NCBI GenBank assembly: GCA_016235665.1
Contig: JACRJI010000001.1
Span: 62,001 to 126,000, forward strand
DNA length: 64,000 nt
Source: a candidate division TA06 bacterium
Lineage (GTDB): Bacteria > Edwardsbacteria > AC1 > EtOH8
Reading direction: 5' to 3'
Shown here: positions 1 to 64,000 of the stretch, in pieces
Position numbering within the stretch: position 1 is the stretch's first letter
How the letters are laid out: each line of letters starts with the position of its first letter
Made by a program: the position numbers and the translations under genes
The notes under the pieces: model-generated
What the model saw: only the letters and a program-made list of their open reading frames with translations
Database searches by the model: none
Told to the model about the DNA's origin: nothing

Positions 1-447
1 CTCAAAGGGACGCCCTCGTTCCTTGATCCGCTTAGATAATAGATCTATCTCGGCCTGGAGGTAGACCACCAGATCGGGCTTGACGATCCCCGGTTCTAAA
101 AGTTTCCACAGGTTCTCGTACAGGGCGATCTCATTCTGATCCAGATTGAGATAGGCGAACACTTTATCCTTGGCAAACAGGTAATCGGATACCATCTGCT
201 GTCCGAACAGGTCCTGCTGCAGGATCCCCTGCTGCTGCTTGTAGCGGGAGAGCAGGAAGAATATCTGGGTCTGGAAGGCGTAGGCCCGGCGGTCGGAATA
301 GAACTTGGAAAGGAAGGGGTTGGCCTCCACCTCTTCGTTCACCCGCTTGGCGTGAAACCGCTCGGCCAGCATCTTGGCCAGCGTGGTCTTGCCCACGCCG
401 ATCACGCCTTCTATGGCCACGTATCTGGGAATTCTTGAATCCATCAT
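1..447 (-). CDS. Deoxynucleoside kinase (dGK/dCK family), C-terminus cut by window edge
   Basis: The reading frame is open from an ATG at 447 (or 444) to base 1, so 149 residues are present and the C-terminus lies outside the window. The N-terminus carries a P-loop, EGVIGVGKTT, followed after about 35 residues by SKFYSDRRAYAFQTQ, which matches the acceptor-binding region of bacterial deoxyguanosine/deoxyadenosine kinases. These enzymes phosphorylate salvaged deoxynucleosides with ATP in the cytoplasm; complete members are about 200-220 residues long. folK lies upstream on the same strand, and folK and dNK are neighbours or fused in many Bacteroidetes, which supports the call. Which deoxynucleoside is preferred cannot be read from this fragment. 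Confidence 0.85.
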   Translation of the reverse strand, partial: MMDSRIPRYVAIEGVIGVGKTTLAKMLAERFHAKRVNEEVEANPFLSKFYSDRRAYAFQTQIFFLLSRYKQQQGILQQDLFGQQMVSDYLFAKDKVFAYLNLDQNEIALYENLWKLLEPGIVKPDLVVYLQAEIDLLSKRIKERGRPFE

Positions 448-586
448 GATACAAATTATTAGGGCTTTATGGTTTTAAGGAATGGCCGCATAATGCACAT
501 AAATCACAAATACAAACACGTTTAACGTTATTACGTAGTAATGTTATAACGGTATATGTGCCTTTTGTGGCAAAAGGTAAACCGAT

Positions 587-1111
587 TTAAAAATTGGCCG
601 TCTCCATCTTTTTGACATCCCCCTTGGTCCGGGGGACCTTTTTGAGCAGAACCTTCACCTTCTGCCGGCTGGCGGGATCCTCGAAGTCGGGGATCAGGTC
701 GCAGAGGGGCACCAGCACGAACCCCCGCAGGGAAAGCTCCGGGTGAGGCACCTTCAGGTCCGGGGTGTTTATCACCTGGCTGCCGAAATAAAGGATGTCC
801 AGGTCTATCACCCGCGGCTCCCACTTCACTTGGCGCACCCGGCCCATATGGTGTTCGATCCGCTGCAGGGATTTCAGCAGCACCGCCGGTGCCAGGCTGG
901 TCTCCAGCTCCACCACCGCGTTCAGGAATTTCGGCTGGTCGGGGTTGCCGAAGGGCTCGGTCTCGTAGACCGCAGACATCCTCAGCACGGAGGATCCCGG
1001 CATCTGGCCCATGGCGGCCAGGGCAAAGCGGATGTTGCCCAGCCGGTTTCCCAGGTTGGAACCGAGCCCGATGTAGGTTTTGGCCTTTTTATTTTCGGAG
1101 GTCTGTTTCAT
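587..1111 (-). CDS. folK: 2-amino-4-hydroxy-6-hydroxymethyldihydropteridine pyrophosphokinase (HPPK)
   Basis: HPPK transfers pyrophosphate from ATP to 6-hydroxymethyl-7,8-dihydropterin in folate synthesis. The 174-residue product has the usual family landmarks in order: the N-terminal GLGSNLGNR, YETEPFG, FLNAVVELET, the IEHHMGR helix, the signature RVIDLDILYF carrying the two metal-binding Asp residues, and VPHPELSLRGFVLVPL near the end. The length is normal with a slightly long N-terminus. The gene starts one base after the stop codon of the dCMP deaminase gene, so the two are probably cotranscribed. A deoxynucleoside kinase follows downstream after about 140 bp. Confidence 0.96.
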   Translation of the reverse strand: MKQTSENKKAKTYIGLGSNLGNRLGNIRFALAAMGQMPGSSVLRMSAVYETEPFGNPDQPKFLNAVVELETSLAPAVLLKSLQRIEHHMGRVRQVKWEPRVIDLDILYFGSQVINTPDLKVPHPELSLRGFVLVPLCDLIPDFEDPASRQKVKVLLKKVPRTKGDVKKMETANF

Positions 1112-1600
1112 CTATGGCTTTAGCAGCTCTGTCTTCAGTTTGGCTTCCTTCAATATGTCCTGCGACATCTGGTCGGGATACCCCTGGGAATAGACGATCC
1201 TTTTGATCCCGGCATTGATGATCATCTTGGAGCAGAGCACGCAGGGGAAATGGGTGATGTAGATCGAGGCTCCCTGCAGCGGCACCCCGAAGGTGGCCGC
1301 CTGGATGATGGCGTTCTGCTCGGCATGAATGGCCCGGCAAAGTTCGTGTTTCTCCCCGGACTTGACCCCCAGCTTCTGGCGCAGGCATCCCAGCTCGGCG
1401 CAGTGTTTCAGGCCCACCGGCGCCCCGTTGTAGCCGGTGGACAAAAGCCTCTTGTCCTTGACGATCACCGCCCCCACCTGACGGCGGAGACAGGTGGTCC
1501 GGCTGGACACCAGCAAGGCTATCTCCATGAAATAGCGATCCCAGCTGGGACGCAGATGTTCCGTCCCGGCCGGTTGTGTTTTCTTCGGGGCTTTGCTCAT
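1112..1600 (-). CDS. dCMP deaminase (ComEB-like cytidine/deoxycytidylate deaminase)
   Basis: This zinc enzyme deaminates dCMP to dUMP, feeding thymidylate synthesis. The 162-residue product has the catalytic HAEQNAI motif at residues 92-98 (H92, E94) and the zinc-binding pair in PCVLC (C120, C123). The region before it, with [13 protein letters not shown] and a Cys/His-rich stretch around residues 67-92, matches the second zinc site of dCMP deaminases rather than a plain cytidine deaminase. Its ATG overlaps the stop codon of the upstream small gene as ATGA (1597-1600), so translation is probably coupled. Allosteric regulation by dCTP/dTTP is common in the family but cannot be judged here. Confidence 0.92.
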
Positions 1601-2010
1601 CCTTTGTCGGCCAGGGTCAGCCCCGGCTCAAACGAAAGCTCGGCATCCTTGGCTGAAAGGCTCTGGGCCAGGATGCTCATCTGATGGATGGCCAGCACTT
1701 CCTCTATCCGCTGCCTGGTGATCAGTCCCATTTCCACCAGGATGTCGCCGATTCGTCCGCCTTTGGCCTTCTGGGTGGCGATGGCCCTGTCCAAATCTTC
1801 GGTGCTGAGGTGGCCGCCGGCGGTCAGTATCTCGCCCAGCAGTTTTTTGCGCTCGGCCGAGGAAAAGCCCCCGATGGACCCGTTCTTGAACTCCACATAT
1901 TCGGTGTATTCCGGGTTCTCGATGGTCAGCACCCCGGACCAGCGCTCCTTGAGGGCCTTGGTGACCACCTCGCCGAACTGGACCCGGCCCAGGTTGATTT
2001 TTTCAGCCAT
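1597..2010 (-). CDS. Small two-domain protein: DUF4388/PATAN-like plus MshE-N-like module
   Basis: The product has 137 residues. Residues about 8-50 ([27 protein letters not shown]) resemble the start of DUF4388/PATAN domains found in gliding and signalling proteins. Residues about 52-100 ([29 protein letters not shown]) resemble the N-terminal MshE/GspE helical module, which binds c-di-GMP in some type II secretion and pilus ATPases. No catalytic domain is present, so an adaptor or sensor role is inferred. It ends in an ATGA overlap with the dCMP deaminase gene and lies just after glyA, six bases from its stop, so it belongs to the same transcript. No specific function can be assigned. Confidence 0.6.
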
Positions 2011-2016
2011 TTTGAT

Positions 2017-3324
<1,308 letters not shown>

Positions 3325-3350
3325 TTTGTTTTTACCTTACCCTGTGTTGT

Positions 3351-4007
3351 TTAGATATTTTTGGGTTTTATTTTCTTTCCGTTGCTCTTGCTCTTGGGCT
3401 TGGCCTTGACCGTATCCGTAACCGTGGTGTCCGCTTTTATCGCCGCAGCCAGGCTTTCGGGCCTGGTCTTGCCCAGTAATAGATTGAGCTTGGCCTCCAA
3501 TTCCTTCTCGTAACCTGCTTGAAAGCCCACATGGTATTCGGCGATGTTGCCGGCCTTGTCAATCACCACCAGGGTCGGCAGGCTGTTGGCCTTGTATTTC
3601 TGGGAGGTAACCGAAAATTCGTCATGCAGAATGGGAAGCGAGATCACCCGCTGGAAGATGTAAGCCTCCACCGTGTCCCGGGCTTCACCCACGTTCACCA
3701 GGTAAAAACGGACGCTGTCCCCGGCAAAGCGCGAGGCCATCTCCTGCAGGCAGGGGATCTCCTTTTTGCAGTTCTCGCACCAGGTGGTGAAGAAGCTTAA
3801 GACCACCACGTCCCGCTGCTGTCGGGTGCGGGGGGTTCTGGGCTGGCCGCAGTAATCGCGGAGATAAAAAGTGGATCCTCCGTCCAGGTTCTTCAGCACT
3901 ATGGGAGGAGCCGGGTCGCCCACCTTCAGTCCGGGCTTGTCCCCGGCAGCTAAGGCCGAGATTGACAATAACAGTAGCGTAAGACAGAATGACAGGATAT
4001 TTTTCAT
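3351..4007 (-). CDS. Exported TlpA/ResA-like thioredoxin-fold protein
   Basis: The 218-residue product starts with a signal peptide (MKNILSFCLTLLLLSISALA, cleavage after about residue 21). It then has a TlpA/ResA/AhpC-TSA fold with the redox motif WCENCKKE (C77, C80), a cis-Pro region SLPTLVVIDKAG and GFQAGYEKEL near the end. Such proteins reduce disulfides outside the cytoplasm, for example in cytochrome c maturation. The last 25 residues are Lys/Ser-rich with repeated KPKS-type motifs, unusual for the family. An extra stretch around residues 52-66 (rich in Thr, Arg and Gln) lies between strand and active site. No cytochrome genes are nearby, so the substrate is unknown. Confidence 0.85.
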   Translation of the reverse strand: MKNILSFCLTLLLLSISALAAGDKPGLKVGDPAPPIVLKNLDGGSTFYLRDYCGQPRTPRTRQQRDVVVLSFFTTWCENCKKEIPCLQEMASRFAGDSVRFYLVNVGEARDTVEAYIFQRVISLPILHDEFSVTSQKYKANSLPTLVVIDKAGNIAEYHVGFQAGYEKELEAKLNLLLGKTRPESLAAAIKADTTVTDTVKAKPKSKSNGKKIKPKNI

Positions 4008-4106
4008 GAAGTGTATGCTTCCGTTCTTTTTGGTTATGTTTTACTATCCGACGTTTCCTGGGATAGGCAGTATCAACATGATTCCCTGGGCATTCTCCGA
4101 ATAAAA

Positions 4107-4127
4107 AATCATGTAAATCCTGTCAAA
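4107..4127. repeat. Partial copy of the TGACAGGATTTAC-family palindromic repeat
   Basis: The stretch reads AATCATGTAAATCCTGTCAA on the plus strand. It matches one arm of the larger palindromic elements at 21981-22077 and 62107-62174 and a further arm at 60881-60910. It lies between rpiB and the TlpA-like gene. Confidence 0.55.
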
Positions 4128-4143
4128 GGGACCTCGTTTAATT

Positions 4144-4584
4144 TTATTCATTTTCGTATTTGGTAATCTTGTCCACCCGGCGCTGGTGACGGCCGCCTTC
4201 GAATCCGGTCTCCAGCCAGACCTTTACTATCTTGGGGACCAGCTGCAGGTCTATGTAATCGGCCGGCAATACCAGGATGTTGGCGTCGTTGTGCAGCCGC
4301 GAGTAGCGGGCCATGTCCGGGGTCATGGCGATGGCCGCCCGCACCCCCTTGACCTTGTTGGCCGCGATGGCCATGCCGTTGCCGGTGCTGCAGACCAGTA
4401 TCCCCTTGTCCGCCTCGCCTTTGGCCACCGCTTGGGCCACCGGAATGGCGAAGTCTGGATAATCGCAGGGATCCCGGTTCTGGGCCCCGAAGTCCTTGAA
4501 TTCCAGGTTGTCGAGGGAAAAGGCTGACTTGATCTGCTCTTTAAGGGCAAACCCCCGGTGATCGGTGCCGATGGCGATCTTCAT
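4144..4584 (-). CDS. rpiB: Ribose-5-phosphate isomerase B
   Basis: RpiB interconverts ribose 5-phosphate and ribulose 5-phosphate in the pentose phosphate pathway. The 146-residue product matches the LacA/RpiB family from end to end: GTDHRGFALK at the start, the active-site CSTGNGMAIAANK with C65, GVRAA, and the SRLHNDANIL segment carrying the catalytic-site His. The start is supported by GAGGG six bases upstream. A promoter-like TTGACT-17-TATCCT lies just upstream (4608-4636). Some RpiB relatives act on allose 6-phosphate; that alternative cannot be excluded. Confidence 0.95.
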   Translation of the reverse strand: MKIAIGTDHRGFALKEQIKSAFSLDNLEFKDFGAQNRDPCDYPDFAIPVAQAVAKGEADKGILVCSTGNGMAIAANKVKGVRAAIAMTPDMARYSRLHNDANILVLPADYIDLQLVPKIVKVWLETGFEGGRHQRRVDKITKYENE

Positions 4585-4607
4585 AAATGCCCTCGTGATG
4601 GTTATTA

Positions 4608-4636
4608 AGGATAAGACATAACTAGATTAAAGTCAA
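4608..4636 (-). promoter_or_regulatory. Probable sigma70-type promoter of rpiB
   Basis: On the minus strand a -35 box TTGACT (4636-4631) and a -10 box TATCCT (4613-4608) are separated by 17 bases. Transcription would start near 4601, giving a leader of about 17 bases to the ATG at 4584 with its GAGGG ribosome site. Confidence 0.5.
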
Positions 4637-4888
4637 GAGCAAGCTGTGCTGCGGCGGCAGAGATGCTCATCAAAGTCTGCCGTGCTACGTTTGAGGAGAC
4701 GGTCTTTGACAGCCCAGCGCTGTTTGAGAGGCAAGGCAAGCGGGTCAGGCGACGTTTGAAAAGCTGGGCAAGGCTGCAAATCAACGATTGAACGAATCCA
4801 ACATCGCCTGGCTTTTATTATTGTGTCTCAAACGTTGCCCGGAAGATATCCTTGCTCCTCAAACGCCCCTGCTTTGGCAGTTTCCCAG
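4637..4888. other. Gene-free stretch with nested inverted repeats
   Basis: No convincing gene is seen between ptb and the rpiB promoter. CGTTTGAGGAG at 4688-4698 is exactly complementary to CTCCTCAAACG at 4855-4865. Inside that pair GTTTGAGA (4722-4729) pairs with TCTCAAAC (4826-4833). A further related CGTTTGAAAAG lies near 4752. The nested order would allow a long hairpin spanning about 180 bases, either a degenerate repeat or a structured 3' region of the ptb leader. Confidence 0.35.
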
Positions 4889-5794
4889 TTATTTTGCCAT
4901 CAGCGCCGAAAGCACTATGGACATGAACTTGGTCTCGTCGGAATCTGTGCGCGAGGTCAGCACCACCGGGGCGCTGGTGCCTATGACCATGGCCGCCAGC
5001 TCCGCCTTGGCCAGCTGGGCCAGCGTCTTGTAAATGAAGTTGGCCCCGTGGATGTCCGGGCAGACCAGGATGTCGGCGTAGCCGGCCACCGGCGATTTGA
5101 GGCCCTTGCCGGCCGCGCATTCCGGGGAGACCGCGGCGTCCATGGACAGCGGCCCGTCCACTATGCAGCCCTTGATCTGCCCCCGGTCGGCCATCTTGGC
5201 CAGCTGGGCCGCTTCCAGGCTGCAGGGCCATTTGGGATTGACCTTTTCGGTGGCGGTCAGCACCGCCACCTTGGGGGTTTCAATTCCCAGTTTGTGGGCC
5301 ACCGCCACGGCATGGTTGATCATGTCCACCTTCTGCCCGAAGTCCGGGTAGGGGATCTGGGCGGCGTCGGTGAGTATCAGCAGCCGGGGATAGTTGGGAA
5401 CTTCGAACACCGCCACGTGGGAGACGGTGGCCCCGGTGGTCAGACCGTTCTCCTTGTTCAGATAGGCCCGGGCGTAGACCGCGGTGTCTATCAGGCCCTT
5501 CATCAGCACGTCGGCTTCGCCTTTTTTGACCATCTCCACCGCCCTGGCGGCCGCTTTCTTATAGTCGGTCTCGTCGATCAGGGTGAATATCTTGGGATCG
5601 ATATTATTTTCCTTGGCCAGAGCCTCGGTCTTTTTCTGATCGCCGATCAGGATGGCCTTGGCCGATTTTTCGTTGACCGCCCGGGCCAAAGCGCCCAGGA
5701 TGTCCGGATCCTGGCCGCAGGCCACGGCCACTCTCTTTAACGGTCCGCCCTTGACCAGTTCCGCCATTTGTTTCAGTGAGGTAACTTGTGCCAC
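4889..5794 (-). CDS. ptb: Phosphate butyryltransferase, copy 1
   Basis: Ptb converts butyryl-CoA (or branched-chain acyl-CoA) and phosphate to acyl-phosphate and CoA; with butyrate kinase this yields ATP. The 301-residue product belongs to the PTA/PTB family: ADVLMKGLIDTA, TGATVSHVAVFEVPNYPRL, TDAAQIPYPDFGQKVDMINHAV, GQIKGCIVDGPLSMDAAVS and ADILVCPDIHGANFIYK are typical. It starts with GTG at 5794, preceded by TAGGAG at good spacing. It is the last of the duplicated ptb/buk genes in transcription order and follows a diguanylate cyclase gene. Whether it prefers butyryl-, isobutyryl- or another acyl-CoA cannot be told from the sequence. Confidence 0.9.
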   Translation of the reverse strand: MAQVTSLKQMAELVKGGPLKRVAVACGQDPDILGALARAVNEKSAKAILIGDQKKTEALAKENNIDPKIFTLIDETDYKKAAARAVEMVKKGEADVLMKGLIDTAVYARAYLNKENGLTTGATVSHVAVFEVPNYPRLLILTDAAQIPYPDFGQKVDMINHAVAVAHKLGIETPKVAVLTATEKVNPKWPCSLEAAQLAKMADRGQIKGCIVDGPLSMDAAVSPECAAGKGLKSPVAGYADILVCPDIHGANFIYKTLAQLAKAELAAMVIGTSAPVVLTSRTDSDETKFMSIVLSALMAK

Positions 5795-5887
5795 TTTTTC
5801 TCCTATGGTTGTGATTGTGTATAAAGGTTATTTGTTATCAGATTATGCCCGGGCCTGGGAAGTGCTCTTGGGGCGCAGCGGCCGGTG

Positions 5888-6826
5888 TCAGCTGACGTAC
5901 ACCGCGTTCCTTCCTCCCTGCTTGGCCCGGTACAGGGCCTTGTCCGCCCGGTCTATCAGTGAATCCAAGGATTCCTTCGGGTTAAGCTCGGCCACCCCCA
6001 TGCTGATGGTGATATTGAAGGGCCACAGTTTTTCCTGGTGGATCAGCCTCCATCTTTCCACCGACAGCCTCAGCCGTTCGGCGATCTCGGCCGCGATCTC
6101 GGCCTTAGTCTGGGGCAGCATGATCAGGAATTCCTCGCCCCCGTAGCGGGCCACCCGGTCGTATTCCCGGATCCCGGCCTGGAGCTGCCGGGAGACGCCC
6201 TTCAGCACTTCGTCACCGATCTGGTGGCCGTACTGGTCATTGACGTGCTTGAAATAATCCAGATCGCAGAAGATCAGGGACAGCGGCAATCCCAGGCGCT
6301 TTGATTTCTTCAGTTCCAGGTCCAGCTCCATCTCAATCTTGCGCCGGTTCAGCAGTTCGGTCAGGGGATCGATGGCCGCCAGTCTGGACAACAGCTCCGA
6401 GGCCTTGGCCTCCTCCTCGTAGATGCTGGCGTCCCGGAAGATCTGGACCGCCCCCAGCCGCTCCCCCGCGGGACCGCTGATCGGCGAGGAGACCACATCC
6501 ACCGGCACCCGGCGCCCGTCCTTGTGTTTCAGGTAGACCCTGGTCTGGCCGGTGGGCTGTCCGCCGTTGACCGCCCGGCTTAAGGGGCAGAGCGGTCCGC
6601 ACATGCTCCGGCCCTCGGTATCGATGTGGCACAGCAGGTCGTCGGAACAACGGAAAGTGATCACTTCCTCCGGCCGGTAACCGGAAATGCTTTCTGCCCC
6701 TTTGTTCCAGTAGGTGATCCGCTTCTCGTTGTCCACAAAATACACGCCGTCATAGGTCTGGTCCAGGATGGCCTTGTAAATGTCGCAGGGCAGGCCGCTG
6801 GCATTGTCCTCCGCCTGTTTGGTCAT
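5888..6826 (-). CDS. PAS-GGDEF diguanylate cyclase
   Basis: The 312-residue product makes c-di-GMP from two GTP. Residues about 15-130 form a PAS domain (TYDGVYFVDNEKRITYWN) with a four-Cys pattern (CSDDLLCH then CGPLCPL) that recurs in PAS-GGDEF proteins and may bind metal or sense redox state. Residues about 145-312 form the GGDEF domain with DPLTELLNRR, DLDYFKHVND and the active-site RYGGEEF. The product-inhibition site RxxD is present (REYD, five residues before GGEEF). No membrane segment is seen, so it is probably cytoplasmic. Its ATG overlaps the stop of the upstream ptb by one base (TGATG), suggesting the signal protein is coupled to the acyl-phosphate genes. Confidence 0.9.
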   Translation of the reverse strand: MTKQAEDNASGLPCDIYKAILDQTYDGVYFVDNEKRITYWNKGAESISGYRPEEVITFRCSDDLLCHIDTEGRSMCGPLCPLSRAVNGGQPTGQTRVYLKHKDGRRVPVDVVSSPISGPAGERLGAVQIFRDASIYEEEAKASELLSRLAAIDPLTELLNRRKIEMELDLELKKSKRLGLPLSLIFCDLDYFKHVNDQYGHQIGDEVLKGVSRQLQAGIREYDRVARYGGEEFLIMLPQTKAEIAAEIAERLRLSVERWRLIHQEKLWPFNITISMGVAELNPKESLDSLIDRADKALYRAKQGGRNAVYVS

Positions 6827-7722
6827 CAGCAGCTGACCACACCCAGGGCGATGGAATTGATCTTCTGTTGCTTGGAATCGGCCCGGGAAAGCATCACCAC
6901 CGGCTTGGCCGCCCCGGCGATGATCCCGGCGGCCTGGGCCCCGCCCAGGTAGATCAGACCCTTGACCAGCATGTTGCCCGAGGCGATGTCGGGGGTCAAA
7001 AAGATGTCGGCCTCCCCGGCCACCTGGCTCTTGATCTTTTTATGGGCGGCGGCCTCGGCCGAGACCGCCAGGTCCAGGGCCAGCGGGCCGTCTATGATGC
7101 AGCCCTTGATCTGTCCCCGGTCGTTCATCTTGGAAAGGTGGGTGGCGTCTATGGTTTCCTGCATCTCCGGGTTGAGCACTTCTATGGCGGCCAGCACGGC
7201 CACCTTGGGCTTTTCCACCCCCAGCTTTTGCGATATCTCCACCGCGTTGTTGATGATGTCCACCTTGGCCATCAGGTCGGGCTTGACGTTCATCCCGCCG
7301 TCCGAGACCAGTATCAGCTTGGGGTAGGACGACGATTCCATCACCGCCACATGGGACAGCAGGCGCCCGGTGCGCAGGCCCACTTCCTTGTCCAGCACGG
7401 CTTTTAGGAAGGTGGAGGTGGCCACCAGCCCCTTCATCAAGAAATCGGCCCGACCCGAGGAGACCGCGGACACCGCGGCCTTTGAGGCCTCGGCCATGTC
7501 CTTGATGTCTTGCAGTTCCCAGCCCTTGATGTCCACCTTGGCCTTGACGGCGGCATCTTCTATCGCCTTTTTGTCGCCGAATAAAATTGGAGTGGCGATC
7601 TTCTCTTTGGCCGCGTCGCTTAAAGCCTCAAGGACCACTTCGTCCTGGGCCACCGCCACCGCCACTTTTTTGGGCCCTTTGGCCTTGGCCTCTTTCATCA
7701 GATCGGAAAATGATTTGATCAT
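6826..7722 (-). CDS. ptb: Phosphate butyryltransferase, copy 2
   Basis: A second PTA/PTB-family acyltransferase, 298 residues, clearly homologous to the copy at 4889-5794 but diverged, so the duplication is old. Landmarks are ADFLMKGLVATSTFL, SHVAVMESSSYPKL, VSDGGMNVKPDLMAKVDIINNAV, GQIKGCIIDGPLALDLAVS and ADIFLTPDIASGNMLVKGL. The start is set at 7722 because AAGAGGAG lies six bases upstream; an in-frame ATG at 7740 falls inside a palindromic repeat and is rejected. It is followed with a one-base overlap by the PAS-GGDEF gene. A repeat-bounded GIY-YIG module separates it from butyrate kinase 1. Confidence 0.9.
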   Translation of the reverse strand: MIKSFSDLMKEAKAKGPKKVAVAVAQDEVVLEALSDAAKEKIATPILFGDKKAIEDAAVKAKVDIKGWELQDIKDMAEASKAAVSAVSSGRADFLMKGLVATSTFLKAVLDKEVGLRTGRLLSHVAVMESSSYPKLILVSDGGMNVKPDLMAKVDIINNAVEISQKLGVEKPKVAVLAAIEVLNPEMQETIDATHLSKMNDRGQIKGCIIDGPLALDLAVSAEAAAHKKIKSQVAGEADIFLTPDIASGNMLVKGLIYLGGAQAAGIIAGAAKPVVMLSRADSKQQKINSIALGVVSC

Positions 7723-7735
7723 GTATGCTCCTCTT

Positions 7736-7805
7736 GTCATTCCTGCGAAAGCAGGAATCCAGTTATTATTGTCTGATAGTCATTCCTGCGAAGGCAGGAA
7801 TCCAG
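7736..7805. repeat. Two direct copies of a 27-bp palindromic REP-like repeat
   Basis: Copies at 7736-7762 and 7779-7805 both run GTC, then ATTCCTGCGAAAGCAGGAAT (second copy with G for one A), then CCAG. Each is an almost perfect hairpin. Read in one frame they encode the VIPAKAGIQ peptide often seen in misannotated genes. They lie between the ribosome site of ptb copy 2 and the 3' end of the GIY-YIG gene. Confidence 0.85.
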
Positions 7806-7808
7806 AGT

Positions 7809-8096
7809 TTAGCTCAATTCGTTATACAGTTCTTTCCATTCTGGATTTCGTTCTTCAATCAGCCTTATCTTCCATTCACGTTTCCAGGCTTTCAATCTTT
7901 TTTCACGAATAATCGCCAGACGTATATCATCAAATATTTCGTAATAAACCAAAACATTCACGTTGTATCTTTCAGTAAAACCTTCGACTGTTTTTTGCTT
8001 ATGCTCGTTAACCCTGCGAACAAGGTTATTGGTCACGCCTATATACAAAGTACCGTTACGTTTGCTGGCCAGGATATAGACATAGTACTGTTTCAT
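7809..8096 (-). CDS. Single-domain GIY-YIG nuclease (UPF0213/URI-type)
   Basis: The 95-residue product is a free-standing GIY-YIG domain: YYVYILASK, TLYIGVTNNLVRRVNEHK with the catalytic Arg, then EGFTERYNVNVLVYYE and IREKRLKAWKREWKIRLIE. The first motif reads YVY and YIG at the usual spacing. Such proteins cut DNA one strand at a time; the roles of the stand-alone bacterial forms are mostly unknown. It is flanked by palindromic repeats on both sides, a frequent setting for this subfamily. No ribosome site is obvious before the ATG, and the coding DNA is more AT-rich than its neighbours, consistent with transfer. Confidence 0.85.
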   Translation of the reverse strand: MKQYYVYILASKRNGTLYIGVTNNLVRRVNEHKQKTVEGFTERYNVNVLVYYEIFDDIRLAIIREKRLKAWKREWKIRLIEERNPEWKELYNELS

Positions 8097-8102
8097 TGCA
8101 CC

Positions 8103-8234
8103 GTCATTCCAGCGCAGGCTGGAATCCAGTTTTTACAGTTTCCTGGATGCCTGCCGGAAGCCTGCCCTGGGTAAGGCTGGCAGGCCTTGCAGGCTCAGGG
8201 TTTACCCCTGGATGCCTGCCTACGCAGGCATTAC
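8103..8234. repeat. Right-hand REP-like palindromes of the GIY-YIG cassette
   Basis: At 8103-8129 a variant of the left repeat reads GTCATTCCAGCGCAGGCTGG and continues AATCCAG. At 8208-8234 the motif occurs in the opposite orientation (CTGGATGCCTGCCTACGCAG, then GCATTAC). Between them CTGGATGCCTGCC at 8143-8155 begins another degenerate copy, and GCCTGCC and GGCAGGC can pair. Confidence 0.7.
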
Positions 8235-8241
8235 AAGGGGG

Positions 8242-9312
8242 TCAAGCATACTCCCTGGCCTGCTCCTCGCCTTTCAATATCCGCATTCCGGCCTCGGCCA
8301 GGGCCGTCATCTCGTCCTCGCCGGGGTAGACTTTTACCGGGGCGATCCAGGAGACCCGTTCCTTGATCCACTCCACGAATTCCGGGAAGTAGGCGAAGGA
8401 GCCCGTCAGCACTATGGCGTCCACCTTGCCGTTGACCACCGTGGCCATCTCGCCGATGGTCTTGGCGTTCTGGTAGGCCATGGCCTGGATGATCAAAATT
8501 GTCTTGGCGTCCCCGGCCTTGACCTTGTCCTCCATCTCCCGACCGTCGTTGGTGCCCAGGTGCGAGACGCAGCCGCCCTTGCCGGCCAGCTTCTTGTTCA
8601 TCTCGTCGATGGTGTACTTGCCGGAGAAGCACATCTTGACTAGGTCGCCGGTGGGCAGGCTGCCGGCCCGCTCCGGGGCGAACGGCCCGTCGCCGTTGAG
8701 CGCATTGTTGACGTCCACCACCTTGCCCTTTTCGTGGATGCCGACCGAGATCCCTCCGCCCAGGTGCACCACGATCAGGTTCAGCTCCTCGTATTTTTTG
8801 CCGAGATCCTTGGCCGCCCGGCGGGCCACCGCCTTCTGGTTGAGGGCGTGGAAGATGCTGACCCGGGGAAGCTCCGGCAGTCCTGAATAACGGGCCAAAG
8901 GATTCAGTTCGTCCACCACCACCGGATCCACGATGTAGGACTTGACCCCGGCGTCGCGGGCCAGGTCGTCGGCTATCAGGCAGCCGAGGTTGGAGGCGTG
9001 GTCCCCGCCGGTGCCGGCCTTGATATAATCCAGCATGGCCTGGTTGACCGCGTAGGTGCCCGAGGGGATCGGCTTGAACAAGCCTCCCCGCCCGATGATA
9101 GCGCTGAGGTCCTTGATGTTGATCCCGCCCTTGGCCAGGGCGTCCTCGATCACCTGCTTGCGGAAGTCGAACTGGTCGGTGATCCGCTTGAAGGGGGCCA
9201 GCTCCTCGGCGGAGTGGCGCAGGGTGTCTTTGAATATGGCTTTGCCGTCCTCGTACACCGCTATTTTGGTGGAGGTGGAGCCGGGGTTGATGGCCAGGAC
9301 TTTGAAGGGCAC
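8242..9312 (-). CDS. buk: Butyrate kinase, copy 1
   Basis: Butyrate kinase converts butyryl-phosphate and ADP to butyrate and ATP. The 356-residue product is a standard-length acetokinase-family (ASKHA fold) protein: phosphate-1 loop AINPGSTSTKIAV near the start, GRGGLFKPIPSGTYAVN, VVHLGGGISVGIHEKGKVVD, PFAPERAGSLPTGDLVKMCF, IVLTGSFAYFPEF and YPGEDEMTALAEAG near the C-terminus. Start is GTG at 9312 with GGAGG eight bases before it. Ptb copy 2 would follow in the transcript but for the inserted GIY-YIG cassette. A role with branched-chain acyl phosphates is possible. Confidence 0.92.
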   Translation of the reverse strand: MPFKVLAINPGSTSTKIAVYEDGKAIFKDTLRHSAEELAPFKRITDQFDFRKQVIEDALAKGGINIKDLSAIIGRGGLFKPIPSGTYAVNQAMLDYIKAGTGGDHASNLGCLIADDLARDAGVKSYIVDPVVVDELNPLARYSGLPELPRVSIFHALNQKAVARRAAKDLGKKYEELNLIVVHLGGGISVGIHEKGKVVDVNNALNGDGPFAPERAGSLPTGDLVKMCFSGKYTIDEMNKKLAGKGGCVSHLGTNDGREMEDKVKAGDAKTILIIQAMAYQNAKTIGEMATVVNGKVDAIVLTGSFAYFPEFVEWIKERVSWIAPVKVYPGEDEMTALAEAGMRILKGEEQAREYA

Positions 9313-9414
9313 GGGCGGTTCCTCCAGAATTTGTTTTAAAAGTTAATATGTGATTTTATTCTTATTCCATTAGGCTCATTGGCTTTATCAGGAAGGGAAA
9401 AGATTTTCTTCTAT

Positions 9415-9786
9415 TCACTCCGTCAGCCAGCCTTCCGCCGCATATTCGCTGCTAAACACCTTTATGCTGACCCCGCCCCGGCTGAACAACTTTGCAAAGA
9501 ACGCAAACTCCGTTTTGTGGGGGTCGTCCTCCCCTATCAGAAGCGCGATCCTGGCCCCGGCCATGAATACTCCCTGGTGGGCCATGGCAAATTCCTGTTT
9601 CTCCCAATCATCGATCTTTAAGACCGCTCCCCGCAGGTCGGCCAGTATCCTGGGCGGTCTCCCTCCCTCCAGTTTTCCCAATAAGGCGTGGCTGGTTCCC
9701 CACATTTCGTGGTTAAGCACTATGTCCTTGTGGACGATCCTGATTATCCCCTTTTCCTGGTCAATGACAATCTCGTGGGCCATCAT
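9415..9786 (-). CDS. STAS/SpoIIAA-like small protein
   Basis: The 123-residue product has alternating strands and helices of the STAS/SpoIIAA-like kind: an N-terminal strand pair (IVIDQEKGIIRIVHKDIV), then PPRILADLRGAVLKIDDWEK, where a DLRG loop sits at the place of the anti-sigma-antagonist loop, then ARIALLIGED and a C-terminal strand IKVFSSEYAAEGWL. The SpoIIAA-like family (PF11964) is the best guess. No signal peptide or catalytic motif is seen. It lies between the two butyrate kinase genes with the DUF4180 gene, so it may sense or regulate this module. The function is unknown. The start could also be the second ATG three bases on. Confidence 0.5.
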   Translation of the reverse strand: MMAHEIVIDQEKGIIRIVHKDIVLNHEMWGTSHALLGKLEGGRPPRILADLRGAVLKIDDWEKQEFAMAHQGVFMAGARIALLIGEDDPHKTEFAFFAKLFSRGGVSIKVFSSEYAAEGWLTE

Positions 9787-9863
9787 GCATGTCCTTGTTG
9801 TATGGTAAAACTGTGTTGTATGTTTTCCTAACCTTCCCGGTTCCAGAGATTCAACGCTTCATC

Positions 9864-10193
9864 CTATGAAGCTGCAAATACTATACGGCCGTTCTTGTTG
9901 CTCTCGCGGATGAAATCAATGAGGGTATCTCCCGGGTACTTGGAAAAATCCCCGATCACCGCCAGGCTGACCCCGTAATTCATGAATTTCTGCAGCAGCT
10001 CTCCTGCAAAGCCTGTCCTTAAACGGAAGAAATCCGGATTGATCTGATGGTCCCGCAGAATTATTTTGCCGATGTCTGCATTGGCCATCAGGTCCAGACC
10101 ATCCTGCACCTTGTCGATGACCATTCCATCCGACTCTATCAGGGCATATTCCATTCCCCGCACGGTGCACTTTTTAAAATTGAAGGTGCTCAA
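9864..10193 (-). CDS. DUF4180-family protein
   Basis: The 109-residue product matches the DUF4180 pattern: DGMVIDKVQDGLDLMANA, ILRDHQINPDFFRLRTGFAG, LLQKFMNYGVSLAVIGDFS and FIRESNKNGRIVF. The family is small, cytoplasmic, of unknown function, and often found beside regulators. Its ATG overlaps the stop codon of butyrate kinase 2 (ATGA, 10190-10193), so it is translationally coupled to that gene. The coupling suggests a role in the acyl-phosphate module, but no biochemical role is known to me. Confidence 0.75.
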   Translation of the reverse strand: MSTFNFKKCTVRGMEYALIESDGMVIDKVQDGLDLMANADIGKIILRDHQINPDFFRLRTGFAGELLQKFMNYGVSLAVIGDFSKYPGDTLIDFIRESNKNGRIVFAAS

Positions 10194-11473
10194 TATTCCC
10201 TGGCTTTCTCCTCGCCCTTAAGCACCCTCAGCGCTCCGGCTGCCAATGCCGGCATCTCGTCCTCGCCGGGATAAACGAAATACTTGGGCGTGATGAAGGC
10301 CGTCCGCTCTTTTATCCAGTCGGTGAAGATCTGGTTGTGGGCCACGCCCCCGGTGACCACTATGGCGTCCACTTTGCCCTTAAGCACCGTGGCGCAGGCC
10401 CCGATCTCCTTGGCTATCTGGTAGGCCATGGCCCGGAATATCTCCTCGGCCTGCTTGTCGCCTTTCAGCACCCGGTCCTTGACCTCGTTGGCCCGGTTGG
10501 TGTCGGTGTAGGCCGACAGCCCGCCGCTGCGGGTCAGCTTTTTCTTGATCTCGTCGGCGGTGTATTTGCCGGAGAAGCACATCTTGACCAGGGCCCCGGT
10601 GGGCACGCCCCCGGCCCGCTCCGGAGAGAAAGGCCCGCCCTCGTTGGCATTGTTGACATCCACGAATTTGCCGTGGTCCACCGGCGAGATGGAGATGCCG
10701 CCGCCCAGGTGGGCCACGATCAGGTTGACCTGTTCCAGCTTTTTGTTCAGTTCCTGGCAGGCCTGCAGGGCGGCCATCCTCATGTTAAGGGCGTGCAGCA
10801 GGGACTTGCGCTCGATCTCGGCCAGCCCCGAGATCCGGGCCAGCGGAGAAAATTCGTCCACCGAGACCGCGTCCACGATGAAGGCCTGGGCGCCTGACTG
10901 ATCGGCGATCTCCTTGGCGATGAAGGCCCCCACGTTGGAGATGTGCTCGCCGCGCTTGGCTTCGCGCAGGTCGCTGAGCATGGCGTCATTGATGACGTAA
11001 GTGCCGGAGGAAATGGGCTTAAGCAGCCCGCCCCGGTCCACCACCGCCGCCAGGGATTTTGGGTCAATCTTGTTCCTTGACAAAAAGTCAAGCACCACCT
11101 GCTTGCGCATGGGATACTGGTCCACTATCCTGGCGTATCTTTCGATCTCGGCCTTGTTGTGGTCTATGGACTCGGAGACCAGAGGTTTCGCCCCTTTATA
11201 GACCGCCACCTTGGTGGAGGTGGAGCCGGGATTGAGCACCAGGATCAGCAGGTCCTTGGGAATTCTCACTTTCCCTGCCGCAACCTTTTTACCCCGTACC
11301 CCTTTTAATATCTTTATCCTTTTAGACGCCTCCCTGCCCTTCTTTCCCGCAGCAGTTCTCTTGACCACTTTCGTCTTTTTCACCTTGTTGACCTTTTTGG
11401 GGGCTGCAGACTTTTTCTGCTTCACAGCCTCCTTGCCCGTTTTTTTCTTGGCCGGTTTCTTAATTATAGACAT
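10190..11473 (-). CDS. buk: Butyrate kinase, copy 2, with a histone-H1-like basic N-terminal tail
   Basis: Residues about 74-427 form a complete butyrate kinase: LVLNPGSTSTKVAVYKG, DRGGLLKPISSGTYVIN, IVAHLGGGISISPVDHGKFVD, PFSPERAGGVPTGALVKMC, IVVTGGVAHNQIF and YPGEDEMPALAAGAL. In front is a tail of about 70 residues with 24 Lys and 5 Arg but only 2 acidic residues, rich in Ala and Val, resembling H1/Hc1-type DNA-binding tails. Family members are about 355 residues, so the tail is an addition. GGGAG lies eight bases before the ATG at 11473. An internal GTG at 11269 (residue 69) with AGGG just before it could give a tail-less form. The next gene overlaps by 4 bp. Confidence 0.9.
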   Translation of the reverse strand: MSIIKKPAKKKTGKEAVKQKKSAAPKKVNKVKKTKVVKRTAAGKKGREASKRIKILKGVRGKKVAAGKVRIPKDLLILVLNPGSTSTKVAVYKGAKPLVSESIDHNKAEIERYARIVDQYPMRKQVVLDFLSRNKIDPKSLAAVVDRGGLLKPISSGTYVINDAMLSDLREAKRGEHISNVGAFIAKEIADQSGAQAFIVDAVSVDEFSPLARISGLAEIERKSLLHALNMRMAALQACQELNKKLEQVNLIVAHLGGGISISPVDHGKFVDVNNANEGGPFSPERAGGVPTGALVKMCFSGKYTADEIKKKLTRSGGLSAYTDTNRANEVKDRVLKGDKQAEEIFRAMAYQIAKEIGACATVLKGKVDAIVVTGGVAHNQIFTDWIKERTAFITPKYFVYPGEDEMPALAAGALRVLKGEEKAREY

Positions 11474-11531
11474 CTTATAACTCCCAGTTAAACCTTAAGA
11501 AAATATTGATGATAGTTAATGCCTGCAATGT

Positions 11532-12524
11532 TCATTTTAAGGAAACACCCCATCGCCCTGCATTTATGAAATCGCTCAAAGCATAGTTCCCTTTTCCTAT
11601 TGCATCATAAGCAATACCCCTTAAGAAAAATGCAGAGCCATATATTCCCTGGTTTTTGGTGTCCGAAACTATTGCCGTGCATTCATCAATCGTCTTTTGG
11701 TACTGTTTCGTTCTATTATACAATTCAACTCTTTTAATCTTTATCCAGCCTACATCAGGGGCTAAATCGATAGCTTTTGAAAATTCACGAATTGCCTGTT
11801 CATATTTTTCGAATTCTGCATTTATTGTTCCGCAGTACAAATAAGGGATCCATGATAATGAGTCTTTCAAAATATACGCACTCATATCTTTCATGGCCAG
11901 ATCATATTCTAACATCTTTGAATATGTCTTTGCTCTAATCAAATATACCCGGTAAAAGGTACTATCCAGTTGCAAAGCCTTGTTTAAATCACTCTCTGCC
12001 TCAAGATCTTTATTTAATAATTTACTGGATAATCCATGATAAAAATATTGGTCAGCTTTAATTGCAGTATAAGAGTATGCTTTTCTAAAATCTTTCTCCC
12101 CTAAATTACTTTTCCCCTGAAAACCATATGCCGAACCCCTCATTAAATATACTGGAATGAAGCTTGAATCAAGTTCTAATGCGTTATTCCAATCATTTAT
12201 TGCCCGGTCTAAATCATTATTAAGAAAATATACATATCCTCTCTGATATAAATACCATTTATTCGTTTCATCCCAATCGATAATTTTACTGAAATCTTTT
12301 ATGGCCTTTTCATAATACCGTTTCTTTGTATATACCAATCCCCTTTGATAATATAATAATTCGTTTTTAGAGTCCTTTTTTATCGCTGCTGATATTTCCT
12401 CAACATTTGTCCCAACACTGTCCAGAGAAAGATTCATGGACATGATTTGAAAATACATATTTGCATCACTGGCCCAAGCAGCTATCGGCAGTAATACTAA
12501 CAGAGAGAAAACCACCTTTTTCAT
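11532..12524 (-). CDS. Exported TPR-repeat protein, AT-rich
   Basis: The 330-residue product has a signal peptide (MKKVVFSLLVLLPIAAWA) and then about seven tetratricopeptide repeats of the form YYQRGLVYTKKRYYEKAIKD and YLYQRGYVYFLNNDLDRAIN. TPR arrays bind protein partners; no enzyme domain is present. The start is well supported by CAGGAGG seven bases upstream. The gene is markedly more AT-rich than its neighbours and uses AT-ending codons, which suggests recent acquisition or a distinct origin. It lies 21 bp after another, GC-rich TPR gene, but the codon use differs, so the two are probably not a recent tandem duplication. Confidence 0.85.
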   Translation of the reverse strand: MKKVVFSLLVLLPIAAWASDANMYFQIMSMNLSLDSVGTNVEEISAAIKKDSKNELLYYQRGLVYTKKRYYEKAIKDFSKIIDWDETNKWYLYQRGYVYFLNNDLDRAINDWNNALELDSSFIPVYLMRGSAYGFQGKSNLGEKDFRKAYSYTAIKADQYFYHGLSSKLLNKDLEAESDLNKALQLDSTFYRVYLIRAKTYSKMLEYDLAMKDMSAYILKDSLSWIPYLYCGTINAEFEKYEQAIREFSKAIDLAPDVGWIKIKRVELYNRTKQYQKTIDECTAIVSDTKNQGIYGSAFFLRGIAYDAIGKGNYALSDFINAGRWGVSLK

Positions 12525-12545
12525 TGTCTTTTCCTCCTGATGAAA

Positions 12546-13235
12546 TTATGAAACCAGCTTTTTAAACTCCGCGCTCTCCCACAGGGTCTGCAGTTCCTCG
12601 TCGCTCTTGGCGGTTTCCTTCAGATCATCGTCGGCCTCTATGGCCCTGGCGATGGAGCTCAGCGCCTCCTTGGCCTGGTTCTTAAGCAGGTGGACCTTGG
12701 CCTTCTCCAGCGAGACCTCGCCGTCGTCGGAATACAATTCCAAAGCCTTGGCCATGGCCGCCAGGGACTCGTCATACCGGCCCATGATCTTGTAGGTCAG
12801 GCCCTTGGAAAACCAGGCGTCGTTGTTGTCCGGCTTGATCTTGATGGCCTGGTCAAAATCGGCCAGAGCCTCCTCATAACGGCCCAGATCGCGCAGGGCC
12901 AGCCCCCGGTTGTACCAGGCCTCCATGAAGTCCGGGGCCAGCTTGATGGACTGGTCCAGGGCCTGCAGTGCCTCTTCATCGCGGTCCAGCACCCCCAGCA
13001 CAATGCCCTTGTTGCACCAGGCCTTGGCGTAATCGGGCTTGATCAGGATGGCGTTGTCGTAGGCCTGGATGGCGTCCTCGAACTGGTCGGTCCGGCTCAG
13101 GATCCGGCCCCGGTAGAACCAGGCGTCGGCATTGTTGGGATCGGCCTCCAGAGCCTGATTGTAATTGTTGAGGGCCTGGTCCAGGTGTCCGTGCTTCTCC
13201 AGCTTTAGCCCCTGGTCCACAAAATCTTCGACCAT
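12546..13235 (-). CDS. Cytoplasmic TPR-repeat protein
   Basis: The 229-residue product is made almost wholly of 34-residue TPR units (ALNNYNQALEADPNNADAWF, AIQAYDNAILIKPDYAKAW, ALQALDQSIKLAPDFMEAW, ALADFDQAIKIKPDNNDAWF), about five in all, followed by a degenerate repeat and a short C-terminal helix. No signal peptide is seen, so it is likely cytoplasmic. CAGGAG lies seven bases before the ATG. It follows guaA after about 200 bp holding small GC-rich hairpins. Function beyond protein-protein scaffolding cannot be given. Confidence 0.85.
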   Translation of the reverse strand: MVEDFVDQGLKLEKHGHLDQALNNYNQALEADPNNADAWFYRGRILSRTDQFEDAIQAYDNAILIKPDYAKAWCNKGIVLGVLDRDEEALQALDQSIKLAPDFMEAWYNRGLALRDLGRYEEALADFDQAIKIKPDNNDAWFSKGLTYKIMGRYDESLAAMAKALELYSDDGEVSLEKAKVHLLKNQAKEALSSIARAIEADDDLKETAKSDEELQTLWESAEFKKLVS

Positions 13236-13360
13236 ACTGTGCTCCTGTTCAATGATTGTCCGCCTTTTGTTTCACCGGTCATGAATGCCCTTGAAATGGC
13301 CCGAATATGTTTACCTTATCCAGAAAAAATGATTTCGTTATTTTCGTGTTTTTCGCGCCT

Positions 13361-13412
13361 GCGCGCTGAAGCGCGGAGTTTACACCGATGAAAGAGGTGG
13401 CGCGCAAGCGCG
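13361..13412. repeat. Two small CGCGC hairpins
   Basis: CGCGC-TGAA-GCGCG (13362-13375) and CGCGC-AA-GCGCG (13401-13412) lie in the 199-bp gap after guaA. They could be part of a repetitive palindromic element; a terminator role is unlikely because no T-run follows on the minus strand. Confidence 0.4.
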
Positions 13413-13434
13413 GGAAAAGGGAAAAATTTTATTC

Positions 13435-14985
13435 TCATTCCCATTCGATGGTGGCCGGCGGCTTGTTGGAGATGTCGTAGACCACCCGGTTGATTCCTTT
13501 GACCTCGTTGACTATCCGGCTGGAGACTTTCGACAGAAGATCTTCCGGCAATCTGGTCCACTCGGCGGTCATGAAGTCGGTGGTGTTGACGGCCCTTAGG
13601 GCCAGCACGTTCTGGTAGGTCCGCTCGTCGCCCATCACCCCCACCGCCTTCACCGGCAGCAGCACCGCAAAGGCCTGCGAGGTCTTTTGGTACCAGCCTG
13701 CGGCCCGAAGCTCGTCTATGAATATCCTGTCGGCGGTCCTTAGAATGTCGCAGCGCTCCCTGGTCACTTCGCCCAAAACTCTCACCGCCAGGCCCGGTCC
13801 GGGGAAGGGATGGCGCATCACCATTTCCCTGGGCAGGCCCAGCGACAGGCCCAGCTGGCGGACCTCGTCCTTGAACAGCTCCCGGAGCGGCTCCACCAGT
13901 TTAAGCTTCCGCATGTTTTTGGGAAGCCCGCCCACGTTGTGGTGGCTTTTGATGGTGGCCGACGGCCCCTTGAAGGAAACGGATTCTATGACGTCGGGAT
14001 AGATGGTGCCCTGGGCCAGGAATCCCACCCCGCCTATCTTTTTGGCGGCCCCGGCAAAGACCTCGATGAACTCCCTGCCGATGATCTTTCTCTTCTTTTC
14101 CGGGTCCTCCACCCCTTTAAGTTTTTTGTAGAACCTGGCCGCGGCGTCCACCGTCACCAGGGGGATCTTGAACTGCTTTTTAAAGACCCGCTCCACCTCG
14201 GCCCGCTCGTTCAGCCTTAACAGGCCGTTGTCCACAAAGATGCAATGCAGCTGCTTTCCCACCGCCCTGGAGATCAGCACCGCCGCCACCGAGGAATCCA
14301 CCCCGCCGGAAAGGCCCAGCACGATCTTAGATCTTCCCGCCTTCTCCCGGATGTCCTTCACCGATTGCTCTATGATGGAGTCCATGGTCCAGTCGCCCTG
14401 ACAGCGGCAGACCTGGAACAGGAAGTTGGAGATGATCTTTTGTCCCTGAACTGTATGGTTGACCTCGGGATGGAACTGGAGGCCGTAAATGTTCCGTTTG
14501 ACATCTGCCATGGCCGCTATCCGGCAGTTAGCAGTGGAGGCCAAGGCCGCGAAGCCTTTAGGAGGCGTCTGGACGCTGTCCCCGTGACTCATCCAGACCT
14601 GGCTCTGGGACGGCACCCCCTGAAACAATTTTGAATTTTGAATTCTGAATTCTGAATTCAGGCGTAGTGTCGCCTGTCCATACTCCCGCTCCCGGCTGCG
14701 ATGTATCTTGCCGCCCAGCAGCAAGGAGGTCAATTGCATGCCGTAGCAGATCCCCAGGATGGGGATGGCGGAGTCGAATATCTCCGGGTCTATCCGGGGG
14801 GCGTTCTGGTCGTAGACGCTGGACGGCCCGCCAGAGAGAATCAGCCCCTTGGGATCTCCTTCCAGGATCTTCTTTTTTCCGGCGGTGCAGGGAATGATCT
14901 GGCAGTAGACCTTCTGTTCCCTGACCTTGCGGGCGATCAGCTGGGTATACTGCGACCCGAAATCTATGATGTTTATTCTGTCCAA
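13435..14985 (-). CDS. guaA: GMP synthase (glutamine-hydrolysing)
   Basis: GuaA makes GMP from XMP, glutamine and ATP. The 516-residue product has the class I glutamine amidotransferase domain (nucleophile C80 in GICYGMQ, H172 and E174 in FHPEV), the PP-loop ATP pyrophosphatase domain (LGLSGGVDSSVAA) and the C-terminal dimerisation domain ending IEWE. All key residues are present. Residues 109-120 are encoded by a 7-bp tandem array (14627-14660) that lengthens the loop before VWMSHGD by about five residues compared with typical GuaA. It starts four bases after the HEAT-repeat gene, so both are in one transcript. Confidence 0.98.
   Translation of the reverse strand: MDRINIIDFGSQYTQLIARKVREQKVYCQIIPCTAGKKKILEGDPKGLILSGGPSSVYDQNAPRIDPEIFDSAIPILGICYGMQLTSLLLGGKIHRSREREYGQATLRLNSEFRIQNSKLFQGVPSQSQVWMSHGDSVQTPPKGFAALASTANCRIAAMADVKRNIYGLQFHPEVNHTVQGQKIISNFLFQVCRCQGDWTMDSIIEQSVKDIREKAGRSKIVLGLSGGVDSSVAAVLISRAVGKQLHCIFVDNGLLRLNERAEVERVFKKQFKIPLVTVDAAARFYKKLKGVEDPEKKRKIIGREFIEVFAGAAKKIGGVGFLAQGTIYPDVIESVSFKGPSATIKSHHNVGGLPKNMRKLKLVEPLRELFKDEVRQLGLSLGLPREMVMRHPFPGPGLAVRVLGEVTRERCDILRTADRIFIDELRAAGWYQKTSQAFAVLLPVKAVGVMGDERTYQNVLALRAVNTTDFMTAEWTRLPEDLLSKVSSRIVNEVKGINRVVYDISNKPPATIEWE
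14627..14660. repeat. Heptamer tandem array inside guaA
   Basis: On the plus strand two units AATTTTG are followed by two units AATTCTG and a partial AATTC, a strict 7-bp period over about 33 bases. It is read in frame within guaA as residues 109-120 (NSEFRIQNSK and flanks). Confidence 0.85.
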
Positions 14986-14989
14986 AATA

Positions 14990-17152
14990 TCATGCCTGTT
15001 TATTCTGTTCTTGCTCTTTTATTTTCTTCAGGACTCCGGCCAGGGCCGGCTGGGCGGCCTGAGCCAGTTCGGCATCCTTATCCTTGGCTATCTTCATCAA
15101 TACCGAGGCCGCTGTCTTGGTGCCCAACGTTCCCAGAGATGTTATGATTTGTTTTTTTATGTCCGGCGGTTCACCCCGGCCCAGCAGGTCCTTTTTGTAA
15201 TACAGCTCGGTCAGTGCGTCCACCGAGGCCTCGGTGCCGGCCTTGCCGGCGAATTCGATGGCTTGTTTTTTCACATCAAGATCCTTGTCACCCATGGCCC
15301 TGATCAGCCAGGCTTCGGAATTCTGACCGCCCAATTTATAAAGTGCCTTAAGGGCTTCCAGCCTGATCCGGGCATCCTTGTCCTCCAGCACAGCCCCCAG
15401 CGGGCTCAGGGAGTTCTCTCCGCCCATCAGCGAAAGCAGCACGCACATATTCCGCCGCACAAACCAGCGGTCGTCCGAAAGGGCCTTGATGGCCATGTCC
15501 TCGACCCCGGCCCCGATCTTGTTGAGGACATACATGCACTTGAAACGCATATTGCTGTCCTCGCTCTCCTTAACCGTCTCCAGCAGGTAGGGCAGGGCCT
15601 TGTCCTTGATTTGGGCCAGGGCTTCGGCCGCCGGTTCCAGGATCGGATCTTTTAACAGGCCCAGGATCAGGGAACGGATGGCGGACTCGTCGCCGATCAG
15701 GCTCAGCACCTTGATCATGTCCTTGGCCACCGGTTTGTCGGCCATCAAAAGCATGATGTCCGAGATGTCCTTGCTGATGCGGGTGACCAGGGCCAGTCGC
15801 TGTTTGTTCCTAAGGTCTTCTGCAATCTGCTGGATCATGTCTATGCCCTGGCGATATATCCGCTCGTCACTTTCCTGGCGTAGTCTCAGGGTGATGCTGT
15901 CTATCACCAGCTCAGCCAGGTCGAAGCGCTCGATGGTCAGCAGATCGTCATTCAGCAGCAGCAGCTGGGAAAGGGCTGTTTCCCGGACGCCGGGGCCGGA
16001 GTCGGCCAGCAGCCTCAAAAAGCCCTCCAGGGCCGGCTTGCAGTTCTCATCGCGCCTGATGATCCAACGCAGGGCCTTGATCTCGGCCTCCGAGGTCATC
16101 TCGGCTGCCGGGCGTTCTTTCAGGCCGGACAAGTATCTTTCCAGCACCGGCTGGGTGGATGTAATTTGCCCGAAGACAAAGGCGCAATCCTCGTCGTTCA
16201 ACCCGTAATATTGCAGCTTGGGCTGAACCAAAGGATACAGGGACTGCTTGCGGGTGTTGTCAGCCGGAATCGAGGCCACCATCCCCCGCAGCTTTTCCGC
16301 CAGCACCACCGTGTCGTTCTTAGTCTCCAGGGCCAGCACCTCGGCCTTGTTGATTATCATCTTGGCCAGGTCCTCGTTGGAATACTTGGTCAGCAGTTCC
16401 CGCACCACATCGGACCATTCGGGATTGTCCAGCTTTACCTGGGCCACCATCTGGCTGCTGCGCTGGTCTAGGCCGTTGATGACGCCTGCCATCATTGCGG
16501 CGTATTCTCCACCGCCCTGGGACTTGGCCAGCATCTCCAGCCGGTCCAGGTCGCTCACCAGCTTTTGCTGGCCCTGCTCGGTATCGGCCAGGGCCAGAGC
16601 GCCTTTGATCAGCATCTCGGTCACCATCGAGGGATCGCTCTTGAGCATGGCCACCACCTGGTCGGGCAGCAGGTTCTCCACCGAGGCCCCTGCTATGGAA
16701 CCGCTGCCGCCGCCCTGGCCGCCGTATGATATTCCCGAAGCCACTATGTTGGTGATGCCCTTTAGGGCCAGGGCCGCCGCTAGTCCCCCCTTGGCTTTGA
16801 CCTGCTCCACGTCCATGGCCATGGTCTCAAAGAATACCTGAATCTGGTCGCGGTCTATACCCTGCTTGAAGGTCAGCTGGCCCACGCTGCGCTTCCCTAG
16901 TTCGGAAATAAAATTGGCGAACACTTCCTTGCGGGAGTCTGGCACCGGTTTATCGTTCATCAACAAAATGTTGCCGGCCAGGCTGAAACTCAGGAAGCTT
17001 TCGGTCCCCATCGCTTCCTTGATCAGCATCAGGCTGGCTTCAAACAGCTTTTGGGATGTCGGGTGGCTGGACGGATACATCTTCAGGTTACGCAGGGCCC
17101 CTGTCAACTGCCCCACCAGCCGGGTCATCAGCATCGGTGATATGTTAGCCAT
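14990..17152 (-). CDS. Large HEAT-repeat protein with conserved N-terminal domain
   Basis: The 720-residue product has no signal peptide. Residues 1-170 (LVGQLTGALRNLKMYPSSHP, SFSLAGNILLMNDKPVP, LGKRSVGQLTFKQGID) look like the N-terminal domain of HEAT-repeat proteins linked to c-di-GMP or HD-GYP signalling in deltaproteobacteria and related groups. From about 350 to 710 there are repeated HEAT/PBS-lyase-like helical pairs, for example ALSDDRWFVRRNMCVLLSLM, VLEDKDARIRLEALKALYKL and AMGDKDLDVKKQAIEFAGKA. The C-terminus is a charged KKIKEQEQ helix. HEAT arrays bind partners; no enzyme site is seen. It directly precedes guaA (4 bp gap), though a functional link is not evident. Confidence 0.75.
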   Translation of the reverse strand: MANISPMLMTRLVGQLTGALRNLKMYPSSHPTSQKLFEASLMLIKEAMGTESFLSFSLAGNILLMNDKPVPDSRKEVFANFISELGKRSVGQLTFKQGIDRDQIQVFFETMAMDVEQVKAKGGLAAALALKGITNIVASGISYGGQGGGSGSIAGASVENLLPDQVVAMLKSDPSMVTEMLIKGALALADTEQGQQKLVSDLDRLEMLAKSQGGGEYAAMMAGVINGLDQRSSQMVAQVKLDNPEWSDVVRELLTKYSNEDLAKMIINKAEVLALETKNDTVVLAEKLRGMVASIPADNTRKQSLYPLVQPKLQYYGLNDEDCAFVFGQITSTQPVLERYLSGLKERPAAEMTSEAEIKALRWIIRRDENCKPALEGFLRLLADSGPGVRETALSQLLLLNDDLLTIERFDLAELVIDSITLRLRQESDERIYRQGIDMIQQIAEDLRNKQRLALVTRISKDISDIMLLMADKPVAKDMIKVLSLIGDESAIRSLILGLLKDPILEPAAEALAQIKDKALPYLLETVKESEDSNMRFKCMYVLNKIGAGVEDMAIKALSDDRWFVRRNMCVLLSLMGGENSLSPLGAVLEDKDARIRLEALKALYKLGGQNSEAWLIRAMGDKDLDVKKQAIEFAGKAGTEASVDALTELYYKKDLLGRGEPPDIKKQIITSLGTLGTKTAASVLMKIAKDKDAELAQAAQPALAGVLKKIKEQEQNKQA

Positions 17153-17240
17153 GATTTTATCTCTATCCCTTTTTAATAATGAACCCAGAAAATCAAGGAA
17201 ACATTACAAATCTATGGCGAGCCGGAAATATTCATGGTTT

Positions 17241-17280
17241 CATGCCTGCCCGCCGTAACTAAAGCGAAGGCAGGATTTCC
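17241..17280. repeat. Degenerate REP-like repeat near purH
   Basis: CATGCCTGCCCGCCGTAACT followed by AAAGCGAAGGCAGGATTTCC resembles the palindromes near the GIY-YIG gene: CCTGCC and GGCAGG can pair around an unpaired middle. It sits just after the 3' end of purH. Confidence 0.4.
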
Positions 17281-17292
17281 TTATAGAAAAAC

Positions 17293-18861
17293 CTAGTGTT
17301 TGAAATGCCGGATGCCCGTAAGCACCATGGACAGCTTGAGCTCCGAGGCCCTGGCGGCCACGTCGCCGTCCTTGACCGAGCCTCCGGGCTGGATGATGGC
17401 GGTGATGCCGCCGGCTGCGGCCTCTTCGATGTTGTCGGCAAAGGGGAAGAACCCGTCCGAGGCCAGTGCCGCTCCCTTGGCCCTGCCACCGGCTTGCTGC
17501 AGGGCCAGCCGCACCGAGGCCAGCCGGTTGGGCTGCCCGGCCCCCATGCCTATCAGCTGTTTGTCCCTGGCGATGACGATGGCGTTGGACTTGACGTGCT
17601 TGACTATTTTGAATGCAAAGATAAGGTCTTCCATCTGGGCCGCTGTTGGCTTGTTGGCTGTGGCCTGCGATAACTTGGATTCATCAAAAGTCGCGGCATC
17701 GGGAGCTTGGGCCAGCGCCCCACCCCAGGCCGAGCGCAGCAGATATTGGTTTTCGGGCTTTTTTGTTATCCTGACCAGCCGGACGTTCGGCCCCCAACCC
17801 TTGCGGTTGGCAAAGATCTCTTTGACCCCCGGCAGGAAATCCGGGGCGGCTATTACCTCGTAAAAACTGTTGGGGCCGGTGATCTCTTCGGCGGCTTCTA
17901 CATCCAGCGGACGGTTGACCGCGATGATCCCCCCGAAGCGGGAGATGGGCGCCGGGGGCAGTTCCCCGTCCCGGGCCAGCAAGTAGGCGGCTTTCAGTTC
18001 CTTGGCGCAGGCGCATCCGCAGGGATTGGTGTGCTTTATGATCACACAGCAGGGTTCGGAGAATTCGGATACCAGTTCCCACGATGCCCCCATGTCCAGG
18101 ATGTTGTTGTAGGATATCTCCTTGCCGTGGATCTGCTCAAAGGCAGGCTCAGCCCCGGCCGGCAGATAGAACCCGGCCGGCTGGTGGGGATTCTCGCCGT
18201 AGCGCAGGGGCAGGGATTTTTTCAGGTTGAGAGAAATATTTTGCGGCAATTCCTGTAGGGGCGATTCATGAATCGTCCCAGATTTAAGAAAATAACCGTT
18301 GATGGCCGCATCGTAACCCGCGGTCAGGGCAAAGGCCTTTTGGGCCAGCTCCCGTTTAGTTTCGTAAGAGACCTGCCCGGATTTTTCCAGTTCTGAGATT
18401 ATGGTCTGGTACTGGTCCGGCGAAGTGACCACAGCCACGTCGTGGTGGTTCTTGGCCGCGGCCCTGATCAGCGAGGGTCCACCGATGTCTATGTTCTCGA
18501 TGGCCTCCTCGTCGGTGACGTTAGGCTTGGCCACGGTGGCCTCGAAAGGATAGAGGTTGACGCAGACGATATCCACCGGCAGGATGTCGTGTTCCTTGCG
18601 CTTGGCCAGGTGTTCCGGGACGTCCCGGCGGACCAGGATCCCGGCGTGGATCCGGGGATGGAGGGTCTTGACCCGGCCGTCCAGCATCTCGGGAAATTTG
18701 GTGACGTCGGAGACGTCGGTAACGGTCAGGCCCTGTTCACGGAGGTACTTGGCGGTGCCGCCGCTGGAGACTATCTCGTACCCGGCCTGGGAGAGGCCCT
18801 TGGCAAATTCAGTGATGCCGGTCTTGTCGAAGACACTGATGATGGCTCGGTTGTTGCTCAT
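17293..18861 (-). CDS. purH: Bifunctional AICAR transformylase / IMP cyclohydrolase
   Basis: PurH performs the last two steps of IMP synthesis. The 522-residue product has the N-terminal MGS-like cyclohydrolase domain (SVFDKTGITEFAKGL, SSGGTAKYL, DGRVKTLHPRIHAGIL) and the C-terminal transformylase domain (RYGENPHQPAGFYLP, VIIKHTNPCGCA with the catalytic KH, SDGFFPFADNI, IQPGGSVKDGD). It ends in IRHFKH as usual. Residues 194-203, in the linker before LRYGENPHQ, are encoded by a palindromic repeat (18254-18280) seen elsewhere between genes, so the linker is a few residues longer than normal. Confidence 0.97.
   Translation of the reverse strand: MSNNRAIISVFDKTGITEFAKGLSQAGYEIVSSGGTAKYLREQGLTVTDVSDVTKFPEMLDGRVKTLHPRIHAGILVRRDVPEHLAKRKEHDILPVDIVCVNLYPFEATVAKPNVTDEEAIENIDIGGPSLIRAAAKNHHDVAVVTSPDQYQTIISELEKSGQVSYETKRELAQKAFALTAGYDAAINGYFLKSGTIHESPLQELPQNISLNLKKSLPLRYGENPHQPAGFYLPAGAEPAFEQIHGKEISYNNILDMGASWELVSEFSEPCCVIIKHTNPCGCACAKELKAAYLLARDGELPPAPISRFGGIIAVNRPLDVEAAEEITGPNSFYEVIAAPDFLPGVKEIFANRKGWGPNVRLVRITKKPENQYLLRSAWGGALAQAPDAATFDESKLSQATANKPTAAQMEDLIFAFKIVKHVKSNAIVIARDKQLIGMGAGQPNRLASVRLALQQAGGRAKGAALASDGFFPFADNIEEAAAGGITAIIQPGGSVKDGDVAARASELKLSMVLTGIRHFKH
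18254..18280. repeat. Palindromic repeat read in frame within purH
   Basis: The plus strand reads TGTAGGGGCGATTCATGAAT followed by CGTCCCA. The GGGGCGATTCATGAATCG(T)CCC core is a close relative of the intergenic palindromes at 52485-52549 and 55534-55599. It encodes TIHESPL of PurH. Confidence 0.75.
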
Positions 18862-18884
18862 TAGTTTTTCAGATTTTTTATCTT

Positions 18885-19370
18885 TTATTTTTTGTTTTTC
18901 AGTTTTCCGGCCAGCTCCGCCGTTCTCTTGCCCAGCTCCATTCCGAACTTGATCGCCTTGGCATCCGGCAGGTCCACGCAGGCCGCCCCGAAGTGCTTCT
19001 CGCTGGCCCGGCCCTGTACCACCATCCCGTGGATCAGCATTGCCGTGAGAATGGAGATCAGCGTGGTCTCGGCCCCGGTGGCGGTGCTGCCGGCGGTGGT
19101 GAAGGCCGCCCCGGCCTTGCCTTCCAGCTTCCCGTGGATCTTGAATGTCGAATCCATCAGCCTTTTCAGCTTGGCCGTCATTAGCCCGTAGTAGGCGGGC
19201 GAGCCGATGATGATCCCGTCGGCGGCCAGCATGTCAGCTAACTTGACCTGGTCCGCTTTCTTGACCGTGACCGCTGTTCCTTTTACCAGCCTGGCGCCAT
19301 CGGCCACGGCCTGGGCCAGCTTCCCGGTGTTGCCGGTGTAGGAGTCGTAGATTATGAGGATATTTGTCAT
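18885..19370 (-). CDS. Flavodoxin / WrbA-like FMN protein
   Basis: The 161-residue product has a flavodoxin fold. The FMN phosphate loop is YDSYTGNTGKLAQAV at residues 8-22, the second FMN loop is IIIGSPAYYGLMTAKLKRLMD, and a third is AAFTTAGSTATGAETTLIS, which is longer than in simple flavodoxins and resembles WrbA/NAD(P)H:quinone oxidoreductases. It could carry electrons or reduce quinones. It lies 23 bp upstream of purH in the same direction. The very short size without the usual C-terminal helix of WrbA leaves the exact class open. Confidence 0.85.
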   Translation of the reverse strand: MTNILIIYDSYTGNTGKLAQAVADGARLVKGTAVTVKKADQVKLADMLAADGIIIGSPAYYGLMTAKLKRLMDSTFKIHGKLEGKAGAAFTTAGSTATGAETTLISILTAMLIHGMVVQGRASEKHFGAACVDLPDAKAIKFGMELGKRTAELAGKLKNKK

Positions 19371-19407
19371 AAAAGGATAAAAAATCTGCGTAATCTGCGG
19401 ATAGTGC

Positions 19408-20643
19408 CTATTTCTGTTTCCTGATGACCTTGCCCTCGGCCATCACCAGCCGCGGGAAGGCCCCCAGGTGCAGGGGGTCCCTGTCCCAGACCACCAGGCT
19501 GGCCAGCTTGCCGGTCTCGATGGAACCCAGCTTGTCGTCGATGCCCAGTATCTTGGCGTTCTTCAAGGTGATCATCCCCACGGCCTCCTCCTCCTTCATC
19601 CCCTGGATCAAAAAGTACTTCAGGCTGTCGCGCAGGGCCGGGGTCATGATCACCGGATGGTCGGTCATCAGGCCGTAAAAGGCCTTCGATCTCATCAGCA
19701 GTTCGGCGTTGCGGTAGTGCTCGTTGCGCAGTTCCACTTTGTAGGGCAGGCTGCCCAACGGCCCGTAGACGATGGGGATGTTGTTGTCCGCCAGCTGGTC
19801 GAAGATCTCCTTGTGGTGGACGTCGCCCAGGTGGTCGGCGGTCACCGTCAGCTTGTATTTCTTCACCAGTTCGATCAGGTACAGCACGTCGTCCTCTTTG
19901 TGGACGTGGACCTTGGCGGTCTTCTTGTCCAGCAGCAGCTCCAGCAGGGCCTTCTCCTCGGTGTCGAACTCCAGCACGAATTCCTGCTCTATCATCTGCT
20001 TCTGTTCCTCGATGTCCCTGGAACTCAGCTTGCTGTCCTTGTCCCGCACCTTCTGGTCCAGCTCCTTCAGCTTGCGCTGCCGGGCCAGGTCGCCCTTCTG
20101 CTTCTTGGCCAGCACCAGGTCGAACTTCTTCTCCAGCATGCTGTAGATGCCCATCCGGGTGTTGGGACGCAGCCCTTTCCACTCCCCGGTGGAGCGGGGG
20201 TTGTAGCCCAGGGCCATCTTGAATCCGTATTCTTTCAGCAGGGCCTGGCCCCGGTTGGCGGCGAAGTTCTTGATGACCATGGCCCGGCCGCCCACCAGGT
20301 TGCCGGACCCCGGCACGATGCAGCTGTAAAGCACCCCAAAGTCCACCGCCTCGGCAAAGGCCGGGTCATCGAAGTAGACGCTGTCCAGCGGGTCGTTGTT
20401 GGCCAAAAACTGGTCCAGGATGTCGTTGGACTCGCCCTCATCGCCGGGCTCGCCGGCCCGGTGCATGCCCAGGTGCGAGTGGGCGTCTATGAAGGCCGGG
20501 GTGACCACGCCCTCGGCGTCGGCCTTGGCTTTTTTGGTGGAGAGCTCGGTGACCTTGTCGCCTTCAACCGCCAGGTAGACGTTGTTGCGCTTGTGCAGCC
20601 CGTCGTACAGCGTGGTGGCGTGGATGATGATCGGCTTGGCCAT
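19408..20643 (-). CDS. Amidohydrolase-family protein with coiled-coil insertion
   Basis: The 411-residue product has the amidohydrolase barrel: metal-binding HSH in PAFIDAHSHLGMHR (residues about 55-58), GSGNLVGGRAMVIKN, later metal His in VTADHLGDVHHKE, and Asp in LMTDHPVIMTPALR. The C-terminus (LGIDDKLGSIETGKLASLVV) forms the usual small beta domain. It resembles imidazolonepropionase-like amidohydrolases of unknown substrate. Residues about 165-230 are a highly charged Lys/Glu/Gln-rich helix (LARQRKLKELDQKVRDKDSK and on) that interrupts the barrel and is longer than usual. No pathway partner is apparent next to it. Confidence 0.8.
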   Translation of the reverse strand: MAKPIIIHATTLYDGLHKRNNVYLAVEGDKVTELSTKKAKADAEGVVTPAFIDAHSHLGMHRAGEPGDEGESNDILDQFLANNDPLDSVYFDDPAFAEAVDFGVLYSCIVPGSGNLVGGRAMVIKNFAANRGQALLKEYGFKMALGYNPRSTGEWKGLRPNTRMGIYSMLEKKFDLVLAKKQKGDLARQRKLKELDQKVRDKDSKLSSRDIEEQKQMIEQEFVLEFDTEEKALLELLLDKKTAKVHVHKEDDVLYLIELVKKYKLTVTADHLGDVHHKEIFDQLADNNIPIVYGPLGSLPYKVELRNEHYRNAELLMRSKAFYGLMTDHPVIMTPALRDSLKYFLIQGMKEEEAVGMITLKNAKILGIDDKLGSIETGKLASLVVWDRDPLHLGAFPRLVMAEGKVIRKQK

Positions 20644-20714
20644 AGTTCTATCTTTCTGAATATTTTAAGATTATTGCCGCCTCTGTGTCTTAGTGTCTCT
20701 GTGGCGAATAAGAA

Positions 20715-21926
20715 TTAAGCCCCGAACTTGTCCAGCTTCAGCGCATTGGCCAGCATCAGCGGCATGGCCGAGGCCGACGGGAAACAGCCCAGGCTGCCCT
20801 TGGCGCAGTTCTGCTCGCTGAAAGCACTGAACCCCTCGGCCCGGACATAGGGAGAACAAAGCAGGAAGGGATTGGGGTGCCAGCTGTGTCCCTTCAGCCG
20901 GGCCGGGGTGGAGTGGTCCCCGGTGATCACCAGCACATCCGGGTTGAGCTTGGTCACCAGGGGCAGGGCGGCGTCCAGCTCCTCTATCACCTTGACCTTG
21001 GCCGCAAAGTTCCCGTCCTCGCCGTAGCTGTCGGTCTTCTTGATGTGAATGTAGAAGAAATCGAATTTGTCGTAGTTCCGATCCAGGGTCTTGAATTCCT
21101 CCTCGGTGGCCGGCCCGGTCTCCAGCTCGGTCATGCCCACCAGCTTGGCCAGCCCCTTGTACATGGGATAGGCGGCGATGGCCGCTGTCTTGATGCCAAA
21201 GCGGTCGTACATCGAGGGGATGTCGGGGTGCTTGGCGAAACCCCGCAAAAGAACCGTGTTGGCCGGGCTCTCGTTCTTTAAAACTTCGTTGGCCATGGCC
21301 ACGAACTTGTCCACGATCAGCGCGGTGGGCTGGCCCTCGGAACACATGTAGCGGGAACGGTAGGCTTTCAATCCCTCGTGCTGGGGATCGGTGTCTGCCA
21401 GGTCGCCGCAAAGGTTGTTCCCCCGGAACAGCACCACGAAGCGGTGCTCCTTGCCGTGCTTGATGATCACCTCCGCGTTGTCTATCTTTTTTATGGCCGT
21501 CTGCAGTTTGGCGCACAGTTCCATGTTCTTCTCGGTGGGGATCCGCCCGGCCCGGCGGTCGGTGATGATCCCGTCGGAATTGACGGTGGCAAAGTTGGCC
21601 CGGGCCGCCACGTCCCTGGGCGTCATCTCCAGCCCGATGCCCAAAGCCTCCAGCACCCCCCGGCCGATCTGGTATTTAATGGGATCGTAGCCGAACAATG
21701 CCAGGTGGGCCGGGCCCGAGCCTGGTGTTATCCCCAGCGAGACCGGCACGGTCTGCCCCAGGCATGACCTGGCCGCCAGCGCGTCCATGTTTGGAGTGAC
21801 AGCCGTCTCCAGTTCGGTCTTGCCGCCGGCTTCCATCGGCAGTCCGCCCAGGCCGTCGGCCACTATCAGGACTATCTTCTTGTCGTTGGGGACCAGCAGG
21901 GGCTTCAGCAGTTCATCGCTCAGCAT
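20715..21926 (-). CDS. apgM: 2,3-bisphosphoglycerate-independent phosphoglycerate mutase, archaeal type
   Basis: This glycolytic enzyme interconverts 3- and 2-phosphoglycerate. The 403-residue product is of the ApgM type within the alkaline-phosphatase superfamily: LIVADGLGGLP with the first metal Asp, TPNMDALA, the phosphoserine site in TPGSGPAHLALFGYDP, GRGVLEALGIGL, FVLRGNN-type core, FFYIHIKKTD, and the metal-binding VITGDHSTPARLKGHSWHP. A near-perfect ribosome site AAGGAGGT lies five bases before the ATG, hinting at strong expression and at an anti-Shine-Dalgarno of the usual kind. Related phosphonopyruvate decarboxylase-like proteins are the main alternative. Confidence 0.93.
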   Translation of the reverse strand: MLSDELLKPLLVPNDKKIVLIVADGLGGLPMEAGGKTELETAVTPNMDALAARSCLGQTVPVSLGITPGSGPAHLALFGYDPIKYQIGRGVLEALGIGLEMTPRDVAARANFATVNSDGIITDRRAGRIPTEKNMELCAKLQTAIKKIDNAEVIIKHGKEHRFVVLFRGNNLCGDLADTDPQHEGLKAYRSRYMCSEGQPTALIVDKFVAMANEVLKNESPANTVLLRGFAKHPDIPSMYDRFGIKTAAIAAYPMYKGLAKLVGMTELETGPATEEEFKTLDRNYDKFDFFYIHIKKTDSYGEDGNFAAKVKVIEELDAALPLVTKLNPDVLVITGDHSTPARLKGHSWHPNPFLLCSPYVRAEGFSAFSEQNCAKGSLGCFPSASAMPLMLANALKLDKFGA

Positions 21927-21980
21927 AATAACCTCCTTCAGTTAAAATCCGGCTCCTCGGAGAAAACCAACGGGGGACTT

Positions 21981-22077
21981 TGACAGGGTTTACATGATTT
22001 CTTTATTTTAGGTTTGGTCCTGGGAAACAGGATTTTTTATTTTTGTATTGATCCCGGTAAATCATGTTATTCCTGTC
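21981..22077. repeat. Palindromic intergenic element with TGACAGG...CCTGTC ends
   Basis: The element starts TGACAGGGTTTACATGATTT and ends GTAAATCATGTTATTCCTGT followed by C, so the two ends are inverted repeats of about 20 bases around a 55-base middle. A second full copy lies at 62107-62174. Confidence 0.7.
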
Positions 22078-22089
22078 TGTCCAAGCGGG

Positions 22090-22956
22090 TCACTCGCCGT
22101 CTTCGTTCATCCATTTGCGGGTGGCCACGTCGTTGACCCGGTTCTTCATCTTCTCCACCACATCATAAGAGACCTTGATGTTGTACTTGATGGAATCCAG
22201 GTCCTGGTCCCCGTGGGAATCCGAGCCGCCCGAGACCAGCATCCCTTTTTTGTCGGCCAGTTCCAGGTAATGCTTCACTTGGGCCGGGCTGTGCTTGCTA
22301 TGCCAGACTTCCAGCCCGTCCATCCCCTGGACTACGAACTGGTCTATCAGGTCATCCCGGTTCTCTATTCCAGGATGCGCGAAAAAGGCCAGACCCCGCA
22401 CGTAGTGGATCAGCTCGAAAGCGTCCTGGGGCGACATGAAATTCTTGGGAACATAGGCCGGGGCCCCGTTGCCCAGATAGCGGCTGAAGGCCTCGTCAGT
22501 AGACCCCACATAGCCTTCGTCCAGCAGGGCTCTGGCCACGTGGGGCCGGCCCACCGAACCGGAACCTGCGATCTCCAGTACATGCTTGATGTCTATCCGC
22601 ACCCCGGCCACCGCCAGCTTTTCCACGATCTTCTGGGCCCGCTCTATCCGGGCCTGCTTGAAACGCAACACTTCCTTCTGAAAATCCGGATCCAGGTAAT
22701 CTATGAAATAACCCAGGATATGGATCTCGGCTTCATTTATGGAGGTGGATAGCTCAACCCCCGGGATCACCTCTATGCCCAGCTTGGCGCCCAGGGTGGC
22801 GGCCGGACGTATGGATTCCCAGGCATCGTGGTCGGTGACGGCAATGGCCTTAAGCCCGCGCGACGAGGCATGCCGGATCAGGGACTCCGGAGTGAAGGTT
22901 CCGTCGGAAGCAACTGTGTGCAGATGCAGATCAACGTAAGGGTGATTGTTGGTCAT
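22090..22956 (-). CDS. PHP-domain phosphoesterase (TrpH/YciV-like)
   Basis: The 288-residue product has the PHP metal-binding motifs in order: DLHLHTVASDGTFTP (residues 8-22), AVTDHDAW, PGVELSTS, FFAHPGIENRD and GGSDSHGD. A helical insert around residues 95-170 is typical of the TrpH/YciV group, which acts on 3',5'-bisphosphonucleotides or on RNA 5' ends. The start is set at the ATG at 22956 because the family begins just before DLHLH; a longer in-frame reading to 23301 runs antisense-frame through the ATPase gene and is rejected. It lies five bases after the ExeA-like gene. Confidence 0.88.
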   Translation of the reverse strand: MTNNHPYVDLHLHTVASDGTFTPESLIRHASSRGLKAIAVTDHDAWESIRPAATLGAKLGIEVIPGVELSTSINEAEIHILGYFIDYLDPDFQKEVLRFKQARIERAQKIVEKLAVAGVRIDIKHVLEIAGSGSVGRPHVARALLDEGYVGSTDEAFSRYLGNGAPAYVPKNFMSPQDAFELIHYVRGLAFFAHPGIENRDDLIDQFVVQGMDGLEVWHSKHSPAQVKHYLELADKKGMLVSGGSDSHGDQDLDSIKYNIKVSYDVVEKMKNRVNDVATRKWMNEDGE

Positions 22957-22961
22957 ACGGC

Positions 22962-23819
22962 TTAAAAGACAGGGGTCTTGGCTTTGGTGTCGGCGCCGGC
23001 GGCCTCGCTCTTCAGGCCCAGGTCGGCCACCACGGTTTCTATCAGGGTCTCGTCCACCGCCTGGGCTCCGGCCATGGCCGCCTCCAGCAGGGCGTTGTCG
23101 CAGATGGTGTTTATCAGCCTGGGTTTTCCATCGGAGTAAAAGTGGATGAACTCGTAGGCCGAGTCGGTGAACAGCTCCCGGGTGCAGCCCACCACTGAAA
23201 GCCGGTACTGGATGTAGCCCCGGGTGGATTCCGAGGTCAGCGGCTCCAGCTTGTGCTTGACCGCTATCCGCTCCCGCAAGGGCGGGTCCAAAGCCAGGCA
23301 CTGCTCCAGGTCGGGCAGCCCGAACAGCAGGAAGGTTATCAGCATGCTGCCGTTGACCTCCATGTTCAGCAGGCCCCGCATCTCCTCCATGATCTCCTTG
23401 TTCTTGAGCATGTTGGCCTCGTCGATGATCACCACCGCCTTGCGGCCGTCGTTGTAGATCTTCATCAGCTGCTCGTAAAGCTGGCCCACCAGGGCGGCCT
23501 TGGAATCGGCCGGCTTCTCCACCCCCATCTGCAGCGCGATCTTGCTGATCAGCCAGCCCGGGGTGACCTCGGAATGTACGATCACCAGCAGGGCGGTCTC
23601 GTACTGGTCGTCCGGCAGGATCTCCAGCAGGCGGCGGGAGACGGTGGTCTTGCCGGTCCCGATGTCGCCCAGTACCACCGCCAATCCCTTCATCATCTCC
23701 GCCGCATGGTTAAGCTTAAGTATGGCACGGGAATGCTGGGGGCTGTCGTAGTAAAAGCGGTTGTCGGGAGCGTTGGAGAACGGCTGGTCCTTAAGACCGA
23801 ACATTTGCTTGTAGTCCAT
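22962..23819 (-). CDS. ExeA/MshM-like AAA ATPase
   Basis: The 285-residue product starts YKQMFGLKDQPFSNAPDNRF, the usual beginning of ExeA/GspA and MshM ATPases, then Walker A GDIGTGKTT, Walker B KAVVIIDEAN, the sensor region LITFLLFGLPDLEQ, and an arginine-rich LRERIAVKHKLEPL followed by GKPRLINTICDNALLEA. Such ATPases assemble type II secretion or pilus machines; no peptidoglycan-binding domain is attached here. A good AAGGAG site precedes the ATG. It is followed by the PHP gene in one transcript. No other secretion genes are in the window, so the partner is unknown. Confidence 0.88.
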   Translation of the reverse strand: MDYKQMFGLKDQPFSNAPDNRFYYDSPQHSRAILKLNHAAEMMKGLAVVLGDIGTGKTTVSRRLLEILPDDQYETALLVIVHSEVTPGWLISKIALQMGVEKPADSKAALVGQLYEQLMKIYNDGRKAVVIIDEANMLKNKEIMEEMRGLLNMEVNGSMLITFLLFGLPDLEQCLALDPPLRERIAVKHKLEPLTSESTRGYIQYRLSVVGCTRELFTDSAYEFIHFYSDGKPRLINTICDNALLEAAMAGAQAVDETLIETVVADLGLKSEAAGADTKAKTPVF

Positions 23820-23916
23820 TTATATTAACTCCTTGATAATTAACTTAGTATAGATTTTAAGTTTAACCTATAATTTGTTATTTTGCAAGATTAAAATTGC
23901 TTAAAATGCAATAAAA

Positions 23917-23941
23917 AAAGCGGCTGAAAAACAGCCGCTTT
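23917..23941 (-). terminator. Intrinsic terminator after the SpoIID gene
   Basis: On the minus strand AAAGCGGCTG and CAGCCGCTTT form a perfect 10-bp stem around a five-base TTTTT loop, followed by TTTT then ATTGC. It ends the six-gene operon whose last gene stops at 23992 and insulates it from the ExeA gene beyond. Confidence 0.9.
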
Positions 23942-23991
23942 AAACCGGTAAAATTATAGAAAATTTGCTGAATTGTTATAAAAACATTTTA

Positions 23992-25179
23992 TCAAAAAAG
24001 CCTCTTAATTTCCACCTCCCGGTAATAATGTCTTAAAATATTATTATAGCTCTTTCCCTCCCGGGCCATCCCGATGGCCCCCCACTGGCAAAGCCCCACC
24101 CCGTGCCCGTATCCGGAACCTTCCAGGGTCATGGAAGCGACGAAGCCTTCTTCATCCCGCTGCACCTTCAGCTCGAACCTGGTGCTCAAGACCGGGCTGG
24201 CTGAAAGTCCAAACCTGATCTTGTCCTTGTACAGCACAGTGTCCCCGCAAACGGCCGATACCTTCAGGGCCAGCACCCGGCCGGATCGGGATCTTTCCAG
24301 TATCTCCGCATTCCTGATCCTGGCCTGGGGTTGGCCGGGGAAAAGCCTGTCCAGCATTTCCCGGGCGGTAACCGTATCCTGCCAGGAATACCGGGGTGAG
24401 ATCTTGCAGTAGTCGTCTTTGACTGACCTCAGGAAGGGAAACCTCTCGTCAATTGCCTGCCAGACCTCGGAAGGCATTGCGGTGTGGCCCCCGCAGGTGG
24501 AATGGAAATTGGCCGCGATCACTTTGCCGTCGCAGGTCAGAACCTGGCCCCGGGTTTCCTCCACCGCTTTTCGGATCAAGGGAGGAACGTTCCCGCCGCT
24601 GTTGTAGGCTTGGTGCTGGACCCCGGCTTCGATGTCGTAACCGGCCTCGGGCGAGGCCCCGATCCTGGTGATGGCGTAACTGCGAGAGGCCACCGCCTGG
24701 GCTTTCAAGGCCTCCAGTTCCTGGCGGCCGCTGCCCATCTCGGCGCTGACCACGCCCAAAAGATATTTTTCCAGTTCGGTCTCCAGCACCAGCAGCAGGC
24801 TATTGCCAGCTGCCTGGCGGATTTCGGCCGGCCCGGAGAATTCCCGTTGGTTGATGAAGAATGGCGACCGGGAGTAGATCCTGACAAAACCCCGGATCGG
24901 GCCCAGGGTCTGGCCCTGGCTGGTTTGGATGGCCAGTCCCCCGGACGCAGGCAACAGCTTCCAGCATTGCCCGGGAACAATGGCTGCGCTGTGGTCCTGA
25001 TCGCTGAGATAGACGGTGTCTGCACCCTGCACCTCCGCCTGAGGAAGGCCGCGGCCCAGGGCGATCCGGATCAGCGCCACTTCCGGCTCTGGTTTTTGCG
25101 ACAGGTAACGGGGGGCGCATCCGGCCAGGACCGATCCCAGCAAGATCAGCGTAATTTTAAGGAAATTATTTTTTCTCAT
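23992..25179 (-). CDS. SpoIID/LytB-domain lipoprotein
   Basis: The 395-residue product has a lipoprotein signal (LILLGSVLAGC, lipidated Cys about residue 21). SpoIID-family motifs follow: LLGVVSAEMGS with the likely catalytic Glu, LKAQAVASRSYAITR, FHSTCGGHT, and near the end GSGYGHGVGLCQWGA. SpoIID is a lytic transglycosylase that cuts denuded glycan in sporulating Firmicutes; in non-sporulating bacteria homologues are thought to remodel the wall. It overlaps the upstream TMTC-like gene by 14 bp and is the last gene of the operon, ending at a strong terminator. Its link to glycosylation genes may mean envelope glycan work. Confidence 0.9.
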   Translation of the reverse strand: MRKNNFLKITLILLGSVLAGCAPRYLSQKPEPEVALIRIALGRGLPQAEVQGADTVYLSDQDHSAAIVPGQCWKLLPASGGLAIQTSQGQTLGPIRGFVRIYSRSPFFINQREFSGPAEIRQAAGNSLLLVLETELEKYLLGVVSAEMGSGRQELEALKAQAVASRSYAITRIGASPEAGYDIEAGVQHQAYNSGGNVPPLIRKAVEETRGQVLTCDGKVIAANFHSTCGGHTAMPSEVWQAIDERFPFLRSVKDDYCKISPRYSWQDTVTAREMLDRLFPGQPQARIRNAEILERSRSGRVLALKVSAVCGDTVLYKDKIRFGLSASPVLSTRFELKVQRDEEGFVASMTLEGSGYGHGVGLCQWGAIGMAREGKSYNNILRHYYREVEIKRLF

Positions 25180-27055
25180 TTTTCTTCAAGGCTTCGATCC
25201 TCCGGCCGATGAACTCCCGGTTGACCGGCTGGCCCAGCTTTTGGGCGGTCTGTAAAAATATTCCCCACTGGACCGCCGCTCCGGCGGGATCGGTCTTTTC
25301 CAAAGCCTGGGCCAGGTTCATCCTGCTCTCCAGATGATCGGGGTTTGACGCCAGGGCCTTTTGCCAAAGTCCTATGGCCTGACCTTCATTGCCCTGCCGG
25401 ATCAAGGCCAGGGCCAGGCCGTTGTAAGAACCGGGATCGCCGGGGTTGGCGGCCACGGCTTTTGAGTAAACCTCCGCGGCCTTATCCCACATTTTTTGTT
25501 GGCAATAGATGATTCCCAGGTTGGTCCATCCCTCCTTGCTTTCAGGATCAAGGGAAACCGCCTGTTTAAAGGCTTCTTCAGCCCGAAGCAGGTCGCCCTT
25601 GCCTCCATAGCTGATGCCCAGCGTTATATAGGCGTCAGGGCTGGCGGGATCAAAAGACAGGTTTTTAAGGGCATAGATGATCGCCTGGTCGTACTTCTCC
25701 CACTTGGCGTAAACCAGTGACAGGCCGTGCAGGCTGTTGAAATAAGTAGGGTCTAGTTCCTCTGCCCTTAACAGATGGCGCTCGGCGGAAGGCAGGTCGC
25801 CTTTCTGGTAATAAAAGTTTCCCAGGTAATCGTGGGCGATGTAGGAATTTGGGGAACGGGAAACCTCGGTGGTCCAGAATCTGAAAGGATCCTGCCATTC
25901 CAGATTTCGTCTTATGGAAAGGGTCATCATGGCTATCAGGACAAGGAACAAGACGGCCCCAGCCAGTTTCCTGTTCTCCAGCCTGCTCCAAAGATATCCG
26001 GCCCATACCGCAAAACCCATCAAGGGCAGATATAAGAACCTCTCCGCCAGAATGGCCGTCAACGGCAGCAGGTTGGAGACCGGCATCAGGCCGGCCACCA
26101 GCCACAGCCAGCCGAAGGCCAGGTATCTCTGTTTTTTGATGTCCTGCCAGGCCAGCAGGCTGATGCCCGACAAAACTGCCAGGGAACCAAGCACCCGCCA
26201 ATCCAGCAGGGAAGTGGAAAGCTGATAGACATAATCCACCCGCGGCCGGAGAGGAAGGAACAGCAGCCGGACGTATTCCAAAGACGCCCGGAACATGGTG
26301 AAGAACGTGGTCCAGACGGAGTCGCCCCAGTATGGGCATTGCGAGACCCGGCCCAGAGCCAGCCGCCGCACTGCCAGGTAAGCCAGTATCAGGACAAAAT
26401 AGGGTGCATATCTTTTCCATCCGGCGGCCAGCGTCCTGATCCTGCCCTGGCCCTCAAAAAGCCAGTCGTAAAGCATGATCAGCAGGGGAATGACCACGGC
26501 CGTTTCCTTGGACAAGAGGGCCGGAACGAAGCAGGCCAGCGACAAAACCAGATGTATCTTTTTCCGGGTCTGAAAATATTTCCGGTAAAAGATGAACATC
26601 ATCAGGCCGAAAGCTGTGAACATCAGGTCGCCCCGGCTGGAGATCCAGGCCACCGCCTCGGTCTGGACCGGGTGCAGGGCAAATATAAGGCAGGCCATGG
26701 TTGTCAGCCGCCGGTCATTGAACAGCTGTCCCAGCAGGATATATGCCAGCAGGATGTTCAGCAGGTGCCACAGCAGGCTGGTCAGGTGAAAGCCGAAGGC
26801 GCCTGAGCCCCAGATCTTATAATCAATCAGGTACGAGACCGTCCGCAGCGGCCGCCAGATCCCGTCCCAGAAGATGCTGGCCATGGAGCGGCTGGAGTTG
26901 GCAAAGTACTCCGGGACAAACCGCCACTCACGGATCTTGGCGTTCTCCTGCACAAAAAAACGGTCATCGTACATGAAATCGGCCGAGAATACCGGCCAAT
27001 AGGCGATGACCGTCAGGGCCAGGATCAGGATTATTTTATAATGTCTTTTTAGCAA
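25166..27055 (-). CDS. TMTC-like membrane glycosyltransferase with C-terminal TPRs
   Basis: The 629-residue product has about 10-12 membrane segments in residues 1-390 and TPRs in 400-620 (NYFYQ-type AERHLLRAEELDPTYF, AEEAFKQAVSLDPESKEG, AAEVYSKAVAANPGDPGSY). The first loop carries the acidic pair in FMYDDRFFVQENAK, then IWRPLRTVSYLID and GFHLTSLLWHLLN; this order (DD, WRPL, FHL-LLH) is that of TMTC/DUF1736 GT-C proteins, which transfer mannose from a dolichol-phosphate donor to proteins in animals. The start appears to be TTG at 27055; an in-frame stop lies just upstream. It belongs to the operon with a Dpm1-like GT2. Donor and target are inferred, not shown. Confidence 0.8.
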   Translation of the reverse strand: MLKRHYKIILILALTVIAYWPVFSADFMYDDRFFVQENAKIREWRFVPEYFANSSRSMASIFWDGIWRPLRTVSYLIDYKIWGSGAFGFHLTSLLWHLLNILLAYILLGQLFNDRRLTTMACLIFALHPVQTEAVAWISSRGDLMFTAFGLMMFIFYRKYFQTRKKIHLVLSLACFVPALLSKETAVVIPLLIMLYDWLFEGQGRIRTLAAGWKRYAPYFVLILAYLAVRRLALGRVSQCPYWGDSVWTTFFTMFRASLEYVRLLFLPLRPRVDYVYQLSTSLLDWRVLGSLAVLSGISLLAWQDIKKQRYLAFGWLWLVAGLMPVSNLLPLTAILAERFLYLPLMGFAVWAGYLWSRLENRKLAGAVLFLVLIAMMTLSIRRNLEWQDPFRFWTTEVSRSPNSYIAHDYLGNFYYQKGDLPSAERHLLRAEELDPTYFNSLHGLSLVYAKWEKYDQAIIYALKNLSFDPASPDAYITLGISYGGKGDLLRAEEAFKQAVSLDPESKEGWTNLGIIYCQQKMWDKAAEVYSKAVAANPGDPGSYNGLALALIRQGNEGQAIGLWQKALASNPDHLESRMNLAQALEKTDPAGAAVQWGIFLQTAQKLGQPVNREFIGRRIEALKKNEKK

Positions 27056-27093
27056 CCGTCGGTTTAAGTGTTATTTGCCGCATTGGTTATTTC

Positions 27094-28500
27094 TTATCCC
27101 GCCCAATCCCGGAACCCCCACAATGCCCTGAAGGTCTGCTTCCAGGCGGCCGGGGTTTTAAGAGACCTCATGGTCTTCAGTATCTGTCCGGGCCTCAGGT
27201 AAAATTCCCGGAAAGCCCTGCTCCTGAAGGCTTCCACCTCGGCGGGATCCAGCTCCGGTGTTTTGATGACGGAAAAGTTCTGTTCAAAGAACCTCCAGTC
27301 CCGGTTGGTTATCCAGCCTTCATCATTGGCTCGGGCATAAAGTTCCGAACCGGGAAAAGGCACCGCGGAATAGAACTGGGCAAAATCAAAATCCAATTCC
27401 TTCGCCAGGTCCAGGGTGGTTCTCAGATCCTCCCTGGTTTCACCGGGGTACCCGAACATCACGTGGGCCGTGACCTGCAGGCCGGCCTTTTGCGCCATGG
27501 CCACTGCTTTCCGGGTCTGATCTACCGTGGTCCCCTTGGCCATCAGGTCCAGGATCCTCTGGCTGCCGGACTCCACCCCAAAGCCTATCATCCAGCAACC
27601 CGCCTGTTGGAATCTTTCCAGCATCTCCCGGTCCACCTGGTCCACCCGGCTGTTGCAGACCCAGCCGATATTGAGTTTTCGGGAGATTATCTCGTCTGCC
27701 ACTGACAGGGCATGATCCCTGTCCAAGGTGAAAGATTCGGCCCAGAAAAGGAACTGGTTCACTCCGGTCTGCTTGATGTCGTGTTCTATCTCATCCACGA
27801 TCCTTTTGGGGGAGAACTTTCTGAGCCTTTTCCCGTAATAGACATGGTCGGCGCAGAACCGGCAGCCAAAAGGACAGCCCCGGTTGGTGGCCAAAAGCAG
27901 GAACGGCTGGTCCGAGAGCGGGAGTTTATAAAGATTCTTGTCAATCAGGTCCCAGGCCGGGTAAGGCAGGCGGTCAAGATCTTCCATGGTGGCCCTGGGC
28001 GGGTTGTGAAGAACCTTCCCCTGCCGGCGGTAGCTGATGCCGGAGATGCCGTCAAACTTTTCCCCTGAGACCAGTTCCAGCGCGGTCTGCTCCGGCTCCC
28101 CCATTATTATGACATCCAAGCCCCGGGAAAGGCCGAAGGTCTCCTCCGGCAGGGCGGTGGGGTGGATGCCAAAAAACGCGGTCCGGCAGCCCGGCAGAGC
28201 TTGGGCCGTCTCGTCCACCGTCTCCATGTCTCCGGCGATGGACGGGGTGGCGCTGTTGAACAGGCACCAGTCGGGGGCATATTCCTTGACGATCTGGATC
28301 AGCCTGGACCTGGAGATATTTTCCACTATGCAGTCGTGCAGTTTCACCTGATGCCCGGCCCGGCGCAGCACCGCCGCGGTCAGGGCCAGGGAAAGCGGCG
28401 GCCAGACCGAGGTCCAGGCCCCTGCCCGCTGCATGCACCTTCCCTCCCGCACCTGGGACACCCCCAGATAGGCCGGGGGATTTACCAGCAAAACCTTCAA
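27094..28500 (-). CDS. B12-binding-type radical SAM protein
   Basis: The product (about 468 residues from TTG at 28500) has an N-terminal Rossmann-like B12-binding domain (VLLVNPPAYLGVS, LTAAVLRRAGHQVKLHD) that lacks the DxHxxG cobalamin His motif, then the radical SAM domain with RGCPFGCRFCAD (Cys about 209, 213, 216) and MFGYPGETREDLRTTL. The C-terminus (REFYLRPGQILKTMRSL) resembles BchE-like/hopanoid or lipid-modifying members. TTG at 28500 overlaps the glycosyltransferase stop as TTGA with GGGAG eight bases before it, so this start is preferred over the ATG at 28527. Substrate unknown; a lipid or sugar is likely from context. Confidence 0.82.
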   Translation of the reverse strand: MKVLLVNPPAYLGVSQVREGRCMQRAGAWTSVWPPLSLALTAAVLRRAGHQVKLHDCIVENISRSRLIQIVKEYAPDWCLFNSATPSIAGDMETVDETAQALPGCRTAFFGIHPTALPEETFGLSRGLDVIIMGEPEQTALELVSGEKFDGISGISYRRQGKVLHNPPRATMEDLDRLPYPAWDLIDKNLYKLPLSDQPFLLLATNRGCPFGCRFCADHVYYGKRLRKFSPKRIVDEIEHDIKQTGVNQFLFWAESFTLDRDHALSVADEIISRKLNIGWVCNSRVDQVDREMLERFQQAGCWMIGFGVESGSQRILDLMAKGTTVDQTRKAVAMAQKAGLQVTAHVMFGYPGETREDLRTTLDLAKELDFDFAQFYSAVPFPGSELYARANDEGWITNRDWRFFEQNFSVIKTPELDPAEVEAFRSRAFREFYLRPGQILKTMRSLKTPAAWKQTFRALWGFRDWAG

Positions 28501-29168
28501 GTCAGCATCTCCCGGAGGATGTGCCACAGGAATTTCCAGCCCTGGCTGGTCTTCAGCTTGGAGACCCCGCCCTGCCGGGAATATTCGTGGCTGGCTATCT
28601 CGGTGATCCTCAGACCCCGTTTGAGGGCCTTGATCACCATTTCCTGCTCGATCAGGAAACCGTCGGCTTTCAACCCCAGTTCCCTGGCCTTCCGGACTTC
28701 GATGGCCCGGAATCCGTTCTCGCAGTCGGTGATATCGGCCTTCCAGCGCCAGTTGAGCATCAGGCTGATCAATGCTCCGCCGGCCTGGCGGATGATGTTG
28801 TCCAAAGTGCCGTGGAACTCGTCCGAACCGCCCCGCAATCTGGAAGCGATCACCAGGTCGGCCCGGCCTTCCCTGATCGGCCGGACCAGTTCCGGGATGT
28901 CCGAGGACTGATGCGAGCCGTCGGCGTCCATCAGCACCAGGATCTCTCCCCGGGCTTTTTGTATGGCCAGCCGCACCCCGGCCCCCTTGCCCCGGCCGTC
29001 ATCGGCCAGCACCAACGCGCCTTCATTCCGGGCTATCTCTGCCGTCCGGTCAACGGAACCGCCGTCAACCACCAGCAGTTCGCCGGCATGGTTTCTTGCG
29101 CCGAGCACCGCCCGGGCGATGGTGGATTCCTCGTCCCTGGCAATTATGGCTACGGTAATGTTTTTCAC
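28497..29168 (-). CDS. GT2 glycosyltransferase, Dpm1-like
   Basis: The 223-residue product is a single GT-A domain: VAIIARDEESTIARAVL, ELLVVDGGSVDRTAEIA, a DADGSHQSSDIPELV metal-binding DAD, SRLRGGSDEFHGTLDN, and NGFRAIEVRKARELGLKADGF with FLIEQEMVIKAL. This pattern resembles polyprenyl/dolichyl-phosphate mannose synthases and related lipid-linked sugar synthases. It lacks the C-terminal membrane helices of some relatives. It starts and ends in four-base overlaps (29165-29168 with the TPR gene, 28497-28500 with the radical SAM gene). In the operon it could make the lipid-phosphate sugar used by the TMTC-like protein. Confidence 0.85.
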   Translation of the reverse strand: MKNITVAIIARDEESTIARAVLGARNHAGELLVVDGGSVDRTAEIARNEGALVLADDGRGKGAGVRLAIQKARGEILVLMDADGSHQSSDIPELVRPIREGRADLVIASRLRGGSDEFHGTLDNIIRQAGGALISLMLNWRWKADITDCENGFRAIEVRKARELGLKADGFLIEQEMVIKALKRGLRITEIASHEYSRQGGVSKLKTSQGWKFLWHILREMLT

Positions 29169-30205
29169 TTACTGTCCTTAAGTTTCTTCTCAGCCTGCTT
29201 AAGCACTTCGTAAGCCCGGCCTCTTTCGTATTTCAGCCGCCGGGCTGACCGTTCATCCAAAGCCAGGTTCAGAGCTTTTTGGGATGTTTCCAGGGCTTCC
29301 CGGTATTTTTTCTGCTGGTAGTAACACTTGGCCAGGCGGCTGCCTACGACCACCCGGTTGAAATTGTTCATCGGCTGGCTCTGGTCCAGCAGTTTCAGCA
29401 GCCGGGCATATCCGTCGGAGCCCTTGTCCCATTGCTTGGTCCGCCAGTAAACTTCCGGGGCTATCCAAAAAAAAACGTGGTTTTGAGGATAACTATTCTC
29501 TAGTTGCCGGGCCTGCTCCAGGGCCAGCGGGTATTTTTCATAATCTACATATATCCAGGCTAGGCCGTTCTGGGCCATTACCTTTGAATAGCGCCCCTTT
29601 TCTATCGCCAGCTTGATCTCTGCTGTGCCCTGTTCCCGGTTGTCGCCGATGAAAGGCAGCCACTTCAGAACGCTGGTGGCCTTGGTGCGGAAATAGTGAA
29701 AAGAGCCGATGCCCATATAAGCGTCATACAACTGGGGATCCAAGGCGGCGGCTTTGTTCAGATCGGAGACGGCCGACAGGCCGTTGTTCAGGGCCGAAAA
29801 GTAATCCTTGGTCCGGACCTTAATGGCTGCCCGGTAGGCATAGGTCCCTCCCCGGATGAAAAAGGCCCAGGCATCGCGGCGGTCCTGCGAGATGGCCCGG
29901 CCGGAAAGGTCCAGTGAGCTGTCCAATAGTGATCTCTGGAGATCATCCCAGACATCGGTCTCGTAGGCCATGGATCTGAGCTGGTAGGCTCCGGCCTTGA
30001 AAAAATATCCGGCCGGGTTTTTGGGATGCTGGTTTATGAAGGCGTCGAAGGTGTCTATGGCTTCCTGATACTGTCCCTGGTAAAGGATCTCCAGCCCCCG
30101 GTCTATCCGGAGATCAAATTCATCTCCCACCGCCGCCTTCAATGATGAGAGAGGCCACAGCAGAAGGACAAAAAGGAATAATATATATGCTGAATTATTT
30201 TTCAC
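29165..30205 (-). CDS. Exported TPR-like protein
   Basis: The 346-residue product begins with a hydrophobic signal (SAYILFLFVLLLWPLSSLKA). TPR-like repeats follow: GLEILYQGQYQEAIDTFDAF, PAGYFFKAGAYQLRSM, a central less regular part with LLDSSLDLSGRA and DPQLYDAYMGIGSFHYFR, then LAKCYYQQKKYREALETSQK near the end. This resembles periplasmic TPR proteins of surface-glycan systems. It overlaps its neighbours by four bases at both ends (30202-30205 and 29165-29168). No enzymatic motif is seen. It probably scaffolds partners of the operon outside the cytoplasm. Confidence 0.75.
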   Translation of the reverse strand: MKNNSAYILFLFVLLLWPLSSLKAAVGDEFDLRIDRGLEILYQGQYQEAIDTFDAFINQHPKNPAGYFFKAGAYQLRSMAYETDVWDDLQRSLLDSSLDLSGRAISQDRRDAWAFFIRGGTYAYRAAIKVRTKDYFSALNNGLSAVSDLNKAAALDPQLYDAYMGIGSFHYFRTKATSVLKWLPFIGDNREQGTAEIKLAIEKGRYSKVMAQNGLAWIYVDYEKYPLALEQARQLENSYPQNHVFFWIAPEVYWRTKQWDKGSDGYARLLKLLDQSQPMNNFNRVVVGSRLAKCYYQQKKYREALETSQKALNLALDERSARRLKYERGRAYEVLKQAEKKLKDSK

Positions 30206-31386
30206 AGCAGGTGCCTTCCTAAAAGCAGCAGGCCGGGGTCCGACCTTACCACCTGCTTGGCCACGTCTATGGGATTTATTTTTGACGGATCCTTGTCCTT
30301 CAGCAGTTTGGCCAGCAGCCGGGCGATCCGGTTCATGTCATCATCTTCCAGTTTCAAGAAAGCCCGGCGGACCTTGGCGTGGTATTTGATGTCCTTCCAC
30401 AGGCCCGACCACCAAAGGGCGGGATAATCCCCGAGTGCCTTTTCGCTCCCGGTCTTCAGGTATTCCGATATTTGGCGGGCGGCCATCTGCCCCGAGGCCA
30501 TGGCAATGGCGATCCCGGCCCCGGACAGGGGATCGGTCAGCCGGGCGGCATCGCCGGCCAGCAGCACGTTCCTGGATACCATGGGATGGTCTTCCTCCAG
30601 CGCCGGCGTGCCTCCGCACATGGTCTCTATGACCCGGGCCTGGGGAAAATGTTTTTTAAGGAATTGATCCAGATATTCACCGGGCTTTTTTTGCCCGGCC
30701 ATAGTGCTCAGGATACCAAGTCCCACATTGGCCCGGCCCTCCCCCTTGGGGAAGACCCATAAATAACCGCCGGGAGAAATCTCCCTCCCCACCCAAAACC
30801 TGACCATGTCCGCGGGACCGTCGATTCCTGACATCAGGTACTGTACGCAGGAATGCAGTTCGCCAGGTTTCATGGCCGTGTTCAGTCCGGCCCAGGCTCC
30901 GGTCAAGGATTCCACCCCGTCGGCCCCGATGACGGCCCGGCAGGCGACATCTCGTATCTGGTCCCGGTACAGGACCCTGACCCCGGTAAAGGCTCCCTTT
31001 TCATCAGCGATCAGGCCCACCGCCTCGGCATTGACCAGCACAAAAGCTCCGGTTCCGGCCGCCCGTTGGACCAGACAGCGGTCAAACAATTTGCGTTCCA
31101 GCACGTACCCCACTCCAGGCCAGGGCACCGCCACTTCGGTGCCGTCCGGTGAATATAGCACTGCCCCGTTGATGGGCGCAGCTATCCATTTGGGGTCCGG
31201 CCGGCAGAACAGCTCCAGGCTCTTCAGGCTGACGGCCTCGGCGCAGCATAGTGGGATGCCTACCTCTCGGTGCTTCTCCAAAAGCAACACCGAATGACCC
31301 GACTGGGCTAACGTTTCGGCGGCCAATGCTCCGGCCGGACCGGCACCGATGACCACTGTATCATATTGACAGTTGAGTAATTCCAT
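30202..31386 (-). CDS. Geranylgeranyl-reductase-family FAD protein
   Basis: The 394-residue product has the FAD dinucleotide motif VVIGAGPAGALAAETLAQSG at the start, a middle GADGVESLTGAWAGL, the WVFPKGEGRANVGLGIL segment typical of geranylgeranyl reductases, and a second FAD motif LAGDAARLTDPLSGAGIAIA. The family saturates isoprenoid chains: archaeal lipids, chlorophyll phytol, menaquinone and dolichol-like polyprenols. A TTGAAA-17-TAACAT promoter ends nine bases before the ATG and no ribosome site is seen, so the mRNA may be leaderless. It heads the operon with GT2 and TMTC-like genes, so a polyprenol carrier is a fitting but unproven substrate. Confidence 0.85.
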   Translation of the reverse strand: MELLNCQYDTVVIGAGPAGALAAETLAQSGHSVLLLEKHREVGIPLCCAEAVSLKSLELFCRPDPKWIAAPINGAVLYSPDGTEVAVPWPGVGYVLERKLFDRCLVQRAAGTGAFVLVNAEAVGLIADEKGAFTGVRVLYRDQIRDVACRAVIGADGVESLTGAWAGLNTAMKPGELHSCVQYLMSGIDGPADMVRFWVGREISPGGYLWVFPKGEGRANVGLGILSTMAGQKKPGEYLDQFLKKHFPQARVIETMCGGTPALEEDHPMVSRNVLLAGDAARLTDPLSGAGIAIAMASGQMAARQISEYLKTGSEKALGDYPALWWSGLWKDIKYHAKVRRAFLKLEDDDMNRIARLLAKLLKDKDPSKINPIDVAKQVVRSDPGLLLLGRHLL

Positions 31387-31394
31387 AGAACTTT

Positions 31395-31423
31395 ATGTTA
31401 ACATAACAACCATATTATTTCAA
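31395..31423 (-). promoter_or_regulatory. Promoter of the GGR-like operon, giving a near-leaderless mRNA
   Basis: On the minus strand a -35 TTGAAA (31423-31418) and -10 TAACAT (31400-31395) are 17 bases apart. The start site would fall near 31388, only about two bases before the ATG at 31386. No Shine-Dalgarno sequence lies before that ATG. Confidence 0.5.
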
Positions 31424-31482
31424 GATATTTAAATCCAAAAGGTGAAAGGCTTTTTTCGGAAAAACATTCCGGCATAAAATTG

Positions 31483-31512
31483 TTGACTTTGGCCAGCCGG
31501 TTGGGTTATTAT
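31483..31512 (+). promoter_or_regulatory. Promoter of the plus-strand glycosylation island, near-leaderless
   Basis: TTGACT (31483-31488) and TATTAT (31507-31512) are separated by 18 bases. Transcription would start near 31519, two bases before the ATG at 31521, and no Shine-Dalgarno sequence is present. It is divergent to the promoter at 31395-31423. Confidence 0.6.
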
Positions 31513-31520
31513 CTAAAGAT

Positions 31521-33674
31521 ATGAATAAACAATCATCTATAAAGCATGTTTGGCCGGGCTTGGTCCTGACGTTTCTGTTTTTGGGATCAGAGGCATCTTC
31601 CCAAAGCTGGACCAGCTATACCAATTATAACCAGGTTATAAAACTGGCTTTGGATCCCTCTTCGCCCAGTCTTTGGGGCGCCACCCCCGGCGGGGCCGTT
31701 TTATTTTCCTGGCAGGATACGGTGTTGGTTGAGAAATGCGACAACACCAACGGCCTTCCCAATGTTGAGCTTTCTTCTTTTGCCATTGGCCGTCACGGTT
31801 ACAAATGGTTCGGCACCTGCGGCGGCGGGATAGCCAGGCTGGATTCCACCGGGTCATCCTGGCGGGTTTTCAATGCCATAGACGGCCTGCTTTCTGACAC
31901 GGTCACAGCCCTTTGTAGTTACCAGGATTACATCTTTGCCGGAACCAAACAGGGCATGTCCTTTTCCAATGACTATGAATCCTGGCCGGGCGTTTCCAAC
32001 AATCTGGTATTCCCCAATTTGCAGACCATTAATTCCATTAGCCATCGGAATGATACTCTTTGGATTGCAACTGATGTGGGCCTGGCGAGGGCTGCCGCTT
32101 CCTATTTTATCAACCATGCTTCTCCCTCCTGGCAGCGTGATTCGGCTTTCGGTTTAAGTTCGCGCAATGTACAGTGCGTCTTTTTATCCGATACCGTCAG
32201 CATAATCGGCACCTTGACCGGCGCGGCAAAGCTGATTGGCGGGAACTGGCAAAGAATAGACTCTTTAAATGGTTATCAGGTTCGAAACATTACCCAACTT
32301 GGAGATTCCCTGTTCTTCGCCACCAACCAGGGCATCAGGATGAGCTGTCAGGGTGTATGGATCAATCTGTCAGCGGGGCTTTTAAGTGCCAATGCTTATT
32401 CCTTGGCCATTGACGGACTAGGCCGCCTTTGGTGCGGAACAGAATTGGGACTTGCAGTTCTGCAGGGCAGTGCTTGGCATCCTTACCGATTTAATTGTAT
32501 AGGAAGTAATGCCTGTTTCAGGGTAACCTGCGACCAAACAGGAAACCCTTACATTATCACCCGGCCTCAAAAAGAAATTCAGTACTTGCTGGATGGACAA
32601 TGGCAGACATACAATCAGGCTAACACCGGCATGCCTTTTTCCCTTTTGGAACGTTTGGCAATTGACAAACATGGGAACTTGCTGGCCGGAAGTTGGGGAT
32701 CGGGTCTTTTCATCCGTAATTCGGCAGGAATATGGAGACAGTATATAGCAGAATTACCGACCAATGTAATTAAAAACATATTGCTTACGGAAAATGGATT
32801 TTATCTTGCCCAGTGGGGGCATGATTACCGGGATCCCGTAACATTTTACAGTTATGCCGACACCCTGTTTCATGTTTACTGGGGTCCCATAGAAACGATG
32901 CGGCCTAATACCCTATCTATTGATGGGGATAGAACTTTGTGGGTGGGCACCAATGCGTCAGGACTTTATAACAGAAATTATACCGGCCTTTGGCAAAATT
33001 TCAACGAGACCAATTCAGAACTGCCTACCAGTCCCGTAAATGCACTATCCTGCGATAACAATGGGCGGCTTTGGATCGGTACCGTAAATGGCCTGTTCTT
33101 TTTTGATGGGAAGAAGATAGAATCCTATCCCCACCCCTTGCTTTCCGGAACGATCATTTCCATAAAAGTCGACCGGGCCAACAACAAATGGATCGGCACC
33201 GACAAAGGCCTTAATCTTATTACCTGGGACGGTCAGGTACAGGCTTACACCCAACGGGACCTGGGAAACAACGGCTCCAGGCTTTTAAACGACAACATCA
33301 ACGAAATTGCCGTCGCCCCGTTAGACGATCAAACCGACGGTATTTACGTTACGACAGAAAAGGGCCTGAGCCTTCTAAAATACAACCTAGTGCTGCCCCG
33401 CCAAACGCTATCCGTGAATGTAGCGCCAAACCCTTACCGCCCGGGCCGGGATCCCTACTTTTACTTCAGCAACCTGCCCTCACAATCGGTGGTCAGGATA
33501 TTCACTTTGGACGGTCGTCTGCTGGAAACATTCCATGGGCCCACGGCGCCGGAACATATTTTAGTTATTAACCCCAAAGATATATCGTCAAAACTTGTCT
33601 CTGGACTCTATCTTTGCCATGTCAGCGCCCCGGGGTTCAAACAAACTGTCTGCAAACTGGCCGTCACCCGCTGA
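31521..33674 (+). CDS. Exported two-component-type beta-propeller protein with T9SS-like C-terminal domain
   Basis: The 717-residue product has a signal peptide (KHVWPGLVLTFLFLGSEA). Much of residues 30-625 is made of Reg_prop-like blades of the kind GLPNVELSSFAIGRHGYKWF, DGLGRLWCGTELGLAVL, DNNGRLWIGTVNGLFFFDG and DRANNKWIGTDKGLNL, predicting beta-propellers. The last 85 residues (VAPNPYRPGRDPYFYFSNLP, VRIFTLDGRLLETF, LVSGLYLCHV) match the T9SS type A sorting domain, so it is probably exported and anchored at the cell surface. No kinase follows the propeller, unlike hybrid two-component proteins. It is the first gene of an island with three glycosyltransferase-type genes three bases downstream. 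Confidence 0.85.
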   Translation: MNKQSSIKHVWPGLVLTFLFLGSEASSQSWTSYTNYNQVIKLALDPSSPSLWGATPGGAVLFSWQDTVLVEKCDNTNGLPNVELSSFAIGRHGYKWFGTCGGGIARLDSTGSSWRVFNAIDGLLSDTVTALCSYQDYIFAGTKQGMSFSNDYESWPGVSNNLVFPNLQTINSISHRNDTLWIATDVGLARAAASYFINHASPSWQRDSAFGLSSRNVQCVFLSDTVSIIGTLTGAAKLIGGNWQRIDSLNGYQVRNITQLGDSLFFATNQGIRMSCQGVWINLSAGLLSANAYSLAIDGLGRLWCGTELGLAVLQGSAWHPYRFNCIGSNACFRVTCDQTGNPYIITRPQKEIQYLLDGQWQTYNQANTGMPFSLLERLAIDKHGNLLAGSWGSGLFIRNSAGIWRQYIAELPTNVIKNILLTENGFYLAQWGHDYRDPVTFYSYADTLFHVYWGPIETMRPNTLSIDGDRTLWVGTNASGLYNRNYTGLWQNFNETNSELPTSPVNALSCDNNGRLWIGTVNGLFFFDGKKIESYPHPLLSGTIISIKVDRANNKWIGTDKGLNLITWDGQVQAYTQRDLGNNGSRLLNDNINEIAVAPLDDQTDGIYVTTEKGLSLLKYNLVLPRQTLSVNVAPNPYRPGRDPYFYFSNLPSQSVVRIFTLDGRLLETFHGPTAPEHILVINPKDISSKLVSGLYLCHVSAPGFKQTVCKLAVTR

Positions 33675-33677
33675 ATC

Positions 33678-34931
33678 ATGAAGAACCTTCTGATATTAAG
33701 CTACTACTATCCGCCTCTGGGATTAAGCGGGGTACAGCGGACCGTCAAGTTCGTCAAATACCTGCCCCAGTTCGGGTGGAACCCCATCGTCATCGCGCCC
33801 CGCCCCCGCGGCAGCTACATATATGACCCGGCCCTTGGTGCCGAAGTGGCCCAAGCCAAAGTGTTCCGCACCTGGTCCCTGGATCCGCTTTTTTTATCTC
33901 CCCAAAAGAACACCGGATCCGCCATTCACAAGAACTCCCTTGCTTCCCGGATAAACCGCTGGCTGTTGCCGGACAACAAGACCGGCTGGATCCCCTTTGC
34001 CCTGCAGGCTGGCATGAAGGCTGCCAGGCAATTCCCCATTGATGCCATCTATTCCACCGCTCCCCCCTATTCCTCCCACTTGGCCGGGGTATTGCTGAAA
34101 AAGTTTTTAGATAGGCCATTGGTGGCTGATTTTCGTGATGCCTGGACCAGTTATACCTGGACCAAATATCCGGCCGGCCCCCTGCGAAAATTGGACCATA
34201 AAATGGAAGAACTGGTTTTAAAAAACGCCGACCTGGTCACTGCGGTCAATAGCCGGATACTTGATGATCTCTGCGGCCTTCATCCCAGGATTGACGGTTC
34301 CAAATTTCATCTGGTCTCCCACGGTTACGACCCCGAAGATTTTGCCGGAGCCTCAAGTCCGGATCCGGATCATTTTACCATTGCCTACACCGGTACTTTC
34401 ATCAACAATCGCAGCCCCAGGACCCTGTTCGAGGCTGTTAAGCTGCTCCGGAAGCAGAATTTTTCCGGGCTGAACAAATTAAGGATAGTGTTTGCCGGCA
34501 GTCACCGGGAGAGTGACCTGGCTTTAGTAAAAGAATTCGAGTTGAACTCCATTGTCCGGTTTACCGGGTACCTTACCCACCGGCAAAGCATAAAGATTCT
34601 GACGGAGGCCAATCTGTTGTGGCTGACAATGGGGCCTGAGGAGACCGCCAACGTCACACCCGGTAAATTATTTGAGTATTTAGGCTCCCAAAAACCCATC
34701 GCCGCCTCCATTCCTTCAAATGGAGCGGCGGCCAAGATAGTTATTGGTGCGGGAGCCGGCTCCGTGGTTGCCCCTGATGATACGTCCGGCTTGGCCGGGA
34801 TCATCCGGCAGCAGATGTCCGCCTGGGAGAACAAAAAAACAGCATCCCCGATTGACCCGGAAAGGCTGAAATTCTTCGACCGGCGGCTCATCACCCAACA
34901 GTTTAGCGATTTGCTGAACGGACTGTCATGA
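33678..34931 (+). CDS. Glycosyltransferase, GT4 family (GT-B fold)
   Basis: The 417-residue product has an N-terminal half starting LILSYYYPPLGLSGVQRTVK, typical of WbuB-like GT4 enzymes, then DAIYSTAPPYSSHLAG and ADFRDAWTSY. The C-terminal half carries FTIAYTGTFINNRSPRTLFE, IVFAGSHRESDL and a nucleotide-sugar site LWLTMGPEETANVTPGKLFE, in which PGKLFEYLGSQKP replaces the usual EX7E helix. It acts on the cytoplasmic side, adding a sugar from a nucleotide donor to a growing glycan. It starts three bases after the propeller gene and overlaps the next gene by ATGA. Confidence 0.9.
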   Translation: MKNLLILSYYYPPLGLSGVQRTVKFVKYLPQFGWNPIVIAPRPRGSYIYDPALGAEVAQAKVFRTWSLDPLFLSPQKNTGSAIHKNSLASRINRWLLPDNKTGWIPFALQAGMKAARQFPIDAIYSTAPPYSSHLAGVLLKKFLDRPLVADFRDAWTSYTWTKYPAGPLRKLDHKMEELVLKNADLVTAVNSRILDDLCGLHPRIDGSKFHLVSHGYDPEDFAGASSPDPDHFTIAYTGTFINNRSPRTLFEAVKLLRKQNFSGLNKLRIVFAGSHRESDLALVKEFELNSIVRFTGYLTHRQSIKILTEANLLWLTMGPEETANVTPGKLFEYLGSQKPIAASIPSNGAAAKIVIGAGAGSVVAPDDTSGLAGIIRQQMSAWENKKTASPIDPERLKFFDRRLITQQFSDLLNGLS

Positions 34932-36370
34932 GAGAACGGCTTTGGGAAAATATAAAGTCATTTAAGTTTGCCCCGGAAATGCTTTTGGCCGGGATCGCAC
35001 TGCTGGTCATGATCCCGTCTTTAGGCATCGGGCCCATCAGCGATGATTTTTCCTGGCTGCAATTGGCCAAACAGGGATACTCCCAAAGCATTGGACAGTA
35101 TCTTTCCCAGCCAGCCCCCTTTGGGTATTTTCGCCCGCTGCCGATGTTGTTTTTTAAAACAGCCTGGCAGATTTTCGGGCCTGCCCTGTGGCTGTACCGG
35201 TTGACCGCCTTATTGCTCCATGCCCTGACGGTGATATTGATCTACCGGCTGGCCCGCTTGTTTTCCTTTTCGGGCAGGGTTTCCCTGATTTCGTCAGTCA
35301 TCTTTGCCCTGATGCCCTGTCACGCCGAAGCCCTTCTTTGGTTGTGTTCGGTGAACGAGCTTTTTTCTGCGTTTTTCATTTTGGCCGGCATTTATCTTTT
35401 CTTTTCCAGACCTTACTGGAGGGGTGTGTTAATATCCTCCGTATTTTTCTTACTGGCCCTTTTATCCCGGGAAAGTGCTTTTTGCTTCATTCCGCTGTTG
35501 CTGATGCTTTCCCTGCCCCGTATCATGGGGATTTGGCGGCGATTGGCCCTTGCAATAACCGCGCCAACTTTTCTATACGTAGTCTTTAGAGCATTATGGT
35601 TAGGAGGTCTCCCGGATTCTTACCTGCCTCCGGCTCCCGGTCGGATGGACCTGAACCTGCTGGGAATGTCCATCCGCCTGGCCCAGTATCTGATCAAGAT
35701 TCTGCTGCCTGTCAAAAGCCTGATGGAATTGTTTGCCTTTAGGCCCTATGTCTGGTTCCGGGAGATATACAGTTTTCCGCAGATGCATCCCGTGGCATTC
35801 TGGGCAACCAGCATAAGCGCGTTATTGATCATATTGTTTTCTTTTTACGGAGTGGTAAAAACTTCCGGGCGCCAGATCGTCTGGCCGTTTTTGTTTTCCG
35901 CCCTGGCTTTATCTGTTTATCTTCCTTTTTACAATACCGGAGAAAGGTTCCTTTACTTGCCTTCGGCTGGCGTGGCAGTCGGATTGTCGCTCTGGATCGC
36001 AAAAATAATTGGCAATAAAAGAAATTTGGGGCTTAGTCTGTTGGCCCTGACCCTTATGATTTACGGAATTTCCTTCGGCAACCGCATTTACCGTTGGCAC
36101 CGGGTGGGAGACGTAACCGCCCAAGCCCTGGCCCGGCTTGATCAAAGAACGGAAATGCTTGCACCGGGTTCCCAGGTGTATCTGACTGATATGCCTGGCC
36201 TGGTATTCGGGATACCTTGTTTCAGTTATTACACCTTTAACCATGCTTGGGAGTATACTTTCCCCGGACGGAAGGTCGAGTATTATTTTGACCCGGCCCC
36301 TAAGCCCAAAAAGATTGGTGCCGCTTTTTCTTTTTCCCTGAAAGAGCTTGATTTTAGCCCCCTGCCATAA
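34928..36370 (+). CDS. GT-C-like multi-spanning membrane protein
   Basis: The 480-residue product has about 11 membrane segments. The first loop carries an acidic pair in GPISDDFSWLQLAKQG, then FGYFRPLPMLFFKTAW and YRLTALLLHALTVILIYRLA, the same order as in the TMTC-like proteins of this window, but without C-terminal TPRs. The C-terminal part has TGERFLYLPSAGVAVGLSLW. This pattern fits a GT-C glycosyltransferase using a lipid-phosphate sugar. It overlaps the GT4 gene by ATGA (34928-34931), so its translation is coupled. The donor and acceptor are unknown. Confidence 0.75.
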   Translation: MRERLWENIKSFKFAPEMLLAGIALLVMIPSLGIGPISDDFSWLQLAKQGYSQSIGQYLSQPAPFGYFRPLPMLFFKTAWQIFGPALWLYRLTALLLHALTVILIYRLARLFSFSGRVSLISSVIFALMPCHAEALLWLCSVNELFSAFFILAGIYLFFSRPYWRGVLISSVFFLLALLSRESAFCFIPLLLMLSLPRIMGIWRRLALAITAPTFLYVVFRALWLGGLPDSYLPPAPGRMDLNLLGMSIRLAQYLIKILLPVKSLMELFAFRPYVWFREIYSFPQMHPVAFWATSISALLIILFSFYGVVKTSGRQIVWPFLFSALALSVYLPFYNTGERFLYLPSAGVAVGLSLWIAKIIGNKRNLGLSLLALTLMIYGISFGNRIYRWHRVGDVTAQALARLDQRTEMLAPGSQVYLTDMPGLVFGIPCFSYYTFNHAWEYTFPGRKVEYYFDPAPKPKKIGAAFSFSLKELDFSPLP

Positions 36371-36393
36371 CAATCTGTTGCCCCCTTAACGAA

Positions 36394-37281
36394 ATGTTTA
36401 ACCGACAGATGCACGGTATGTCACGAATATCAATCGTAATTGTAACCTGGAACAGCCAGGATTACATCTGCCACTGTCTTGATTCACTGTTTTCCCAGAA
36501 TCATGACCTGGAGATTATTATTATTGACAATGGCTCTATGGATTCCACCTTGGATATCCTACGGGAATACCGGACCAGGGTAACAATTATTGCAAACCAG
36601 AGTAACCTTGGTTTTGCCAGAGCGGTGAACCAAGGTTTAAAATTGGCATCCGGAGAAATTATCCTGCTTTTGAATCCCGATACAGTGCTTACTCCCGGAA
36701 CGCTGGAAACCATGTCCGGTTACTTGGCTGAGCATCCCCAGGTCTGGGCCCTAGGCCCCCAGCTTTTGAATATGGACGGTTCTGTCCAGCGTTCCTGCCG
36801 CCAGTTCCCCGATGGCCGGATAATGTTTTATGAATTCGCCGGACTGTCCAAAATGTTCCCTAAAAGCAAAACCTTTGCCCGATGGAGGATGGGCTACTTT
36901 GATCATTTAATCCCCGCAGAAGTGGACCAGCCCATGGGGGCCTGTCTGATGGTCAGAAAAGAAGTGCTTAAAAAAGTAGGTCTGCTGGATGAAAAGAATT
37001 TCCCCATGTTCTTTAACGAGGTGGACTGGTGCCTGCGGATCAACCGGGCCGGAGGAAAACTATTTTTTCTGCCCCAGGCCAAAGTCTATCACCACCACGG
37101 CGTCAGCACCCGCCGGGCAAAGAAGGCCATGGTCATCAGCTCGCACCAAAGCCTGGCCCGGTATTTTTCCAAGCATTACCCCGGGAGGATCTCCACCCTG
37201 CTGATAAATATCTTGATCATAGCCGTCATACCTCTCCGCATTTTGCTACAGAGCAATGGGAAATTGTATGAAAAGCGTTAG
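36394..37281 (+). CDS. GT2 glycosyltransferase (rhamnosyltransferase-like)
   Basis: The product of up to 295 residues is a GT-A enzyme: ISIVIVTWNSQDYICHCLDS, IIIDNGSMDSTLDILRE, NQSNLGFARAVNQGLKLASG, a DxD-type LLNPDTVLTPGTLE, GPQLLNMDGSVQRSCRQFP, FNEVDWCLRINRAGGKLFFL and HHHGVSTRRA near the end. The pattern is that of rhamnosyl- or galactofuranosyltransferases of surface glycans. An ATG at 36418 (MSRISIV) is the family-typical start and may be the real one; neither start has a clear ribosome site. A C-terminal hydrophobic stretch could tie it to the membrane. It ends the island just before a bidirectional terminator. Confidence 0.88.
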   Translation: MFNRQMHGMSRISIVIVTWNSQDYICHCLDSLFSQNHDLEIIIIDNGSMDSTLDILREYRTRVTIIANQSNLGFARAVNQGLKLASGEIILLLNPDTVLTPGTLETMSGYLAEHPQVWALGPQLLNMDGSVQRSCRQFPDGRIMFYEFAGLSKMFPKSKTFARWRMGYFDHLIPAEVDQPMGACLMVRKEVLKKVGLLDEKNFPMFFNEVDWCLRINRAGGKLFFLPQAKVYHHHGVSTRRAKKAMVISSHQSLARYFSKHYPGRISTLLINILIIAVIPLRILLQSNGKLYEKR

Positions 37282-37309
37282 CCCTTAGGGGTAATTCCAG
37301 AATATTACC

Positions 37310-37355
37310 GGTAAGCAAAAGAGCGCATCATTCCCGATGCGCTCTTTTGCTTACC
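37310..37355. terminator. Perfect 20-bp hairpin, bidirectional terminator between GT2 and smpB
   Basis: GGTAAGCAAAAGAGCGCATC, the loop ATTCCC and the exact reverse complement form a 20-bp stem. The inner GAGCGCATC...GATGCGCTC stem with flanking TTTT works in both directions. The first arm overlaps the stop codon and last bases of smpB, which are therefore part of the hairpin. Confidence 0.85.
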
Positions 37356-37786
37356 GCCCTGATTTCCCGTTCCACATCCCTTTTCTTGATATCCTCCCGG
37401 CGGTCATAGAACTTCTTCCCCTTGCCCAGCGCCAGCTGGATCTTGACCCTCCCGTTCTTAAAATACATTGAAAGGGGGATCAGGGTCAACCCTTTCTCCT
37501 GTGTCTTGGAACACAGCTTTTTGATCTCGGTCTTGTGCAGCAGCAGCTTGCGGGGCCGGACCGATTCCTGGTTAAAGCGGTTGCCGTGGTCGTAGGGTGA
37601 GATATGCATCCCATATACAAAGACCTCGCCACCCTTGGCCAGGGCATAGCTCTCTTTGAGATTGGCCAATCCCTGACGGATGGACTTGACCTCGGTCCCG
37701 GTCAGGGCCAGACCGGCCTCCAGGGATTCCAGGATCTCGTAGTCGTGCCTGGCGCTGCGGTTTTGGATGCTGGGATCTTTTTGCAT
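37328..37786 (-). CDS. smpB: SsrA-binding protein
   Basis: SmpB binds tmRNA and brings it to stalled ribosomes for trans-translation. From the ATG at 37786 the product has 152 residues, the normal length: NRSARHDYEILESLEAGLAL, TGTEVKSIRQG, NLKESYALAKGGEVFVYGMHISPY, RPRKLLLHKTEI and the basic C-terminal tail with KKFYDRREDIKKRDVEREI. An upstream in-frame ATG at 37864 lies inside the tRNA-Leu gene and is rejected. The 3' end is folded into the terminator hairpin. A tRNA gene runs divergently from the same spot, with back-to-back -10 boxes. Confidence 0.96.
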   Translation of the reverse strand: MQKDPSIQNRSARHDYEILESLEAGLALTGTEVKSIRQGLANLKESYALAKGGEVFVYGMHISPYDHGNRFNQESVRPRKLLLHKTEIKKLCSKTQEKGLTLIPLSMYFKNGRVKIQLALGKGKKFYDRREDIKKRDVEREIRAVSKRAHRE

Positions 37787-37792
37787 TTTTTC

Positions 37793-37822
37793 TTGACAGT
37801 AACCGGTATTATGGTTTATAAT
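37793..37822 (+). promoter_or_regulatory. Consensus promoter of tRNA-Leu
   Basis: TTGACA (37793-37798) and TATAAT (37817-37822), both perfect consensus, are 18 bases apart; start of transcription near 37829, five bases before the tRNA. On the other strand TATAAT (37826-37821) with TTTCAC (37849-37844) at 17 bases could serve smpB, so the -10 boxes of the two genes overlap. Confidence 0.75.
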
Positions 37823-37833
37823 TATAGTTCTAT

Positions 37834-37921
37834 GCCGGAGTGGTGAAATTTGGTATACGCGCAAGGCTCAGAACTTTGTGGTCGCAAGGCCATGGGGGTT
37901 CAAATCCCCCCTCCGGCACCA
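37834..37921 (+). tRNA. tRNA-Leu(CAG)
   Basis: The acceptor stem GCCGGAG pairs with CTCCGGC, followed by the A discriminator and an encoded CCA. The anticodon stem CAAGG/CTTTG encloses the loop CTCAGAA with anticodon CAG at 37869-37871, which reads CUG. A long variable arm (GTGGTCGCAAGGCCAT region) and a T-arm with GGTTCAAATCC fit a class II leucine tRNA. Confidence 0.95.
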
Positions 37922-37988
37922 TATAGGCTCCAAGTTATATAGTAGTCCGTCCCAAGCGGGCACCATGTATCCGAAATATCCGAAAATG

Positions 37989-38018
37989 AACCGTAAGTGT
38001 TTCACTTGCGGTTTTTTT
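37989..38018 (+). terminator. Intrinsic terminator after tRNA-Leu
   Basis: AACCGTAAGTG and CACTTGCGGTT form an 11-bp stem (one G-U type pair) around a TTT loop, followed by a run of five T bases then A. It terminates plus-strand transcription from the tRNA; the opposite-strand gene stop at 38017 overlaps its tail. Confidence 0.85.
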
Positions 38019-38385
38019 ATTTTCCCTCTTCAGGCCCCTCTTGTTCCGGAGCCGAAAGATACTCGTTTATCAGCTCCTGGGCCCGTGTCCGGTCCCCCTC
38101 CAGCACTAAAAGCCTACCCCAGCGCGGCCGGAGCATCATGGCCACGCCGGCGTAAGCCGGGATCTCCTCCGACTTCAATATGCATCTGATGCCGTTGTCC
38201 TCCAGCAACGCCGCCAGGGATTGGCCGATCATCTGTTCCGGCGGATCGAAGACCGGCACCAGCTCAGCTTCCGGGACTGTCTCATCTGGGAACTCCGGCA
38301 GCTTCCCGATCAAAGGGCTGCCGCAGCCGGAACAGGTTTGAAAATCCTCCCGGTATTCTGACCGGCACATAGGGCAATACTTCAT
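38017..38385 (-). CDS. Zinc-ribbon plus DUF2007 small protein
   Basis: The 122-residue product begins with a zinc ribbon (YCPMCRSEY, then CSGCGSPL). Residues about 40-110 (LVPVFDPPEQMIGQSLAALL, EDNGIRCILKSEEIPAYAG, GRLLVLEGDRTRAQELI) match DUF2007, the putative signal-transducing domain homologous to parts of GTP-binding regulators. The C-terminus is acidic. It lies just after a diguanylate cyclase gene in the same direction (3 bp gap), suggesting a joint transcript and possibly a regulatory role. No enzyme site is visible. Confidence 0.75.
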   Translation of the reverse strand: MKYCPMCRSEYREDFQTCSGCGSPLIGKLPEFPDETVPEAELVPVFDPPEQMIGQSLAALLEDNGIRCILKSEEIPAYAGVAMMLRPRWGRLLVLEGDRTRAQELINEYLSAPEQEGPEEGK

Positions 38386-38388
38386 CTT

Positions 38389-39801
38389 TCACTCCGCCAT
38401 CTGAACCCGGTTTTTGCCGGTTTCCTTGACCCGGTACATGGCCTTGTCGGCTTTGGACAGCAGTTCGTCCATGGTCTGGCCGTGTTCGGGATAAACCGCG
38501 ATCCCGATGCTGGCCGTTATCTTGCAGGAAAGCTTGTGGGCGGTTAAAAATGGCTCGGCCTCGATCTTTTTTCTGACGGCCTCAGCCAGGCTTTTAGCCT
38601 CGGCCGCACCCTTGAACGGCAGGATGATCACATACTCGTCACCGCCATAGCGCGAGGCCAGGTCGGGAGATTTGACCAGGGCTCCGATCCGGTCGGCCAC
38701 CTCTTTCAATGTCTGTCCCCCCAGCAGATGCCCGTAAGTATCGTCCACTTCCTTCATGTGATCAAGATCGATGAACAGCACCGCCAGGTTTCTGTTCTGT
38801 TTTTTTGCCTCGGCCAGGGCTTTCTTGAAGAACAAATCGCAATGCCGGGAGTTGGATAAACCGGTCAAGTCGTCAGTGACCGCAAGCTTTTGGGCCTTCT
38901 CATACAATCTGGCGTTCTCGATGGCGATGGCCGCATGGTCGGTCAGTGTCTGCAGCAGCTCCAGGTCCTTTTGGTTGAAGGGCTCCGGACCCAGTTTGTT
39001 GATGATCTCAAAGACCCCGATCAGCCTGCCCCGGGAGATCAAAGGGGTGGCGATGATAGATCTGGTCTTGAATCCTGTCTTATTGTCCAGCCCTTTGAAA
39101 AAGCGCTGGTCATTTGACACGTCCGGCACGATCACCGGCTCCCCGTGCTGGGCCACCCACCCGGCCACTCCCTGGCCCAGGGCCAGCCGCATCTCCCTGA
39201 TTTGATCGCCCTTTTCCCCCAGGGCCACCTCGAACACCAGTTCCTGGCTGGCCTCGTCCAGCATCAGTATGGACCAGGCCTCGGCCTTTATCAGGTCCTT
39301 GATCTTGGACATCACTATGTCCAGCACTTCTTTGAGCTTGAGGGTGGAGTTCAGGGTCCGGGCCACCGCATTGAAAGTTGAGAGTTCCCGCACCCTCTGT
39401 TCCAGGTCGGACAACAGCTGTTTATTGGAAAGCACCAGCCGGCGGCGCTCCAGTCCCCGTTCCACAGTGACCAGCAGTTCCTCGTGTCCGAACGGCTTGT
39501 TTATGTAGTCGAAGACCCCCTTTTTCAGCTGTTCCCGGGCCTCGGAGCTTAAACTCCGGTCCACAAACAGCACCACCGGAACATCGGGCCGAAGCTGGCG
39601 CAGTTCCTTTAATATCTGCAAACCCTTGCGCCCGGCCAGTTCGGCCTCCATCAGCAGCAGATCGGCGTCCTCCTGTTCCAGCAGTCCGGGGGCCTTGGAC
39701 GGCTTGTCGGCCAGCACCGCCTGATGTCCGTAACGGGAAAGCACATGAACCACCGTCAGGGCAAACAGCCGGTCCTCATCCACTATCAGAATCTTGGCCA
39801 T
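38389..39801 (-). CDS. REC-GAF-GGDEF diguanylate cyclase with Glu at the phospho site
   Basis: The 470-residue product has a receiver domain (1-120), a GAF domain (about 145-290; LVFEVALGEKGDQIREMRLA, GVAGWVAQHGEPVIVPDVSN) and a GGDEF domain (about 305-470) with DDLTGLSNSRHCD, DLDHMKEVDDTYGH and the active-site RYGGDEYV. The receiver keeps the acidic pocket VDEDR and the late Lys in INKPF, but the phospho-acceptor Asp is Glu (E52 in LLMEAELAG), as in phosphomimetic mutants. The I-site RxxD is KSPD here, so product inhibition may be weak. It is probably cytoplasmic. A zinc-ribbon DUF2007 gene follows three bases downstream. Confidence 0.9.
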   Translation of the reverse strand: MAKILIVDEDRLFALTVVHVLSRYGHQAVLADKPSKAPGLLEQEDADLLLMEAELAGRKGLQILKELRQLRPDVPVVLFVDRSLSSEAREQLKKGVFDYINKPFGHEELLVTVERGLERRRLVLSNKQLLSDLEQRVRELSTFNAVARTLNSTLKLKEVLDIVMSKIKDLIKAEAWSILMLDEASQELVFEVALGEKGDQIREMRLALGQGVAGWVAQHGEPVIVPDVSNDQRFFKGLDNKTGFKTRSIIATPLISRGRLIGVFEIINKLGPEPFNQKDLELLQTLTDHAAIAIENARLYEKAQKLAVTDDLTGLSNSRHCDLFFKKALAEAKKQNRNLAVLFIDLDHMKEVDDTYGHLLGGQTLKEVADRIGALVKSPDLASRYGGDEYVIILPFKGAAEAKSLAEAVRKKIEAEPFLTAHKLSCKITASIGIAVYPEHGQTMDELLSKADKAMYRVKETGKNRVQMAE

Positions 39802-39822
39802 GTTAGCCTTCGCAAATGATTT

Positions 39823-42600
39823 TTAAAGATTGGGTTTTAACTCGTAGACCAGCTTGATCTCGGCCCGGTCCTCCATCTGGTATAATGCGCCTTCATCGCC
39901 CACCACCAGGCTGCCGGATACCGACCCGAACTTCAGGCTTTGGTTCTTCTCATTCTCGCTTTTAATGGGAGTTTTAAGCCCCACCCGGGTGATCTCGAAA
40001 TCAGCCGCCGGGAAATGATAATTGCCGTCGGGCAGCACTGCTCCGGCCATGCTGTATGCCTCCCACAGGCTTTTCTCCCAGGCCTCGGGTCCGGAGATGT
40101 TCCCGGCCGCAAAATCCTTTTGGTAGGCCGGCTCGAACCTTTCGGAATTCAACAGCAGGTTGAAACAGGCTGACTGGTCCAGCATCACCACCGAGCGCAT
40201 GGGATCGCGGCCGGTGGCCAGCAGGCTGGCATCGTTGACCAGGGTCCCGCACAGGTCCAGGTCCCCGGCGGCATTGAAGGCCAGGAACACCTCGCGCCCC
40301 GGTTCGCCGGAGCAGATCCCCACCCCCAGACGGAACAGGGCCTTGAATTCCGGCGGCAGGACCGCGTAATTAGTTCCCTGGTGCAGGATCTCCCGCTCCT
40401 TGGCCTCTTTGAACCATTCCCTGTAACTGGAGAAATTATCCTGGATGAACCGCTCAGCGGTCTTCAGCATCTGGCAGGCACAATCGGCCGCCAGACGGGA
40501 TGATTCGACCGAAGGCTTCATGGCCAGCTCGGCCCCGGCTGCGATGGAATGGCGGATCCTCATCCCCTTGGCCCCGGCCATTTCCTTGTAGCATTTTTCG
40601 TAAAGCTCCGGTCCATTCTCGCCGAACCAGGCCAGCCCGCCATCTCCGGTATCCTTGATCAGCATCCCCCCATGCTGCCTGATTACCTGGGCTATCAGGT
40701 ACCCCAGTTTGTTCTTGATCTCCCTTTCCCGCTCGGCCTGATTAAGTTTGGCGCTCATAAAACTGGAGCCCCGGATGTCGTACATCATCACCGCAATGTT
40801 GCGCCCGTAGCGCTTTAAAAGGCGGCTCCTAAGCTCCCGGGTGTGCTCGCCTATCATCTGGGGCGGTGAGCAGACCTTGCCCTGGGCGGCCATGATGCAG
40901 TGGCGGGATGTGTTCTTTAATGACTCGTTCAGGTAACGGACCTCGTCAAACAATTCCTGCTGCCTCATCAGGGGGGGATCCTTGGCCAGCAGAGGCGGCC
41001 ATAGTTTGACCAGCTGCGATGCCCGCCGGCAGAAGATCAGGGGTTCGGCCGACTCTTTCAGGAAGCTCCGGTAACCTGTGATTATCCGTTCCACATGGTA
41101 CAGCCGGCCTCCGCCTTTCTCTTCCACCAGACCCTCCAGGGCCTTCAGGTCGCATTGGGCCTCCTCCAGTTCCTGTTTGATCTTCTGGTACTGGGGATCT
41201 TTGGGGTTGCGCTTTTGAAAATCCCTTTCCAGGGGGCCGGCCCGGCCCTGGGCCAGATCCACCGCCTGGCGGAACAGCTCCATCAGCTCCTGGGAATGCT
41301 TCTGGGCCCATTCCTCCCATTTGTTGTCGATGTGCAGCGAGTAAAGTTTGAACTGGGTCAGATGCTGCATCAGGTCCAGGCTGGGATCCTGGGCCTTTGA
41401 GGTCAGCATTCCCAAAAGTTCCTTGGCCGGCATCTTTTGAAGATACCTGGTCTTTTCCAGGTATCCCTGCAGATTGCGTTCCTTGCGTTCCAGGTCGCCC
41501 AGGTGCCAGAGTTGGGCAAACAATCCCCGCTGAAACTGGACCATGCTGTCGCTGACTTTGGCCGACAGAGTGATCAGGCTTTCGGAACTGAATTTTCCCT
41601 CCACCGTCTTGTTCATCTCGGCATTGTTCTGGATCACCAGATCCTGAGTCTGCTTTTTTATCCCGGCCGAATATTTTTGCAGCTCCAGCAGCTCTGCGTT
41701 GACGCGGTTTTCAAGTTCCAGGGATTTTTTAACCACTAATTTTTGGATCTCTTTGACTGCCAGTTCCGAGGCCTGGGGCAGTTTCCCGGTTATCAGGCTG
41801 ATGATCTCTTCCGGCTTGGTAAAATTGGCCGAATTTATTTTTTCCCACAGCAATTCCTCTTCGGCCTTGATCTGATCGGTGTACAACAGATAGAAAATCC
41901 TGGCAAAAAGCCAGGGATTGAGGTTATGCTCCCAAAGAAGGAAGGACATCTCTTTGGCCTGGCCGCCCTCCGCCCCGATCGGGGCATCCCAGGACTGGTC
42001 AAGCAGGCCGTCCAGAATGCCTGTCCTGACAAGTTTCTGGGACAGTACTTTTTGGCGGAGCGGTTTAAGCAGTCCGGAGATCTCCAGGCCCAGCCTGCGG
42101 TCGATGGCCGGCCTCAGCCGGAGAGTTTGCTCCGGCTGCCCATCCCACCAGGCCTGGGCGGCTTCCGACATCAGTTGCCGGTATGACAGTTCAAAAACCA
42201 GCGCCAGATGTGGCTTGGAGGAAACAAAATTGGAATAAAGTTCCTCGATGATCCCGTAATATATGTTCTGACCGAACTCCCGCCATTTGGCCCAGGACCC
42301 TTCACCGCCGCCGGTGAACTCGGCCAAACAGCAGTCCATCAGCAGCTGGGCAGCCTGGCCGTGAAAATCGCGGGCTCCCCGTGGCAATTCCACATAGATC
42401 ACTCCCGGCTCGGGTCCCTCGGAAAATATCTTGAGGAAACCGGCGTCGATATGGTTTTCCTCCAGGTAATTCTCCAACCCCTTCAGGATGTTCCGGGCCT
42501 CGGCCGAACGGCCCCAGGCTTCTTCCAGCCTTCCGAAATAACGCCCGGCCAGGGCCGCCTGTTTTTCCAGTTCGGATATCTGTACGGAGATGTCTGCCAT
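39823..42600 (-). CDS. Very large protein with class III nucleotidyl cyclase-like domain
   Basis: The 925-residue product has no signal peptide. Residues 1-590 are mostly helical with charged, coiled-coil-like stretches and match no family I recognise. From about 597 a class III cyclase-like domain follows: VMMYDIRGSSF with metal Asp D608, HGGMLIKDTGDGGLAWF with D653 and base-reading Lys K649, GVGICSGEP, and CGTLVNDASLLA with Asn N789; the base-specifying Asp (D782) fits ATP. The transition-state Arg expected after the Asn is Leu (L793). An insert of about 55 residues lies between the metal sites and the Asn. Activity is thus uncertain. It overlaps creatininase by one base (TGATG). Confidence 0.7.
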   Translation of the reverse strand: MADISVQISELEKQAALAGRYFGRLEEAWGRSAEARNILKGLENYLEENHIDAGFLKIFSEGPEPGVIYVELPRGARDFHGQAAQLLMDCCLAEFTGGGEGSWAKWREFGQNIYYGIIEELYSNFVSSKPHLALVFELSYRQLMSEAAQAWWDGQPEQTLRLRPAIDRRLGLEISGLLKPLRQKVLSQKLVRTGILDGLLDQSWDAPIGAEGGQAKEMSFLLWEHNLNPWLFARIFYLLYTDQIKAEEELLWEKINSANFTKPEEIISLITGKLPQASELAVKEIQKLVVKKSLELENRVNAELLELQKYSAGIKKQTQDLVIQNNAEMNKTVEGKFSSESLITLSAKVSDSMVQFQRGLFAQLWHLGDLERKERNLQGYLEKTRYLQKMPAKELLGMLTSKAQDPSLDLMQHLTQFKLYSLHIDNKWEEWAQKHSQELMELFRQAVDLAQGRAGPLERDFQKRNPKDPQYQKIKQELEEAQCDLKALEGLVEEKGGGRLYHVERIITGYRSFLKESAEPLIFCRRASQLVKLWPPLLAKDPPLMRQQELFDEVRYLNESLKNTSRHCIMAAQGKVCSPPQMIGEHTRELRSRLLKRYGRNIAVMMYDIRGSSFMSAKLNQAEREREIKNKLGYLIAQVIRQHGGMLIKDTGDGGLAWFGENGPELYEKCYKEMAGAKGMRIRHSIAAGAELAMKPSVESSRLAADCACQMLKTAERFIQDNFSSYREWFKEAKEREILHQGTNYAVLPPEFKALFRLGVGICSGEPGREVFLAFNAAGDLDLCGTLVNDASLLATGRDPMRSVVMLDQSACFNLLLNSERFEPAYQKDFAAGNISGPEAWEKSLWEAYSMAGAVLPDGNYHFPAADFEITRVGLKTPIKSENEKNQSLKFGSVSGSLVVGDEGALYQMEDRAEIKLVYELKPNL

Positions 42601-43328
42601 CAGTCTAATTTCTCCCAGTCGTTTAAAATTGTCCGGGCCTCGTCTGATATCAGCTTGACCGCCTCATCCATGTACTTGCGAGCCTTAGGAACATCGAAAA
42701 CCGGATAACCCAGGCCCCTTTGGTTCAAGATCATCGAAGAATGAAAGGGATAGGGCGTCATCCCCGGCGGATAATCGCCCACCTCCTGTTTTTGGTAATC
42801 TTTTTGGGCTACCAGGCCCGGATCCACCGCCATCAGGGCCGATAGTTCATCTGCTCCGGCGTGGCCGGTGCCTTTGAAATATTTCTGGCCGACAGCTGAT
42901 GAAGCTTCCCACCAGTGAATGATCAATGTCCTGGCCTTGTTTTGCTGCCATAGATACGGGCCCACCGGCTTAAGGCAGTCATTGTTCCCGCCGTGTCCGT
43001 TCATTATTATGATGTACTTGAACCCGGCCTGAGTAAGGCTCAGGGCGGTCTCCTTTACATAGGCGGTCAAAGTTTCCGGGGAAACGGTCAGCGATCCGGG
43101 GAAACCGATCAGCGACCTGGTCAGGCCGTAGGGAATGGTGGGCGCCACCAGGGCGTTGAGCGGCCCGGCCAGTTTTTGGCAGATATATTCCGGGATGAAG
43201 GCATCCGTTCCCAGCGCCCCCGGCCCGTGGGCTTCTATGGTTCCCACCGGCAGCAGCACCCGGTTGGTCTTGGCGGGGACCAGTTTTTGGAATTGTTTCC
43301 AGTTAAGCCTGGCCATTGTTCTTTCCAT
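42600..43328 (-). CDS. Creatininase-family amidohydrolase
   Basis: The 242-residue product is of the creatininase fold: LPVGTIEAHGPGALGTDAF with metal-binding E, H and D, NGHGGNNDCLKP, GHAGADELSALMAVDP and YPFHSSMILNQRG. Members hydrolyse creatinine or, more widely, amides of nucleotide or flavin precursors (ArfB, MftE). The start is taken at the ATG at 43328, which has AGGA eight bases upstream; a GTG at 43334 is too close to it. It overlaps the next gene (cyclase-like) by one base, an unusual pair. The substrate cannot be named. Confidence 0.82.
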   Translation of the reverse strand: MERTMARLNWKQFQKLVPAKTNRVLLPVGTIEAHGPGALGTDAFIPEYICQKLAGPLNALVAPTIPYGLTRSLIGFPGSLTVSPETLTAYVKETALSLTQAGFKYIIIMNGHGGNNDCLKPVGPYLWQQNKARTLIIHWWEASSAVGQKYFKGTGHAGADELSALMAVDPGLVAQKDYQKQEVGDYPPGMTPYPFHSSMILNQRGLGYPVFDVPKARKYMDEAVKLISDEARTILNDWEKLD

Positions 43329-43413
43329 ATTCACCGTCCTTGCCCTGATTTTTTTCAGTTGATATTGAAGTGGTTGTCCCCGCCAAGGGCCATCAGAATA
43401 GAAAATGAAATTT

Positions 43414-45408
43414 TTACTTGGAGCGGTAAGGTTTCAGTTTGGCCAGCACGGCCGGATCAGGAGCGGCCCCCAGTTTCAGCGCCTGGTCGTAATGAACTAC
43501 CGCCTGGTTATAGTCTTTCCGGAGATAGCTGACATAAGACATCTGTTCGTGAAACAAGTGGCCTTCCGGGCGTATCCTCAGGACGGCTTGCAACAAGTTT
43601 TGGGCTTTATCAAAAGACCCTTGGCTGATGTACATTGCGGCCAAATTGTAATTGGCCGTCTGATTCCCCCCATCCAGCTCTATTGCCTTAAGATACTCCC
43701 TCTCAGCCTGGTCGTACAAACCAATCTTCAGATGAACGCTCCCCAGATTGGCTTGGGCCTCAGCCCAGTCCGGTTTAAGCCTTATCGCTTCGCCAAATTC
43801 CCGCTCGGCTTCCGGCAGCCTCCCTGACAGATAATAAAAGCTGCCTAAATTATTATGGGCCGAAGCCAGCCGGGGATCAGCCCTGATCGCCTTTTCAAAT
43901 TGTTCCCGGGCCTGATCCGGTAAGTTTTGCTGGTAATAGACGGACCCCAGATTGTCCATGGCCTCGGCCAGGCCAGGTCGGTACTGCAAAGCTGTTTTGA
44001 ACTGTTGTTCCGCCAGACCGTAATTGCCCTTCAGTCGGTATAAAATCCCCAAATTGTTGTAGACCCCGGCGTAGTCCGGCGTGATCCCCAAAGCTGTTTG
44101 GTATTCCCTTTCAGCCAGATCGTACTGCCCTTTTTCCTGGTGCAACAACCCGAGGTTATAATGGACCAGTGAATTTTGGGGCGACCTTTTGCCGGCCGCC
44201 GTCCAGAATGTCTCCCGATCCTTAAAATCGTTTGAATACCAAAAGGTCCCAAAAGCCGCAAACAATATTACCAGTCTCGGAATGATCGCAGTCTTTCCCG
44301 CAGTTTCAAGTTTGAACTGGTTCACCTGGGAAAACGCCGTCAGCAGTCCCATGAAGGGCAGGTAAAACCTGTGCTCCAGGGCCAGAGTTATGAATGATCC
44401 CCTGATCACATTGGGCAGCAGAAACAATAGGGCCCATAGCAAACCGAACACAAACAAAGACCTGTCTTTAAGCCCCACCCGCCAGACCAGGCCGGCCAAC
44501 AAAACCAGCGCTGTTGTCCCGTAAAAAAATGCGCCGATCTCCGGGCCGGCCACCGGCGAAAGATTCACCGGAAAAAGCGCCTTGCCCAGATAAGAGAATA
44601 CGCCAGCCAGGAATTCTAACGAAGCAATTAACCTGCCGGCCTGGCCCTCCGGACTGAATCCCAGGGCGTGATTGCGGATCCAGTACCATGACAGGAATAT
44701 GGCGACCCACAGAACCGCATTCAGTGCCAGCCTTTGGTATTGTCTTGGCCGTTGGGGAACCAAAAAGAAATATCCCAGGCAAAGAACCGGCAGCACCAGG
44801 GCTGACTCCTTGGTCAAAAGAGCCAGGGCAAATAACAAACCGTTCAAAAATATGTACCGATACTTTCCGGTGGCGGCAAGGTCCATAAAACACATCAGCA
44901 TAGGCATGGTAAATACCGCCAGCAGAGTATCGTTCCGGCCGGGGATCCAGGCGGCCGCCTGGGTATTCAGGGGATGAACGGCGAACAACAGGGAAAAGAA
45001 CAGGGCCCGGCCCGGCCCGGCATCCAGTTTTTTTAATAGCTTAAAGAACAACAGGCAGGCCGCCAAATGAAGCAAGACGTTGAACAGGTGGTACCCCCAG
45101 GCCGCCAGGCCGCTCAGCTGATAATTGAGGATAAATGAGGCGGACAACAAAGGCCGGTAAAAAACGGTAGCTCCCCTGCTCAGTTCCCCGCCAAAGGCTA
45201 ACAGAATGTTCCTTAAGGAACTTAGACCCGCCAGATTATTGAGCACCAGGCTTTCATCGTCAAAATAGGTGAAACCGAAACTGACAGTCCTGAGATAGAC
45301 CAAAAGTATCGACAGGGATATCAGAACCGGGGGCCAAGCGCCGTTCAACAACTTGCCGCCCGTTCTGCCTGATTTTTCCGTTGATTTATGACTGGAGGCA
45401 ACTGCCAT
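43414..45408 (-). CDS. TMTC-like membrane glycosyltransferase with TPRs, second copy
   Basis: The product (about 664 residues) has 10-12 membrane segments and then about nine TPRs (AEREYQTALGITPDYAGVY, AEQQFKTALQYRPGLAEAMD, AREQFEKAIRADPRLASAH, AEREFGEAIRLKPDWAEAQ). The N-terminal part repeats the TMTC order: FTYFDDESLVLNNLAG with the acidic pair, VFYRPLLSASFILNYQ, and WGYHLFNVLLHLAACLLF. It is only moderately similar to the protein at 25166-27055. ATG at 45408 is preferred over TTG at 45417; no ribosome site is evident. It is followed by a creatininase gene, and rhomboid lies upstream. A lipid-phosphate-sugar donor is inferred. Confidence 0.8.
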   Translation of the reverse strand: MAVASSHKSTEKSGRTGGKLLNGAWPPVLISLSILLVYLRTVSFGFTYFDDESLVLNNLAGLSSLRNILLAFGGELSRGATVFYRPLLSASFILNYQLSGLAAWGYHLFNVLLHLAACLLFFKLLKKLDAGPGRALFFSLLFAVHPLNTQAAAWIPGRNDTLLAVFTMPMLMCFMDLAATGKYRYIFLNGLLFALALLTKESALVLPVLCLGYFFLVPQRPRQYQRLALNAVLWVAIFLSWYWIRNHALGFSPEGQAGRLIASLEFLAGVFSYLGKALFPVNLSPVAGPEIGAFFYGTTALVLLAGLVWRVGLKDRSLFVFGLLWALLFLLPNVIRGSFITLALEHRFYLPFMGLLTAFSQVNQFKLETAGKTAIIPRLVILFAAFGTFWYSNDFKDRETFWTAAGKRSPQNSLVHYNLGLLHQEKGQYDLAEREYQTALGITPDYAGVYNNLGILYRLKGNYGLAEQQFKTALQYRPGLAEAMDNLGSVYYQQNLPDQAREQFEKAIRADPRLASAHNNLGSFYYLSGRLPEAEREFGEAIRLKPDWAEAQANLGSVHLKIGLYDQAEREYLKAIELDGGNQTANYNLAAMYISQGSFDKAQNLLQAVLRIRPEGHLFHEQMSYVSYLRKDYNQAVVHYDQALKLGAAPDPAVLAKLKPYRSK

Positions 45409-45428
45409 TTTTATCAATGGTTTAGTTT

Positions 45429-46124
45429 TTAATTATCCCAAAAAGCGCCGGTTTTTGCAACATAATTCTGCCGTTTTCTCCACCCTCCCATCGCGAATAT
45501 CAGGACCATGCCGCAGGCGAACCCTCCAATGTGGGCGAACCAGGCCACCCCTCCGCCCTGCCCCCTCAACGGCAAACTGCCCAAGCCCAGCACCAGTTGC
45601 AGGATGATCCAAAAACCCAGCACCACCAGAGCCGGTATCTTGATGATCCGGATGAAGAAACCAAGGAATACCAGAGTCAGGACCCGAGCCTTGGGGTAAA
45701 GCAGGAAATACGCCCCCAACACACCGGCAATGGCTCCGGAAGCACCGACCATGGGAACGGCAGAGCCCGGGTCAGTGAGGATATGGGCCCAAGCCGCCCC
45801 GAATCCGCATAAAAGATAGAAGACCAGGTATTTGATATGCCCCAGGGCGTCCTCCACATTATCGCCGAAGATATAAAGATAAAGCATGTTACCCAGAAAA
45901 TGGGCCCAGCCGGCATGAAGGAACATGGAGTATAAGATACTGGGCCAGCCCAAGGCTCCGTTCGCCATGACCTTTTCCGGCGCCGTCGCCGTCTGGAGAA
46001 TGAAATGGTTCAAACCCGGCCCCAGGCTAAGTTCATAAAGGAAGGCCAGCGCATTAGCGGCGATCAGCAGGGTATTGATGAAAGAGAAGCTGGAAGAAAC
46101 TATGTCATCTTTAAGCGGGATCAT
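45429..46124 (-). CDS. Rhomboid-family intramembrane serine protease
   Basis: The 231-residue product has six to seven membrane segments. The rhomboid landmarks are LHAGWAHFLGNMLYLYIFGD between the first segments, the catalytic serine in VGASGAIAGVLGAYF, and the partner His in FAHIGGFACGMVLIFA. Such proteases cleave membrane proteins within the bilayer. The N-terminus is short and cytoplasmic. It lies 20 bp upstream of the TMTC-like gene. The substrate is unknown; proximity to a glycosyltransferase could hint at surface-protein processing but this is weak evidence. Confidence 0.93.
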   Translation of the reverse strand: MIPLKDDIVSSSFSFINTLLIAANALAFLYELSLGPGLNHFILQTATAPEKVMANGALGWPSILYSMFLHAGWAHFLGNMLYLYIFGDNVEDALGHIKYLVFYLLCGFGAAWAHILTDPGSAVPMVGASGAIAGVLGAYFLLYPKARVLTLVFLGFFIRIIKIPALVVLGFWIILQLVLGLGSLPLRGQGGGVAWFAHIGGFACGMVLIFAMGGWRKRQNYVAKTGAFWDN

Positions 46125-46217
46125 GTTTCGGCCTTTAGATTTTGAGCTGATAATGGGAGTTTGAATATTTTCGCTTTTTTCGCGGGATGAGCAACTTTAG
46201 GGACCTGGGTCTTCCCT

Positions 46218-48278
46218 TCAAACCCTTCCCCACATCCTACGCAGGCACCACTCTGCCGCCAAAAGCAGGCAGATGGCCAGTATGCCGAAGGTTAGATCGC
46301 TTGGTGAAGGATCCGGTGCCACAGGGATATTTATGTCCTTCTGCCATCCGCTGTCTTCAGGGATATCCCTTTCATCCCAGTATTTTCCCCCGCTGGCCGA
46401 GGCCATTGATTTCAGCAATCCTGCGTTCTGAATATGGTCCCGCATTTCATCTCTGCCCGGCTCCACAAAGAATTTTCCCTTGGCCGAAAAAATCTGTTTT
46501 CCGCCGTTCGGCTGAGCCGGGCCGAAGCCAAGTTCCAGACCGGTGGTGTAAGAATATTGGCCGGGTTCAAGGGATCCCAGTTCCGCCACAAAATCGCCGT
46601 TTCCCCAGTCGGCTAGTTTATATGTTGTTTTATGTCCAAAGCTGTCAGTAATGGCAACCGACCACTTGGCGCTTTTTCCTGGCTGACGGGAATAGTTTTT
46701 CCAGCGGCCGTTGAATTTGATCTCCTGCCCATGGGCATTGAGCATTCGCTCGGGCCCCGCTTCAAAACCGGACCCGTCACGGCCCAATACCCACTGCAGG
46801 CTGCTTTGCACCACCTCCCCGAACAGGGCGGTGTCCCGGCCGGCCCCGGCGGCCGCCAGCTTCCAGCGCCAAAGGTCTTCGGCCGAGATATGTACGATGC
46901 GTCCCAGGCCTTCTTCCGCCCTGGTCCACAAGGGATAGGTCTTTTTGTCGGGAGTTTGTAGACCGGCTAAAAGAATTATCTTGTCATCCCTGATACCGTA
47001 GTTTTTATTCAGGGTCAAAGGAGGCAGCCTTTTTAAGTCAGTCTCTCTGGAGGCCTCCAGCATCCCGGTGCTAAAAAGCTCCGGGGCCGGCCAGGCAGTG
47101 CCGATCACCGGCTTGATCTCCCGGCTGTAAGATATGGGGGCCAGCTGCCCGAGTATCCCGCTCTGACGGAAACTGCCCAGAAGGAAAAGTCCCCGGCCTT
47201 TTTGCCGTACCAGATTTACGATGGCTTGTTCCGCTGCGATTGGAATATCACCGGGCTTTATGTTTCCAATTATTATAGCGTCATATTTGTCCAGCGAATC
47301 AAGCTGGCCAGGAACATCCTGCTCCTGGGAAAGAATCCTTCTCCACCCCGGCTCCTGTTTTATAAGGATATCAGCGGTATAGGCGGGATTGAGACCTATT
47401 GCCTGCTGCCAGAATCTCAGATCCCATCCGGGATCAGAACAGATGAATAACAGTTTGAAATTCTTCTTGACCACGCTGATGACGGCGGAAGCCTGGTCCA
47501 GCCTTTGTTTGCCGGAGGTTTCCAAAAGAATGGCATAACGGTGAAGACCTTCCGGTTTGGGGATAATTATAAAGGACAACACCGTATCGCTTTTAAGGTC
47601 CAACCTCTTTTCCGCCAGTTTATCGTCATTCTCCCATAGGCTCACCCGGCCTCCGGTCAGCATCCCCTTAATACTCAGGCTGATCTCTGCCGGCTGACCG
47701 GCCTCGACCTCGTTATCGTTCCAGACATCGGTGATCAAGGCGTTTTTCAAGCCGCCGACCGGACCGAATCCGACGACGTAAACGGGAACACCGGCGGCGG
47801 CCACCCGGGCAGGATCTTCACCCCGGTTGTTGTTCCCATCCGATAAAAGCAGGATAGCCCCTGGCTTGTTCTTAAGCACCGAAGAAATGGCCTCGGACAA
47901 GTCTGTATATTGCACGGGCTGAAGCAGGTTGTCGGCCAGATCATCCCTCAGCCCACTGCCGGAAGTGCGTAGAGCCTTGATCCTGCTGCCCGGCAACGTC
48001 AGGGAGGAAACCTTGGCCAAAGCCCTCTGCCAGCGGTTTTGGGGCTGGCCGTCATTCAGGGTCATGCTTTGAGTGGCATCGGCCAGGACCAGCAGGCTTT
48101 GTTTTTCCCTGCCCCGCCATAGGGGAAAAAGGTCCAGCAGAACCAGGCCCAAAACAATGACCGCCCCCAGACGCAAGGCCAACAGCACCGCCCATTTGGA
48201 CCGGGAAAGGCTAAAACGCTCCCGCCACCCTAGCGCCAAAGAGGCAGCCAGCAATATGATTGTCAACGTCCAGATCAT
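46218..48278 (-). CDS. Membrane-anchored vWA-domain protein
   Basis: The 686-residue product has two N-terminal membrane segments (TLTIILLAASLALGW, ALRLGAVIVLGLVLLDLF) and one at the C-terminus (FGILAICLLLAAEWCL). Residues about 65-175 form a vWA-like domain with MIDAS pieces LADATQSMTL and LLLSDGNNN. Residues about 245-420 look like a Rossmann-type glutamine-amidotransferase-like domain (FICSDPGWDLRFWQQAI, YDAIIIGNIKPGD, GRGLFLLGSF) without the Cys nucleophile. A beta-rich domain follows. This architecture is known for large membrane proteins often near BatA/BatB-type genes. The role is unknown, perhaps in envelope homeostasis. Confidence 0.78.
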   Translation of the reverse strand: MIWTLTIILLAASLALGWRERFSLSRSKWAVLLALRLGAVIVLGLVLLDLFPLWRGREKQSLLVLADATQSMTLNDGQPQNRWQRALAKVSSLTLPGSRIKALRTSGSGLRDDLADNLLQPVQYTDLSEAISSVLKNKPGAILLLSDGNNNRGEDPARVAAAGVPVYVVGFGPVGGLKNALITDVWNDNEVEAGQPAEISLSIKGMLTGGRVSLWENDDKLAEKRLDLKSDTVLSFIIIPKPEGLHRYAILLETSGKQRLDQASAVISVVKKNFKLLFICSDPGWDLRFWQQAIGLNPAYTADILIKQEPGWRRILSQEQDVPGQLDSLDKYDAIIIGNIKPGDIPIAAEQAIVNLVRQKGRGLFLLGSFRQSGILGQLAPISYSREIKPVIGTAWPAPELFSTGMLEASRETDLKRLPPLTLNKNYGIRDDKIILLAGLQTPDKKTYPLWTRAEEGLGRIVHISAEDLWRWKLAAAGAGRDTALFGEVVQSSLQWVLGRDGSGFEAGPERMLNAHGQEIKFNGRWKNYSRQPGKSAKWSVAITDSFGHKTTYKLADWGNGDFVAELGSLEPGQYSYTTGLELGFGPAQPNGGKQIFSAKGKFFVEPGRDEMRDHIQNAGLLKSMASASGGKYWDERDIPEDSGWQKDINIPVAPDPSPSDLTFGILAICLLLAAEWCLRRMWGRV

Positions 48279-48341
48279 GCTTTGATTATACTTTTAACCT
48301 TGGCTAAAGTCAACGTACAATTTTGTAAAGCTGCCATAAAA

Positions 48342-48378
48342 GAACATCCGCCCAGCCTTAAGGACAGAGCGGATGTTC
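48342..48378 (-). terminator. Intrinsic terminator after the DUF4234 gene
   Basis: On the minus strand GAACATCCGC and GCGGATGTTC form a perfect 10-bp stem around a 17-base loop, followed by TTTTATGG. It sits between the DUF4234 gene and the vWA gene. Confidence 0.75.
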
Positions 48379-48408
48379 ACCAGTTAACGGACCATCAAAC
48401 AGGTCAGA

Positions 48409-48708
48409 TCAGGCCACATTTTTGTTGAAAGAATCCTGCACGATGGCGGCGCCGATCATCCCCAGCAGGAACAACAGGATGAAGGCCAGCACACCGGACG
48501 TCTTGCCGCCGGTGACCTTTTCCACACCTTCGGAGTACTTCCACATCCACCACAGGTTCACTAAGGGAATGATGATCAGCCAGGCGGTGGGTATCTGGGC
48601 GCCCTTGGCGTTCATCTCGATCTTGGTCTGCACCATCCAGTAAATGCTGTAAAACCCGAAAGTCACAAAGGGAAGCAAAAGTACTGCTATGGGATTTCGT
48701 TTTTTCAT
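48409..48708 (-). CDS. DUF4234 small membrane protein
   Basis: The 99-residue product has a short basic start then three hydrophobic segments: AVLLLPFVTFGFYSIYWMVQ, TAWLIIIPLVNLWWMWKYSEG and AFILLFLLGMIGAAIVQ. The GFYSIYW and WWMWKY pattern is characteristic of DUF4234, a family of small membrane proteins of unknown function. A ribosome site GGAG is followed by the ATG seven bases on, and a promoter-like TTGATT-17-TATAGT lies upstream (48780-48808). It forms its own transcription unit ending in a terminator. Confidence 0.8.
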   Translation of the reverse strand: MKKRNPIAVLLLPFVTFGFYSIYWMVQTKIEMNAKGAQIPTAWLIIIPLVNLWWMWKYSEGVEKVTGGKTSGVLAFILLFLLGMIGAAIVQDSFNKNVA

Positions 48709-48779
48709 GGCGATCTCCTTTTAGTGTTTTGGTTGGAGTTATTGTATTCGGGCCAGAATATAATCTTGTTAGCCTTATA

Positions 48780-48808
48780 ACTATACCCTTTAAATATCCC
48801 GAAATCAA
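48780..48808 (-). promoter_or_regulatory. Promoter of the DUF4234 gene
   Basis: On the minus strand TTGATT (48808-48803) and TATAGT (48785-48780) are 17 bases apart. A leader of about 65 bases precedes the GGAG ribosome site and ATG at 48708. Confidence 0.55.
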
Positions 48809-48824
48809 TACTTATTTTAAATAA

Positions 48825-49169
48825 TTACTGCCTTACGAAATGGGGCATTTCCATTGGTATCTCCAGGGATAATTCCACTAATCCGCCATATTTTCCGTCC
48901 TGGAACCATGGCCCCTGATAGATCAATTTTCTCACCCCTTGCTTCTCAATAGTGTAAACATTTTTGCCCTGGTTTTTCAAAAGCCCCAGCAGCTTGGTCC
49001 GGGCCGGCTCGGGGTGGCATTCCACCAGGCTTTGGCCGATCAAGGCGGCTCCGCCGTATTTTGCGAAGGTTTTAACCGCCTTATCGTTCATATGCAGTAT
49101 AATGCCCTGAGGATCGCATATAGTAACAGCGGCATCAAACTCTTTAAACCAGTCTTTCATATAGATCAT
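48825..49169 (-). CDS. Single-domain PAS protein
   Basis: The 114-residue product consists of one PAS domain: WFKEFDAAVTICDPQGIILH, MNDKAVKTFAKYGGAALIGQ, SLVECHPEPARTKLLGLLKN and GVRKLIYQGPWFQDGKYGGL. The HPEPAR and GVRKLIYQGPW elements recur in PAS sensor families. No output domain follows, so it may bind a partner or a ligand alone. It sits 52 bp after a GGDEF gene on the same strand, a plausible sensor-and-cyclase pair. The ATG at 49160 may be the true start since GGAT lies before it. Confidence 0.75.
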   Translation of the reverse strand: MIYMKDWFKEFDAAVTICDPQGIILHMNDKAVKTFAKYGGAALIGQSLVECHPEPARTKLLGLLKNQGKNVYTIEKQGVRKLIYQGPWFQDGKYGGLVELSLEIPMEMPHFVRQ

Positions 49170-49221
49170 CCAATATTTTGAGAATTTTGTGCTTTTTGTG
49201 GCAAAAAATGTACCCTTGCCT

Positions 49222-50001
49222 TCAGTACTTTACCGTGTTCCTTCCCGCCCGCTTGGCCTCGTAAAGCTTGGCGTCGGCATGACGCAGCATGACCAGATGG
49301 CTTTCCACTTTGGTGTTGTAGGCTATGCCCTGGCTTATGGTCACCTTTAATCCGTTCGCCAATTGATCCCAATCGTGCCCCTCCACCGCTTTCCGGATCC
49401 GCTCGCAGACGAAGATGGCCCCGTTGGAAGGGGTCTCCGGCAGCAGCAGCAGGAATTCCTCTCCGCCGTAACGGGCAATGAAGTCCACCTCGCGGCAGCT
49501 TTCTTTCAATATTTGAGCAACAATCATCAATACCTGGTCCCCCGTCTGGTGGCCAAAATCGTCATTGATCCGCTTGAAATGATCCAGGTCGGCCATGATC
49601 ACTGTTAAGTTGCGGTTATAACGCTGAGCCCGAATAAACTCCCGGACCAGTTGAAGATCGATAAAACGGCGATTATACATCCCGGTCAGGCTGTCTTCGC
49701 TGTTCTGGCGTTCCAGCACTGCCTTCTGGGCCTGCAGCTCCTCCAGCAGCAGGGTTTTCTGCTGGTTGGCATCGGCCAGGGTCTGATATAGGTTTTGCAG
49801 CTCTGAATATGCCCGGTTCAATTCGTCTATCAGCTCTTCTTTTTTCAGGTCTTTTTTGCCCTTAAGAAGGCTGAACCTGGACATGAGTTTTTTGACTTTG
49901 TTTTTCATCGATCGGGACTGGTATGAACCTGCCCCCGCAACAGTGGATGGATTAAAGGACAGCCCAGGCTGATTCTTCAGCTCTGGGCTGTCTTTTGACA
50001 T
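49222..50001 (-). CDS. GGDEF diguanylate cyclase with N-terminal coiled coil
   Basis: The 259-residue product has an N-terminal part of about 90 residues with a coiled-coil helix (KKEELIDELNRAYSELQNLY) and a GGDEF domain with DSLTGMYNRRFID, DLDHFKRINDDFGH and active-site RYGGEEF; the I-site REVD is present five residues before it, so product feedback is likely. It starts at an ATG overlapping the gyrA stop (TAATG). The hairpin at 49958-49992 lies within its first codons, and ATG at 49908 is an alternative start downstream of it. Coupling to gyrA may therefore be accidental. A PAS gene follows. Confidence 0.85.
   Translation of the reverse strand: MSKDSPELKNQPGLSFNPSTVAGAGSYQSRSMKNKVKKLMSRFSLLKGKKDLKKEELIDELNRAYSELQNLYQTLADANQQKTLLLEELQAQKAVLERQNSEDSLTGMYNRRFIDLQLVREFIRAQRYNRNLTVIMADLDHFKRINDDFGHQTGDQVLMIVAQILKESCREVDFIARYGGEEFLLLLPETPSNGAIFVCERIRKAVEGHDWDQLANGLKVTISQGIAYNTKVESHLVMLRHADAKLYEAKRAGRNTVKY
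49958..49992 (-). terminator. Strong hairpin after gyrA, possible attenuator
   Basis: On the minus strand GACAGCCCAG and CTGGGCTGTC pair as a 10-bp stem, extended inside by GCTGA/TCAGC with a bulged A and an AGAA loop. CCTTTAATCC follows, only a weak T-run. It lies just after gyrA within the 5' end of the GGDEF gene as called from 50001. Confidence 0.5.
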
Positions 50002-52472
50002 TATTTTTCTTCAGTCTCCCCGTTGGCTTCACCGTTTCCCTCTTCTTCCGAGGCCGCCAGCCTGGCCACGTCAACCACTTGGTCCTTGTCCTCCAGGTTT
50101 ATCAATCTGACTCCCTGGGTGGCCCGGCCCATCACCCGTACGTTCTTTAAGGCCAGCCGTATCACCTGGCCCCCGGCCGAGATGATCATCAGTTCGTCGG
50201 TGTCCACCACCTCCTTGACCGCCACCACCGGGCCGGTCTTGTCGGTGATCTTCATGGTGATCACGCCCTTGCCGCCCCGGCGGGTGACCCGGTACTCCTC
50301 GATCTCGCTCCTCTTGCCGAAGCCCTTCAGGCAGACCGTCAGCAGCGAACCCTCGCGCTTGACCGCCACCATCCCCACCACGAAATCCTTCTTATCCAGG
50401 GTGATGCCCCGGACCCCGGCCGCGTTCCTTCCCATGGCCCGGACGTCGCTCTCGTGGAAGCGGCAGGCCTGCCCCTGGTTGGTCACCAGGATGACATCCT
50501 CGCTGCCGTCGGTCATCTTGGCTTCGATCAACAGGTCCTTGCCGTCCACCGTGGCTGCGATGATCCCGGCCTTGCGGGGGTTGGAAAATTCTGACAGGGC
50601 GGTCTTCTTGATAGTCCCCTCCTTGGTGGCCATCACCACAAAGTGCTGGTCGTCGAACTCCTTAACCGCGATGTAGGCCGCTATCTTTTCGTCGGGCTTC
50701 ATTTCCAGCAGGTTGGATATCTGCCGGCCCTTGGCCGCCCGGCCGCCCTCCGGCACTTCGTAAACCTTCAGCCAGTAACAGCGTCCCTTGTCGGTGAAGA
50801 ACAGGATGTAGTGGTGGGTGGAGGCGATGAACATCCCCTCCACGAAATCCTCATCCCGGGTGGTCATCCCGGTCACCCCCTTGCCCCCCCGGCCCTGGCG
50901 CTTGTAGGAGCTCACCGACAGCCGCTTGATGTACCCGGCGTGGGAGATGGTGATCACCATGTCCTCTTCGGCGATCAGGTCCTCAACCGAAAATTTTTCC
51001 TCTGTGGCGGCCAGGATCTCGGTGCGGCGGGGGTCGGCATACTTCTTTTTGAGCTCGGTGATTTCTTCCCGGATCACCCCCATCAGGCGCCGCTTGCTGT
51101 CCAAAATGCCCTTGAGCTTGTTGATCAGTTTGATCAGCTCCTCGTACTCCTCGTCGATCTTCTTGGTCTCCAGTGAGGTCAGGCGCTTGAGGGTCATGTC
51201 CAGAATGGCCTGGGCCTGGATCTCGGAGAGCTTGAATTTTTTCATCAGCGAAGCCCGGGCCTCGTCCACGTTGGGCGACTTCTTGATGATCCGGACCACT
51301 TCGTCGATGTTGTCGATGGCTATCTTCAGGCCTTCCAGAATATGGGCCCGCTTCTCGGCCTGGGCTAGTTCGTATTTGGTGCGCCGGGTCACTACCTCCA
51401 CCCGGAATTCTATGAACTTGCTGAGGGCCTCCTTCAGGGTGATCACCTTGGGCACCCCGTCCACCAGGGCCAGCATGATCACTCCGAAGCTGGTCTGGAA
51501 CTGGGTGTGCTGGTAAAGCTGGTTGATGGTCAGCCGGGGGTCGGCGTCGCGCTTCAGGCCGATCACCACCCGCATCCCGTCGCGGTCCGACTCGTCCCGC
51601 AGGTCTGCGATGCCGTCCACCTTCTTGTCCTTGACCAGCTCGGCGATCTTCTCTATCATGGTGGCCTTGTTGACCTCGTAGGGCAGCTCGGAGATGATGA
51701 TGGACTCCTTGCCGTTTTTGGCGGTCTCCACGTTGGCCCGGCCCCGAATCATGATCTTGCCCCGTCCGGTCAGATAGGCGTCCCGGATGCCGGAGACGCC
51801 CATGATCATGCCGCCGGTGGGAAAATCAGGCCCCTTGACGGTCTTCAGCAGTTTCTCCGGAGCAAGCTCCGGATCGTCGATCAGCAGGGAGATGGCGTCG
51901 CAGATCTCCCCCAGGTTGTGGGGCGGGATGTTGGTGGCCATACCCACCGCTATGCCCGAGGAACCGTTGACCAGCAGGGCTGGCAGCAACGAGGGCAGCA
52001 CCGACGGCTCTTTGAGCGAACCGTCGTAGTTGTCCACGTAGGTCACCGTTTCCTTATCAATGTCCTTGAGCATCTCGTCCGAGATCCTGGTCAGCCGGGC
52101 CTCGGTGTAACGCTGGGCGGCCGGCGGGTCGCCATCCACCGAGCCGAAGTTCCCCTGGCCGTCCACCAGCAGGTAGCGCAACGAAAAATCCTGGGCCATC
52201 CGGACCATGGAATCGTAGATGGCCGAATCACCGTGGGGATGGTACTTGCCCATCACCTCTCCCACGATGCGAGCGCTCTTCTTGAAGGGCTTGTTGTGGG
52301 CCACTCCCAGCTCGCTCATGGCGTAAAGGATGCGGCGGTGCACCGGTTTCAGCCCGTCCCGGACGTCGGGCAAAGCCCGTCCCACGATCACCGACATGGA
52401 ATAGTCCAGGTACGAGGAACGCATCTCCTCTTCAATTTCCCTGGTCAGGACCCTATTTCTTTCTAAAGCCAT
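50001..52472 (-). CDS. gyrA: DNA gyrase subunit A
   Basis: GyrA cuts and rejoins DNA with GyrB to introduce negative supercoils. The 823-residue product has the breakage-reunion domain with catalytic Tyr122 in [10 protein letters not shown], the quinolone-region [12 protein letters not shown] with S83 and D87 as in sensitive E. coli gyrase, and the C-terminal beta-pinwheel starting with the GyrA box [11 protein letters not shown]. The box argues for gyrase rather than topoisomerase IV. The C-terminus is acidic ([15 protein letters not shown]). GGGGGAT lies just before the ATG. A pair of palindromic repeats (52485-52549) lies upstream. Confidence 0.98.
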
Positions 52473-52484
52473 TTATCCCCCATT

Positions 52485-52549
52485 GTTGGGGCAGGTTTAA
52501 AACCTGCCCTTACTTTATCTTGTTGGGGCAATTCATGAATTGCCCTTAC
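52485..52549. repeat. Two palindromic repeats in the gyrA 5' flank
   Basis: The first (52485-52513) reads GTTGGGGCAGGTTTAAAACC then TGCCCTTAC; the second (52522-52549) reads GTTGGGGCAATTCATGAATT then GCCCTTAC. Both are hairpins with the same outer bases. The second provides the stop codon and last codons (SKGNS) of the small gene 52533-52841. Confidence 0.85.
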
Positions 52550-52841
52550 TGTTATTCGGTTCCAGTTCCCCGATCAGCACCCGGCCCTCGTCCGGGCATT
52601 CTGTTATCTTTTCCTTGGCCAGCCGGTAGAGGTCAAAGTCCCTCCAGTTGCCCCTGGCGCAGGCCCGGTAAAAGGCCCGGTATTCTTTTTCAACGGTCAG
52701 GTCCACCGCCACCGCGTATTTGCTGCCCTTTACAATGCCGACCAGAACTTCGGTGTTCTTGACAAAGTGCATCTGCTCCGTGGCCACCCCTATCCGCTGG
52801 CCCTTTTCCAGAACCTTTTTCACCCCGTAATAAACAGCCAT
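52533..52841 (-). CDS. Small conserved-looking protein of unknown function
   Basis: The 102-residue product (YYGVKKVLEKGQRIGVATEQ, VKGSKYAVAVDLTVEKEYRA, YRACARGNWRDFDLYRLAKE) has no signal peptide, no membrane segment and no motif I recognise. The alternation of charged strands and helices looks like a folded domain, and GGTGAG lies before the ATG. The last five residues and stop codon come from a palindromic repeat, so the natural C-terminus has probably been replaced. It lies upstream of gyrA in the same direction. Confidence 0.65.
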   Translation of the reverse strand: MAVYYGVKKVLEKGQRIGVATEQMHFVKNTEVLVGIVKGSKYAVAVDLTVEKEYRAFYRACARGNWRDFDLYRLAKEKITECPDEGRVLIGELEPNNSKGNS

Positions 52842-52856
52842 TGTCTCACCGTTAAA

Positions 52857-53546
52857 TTATGGTTGAATTTTGGTCGTTTCCAGTATGATGGTGGTCTTCA
52901 GATGGTCCAGTTTCAGACAGGTAGTGATCAGATGATAGAACAGCGAGAAGACGAACCCGGCCGGGTTGCCGTACTGCAGATTTTCTATGTAACGGATATT
53001 TTCGATCCGCCAGATAGAAGTTTCTGAGAAATATTTTTGAAAAGCCTCCTGGTCATTTAGCCGGAAGAAAGTGGGGAAGACCTGAGCCGGGGACAAGAAT
53101 CTTTTGAGGGTCATTGGCGCAAACCGGCTGAAAAGCGAGATGTAGTGCCACTTGCCAGTGGTCCGGATCAGCAACCTTCCGCCGGGCTTCAGCACCCGGT
53201 GCAATTCCTTTAGGGCTTTTTCCGGTGTTTCCAGGTGCTCGGCCACCCAGCGGCTGGAGATAAAATCTATGGAATTACTTTTTAGAGGGATTTGGTGGAT
53301 GTCGGCCCTGAGATATTTTTCCTGTTTACGGTCTTCCAGATCAAAGCCGACAGCCAGGCCTTGGTATTCCGGCATCTGTTTGATGTCGCTGTTGTCTCCG
53401 CACCCGGCGTCTATCCAGGTCTTTGACGGCGGGGCGTATTGGTGGAGCAGATCGTCATAGACATAGCCCGGGTCAACGTAATCGGGGATCAGTCTTTGGG
53501 CCAGCCTGATCTGCCAGGGCTTGGCGCAGGGATGGAGGCGCAACAT
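52857..53546 (-). CDS. Class I SAM-dependent methyltransferase
   Basis: The 229-residue product has a Rossmann-like methyltransferase fold: TWIDAGCGDNSDIKQMPEYQ as motif I, VGFDLEDRKQEKYLRADIHQ, FISSRWVAEHLETPEKALKE with the AEHL motif, and VLKPGGRLLIRTTGKWHYIS. It is closest in pattern to Methyltransf_11 enzymes, whose substrates range from quinones to sugars and cannot be given here. The C-terminus (YHLITTCLKLDHLKTTIILE) may form a membrane-facing helix. It lies between gyrB and the small gene in the same direction. Confidence 0.88.
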   Translation of the reverse strand: MLRLHPCAKPWQIRLAQRLIPDYVDPGYVYDDLLHQYAPPSKTWIDAGCGDNSDIKQMPEYQGLAVGFDLEDRKQEKYLRADIHQIPLKSNSIDFISSRWVAEHLETPEKALKELHRVLKPGGRLLIRTTGKWHYISLFSRFAPMTLKRFLSPAQVFPTFFRLNDQEAFQKYFSETSIWRIENIRYIENLQYGNPAGFVFSLFYHLITTCLKLDHLKTTIILETTKIQP

Positions 53547-53621
53547 CTTTTACGTTTACCATTTTCTGTTTATTGTTCGGTGTTGGAACCTGGAACAGCA
53601 AACGCTAAACTTCAAACAGCC

Positions 53622-55599
<1,978 letters not shown>

Positions 55600-55678
55600 G
55601 TTTCTTATTCGTGATTCCAGTGATTTATTCCGGCAATTGTATCACTATGGTATGACAATTGTTTTTGCATCCATGCTT

Positions 55679-55987
55679 CTATTTCACATCCCCCACTCTA
55701 AAAACTATCTCCTTGATGATCTCCCGCCCCAGCATCTTGTTAAGCTTGTCCTTGATCTGGATCCGCATGAAAGTACACTCCTGTACCCAGGCCGGGTTCT
55801 GGGCCAGCACCGTCATCCTGCCCCGGTAAACGGATTCCGCCCTGGTCCTGACCGCCATCTTGGGGCCGGCCGCTTCAGCCCAGATCAGCAGGGCCTGGCC
55901 CTCGTCCACCTTCTTGTCGATCTCCAGGTTCTTTAAAAGCCGGTCCAGGATGGGGCCTACCGACTCCGGTCTGGTTGGATGAGCCAT
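55679..55987 (-). CDS. dciA: DciA-like replication protein (DUF721)
   Basis: DciA is the common bacterial loader or partner of the replicative helicase DnaB. The 102-residue product has the DUF721 pattern: ILDRLLKNLEIDKKVDE, LLIWAEAAGPKMAVRTRAES, YRGRMTVLAQNPAWVQECTF and IKDKLNKMLGREIIKEIVFR with KH-like fold residues. No ATP motif exists, as expected. Its place between recF and gyrB is the usual replication cluster of bacteria lacking DnaC. A gap of about 160 bp with the nested repeat separates it from gyrB. Confidence 0.85.
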   Translation of the reverse strand: MAHPTRPESVGPILDRLLKNLEIDKKVDEGQALLIWAEAAGPKMAVRTRAESVYRGRMTVLAQNPAWVQECTFMRIQIKDKLNKMLGREIIKEIVFRVGDVK

Positions 55988-56096
55988 TTAGCACCGCCGT
56001 AATAATAGTAGTAACGTAGGACCTGTAGGTTGGGTACGGAAATCTGCGCAATGCTTCGATAAACTCAGCACAACGTCTGCGAATCGTGTCTTTGTC

Positions 56097-56555
56097 TTAG
56101 TAAAAGTTGACTGAATGCTCCGCCAGTTTTCCCTGCTGGTATACGAACTTGGCCGAGAACATTCCCGGTTTATCCAGCCAGGGCAGGAAGATGTGGTCGC
56201 CCTCCCACAGGTCCAGTTTGGTGAGTTCAGGATCCTTGATCCAGCTCAGGTGGCCCTCCTCGGTCTCGGAGAGGGAACCTTGGATGTCCTCGGCCACGAA
56301 CACGAAGACATACCAGTCATCAGTTTCATCAAAAGAGGGAAAGGTCAAAAAACCCTTGAGCACCGGTTTGCTGATCAGGAATCCGCTTTCTTCTTTGACT
56401 TCGCGGGTCACGCATTCCTCCGGGGTCTCGCCGGGATGGAACTTACCGCCCAGGCCGTTCCATTTGCCGAAATGCATGTCGTCCGCCCGTTTGATGCGGT
56501 GCATCATCAGGGTCTGTCCGTTGCGCCGGAGGTAACACAGGGTGGCTAGTTTCAT
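56097..56555 (-). CDS. NUDIX hydrolase (MutT/8-oxo-dGTP diphosphatase-like)
   Basis: The 152-residue product carries a full Nudix box in GGKFHPGETPEECVTREVKE followed by ESGF. The N-terminal LCYLRRNGQTLMMHRIK and the downstream HFGKWNGLGGK fit 8-oxo-dGTP diphosphatases of the YtkD/MutT type, which remove oxidised nucleotides and prevent mutation. It lies between recF and dciA; a NUDIX gene there is uncommon in the classic recF-gyrB order and may be an insertion. The exact substrate is not determined. Confidence 0.9.
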   Translation of the reverse strand: MKLATLCYLRRNGQTLMMHRIKRADDMHFGKWNGLGGKFHPGETPEECVTREVKEESGFLISKPVLKGFLTFPSFDETDDWYVFVFVAEDIQGSLSETEEGHLSWIKDPELTKLDLWEGDHIFLPWLDKPGMFSAKFVYQQGKLAEHSVNFY

Positions 56556-56619
56556 TTGTGCCGCAATAAAAGCAATGATAAGTTATACTTTGACAAACCA
56601 TAGACAAACAATGGCTTCA

Positions 56620-56674
56620 CTATTGTATCCCCATCGTATGTCCATTGCATCACCATTGTATGTCCCTGGTATTA
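56620..56674. repeat. 11-bp tandem array between NUDIX gene and recF
   Basis: Five contiguous 11-base units, CTATTGTATCC, CCATCGTATGT, CCATTGCATCA, CCATTGTATGT and CCCTGGTATTA, share the consensus CCATTGTATGT. The array ends six bases before the recF stop codon. An isolated CATTGTATGTC lies at about 57892 in the recF leader. Confidence 0.8.
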
Positions 56675-56679
56675 AGTCC

Positions 56680-57780
56680 TCACTCCGCTATGACCCGCCC
56701 GGCCTCTATCCTGAATTTCTTAAATCCTTCCTGCTTGGAGACCTCCTGGTCCTTGGCGGTGGCTATGAACACCTGGTATCCCGGGTCCAGCTGGTCCACC
56801 AGGAACCCGCCCCGCTCCCGGTCCAGCTCGGCAAAGATCTCGTCCAGCAGCAGGATCGGCTTTTCCTTCAACTGCACGGCCAGCATCTCGGCCTCGGCCA
56901 GTTTCAGGCTTATGGCGGCTGTGCGCTGCTGGCCCTGAGAGCCGAAGCTGCGGATGCTGCTGCCGCCGATGGATATCTCCAGATCGTCGCGGTGCGGTCC
57001 GAACATGGTGATGCCCCGGCGCCGCTCGAACTCGTAGTTGACGGCCAGGGCTTTGGCAAAAGCCTGTTCCACCGGCTCGTCCGGTTCGCTCTTGAACGAA
57101 AGCTTGTAACGCAGGCCCAGCCGCTCCCGGCCCCCGGCGATGCCCAGATACCGGCTGCCGGCCGATTCCTTGAGATCGTCTATCACCTGGATCCGCTTGT
57201 TGATTATCCTTGACCCGCAGGCCACCAACTGCTGGTTCCATGCCTCCAGCGAAGCCACCTGGCCCCGCCCCTCGCGGATGTCGAACAGCAGGCGGTTGCG
57301 CTGGTGCAGCAGCCTCCGGTATTCCTGGAGATCGGCCAGGTAATTGCGGGAAAGCTGGGAGATGGCCAGGTCCATGAAGCGCCGCCGCACCCCGGGGCCG
57401 TCCTTGCACAGTTCGTCATCCTCGGGCGAAAGGCTGACCACCGGAAGCCTGCCTATAAGCTCTGACAGCTTGAGTTGCACTTCGCCGTTGATCTTGCAGC
57501 GCTTTTCCACTTTATTGAAGGCGGATTCCACCACAATCTCGCCCCGCTGGGTCTGCATCTGCCCTTCCAGCCGGAACATATCGTCGGAGAAACGGATCAG
57601 GTTTTCATCTTCGGCTGATTCCCTCATTGAGCGGCCGATACATAAATAATAGATGCCTTCCAACAGATTGGTTTTGCCCGAACCGTTGGAACCGTAGAAT
57701 AAATTCTTATTTTCAGAAAACTCCACTGCATAGGTCTGCAAATTCCTGAACCCACTGCCCTTAAAAGACTTAAGATACAT
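56680..57780 (-). CDS. recF: DNA replication and repair protein RecF
   Basis: RecF is an SMC-like ATPase that helps load RecA at gaps. The 366-residue product has Walker A FYGSNGSGKTNLLE (residues 28-41), VSLSPEDDELCKDGPGVRRR, the ABC-type signature in SFGSQGQQRTAAISLKLAEA and Walker B ILLLDEIFAELDRERGG. The length is normal. A promoter TTGCAA-18-TATAAT lies at 57840-57869 on the minus strand. It heads the recF, NUDIX, dciA and gyrB group, which probably is transcribed together in part. Confidence 0.97.
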   Translation of the reverse strand: MYLKSFKGSGFRNLQTYAVEFSENKNLFYGSNGSGKTNLLEGIYYLCIGRSMRESAEDENLIRFSDDMFRLEGQMQTQRGEIVVESAFNKVEKRCKINGEVQLKLSELIGRLPVVSLSPEDDELCKDGPGVRRRFMDLAISQLSRNYLADLQEYRRLLHQRNRLLFDIREGRGQVASLEAWNQQLVACGSRIINKRIQVIDDLKESAGSRYLGIAGGRERLGLRYKLSFKSEPDEPVEQAFAKALAVNYEFERRRGITMFGPHRDDLEISIGGSSIRSFGSQGQQRTAAISLKLAEAEMLAVQLKEKPILLLDEIFAELDRERGGFLVDQLDPGYQVFIATAKDQEVSKQEGFKKFRIEAGRVIAE

Positions 57781-57839
57781 AATATCCCGGTTTTTTAGGT
57801 TTTATAAGTTAAAGCACTATTTAGTGTATTACATCAGTA

Positions 57840-57869
57840 ATTATACCACAATATATGGTAAAATTGCAA
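57840..57869 (-). promoter_or_regulatory. Promoter of recF
   Basis: On the minus strand TTGCAA (57869-57864) and a perfect TATAAT (57845-57840) are 18 bases apart. The mRNA would start near 57833 with a leader of about 50 bases to the recF ATG at 57780. Confidence 0.65.
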
Positions 57870-57986
57870 AGGTTTTTTCTATTATTTTTACATTGTATGT
57901 CTATGTATTGCAACGAGTTTAGCGGCGTTTGTTCTTAAAAACGAAAAAACATATATTTTGGAGAGAAAACCAAAGAAAATAAAAAA

Positions 57987-58010
57987 ACCGATATCATTGC
58001 TGATACCGGT
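57987..58010 (-). terminator. Intrinsic terminator after tRNA-Val
   Basis: On the minus strand ACCGGTATCA and TGATATCGGT pair (one mismatch) around GCAA, followed by TTTTTTT then ATTTTC, with TTTTTT also before the stem. It ends the tRNA-Val transcript before the recF promoter. Confidence 0.85.
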
Positions 58011-58052
58011 AAAAAATATTTTACATACTATAAGGATCAATTCCCAATCTTA

Positions 58053-58129
58053 TGGTGGGCGGTACAGGATTCGAACCTGTGACCTCTGGTATGTGAGACC
58101 AGCGCTCTAACCAACTGAGCTAACCGCCC
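58053..58129 (-). tRNA. tRNA-Val(CAC)
   Basis: On the minus strand the acceptor GGGCGGT pairs with ACCGCCC followed by A and an encoded CCA. The anticodon stem CTGGT/ACCAG encloses CTCACAT with anticodon CAC (58093-58095 on the plus strand reads GTG), which reads GUG. D- and T-arms (TAGCTCAGTTGGTTAGAGC; GGTTCGAACC) are canonical. Confidence 0.95.
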
Positions 58130-58162
58130 AAAATCAAATCATAACTTTAAAATTATGAATTA

Positions 58163-58190
58163 ATAATACATCATACGTTGTTATGTGCAA
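58163..58190 (-). promoter_or_regulatory. Possible promoter of tRNA-Val
   Basis: On the minus strand TTGCAC (58190-58185) and TATTAT (58168-58163) are 16 bases apart, about 33 bases upstream of the tRNA 5' end. Confidence 0.4.
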
Positions 58191-58317
58191 ATAATACAAT
58201 GAAAATAGTTCAGCGTCTTTCGTGTGTTTCGATGGAAATAGCCTCAAGTATGTAAGTATACCAAAAAATAAAAATCTATTCAAGTTTTTTGTTGGCCTGC
58301 CCGCAACCTGACATTTT

Positions 58318-59430
58318 TCAGGCCAGCATCTCTTTTATCTTCTCCAGCACGTCCGGCATTTCCCGTTTTATCAGTTCCAGTGTCTTGGCATAATCCTCCA
58401 GCGTTCCGCCGATGGGATCTGCCACTCCGTCCACCGCCAAAAGCGACACCTGGGCCTTTGGGTAAAGTTTAATGATGTCCTGCCGGTGGCCATCCTCCAA
58501 GGCTATGATGATGTCGGCCTGTTTGGCCAAACTGTCTGTCAATGTCCGGGAATGATGGCTCGAAAGGTCAAAGCCGAATTTTCTAGCGGTCTCCTGCCCC
58601 TTATCCGTGGCCGGCATCCCCGGCAGAGCCCTGGTGCCGCAGGAGCGCACTACCACTTTGTCCTTCCAATTCTTGGGAAGGATGTTCTTAAGATATCCCT
58701 CGGCCATGGGACTGCGGCAGGTGTTGCCGGTGCAAACGAACAGCACCTCAACCTTGTCCTGCTTTATCGGCTGCTGCAAAAGTTCTGAAAGTTCCCGGCG
58801 GCCGATATCGCCCCGGCGCAGTATCACCGGGTGCTCCCGGGATAGGTCCAGCACCGTGGAAGGCCGGCAGCGGGGCAGCTCCCCCCCGTCCAGGATCAGG
58901 TCCACCGGATCTTTGAAGGATTCCATCACCTGCTCAACATTGCAGGATTCCTGGGCGCCGCTGACATTGGCGCTGGTGGTGGCCAAAGGACCATTAATTT
59001 GATCCAGTATGGCCTGCAGCGCCTTATGCCGGGGGATCCTGATGCCAATGGTGCCGTTTTTATCCAATCCCCATTTCTTGACCTGATCCGAAGCCGGGAA
59101 CACCATGGTCAGCTGTCCCGGCCAGTAAACCTTCATCAGTTTGGCGGTATAATCCGGGACATTGAGAACCAACTGCTCCAGTTCCCGTGGATTTTTTACG
59201 AACAGTATCAGCGGCTTGGAAAAGTTCCGCCCCTTAAGCCGGTAGATCTTTTTGACCGCCTGGGGCAGGTCGGCCCGGCAGCCCAGGCCATAGACCGTAT
59301 CGGTGGGAAAGGCCATCACCTCTCCACGGTTCAAGGCACCCACGGCTTGGCTTGCGGTTTCGGTAACACCGTCTCCGTCTTGATATAGTTTGATCAAATG
59401 CCCTTTGGCTTGGCGGAAAATGTTTCTCAT
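58318..59430 (-). CDS. Fusion of Sua5/YrdC (tRNA t6A synthesis) and low-molecular-weight phosphatase
   Basis: Residues 12-215 form a Sua5/YrdC/TsaC domain (MAFPTDTVYGLGCRA, IYRLKGRNFSKPLILFV, YWPGQLTMVF, IGIRIPRHK, LATTSANVSG), which makes threonylcarbamoyl-AMP for t6A37 in tRNA. Residues 226-370 form a low-molecular-weight protein phosphatase with the P-loop VCTGNTCRS (C233, R239) and the general acid in VADPIGG (D338). The CTGNTCR sequence with Thr is that of YwlE-type arginine phosphatases. In Bacillus subtilis ywlC (Sua5) and ywlE are near neighbours, so this fusion is a reasonable union. Its ATG overlaps the def stop by four bases. Confidence 0.9.
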   Translation of the reverse strand: MRNIFRQAKGHLIKLYQDGDGVTETASQAVGALNRGEVMAFPTDTVYGLGCRADLPQAVKKIYRLKGRNFSKPLILFVKNPRELEQLVLNVPDYTAKLMKVYWPGQLTMVFPASDQVKKWGLDKNGTIGIRIPRHKALQAILDQINGPLATTSANVSGAQESCNVEQVMESFKDPVDLILDGGELPRCRPSTVLDLSREHPVILRRGDIGRRELSELLQQPIKQDKVEVLFVCTGNTCRSPMAEGYLKNILPKNWKDKVVVRSCGTRALPGMPATDKGQETARKFGFDLSSHHSRTLTDSLAKQADIIIALEDGHRQDIIKLYPKAQVSLLAVDGVADPIGGTLEDYAKTLELIKREMPDVLEKIKEMLA

Positions 59431-59966
59431 TTGCCTTTGTCCCCGGCTTTGGCGCTTAGCTCTTTGAGCTGTTTTTTCAGTAATTGCCGTTTGATCGGGC
59501 TAAGATGATCTATGAAAAGCACCCCGCTGAGGTGGTCCATCTCATGCAAAAACACCCGGGCCAAAAAGTCGGAAGCCTCCAGTTCCAGCGGGTTGCCGTC
59601 CCGGTCCAGCCCGGTGACGGTCACGTTCTGGGGCCGGGCCACATCGGCGTACATCCCGGGGAAACTAAGGCATCCCTCCTGGTAGACGATCTTGCCGTCG
59701 GAGGCCTGCAGTTTGGGGTTGATCAGTATCAGCGGCTTGGCATTTTTGGGATCCAAAGCCGGCAGGTTAATGATGCACAGGGCCAGCGAATGCCCCACCT
59801 GAGGCGCAGCCAGGCCCAACCCCCGGGCCGAAGCCAGTGATTCGATCATCTGCTCGGCCAAAGAAATCAGCCGGCCATCGATGTTCTTCACCGGCTCGGT
59901 CTTTTGCCTCAGCACCGGGTCGCCGTAGACCCTGATGGGAAGTATTTTTTGTTTGGTTGCTGGCAT
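59427..59966 (-). CDS. def: Peptide deformylase
   Basis: Def removes the formyl group from new proteins. The product (about 179 residues from ATG at 59966) has the three family motifs: GLGLAAPQVG, EGCLSFPG with the metal Cys, and HEMDHLSGVLFID with the metal His pair and Glu. The initial IRVYGDPVLRQKTEPV is typical. ATG at 59975 or 59999 are alternatives; the longest start runs into an intergenic repeat. No clear ribosome site was found for any of them. It is followed by the Sua5 fusion with an ATGA overlap. Confidence 0.95.
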   Translation of the reverse strand: MPATKQKILPIRVYGDPVLRQKTEPVKNIDGRLISLAEQMIESLASARGLGLAAPQVGHSLALCIINLPALDPKNAKPLILINPKLQASDGKIVYQEGCLSFPGMYADVARPQNVTVTGLDRDGNPLELEASDFLARVFLHEMDHLSGVLFIDHLSPIKRQLLKKQLKELSAKAGDKGK

Positions 59967-60003
59967 CTCTCTCATGCCACTAAGACACGAAGGCACCAAT
60001 ACA

Positions 60004-60037
60004 ATTTACGATTCACGATTTACAATTTACGAATTTA
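60004..60037. repeat. Heptamer tandem array upstream of def
   Basis: ATTTACG, ATTCACG, ATTTACA, ATTTACG and AATTTA follow one another with a 7-bp period. Next to it are CTTAGTGTC/CTTGGTGGC-type sequences common in intergenic regions of this window. The 7-bp period is the same as in the array inside guaA. Confidence 0.75.
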
Positions 60038-60062
60038 GTGTCTTGGTGGCTTGGCGGCAGAT

Positions 60063-60389
60063 TTACTTTTCCAGTTTGACAGTGACCGTGGACTTTTGCA
60101 CTTCTATCTTGACGTTCTCGTCGATCTTGACCACCACCACGTTGCGGGTGTCGTCAACCCCGACCACGGTTCCGTGGATCCCGCCTGCGGCGATGACCTT
60201 GTCGCCCTTCTGCAGGCTTTTCAGCATCTGGGCGTGTTTCTTCTGCTGACGCTGCTGGGGAAGAATCAGCAAAACGTAGATGATGACAAACATGATGACG
60301 ATGGGCAGCAAACCCAGCAAACCGCCGCCGCTTTGCTGTCCAGCAGCCGGGGCGCCCGGCTGCCCCATGGCAAATGCTATTCCGAACAA
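60063..60389 (-). CDS. yajC: Preprotein translocase accessory subunit YajC
   Basis: YajC joins SecDF at the Sec translocase. The 108-residue product begins with a short Gly/Gln/Pro-rich head, then one membrane segment (LGLLPIVIMFVIIYVLLILP), then the hallmark QRQQKKHAQMLKSLQKGDKV and a beta-rich tail with GGIHGTVVGVDDTRNVVVV. It starts with TTG at 60389 with AAGGAG seven bases upstream; an internal ATG seven codons later lacks a site. It lies downstream of cdd in the same direction and upstream of def; secD/secF are not in the window. Confidence 0.93.
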   Translation of the reverse strand: MFGIAFAMGQPGAPAAGQQSGGGLLGLLPIVIMFVIIYVLLILPQQRQQKKHAQMLKSLQKGDKVIAAGGIHGTVVGVDDTRNVVVVKIDENVKIEVQKSTVTVKLEK

Positions 60390-60403
60390 AGTTTTCTCTC
60401 CTT

Positions 60404-60823
60404 TTATTGTTTATTGTTTTTTAATGAACTTGGTCCAAAGGCCAGAGGCAGGAGTTTCTTCAGCGAAGTCTTCATGGATACTTTCTTCCCGGCCATTATC
60501 ACTTCCAGGTCGGGGGCAAACTCGTTCAGCACCTGACGGCAGGCCCCGCAGGGTGCGGTAGGTTCCGGGGAATCGGAGACAATGGCGATGGCGATGAAAT
60601 CTCTCTCCCCCCGCCCCACCGCTTGGAACACGGCATTGCGCTCGGCACAGCAGGTCAGCCCGTAGGATGCGTTCTCCACATTGCAGCCGGTGTAGACCTG
60701 CCCGCTTTTGGCCAGCAGGGCCGCGCCCACCTTGAACTTTGAATACGGTGCATAGGCCTTCTCTTTGGCTTTTTTTGCGGCTGAGATCAACTCGGTTTGG
60801 CTTATTTTTTTCTTTTGTATCAT
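60404..60823 (-). CDS. cdd: Cytidine deaminase
   Basis: Cdd deaminates cytidine and deoxycytidine in pyrimidine salvage. From ATG at 60823 the product has 139 residues: YAPYSKFKVGAALLAKSG, TGCNVENASYGLTCCAERNA with the zinc-binding Cys and catalytic Glu (CAE), and PCGACRQVLNEF with the other zinc Cys pair. The length fits the small homotetrameric type. GGAAAGG lies very near the ATG; a longer reading to 60874 lacks homology and is rejected. It lies downstream of deoB in the same direction, a common salvage pair. Confidence 0.94.
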   Translation of the reverse strand: MIQKKKISQTELISAAKKAKEKAYAPYSKFKVGAALLAKSGQVYTGCNVENASYGLTCCAERNAVFQAVGRGERDFIAIAIVSDSPEPTAPCGACRQVLNEFAPDLEVIMAGKKVSMKTSLKKLLPLAFGPSSLKNNKQ

Positions 60824-60880
60824 ATCCTTTCCAGTATGACGCTGATTCCAGCAGACCCCGCAGATAGAATTCATACCCTG

Positions 60881-60910
60881 ATCATGAAAATCTTGTAAAT
60901 CCTGTCAAAA
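60881..60910. repeat. Arm of the TGACAGGATTTAC-family repeat at the deoB 3' end
   Basis: The plus strand reads ATCATGAAAATCTTGTAAAT followed by CCTGTCAAAA. The minus-strand TGA of TGACAGG is the stop codon of deoB, so the repeat abuts or ends the gene. Confidence 0.6.
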
Positions 60911-62080
60911 AATAATCTCCGGCCAGAAACTTGTTCCCTGTCCGGTTCCATCGATTCCGAAGATCTCCGCCAGGGTGGCCGCGATGTCGGCAAAGCTCTT
61001 TCTGGTTCCCAGGTCGACCCCGGCTTTGATCCCCGGGCTGTAGGCCAGCAGGGGCGTATATTCCCGGGAGTGGTCGGTGGACGGAGTGGTGGGGTCGTTG
61101 CCGTGGTCGGCGGTGATCAATAGCAGATCGTCTCCGGTCATGACCTTCAGCAGTTCCGGCAGCCAGGCGTCGAAGTCCTGCAGGCCTTTGTAGAAACCCA
61201 GGACATCATTGCGGTGTCCCCAGCTCATGTCAAAGTCCACCAGGTTGGCCATCAGCAGGCCGTGCTTGAGACCGGACAGGGCTTTGAGGATCTTTTCCAT
61301 GCCGTCCCGGTTGTCATCGGTGTGAATGCTTTGAGTCAATCCCTGGCCAGCGAACAGGTCGTTGATCTTGCCCACCCCCATCACCTGCAGGCCGCTTTTC
61401 TTGACCCAGTCCAGTACCGTGGATTTGAAAGGTTTCAGGGAAAAGTCTTTCCGGTGCCCGCCCACCCTCTGATAATTGCCGGTAGTCCCGGTGAACGGCC
61501 GGGCGATGACCCGGCCCACCGCGTGTTCTCCGGTCAGGATGTCCCTGGCCTTCTGGCACCATTCATAAAGCTGCTCCAGGGGGACTATTCCCTCGTGGCA
61601 GGCGACCTGAAACACGCTGTCGGCCGAGGTGTAGACTATGGGGAATCCGGTCTTGACGTGCTGGTCCCCCAGTTCTTTGATGATCACGGTTCCAGAGGCC
61701 ACCTGGTTGGCCAAAATGTCCCGGCCTATGGCCTTTTTGAAGGGATCTATGATCTCCGGCGGGAACCCGGCAGGGTAGGTGGGCAATGGCTTTTCGGTGA
61801 CCAGTCCTGCAATCTCCCAGTGCCCGAAGGTGGAGTCCTTGCCCTTGGAGCGTTCGGTCAGTTTGCCCCAGCAGCCCTGGGACGAGGGATTTGGGGGAAG
61901 GCCTTTGATATCAATTATATTGCCCAGCCCCATTGCCTGCAGGTTGGGCAGGGTCAGCCCGCCGGGGACCGCCCGGGAAAGGTTGCCCAGCGTATTGCTG
62001 CCCCGGTCGCCGAAATCGGCGGCATCGGGCAGTTCCCCCGCTCCGCAGCCGTCCAGGATTATCAGAATGGCCCTTTTCAT
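60905..62080 (-). CDS. deoB: Phosphopentomutase
   Basis: DeoB interconverts ribose 1- and 5-phosphate (and deoxy forms), linking nucleoside salvage with sugars. From ATG at 62080 the product has 391 residues: [20 protein letters not shown] with metal Asp, [23 protein letters not shown] with the phosphothreonine site, [28 protein letters not shown] and [20 protein letters not shown]. The start is set by homology; a longer reading to 62149 covers the palindromic repeat. A GAG-type site lies eight bases before the ATG. cdd follows. Confidence 0.96.
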
Positions 62081-62106
62081 TAATTTCTCAACTGCTTCCG
62101 ATTTTT

Positions 62107-62174
62107 TGACAGGATTTACAAGATTTCCATGATTATTATTTGGAAACAACCCGGTTAATCATGTTAATCCTGTC
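62107..62174. repeat. Palindromic intergenic element, second full copy
   Basis: It starts TGACAGGATTTACAAGATTT and ends CCGGTTAATCATGTTAATCC followed by TGTC; the ends are inverted repeats of about 20 bases. It matches the element at 21981-22077 except for a shorter middle. Confidence 0.7.
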
Positions 62175-62242
62175 TTATCCAAGGGAATAGAACATCAGTT
62201 AAGATCAATTATCGCATATTTTTTGCCGGTTGTAAATAGCAA

Positions 62243-62270
62243 AACGCCCCCCGCCGAAGCGGGGGGCGTT
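62243..62270 (-). terminator. Intrinsic terminator with TTCG tetraloop after the Ig-like gene
   Basis: On the minus strand AACGCCCCCCGC and GCGGGGGGCGTT form a perfect 12-bp stem closed by a TTCG loop, followed by TTGC; the stem ends in TT and TT follows. It ends transcription of the surface-protein gene before the deoB upstream region. Confidence 0.9.
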
Positions 62271-62291
62271 AATGCCTGTCTTGATATTATG

Positions 62292-64000
62292 CTACCAGGC
62301 CAGGACTTGTATCCTGTCCAGGAATGCGCCGTCGGCGGTATTGGTGATCGCATCGGTGTCAAATGCGAAGGCCACCTTAACCTGGGTTCCGGTCACCGGG
62401 AAGCTCATGTTGCCTGAATTACCCCAACCAGTGTTGCCGTAAATGACCCAAGTAGCCCATCCAGACCATGTGCCGTCAGCCAGCCGGTAGGAATAAATGG
62501 TTCTCATCCTGTCGACTGCGCCTTCGATTTGAACATAACGGTCGTAGGAAAGGCTGGCGTTGCCATACCAGGTCAGGTCTATGATTGGCATTACCAGTGT
62601 GTCGTGAACCTCTGCGATGGGATTATACAGGTAGCTGGTATCGGCATCAACACCGCAATGCCAGAGGTAATTTCCACCGAACCCGCTGGGGTTCTGGCTG
62701 GCAAACAATGTTGACCTGTGCCACAGCTGGGGAGTGGTACCCCGGGTGCTCCAGCCGATGTTGCCGCTTTCCACCATGTCGTAGAACAGGATGGTCCGGA
62801 AACCGCTGGAATAGCTGGCATTCTTCCAAAGGTCATCGGCCGGCTTGTAAGTCCCCACACTGGTGACATAGGCGGCCTCGCCGGGGATGCCGTTGTTGTT
62901 CTCGTCCAGCATCAATCCGGATGTATCCCGAACCTGGCGGCTGACCCAGATGGTCCCGGCGCCGTCGAAATTCTCCAGGGTATAGCGGACCAGCATGGTG
63001 TCAGGCATGATGGTGATGGTGCCGGGAACGTATTGCTCGTAGTTGGCGTCGTTGTAGATCTTGATGTAATTTGAATTCAGGTAGGCAGCGTTCATCTTGC
63101 GGTTGAACTGGATGTACATGGAACGAAAACGGGTTCCGTCCCAATCGTCAAAAAATGTGTTGATGACCCTGAGGTTGCTGGAACTGGGGACACCGCCGTT
63201 GCGGGGATCGTAGGTCCGGAACTTGACCCTCTCACGGTCCAAGGCTTCATTCTCGGCTAAGCCGTTGCCATTGCCGTCAAGGCTGTTGCCTTTCATGTCC
63301 TTGATGGTGGTCTTGACCGTCAGGAAGTAATCGGTGGCCGTTGTAAGAGTGGGATGGAACCTGACGATGTACCAGGTGGGGGCAAAATCATCGATGACTG
63401 TAATTGCTCCCAAGCTGACCACCTGGCCGCTGGCTGTTGTCAGTTCAAAGGCCGAAGCGGTAAGGGTGGCGGCATCCACGCTGTCGTTGTCAAATATGTT
63501 GATCTCGATGGAATCGGTCAGGCTGAAATAGATCCTCTCGTTGGTGGGATCAGCGACGGTGATGGTGGGGGGGGTTACGTCAACCCAAGCCACCGCGGAG
63601 TTGTTGCCCCAGAACTGGGTCTTTTTGCTGTCCTGTGGGTCAATAAAATCGTTGCCGTTGCCGTCCAAAGCGTGACCGTGAATGTCCCGGACATTGGTTG
63701 TCACCGTTACCATGTAGCTCAGGTCGTCATCCCAGCTGGTGGCTTTGATGATAGCCTTTTTGGTGCCCACGTTGTAGGTCACGGTATAGGGGATGGCAGT
63801 AGTGGGAGATTCCACGTCCTGCAGCAGGATATTTGTGGTATTGATGGTGCCGGCGTTCATGTCGGCGTCGAACAGGATGCCGATCTCGTCGTAGGCCGGG
63901 TTCTGGAACAGGGTGTTATCACCGTCCAGCGTGCTGATATCAATGACCTTGGGGCCTTTGGATTCCATGGCCTGAGTGGCGTTAAAGCTGTCGGTGCTCG
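62292..64000 (-). CDS. Large surface protein with SbsA-type Ig-like domains, N-terminus outside the window
   Basis: The reading frame is open from the stop at 62292 to base 64000, so about 569 residues are present and the start is missing. At least three Ig-like domains of the SbsA/BIg_5 type are seen, each with ILFDADMNAGTINTTNILLQ-like starts (for example IQFNRKMNAAYLNSNYIKIY) and VTTNVRDIHGHALDGNGNDF or TVKTTIKDMKGNSLDGNGNG loops. The last 190 residues (LFYDMVESGNIGWSTRG, LWHRSTLFASQNPSGFGGNY) resemble MAM/CUB-like domains of secreted peptidases. It lacks a T9SS tail in the part seen. It is likely exported; a terminator follows. Confidence 0.8.
   Translation of the reverse strand, partial: STDSFNATQAMESKGPKVIDISTLDGDNTLFQNPAYDEIGILFDADMNAGTINTTNILLQDVESPTTAIPYTVTYNVGTKKAIIKATSWDDDLSYMVTVTTNVRDIHGHALDGNGNDFIDPQDSKKTQFWGNNSAVAWVDVTPPTITVADPTNERIYFSLTDSIEINIFDNDSVDAATLTASAFELTTASGQVVSLGAITVIDDFAPTWYIVRFHPTLTTATDYFLTVKTTIKDMKGNSLDGNGNGLAENEALDRERVKFRTYDPRNGGVPSSSNLRVINTFFDDWDGTRFRSMYIQFNRKMNAAYLNSNYIKIYNDANYEQYVPGTITIMPDTMLVRYTLENFDGAGTIWVSRQVRDTSGLMLDENNNGIPGEAAYVTSVGTYKPADDLWKNASYSSGFRTILFYDMVESGNIGWSTRGTTPQLWHRSTLFASQNPSGFGGNYLWHCGVDADTSYLYNPIAEVHDTLVMPIIDLTWYGNASLSYDRYVQIEGAVDRMRTIYSYRLADGTWSGWATWVIYGNTGWGNSGNMSFPVTGTQVKVAFAFDTDAITNTADGAFLDRIQVLAW

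Follow-up and report, generated by a model that had tools for sequence, protein, structure and literature searches.

The 64,000-nucleotide stretch of DNA analysed here (the window), from a genome of Candidatus Edwardsbacteria, a little-known phylum of bacteria, encodes a real and lineage-specific variant of a known enzyme that has apparently not been described before: a butyrate kinase (Buk) that carries a lysine-rich tail at its N-terminus. The tail has the features of a disordered segment constrained in composition, in that its sequence drifts while its charge is maintained; the constraint is only loose. We propose, with moderate confidence, that this disordered polycation acts through non-specific electrostatic contacts, most probably holding the kinase on nucleic acid.

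The kinase domain, its tail and its translation start

The gene for this tailed butyrate-kinase family protein (bukT, 10190..11473; all features described here lie on the minus strand) begins with ATG and encodes 427 residues. The TIGR02707 profile matches residues 77–425 (E 5.5e-143) with a score of 476 bits, above the curated cut-off of 289, and residues 76–427 span TIGR02707 and NF002834, in agreement with the earlier note on this DNA, which had described a whole kinase following the tail. The nearest solved structures are those of Thermotoga maritima Buk2 (PDB 1saz and 1x9j; E about 1e-101, residues 77–427). In an alignment with 15 rows that includes both tailed and untailed Buks, positions N81, S84, S86, R147, H177, D201, H227, H255, R286 and E404/E406 are invariant, and we take these, by analogy with acetate kinase, to be the ASKHA active-site positions. 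This invariance leads us to expect that BukT is an acyl kinase of the butyrate-kinase family with its catalytic apparatus intact, an activity predicted from sequence. Enzymes of this family interconvert acyl phosphate plus ADP and acid plus ATP. Since related acyl kinases associated with VOR, IOR or HPP use branched-chain or aryl acids as substrates and not butyrate alone (PMC13285125), ‘butyrate’ in the naming of BukT is better read as ‘acyl’.

The tail proper (residues 1–73, 11255..11473) contains 25 Lys, 5 Arg and 2 Glu and is devoid of aromatic residues; the earlier counts of Arg and acidic residues were confirmed, whereas that of Lys (24) was one too low. At an assumed background of 7% Lys, the chance of finding at least 25 Lys in 73 residues is about 1e-11. 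Among 634 ORFs of at least 90 residues, drawn from about 754 kb (a 28% sample of the 2.7 Mb, 16-contig genome), the tail is the sole segment that has at least 15 Lys together with more than +13 net charge per 60 residues, and a genome-wide bias towards Lys as its source was ruled out for the 28% sampled. A value of +27 is reached by one Arg-only frame that lacks Lys and appears to be GC-rich DNA read out of frame. No homologue of the tail was found elsewhere in the genome, low-complexity sequence of this kind being hard to search. Two thioredoxin-like proteins recognized by eye, one in the window (3351–4007) and one at another locus (L124:15469–16026), have short Lys-rich C-termini (e.g. KAKPKSKSNGKKIKPKNI).

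In an AF2 model of BukT, residues 1–70 have pLDDT values below 50 and are all coil, with no secondary structure; AF2 also gave low confidence for parts of the kinase domain, as expected from an alignment of only 15 sequences. The disordered, Lys/Ala/Pro-rich make-up without aromatics is that of histone H1-like nucleoproteins. Against curated H1-like families, the best Pfam match of the tail was HC2, at 11.8 bits versus a cut-off of 40, which is not significant (E 0.26).

Translation of the tail is indicated by its start site. A Shine-Dalgarno-like GGGAG (11481..11485) lies 7 nt 5′ of the ATG at 11473, and in all ten Edwardsbacteria genomes compared an ATG with a comparable purine-rich motif is found 68–119 codons 5′ of the NPGSTSTK motif, with the frame open between them. 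An internal GTG (Val69, 11267..11269) had been proposed in the earlier note as a second start. The codon and its upstream AGGG are indeed present, but they are separated by only 3 nt (AGGG-AAA-GTG), a poor spacing, and the GTG shows no conservation among relatives; we thus rejected a short form initiated there, the more so as the upstream ATG, its motif and the open tail frame occur in ten of ten genomes. That only a short form is made is unlikely because the GTG is not conserved. For the tail to be untranslated, with translation truly beginning near residue 69 and the frame before it open by chance, this GTG would be available, but the frame that it would leave unread is rich in Lys and Arg in every genome and has pN/pS values mostly of 0.40–0.65, and we consider this reading extremely improbable.

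Conservation and distribution of the tail

The tailed kinase was found in all ten Candidatus Edwardsbacteria genomes examined, which represent four genera; searches at the level of family, order and phylum returned this identical set of ten. The earlier note had held that absence of the tail from close relatives would tell against it, an objection that its presence in ten of ten removes. The ten tails range from 61 to 112 residues and from +26 to +37 in net charge, with 17–33 Lys, 1–11 Arg, 0–4 acidic residues and at most one aromatic residue (none in nine), and all are classed as disordered by the Uversky criterion. Mean pairwise identity among the ten proteins falls from 80% in the body to 32% in the tail. 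Values of pN/pS for the tail lie at 0.40–0.65 in all but one of ten pairs, the exception being 0.97, compared with 0.08–0.35 for the body, and within a genus the Lys/Arg positions of the tail are kept at up to 34 of 34.

Other Buks appear to lack such a segment. It is absent from the untailed paralogue of 356 residues encoded in tandem with bukT (8242..9312; 53% identity with the body of the tailed kinase) and from the untailed copies recovered from sister genomes. Among 117 Buk-like frames at 78 loci of named genomes, only two stand out, both from Edwardsbacteria, at +22 and +18 per 40 residues; the others do not exceed +7, and no Lys-rich tail was seen on the Buks of the 76 named loci from outside the phylum. 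In a sample of 386 genomes from across Bacteria, most Buk matches from beyond the phylum start at query residue 62–77, and no Lys-rich tail occurs among the N-termini read, a subset comprising the matches that start earlier (query residue 33–58) and other cases with long open frames. Several long open frames 5′ of Buks in other phyla (e.g. L145, L156, L159, L167 and L170) were rejected, either as Arg-rich out-of-frame readings of high-GC DNA, in several of which the start codon lies near the domain, or as fusions of the Ptb-Buk type. The earlier statement that such a tail is not known from any butyrate kinase therefore stands for the sets searched (76 loci and the 386-genome sample), which are part of the public data, and the one paper that a full-text search showed to mention both butyrate kinase and the word lysine-rich has an unrelated title.

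Possible roles of the tail

Given its occurrence in all ten genomes and on no other Buk examined, the tail is probably a tether to DNA, RNA or another anionic partner; binding to DNA, RNA or membrane, or localisation of the enzyme, as the earlier note suggested, is plausible from the sequence. We envisage that an acyl kinase of the Edwardsbacteria lineage gained an intrinsically disordered, polycationic N-terminal tail, which would bind non-specifically and electrostatically, with nucleic acid (DNA of the nucleoid, or RNA) as its most probable partner, and would thereby give this isoform a particular location, the untailed tandem paralogue remaining soluble. Nucleic acid is the most abundant polyanion, although any polyanion would do as a partner, which counts against nucleic acid specifically. 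The H1-like Lys/Ala/Pro tails of AlgP and PhaF bind DNA (PMC9239181), and the BukT tether may be analogous to these tails, which are thought to join granules to the chromosome. Both HU proteins of this genome are without a tail. If the proposal is correct, a histone-like disordered tail, conserved throughout a candidate phylum, would hold a central enzyme of energy metabolism in place within the cell, and the untailed tandem paralogue would serve as a natural control for its effect; BukT and a deletion of its tail would make the attachment of bacterial metabolic enzymes to the nucleoid (or to polyphosphate) directly testable.

Among other anionic partners, inorganic polyphosphate deserves attention, as binding to it or to its granules would put an ATP-forming kinase at the store. 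The genome encodes PPK2 (E 1.7e-75), which keeps this alternative alive although PPK1 was not found in a genome search; we know of no link between Buk and polyphosphate, and on balance this reading seems unlikely. A precedent is AlgP, which has an H1-like tail and localises to polyphosphate granules (PMC9239181). A tether to PHA granules is disfavoured by the lack of a match to the N-terminal domain of PHA synthase (PhaC_N), a search that covers synthases with this domain. Association of the tail with the inner face of an anionic membrane would accord with the short amphipathic stretches seen in some tails (muH up to 0.68, in genome G009), and polybasic segments can bind anionic lipid. Nine of the ten tails have no aromatic residues, however, mean hydrophobicity is negative even in the most amphipathic stretches, and the alignment contains no conserved amphipathic or lipid-modification motif, so that a membrane location strikes us as improbable. 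Equally improbable, in our judgement, is a translated tail with no specific role, a nearly neutral and tolerated basic extension inherited from the ancestor of the phylum: rapid drift, variable length (61–112 residues) and the single pair with pN/pS near 1 are what such an extension would show, but charge and composition are held in every genome, with 0–4 acidic residues per tail, and the sampled 28% of the genome contains no comparable Lys-rich segment elsewhere.

The tail could also respond to the chemistry of the enzyme that bears it. BukT presumably handles acyl phosphate beside about 25 lysines, and acylation of these by acyl phosphate that the active site makes or uses could neutralise their charge and release the enzyme from its anionic partner, so that its location would report the acyl-phosphate level. 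What makes such a self-acylation switch appealing is the case of the nucleoid protein HupS, which is acetylated in vitro by acetyl phosphate and whose affinity for DNA is affected by acetylation (PMC11229371). A sirtuin (SIR2) that could reverse the modification was not found in a search confined to that deacylase class, and we regard the switch as rather unlikely. The compound idea, in which an H1-like tail anchors a fermentation kinase to the nucleoid and can itself be acylated on its lysines by the acyl phosphate that this kinase makes or uses, is a long shot; were it true, energy metabolism would be coupled directly to a chromosome-bound enzyme, and possibly to the acylation of nearby DNA-bound proteins, throughout the phylum.

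Origin and comparison with known systems

In a tree of 163 rows, built with a short search and read without regard to the long branch of one mis-extracted row (bukE_G006), the ten tailed proteins form one group with support of 100 inside the clade of one of two clostridial Buk paralogues, and the untailed Edwardsbacteria copies group with the other. The simplest reading of these sequences is that the Buk duplication is older than the tail, which would have been added in the Edwardsbacteria lineage; the grouping of BukT with the first Buk of the clostridial cluster makes the tail appear to be an addition, specific to this lineage, to an enzyme that is itself old.

At the bukT locus, the usual pairing of butyrate kinase with phosphate butyryltransferase is found in the form of Ptb1 (6826..7740; NF004472, E 6.8e-120, above cut-off; PF01515) and a second Ptb-like protein of 301 residues (4889..5794); in sister genomes, the likely orthologues of this second protein share about 49% identity with Ptb1. 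The order shared among Edwardsbacteria is HEAT-like protein, guaA, TPR protein, bukT, small genes, buk, ptb1, PAS-GGDEF and usually ptb2. The small genes of the window encode a DUF4180 protein (9864..10193; PF13788, E 2.3e-29), which overlaps the 3′ end of bukT by four bases, and a 123-residue protein with no family assigned (9415..9786), with proteins about 29–35% identical to it following bukT in several sister genomes. A 95-residue protein that appears by eye to be GIY-YIG-like (7809–8096) is encoded between the untailed buk and ptb1, with short flanking repeats giving translations of the VIPAKAGIQ/CEGRNP type. The PAS-GGDEF diguanylate cyclase (5888..6826) has a start that overlaps the Ptb1 stop, and its position between ptb1 and the second Ptb-like gene is retained in several sister genomes; this placement suggests that c-di-GMP signalling is tied to the fermentation genes. 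Five POR-type oxidoreductase gamma domains encoded elsewhere in the genome are compatible with 2-oxo-acid fermentation.

Ten clostridial loci (L036–L066, e.g. L038) have ptb between two Buk paralogues, followed by genes for a P-loop protein and for proteins like 2-oxoacid:ferredoxin oxidoreductase, the identity of the P-loop protein and oxidoreductase subunits being judged by eye from gene starts. BukT belongs to the same clade as the first Buk of this cluster, and a Buk pair with Ptb is common to both arrangements; the clostridial first Buks are without a tail in every case, however, and the Edwardsbacteria window has no adjacent oxidoreductase genes. The kinase domain aligns throughout with T. 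maritima Buk2 (PDB 1saz, 1x9j; TIGR02707), but there the match begins at chain residue 4, leaving no room for an N-terminal tail. Acyl kinases associated with VOR, IOR or HPP, such as HpdK, are of the same enzyme family and have no described tail (PMC13285125). A Lys-rich tail is shared with HupS/HupB, HU proteins for which DNA binding and acylation sensitivity are characteristic (PMC11229371), although their core is a DNA-binding protein and that of BukT is a kinase. AlgP and PhaF of Pseudomonas are likewise folded bacterial proteins apart from a long, disordered tail rich in Lys, Ala and Pro (PMC9239181), but their tails are C-terminal KPAA repeats appended to helical or phasin domains, whereas that of BukT is N-terminal and borne by a metabolic kinase.

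Follow-up and report, generated by a model that had tools for sequence, protein, structure and literature searches.

An Edwardsbacteria operon with two separable parts: an archaeal-type geranylgeranyl reductase and a GT2-radical SAM-TMTC-like trio

The six collinear genes on the minus strand between positions 31386 and 23992 of the window, the whole 64,000-nucleotide stretch of Edwardsbacteria DNA analyzed here, constitute a real operon comprising two separable parts: (i) the gene of an archaeal-type geranylgeranyl reductase (GGR) and (ii) a trio of genes encoding a GT2 glycosyltransferase, a B12-binding radical SAM enzyme (rSAM), and a TMTC-like GT-C glycosyltransferase. The reading that we prefer, with a probability of about one half, is that the operon would bring together two functions, with GGR serving ether lipids and the trio acting as a module for the loading, remodelling, and transfer of a lipid-linked sugar. 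The location of GGR and the trio on one apparent transcript in five genomes counts against this two-function reading.

A sequence-only reading of this DNA had described the six genes at the same positions and on the same strand, with enzyme classes now borne out by Pfam and NCBIfam profiles (Table 1), and had most of them joined by overlaps of 4 to 14 bp. The overlaps are found at the GGR/TPR, TPR/GT2, and GT2/rSAM junctions (4 bp each) and at the TMTC/SpoIID junction (14 bp), whereas rSAM and TMTC are separated by a gap of 38 bp. The most likely rSAM start is the TTG at 28500, which overlaps the GT2 stop codon as TTGA; a start at the GTG at 28527, with a 31-bp overlap, is unlikely, given the in-frame stop of the G003 orthologue in that stretch and the in-frame TAA of the G007 orthologue. 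The anticipated terminator corresponds to the best minus-strand terminator-like hairpin; both this site and the promoter-like site upstream of GGR were defined by consensus scans only. The exported TPR protein displays a hydrophobic N-terminal stretch at residues 4-27, and the SpoIID lipoprotein matches TIGR02669 with 215 bits and carries a lipobox that can be read directly in the sequence.

Table 1. Features of the operon and related loci (positions refer to the window except where a locus is named).
Feature	Position	Strand	Evidence
GGR, archaeal-type geranylgeranyl reductase, FAD enzyme, 394 aa	30202..31386	-	TIGR02032, PF22578 GGR_cat, PDB 3oz2
Exported TPR protein, 346 aa	29165..30205	-	TPR profiles, N-terminal hydrophobic segment, synteny
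GT2, polyprenyl-phosphate-sugar-synthase-like, 223 aa (trio gene 1)	28497..29168	-	PF00535, AglJ model, PDB 5mlz, motifs
B12-binding radical SAM enzyme, HpnJ-like (trio gene 2)	27094..28500 (corrected TTG start)	-	PF02310 and PF04055, HpnJ model, CxxxCxxC
TMTC-like GT-C glycosyltransferase with C-terminal TPRs, 629 aa (trio gene 3)	25166..27055	-	weak PMT_2 and TPRs, TMTC motifs, AF2 and Foldseek
SpoIID/LytB lipoprotein, flanking core gene	23992..25179	-	TIGR02669, LAGC lipobox, synteny
Intrinsic terminator-like hairpin	23917..23941	-	10-pair GC-rich stem, 5-nt loop, T tail
Promoter-like site 5' of GGR	31395..31423	-	TTGAAA-17-TAACAT, 9/12, TG ahead of second hexamer (extended -10)
Paralogous rSAM-GT2 loci	L157:5463-7565 (G000:C8); L155, L156, L158, L159, L160, L166		

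Next to the operon, a gene at 31521-33674 that runs divergently to GGR encodes a PorZ-like (type IX secretion) protein and has a GT4 gene behind it; this arrangement adjoins the locus in nine genomes. On the other side, an ExeA-like ATPase (22962-23819) resembles the XrtA/PEP-CTERM-associated ATPases with 190 bits, below cut-off, and is 85-98% identical across the phylum, its neighbours being far less conserved.

The separation of the two parts emerges from the comparison of ten genomes of the phylum, drawn from one family and four genera and including G000, the 2.7-Mb genome of the window. The order GGR-TPR-GT2-rSAM-TMTC-SpoIID, whose conservation in related genomes the sequence-only reading had proposed to check, is observed in G000, G001, and G003, and also in G007 and G008 with contig edges (G008 continues on L084); this recurrence indicates that the arrangement is not due to chance. 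Outside these five genomes carrying both GGR and the trio, (i) G002, G004, and G009 retain GGR and lack GT2, rSAM, and TMTC as a unit, the TPR gene being followed almost directly by SpoIID; (ii) G005 retains the trio between TPR and SpoIID and lacks GGR between PorZ and TPR, all on one contig; and (iii) G006 displays neither, as judged by genome-wide searches of this 88%-complete genome, in which the locus was not located. Genome-wide searches disclosed no GGR-family protein over the cut-off in G005 or G006; those for GT2 and rSAM gave no close orthologue of either in G002, G004, G006, or G009. G009 encodes one TMTC-like homologue at another site, 42% identical and without the GT2-rSAM pair. 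Contig gaps were ruled out as the origin of the absences in G002, G004, G005, and G009: in all four, the flanking genes are close neighbours on one contig, about 10-60 bp apart at the empty trio slot and about 150-200 bp apart at the empty GGR slot.

The presence of the TPR gene at the locus depends on neither GGR nor the trio, and SpoIID is retained where the trio is lost. Only one of GGR and GT2/TMTC is carried by 4/10 genomes (Fisher p = 1.0, in a small set), and six of the ten carry both the GT2 and the rSAM orthologue, the other four carrying neither (Fisher p = 0.005, uncorrected for kinship). Trio-positive and trio-negative genomes are intermixed in a tree of five flanking genes from nine genomes, some nodes of which are weakly supported; since the trio fills the same slot in three genera, its simplest reading is that of an ancestral module lost several times.

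The dissociation of GGR and the trio in both directions speaks against the central proposal of the sequence-only reading, a single reduced-polyprenol (dolichol-like) glycosylation pathway in which GT2 and the TMTC-like enzyme would work with polyprenyl phosphate that GGR has saturated. The tight operon common to five genomes agrees with such a pathway, as does the saturation of dolichol phosphate by archaeal GGR (PMC10821996), and the GGR-lacking genomes display the fewest full-length TMTC-like proteins (0-1 versus 1-10; p = 0.09, both from one genus); nevertheless, besides the synteny, five Planctomycetota genomes harbour the GT2-rSAM pair without GGR, and ether-lipid synthases offer GGR another substrate, which makes a single pathway highly improbable.

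The sequence-only reading was right in recognizing a GGR-like flavoprotein, and the profile scores together with the match to PDB 3oz2 assign it to the archaeal type. GGR reaches 236 bits with TIGR02032 (cut-off 159) and 93 bits with GGR_cat (PF22578; cut-off 27), and matches the digeranylgeranylglycerophospholipid reductase from Thermoplasma acidophilum (3oz2) at 2.1e-72 with the family profile. The MenJ and ChlP assignments were rejected, with 75 bits for MenJ, 69 for ChlP, and 142 for the BchP-ChlP subfamily, all below the best archaeal models (207 and 150) and below their cut-offs. The similarity to 3oz2 extends over about 350 residues, including the FAD-binding and GGR_cat domains and the GGYxWVFPKGEG motif; in contrast to the archaeal reductase, GGR is bacterial, falls under the archaeal equivalog cut-offs (at best NF041160, 207 bits versus 780), and adjoins the TPR gene instead of lipid genes. 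Its nearest functional counterpart would thus be the archaeal digeranylgeranylglycerophospholipid reductase, although it is not classed as that equivalog. A scan of genome contigs with GGR alone as the query returned no relatives.

The ether-lipid set of G000, comprising a GGGP synthase, a DGGGP-synthase-like UbiA, and a GGPP-synthase-like enzyme, is located at G000:C8:423022-423678, G000:C13:131416-132099, and G000:C14:59654-60481. The GGGP synthase is over the equivalog cut-off, with a PDB match as well, and has homologues in 10/10 genomes; the DGGGP-synthase-like UbiA is likewise found in all ten, beside UppP in nine, and in G000 UppP is adjacent and UppS nearby. The presence of GGGP- and DGGGP-synthase homologues in the same genome provides GGR with an alternative substrate route, a better home for the enzyme, and the best-supported role, as judged from sequence, would be the saturation of isoprenoid chains, most probably those in archaeal-type ether lipids. 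Genus g3 (G005 and G006) keeps both synthases and lacks GGR, a sign that the link between GGR and ether lipids is not strict. Archaeal-type ether-lipid genes are known in FCB-group and related bacteria (PMC7852524, Villanueva et al.; PMC6431249). The set described here resembles the FCB-group set in that a bacterium carries all three of GGGP synthase, DGGGP synthase, and GGR, but the latter was described in Cloacimonetes (PMC7852524), and here one genus with both synthases is devoid of GGR. A further UbiA homologue of G000 (G000:C3:66275-66997; L128:6212-7084) exceeds the cut-off for decaprenyl-phosphate phosphoribosyltransferase, suggesting a possible polyprenyl-P-pentose pathway.

The first enzyme of the trio belongs to PF00535, with AglJ (TIGR04182) as the best NCBIfam model (130 bits, under the cut-off of 325) and the dolichol-P-mannose synthase from Pyrococcus furiosus (5mlz) as the best PDB match; the DADGSH and RxxGxSKL motifs are conserved. 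The description of GT2 as Dpm1-like by the sequence-only reading therefore stands, in the form of a DPM/AglJ-like enzyme, which suggests sugar transfer to polyprenyl phosphate. GT2 shares with AglJ and the dolichol-phosphate-sugar synthases the GT2 fold family, the DxD motif, and the acceptor-side RxxGxSKL motif, but differs in having no transmembrane segments, in scoring far under the AglJ cut-off, and in being paired with a radical SAM enzyme.

No gene is linked to GT2 more tightly than that of the radical SAM enzyme, for which the sequence-only reading proposed no role. The protein comprises the B12-binding (PF02310) and radical SAM (PF04055) domains with a conserved CxxxCxxC motif; its best profile is HpnJ (TIGR03471; 249 bits over 445 residues, cut-off 578), and its best PDB match is AprD4 (6fd2), an enzyme of the apramycin pathway that deoxygenates an aminosugar. 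HpnJ completes a cyclitol ether from bacteriohopanetetrol-bound glucosamine, and the HpnI-HpnK-HpnJ pathway already provides an example of a lipid-bound sugar being remodelled by an rSAM enzyme (PMC12583986). The likeness to this pathway resides in the combination of a glycosyltransferase with an rSAM enzyme, acting on a lipid-bound sugar in the HpnJ system, and in the shared domains; the differences are that the protein scores below half the HpnJ cut-off and that the lipid here is probably polyprenyl phosphate. As to HpnI and HpnK partners, the operon genes include no deacetylase, and GT2 is DPM-like. Given that HpnJ and AprD4 act on sugars and that the rSAM gene is strictly coupled to GT2, the enzyme may act on a lipid-linked sugar.

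Alternatively, the operon could tailor membrane lipids, next to GGR, with lipids as the substrates both of the rSAM enzyme, in the manner of HpnR and of ladderane-type or GDGT-ring enzymes, and of the glycosyltransferases GT2 and TMTC. B12-rSAM families with lipid substrates do exist (PMC13142503), GGR lies nearby in the operon, and the HpnJ substrate is itself a hopanoid-bound sugar; however, the lipid-chain models score much lower than HpnJ (HpnR 105 and ladderane-type 124 versus 249 bits), and the rSAM gene retains GT2, not GGR, as its partner, which leaves lipid tailoring distinctly doubtful.

The GT2-rSAM partnership extends beyond the phylum. When genomes were scanned with the rSAM alignment, homologues came up in five Planctomycetota MAGs, at about 51% identity, all of which encode a GT2 orthologue (236-262 bits versus at most 121 for the next protein); these genomes were chosen by their rSAM gene and are related to each other, and thus represent few independent events. 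In three of the five, the two genes share a strand and are no more than about 4 kb apart; the diagnostic motifs are kept in both proteins, and no GGR was found in any of the five. No TMTC gene consistently accompanies the pair in these genomes, only one of which has a full-length TMTC-like match; the third step may therefore be specific to some lineages. Within the Edwardsbacteria, paralogous pairs of B12-rSAM and DPM-like GT2 genes form a second locus in seven genomes, usually beside a SAM methyltransferase and a DUF362 protein and in two genomes beside a TMTC-like gene, and a third rSAM type adjoins a different GT2 in three genomes. That such pairs recur supports a functional coupling between HpnJ-like rSAM and GT2 enzymes. 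The partnership, of which a limited literature search returned no description, is the most interesting residue of the analysis, and is a variant of known polyprenyl-P-sugar systems.

The third enzyme of the trio yields a weak PMT_2 match together with TPR profile matches. Comparison with the human TMTC motifs identifies 6/7 positions (M1-M5 and M7): M1, M3, M5, and M7 are present, M2 and M4 are represented by their cores only (RP and KET), and the expected spacing of the M6 PxxP motif is not seen at P325/P331. The PDB matches listed for the full-length model were all TPR proteins, and the GT-C domain was for this reason folded alone. The AF2 model of the domain (pLDDT 86.6, pTM 0.90) retrieved with Foldseek, as best matches, ArnT (with undecaprenyl phosphate), AglB, STT3, PglB, and Pmt4, at TM-scores of about 0.5 and low identity; a phmmer search of the PDB with the GT-C domain found nothing. 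Motif positions and predicted fold thus bear out the TMTC-like assignment already proposed for this GT-C protein with TPRs; its sugar donor and acceptor are predictions. As in the O-mannosyltransferases TMTC1-4, the GT-C domain precedes the TPRs and the DD, RP, RxD, KE, DW, and ERxxY positions are found, whereas the protein is bacterial and spells M2 and M4 only partly. Full-length TMTC homologues in prokaryotes have been reported (PMC7801869). G000 encodes about ten full-length TMTC-like proteins, and the window includes a second TMTC-like GT-C and TPR protein (43414-45417) as well as a membrane protein of 480 aa that weakly resembles GT-C proteins (34928-36370).

ArnT as the top Foldseek match, together with the divergently adjoining PorZ-like and GT4 genes, would fit an ArnT-like module in which the acceptor of the modified sugar from the GT-C enzyme is a surface glycan such as lipid A or LPS, and not a protein; this is fairly unlikely, considering that the C-terminal TPRs and six of the seven motif positions are those of protein O-mannosyltransferases.

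According to the preferred two-function reading, GGR would saturate the isoprenoid chains of ether lipids derived from the GGGP- and DGGGP-synthase homologues, and the trio would be a self-contained accessory module located between the core genes TPR and SpoIID. The observed homology, motifs, and linkage can be arranged into a putative order of steps, with a predicted sugar, radical reaction, and acceptor: (i) GT2, at the inner face, would transfer a sugar from a nucleotide donor to polyprenyl phosphate, by its similarity to DPM/AglJ; (ii) the HpnJ-like B12-rSAM would remodel the lipid-linked sugar by ring contraction, deoxygenation, or C-methylation; and (iii) after flipping, the TMTC-like GT-C would transfer the modified sugar to an acceptor in the periplasm or at the surface. 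A more specific version, quite improbable as it stands, is a cross-phylum module in which the cobalamin rSAM rebuilds a polyprenyl-phosphate-bound sugar (e.g., to a ring-contracted, cyclitol-like form) and the TMTC-type transferase places it on exported proteins.

If the two-function reading is true, a DPM-like GT2 and a B12-rSAM would form a conserved partnership in two bacterial phyla, from which radical chemistry on a sugar bound to a lipid would be predicted. The archaeal-type GGR of the Edwardsbacteria would be set apart from protein glycosylation and tied to the question of mixed membranes in FCB-type bacteria, and the genus with both ether-lipid synthases and no GGR would offer a natural test of the GGR substrate.
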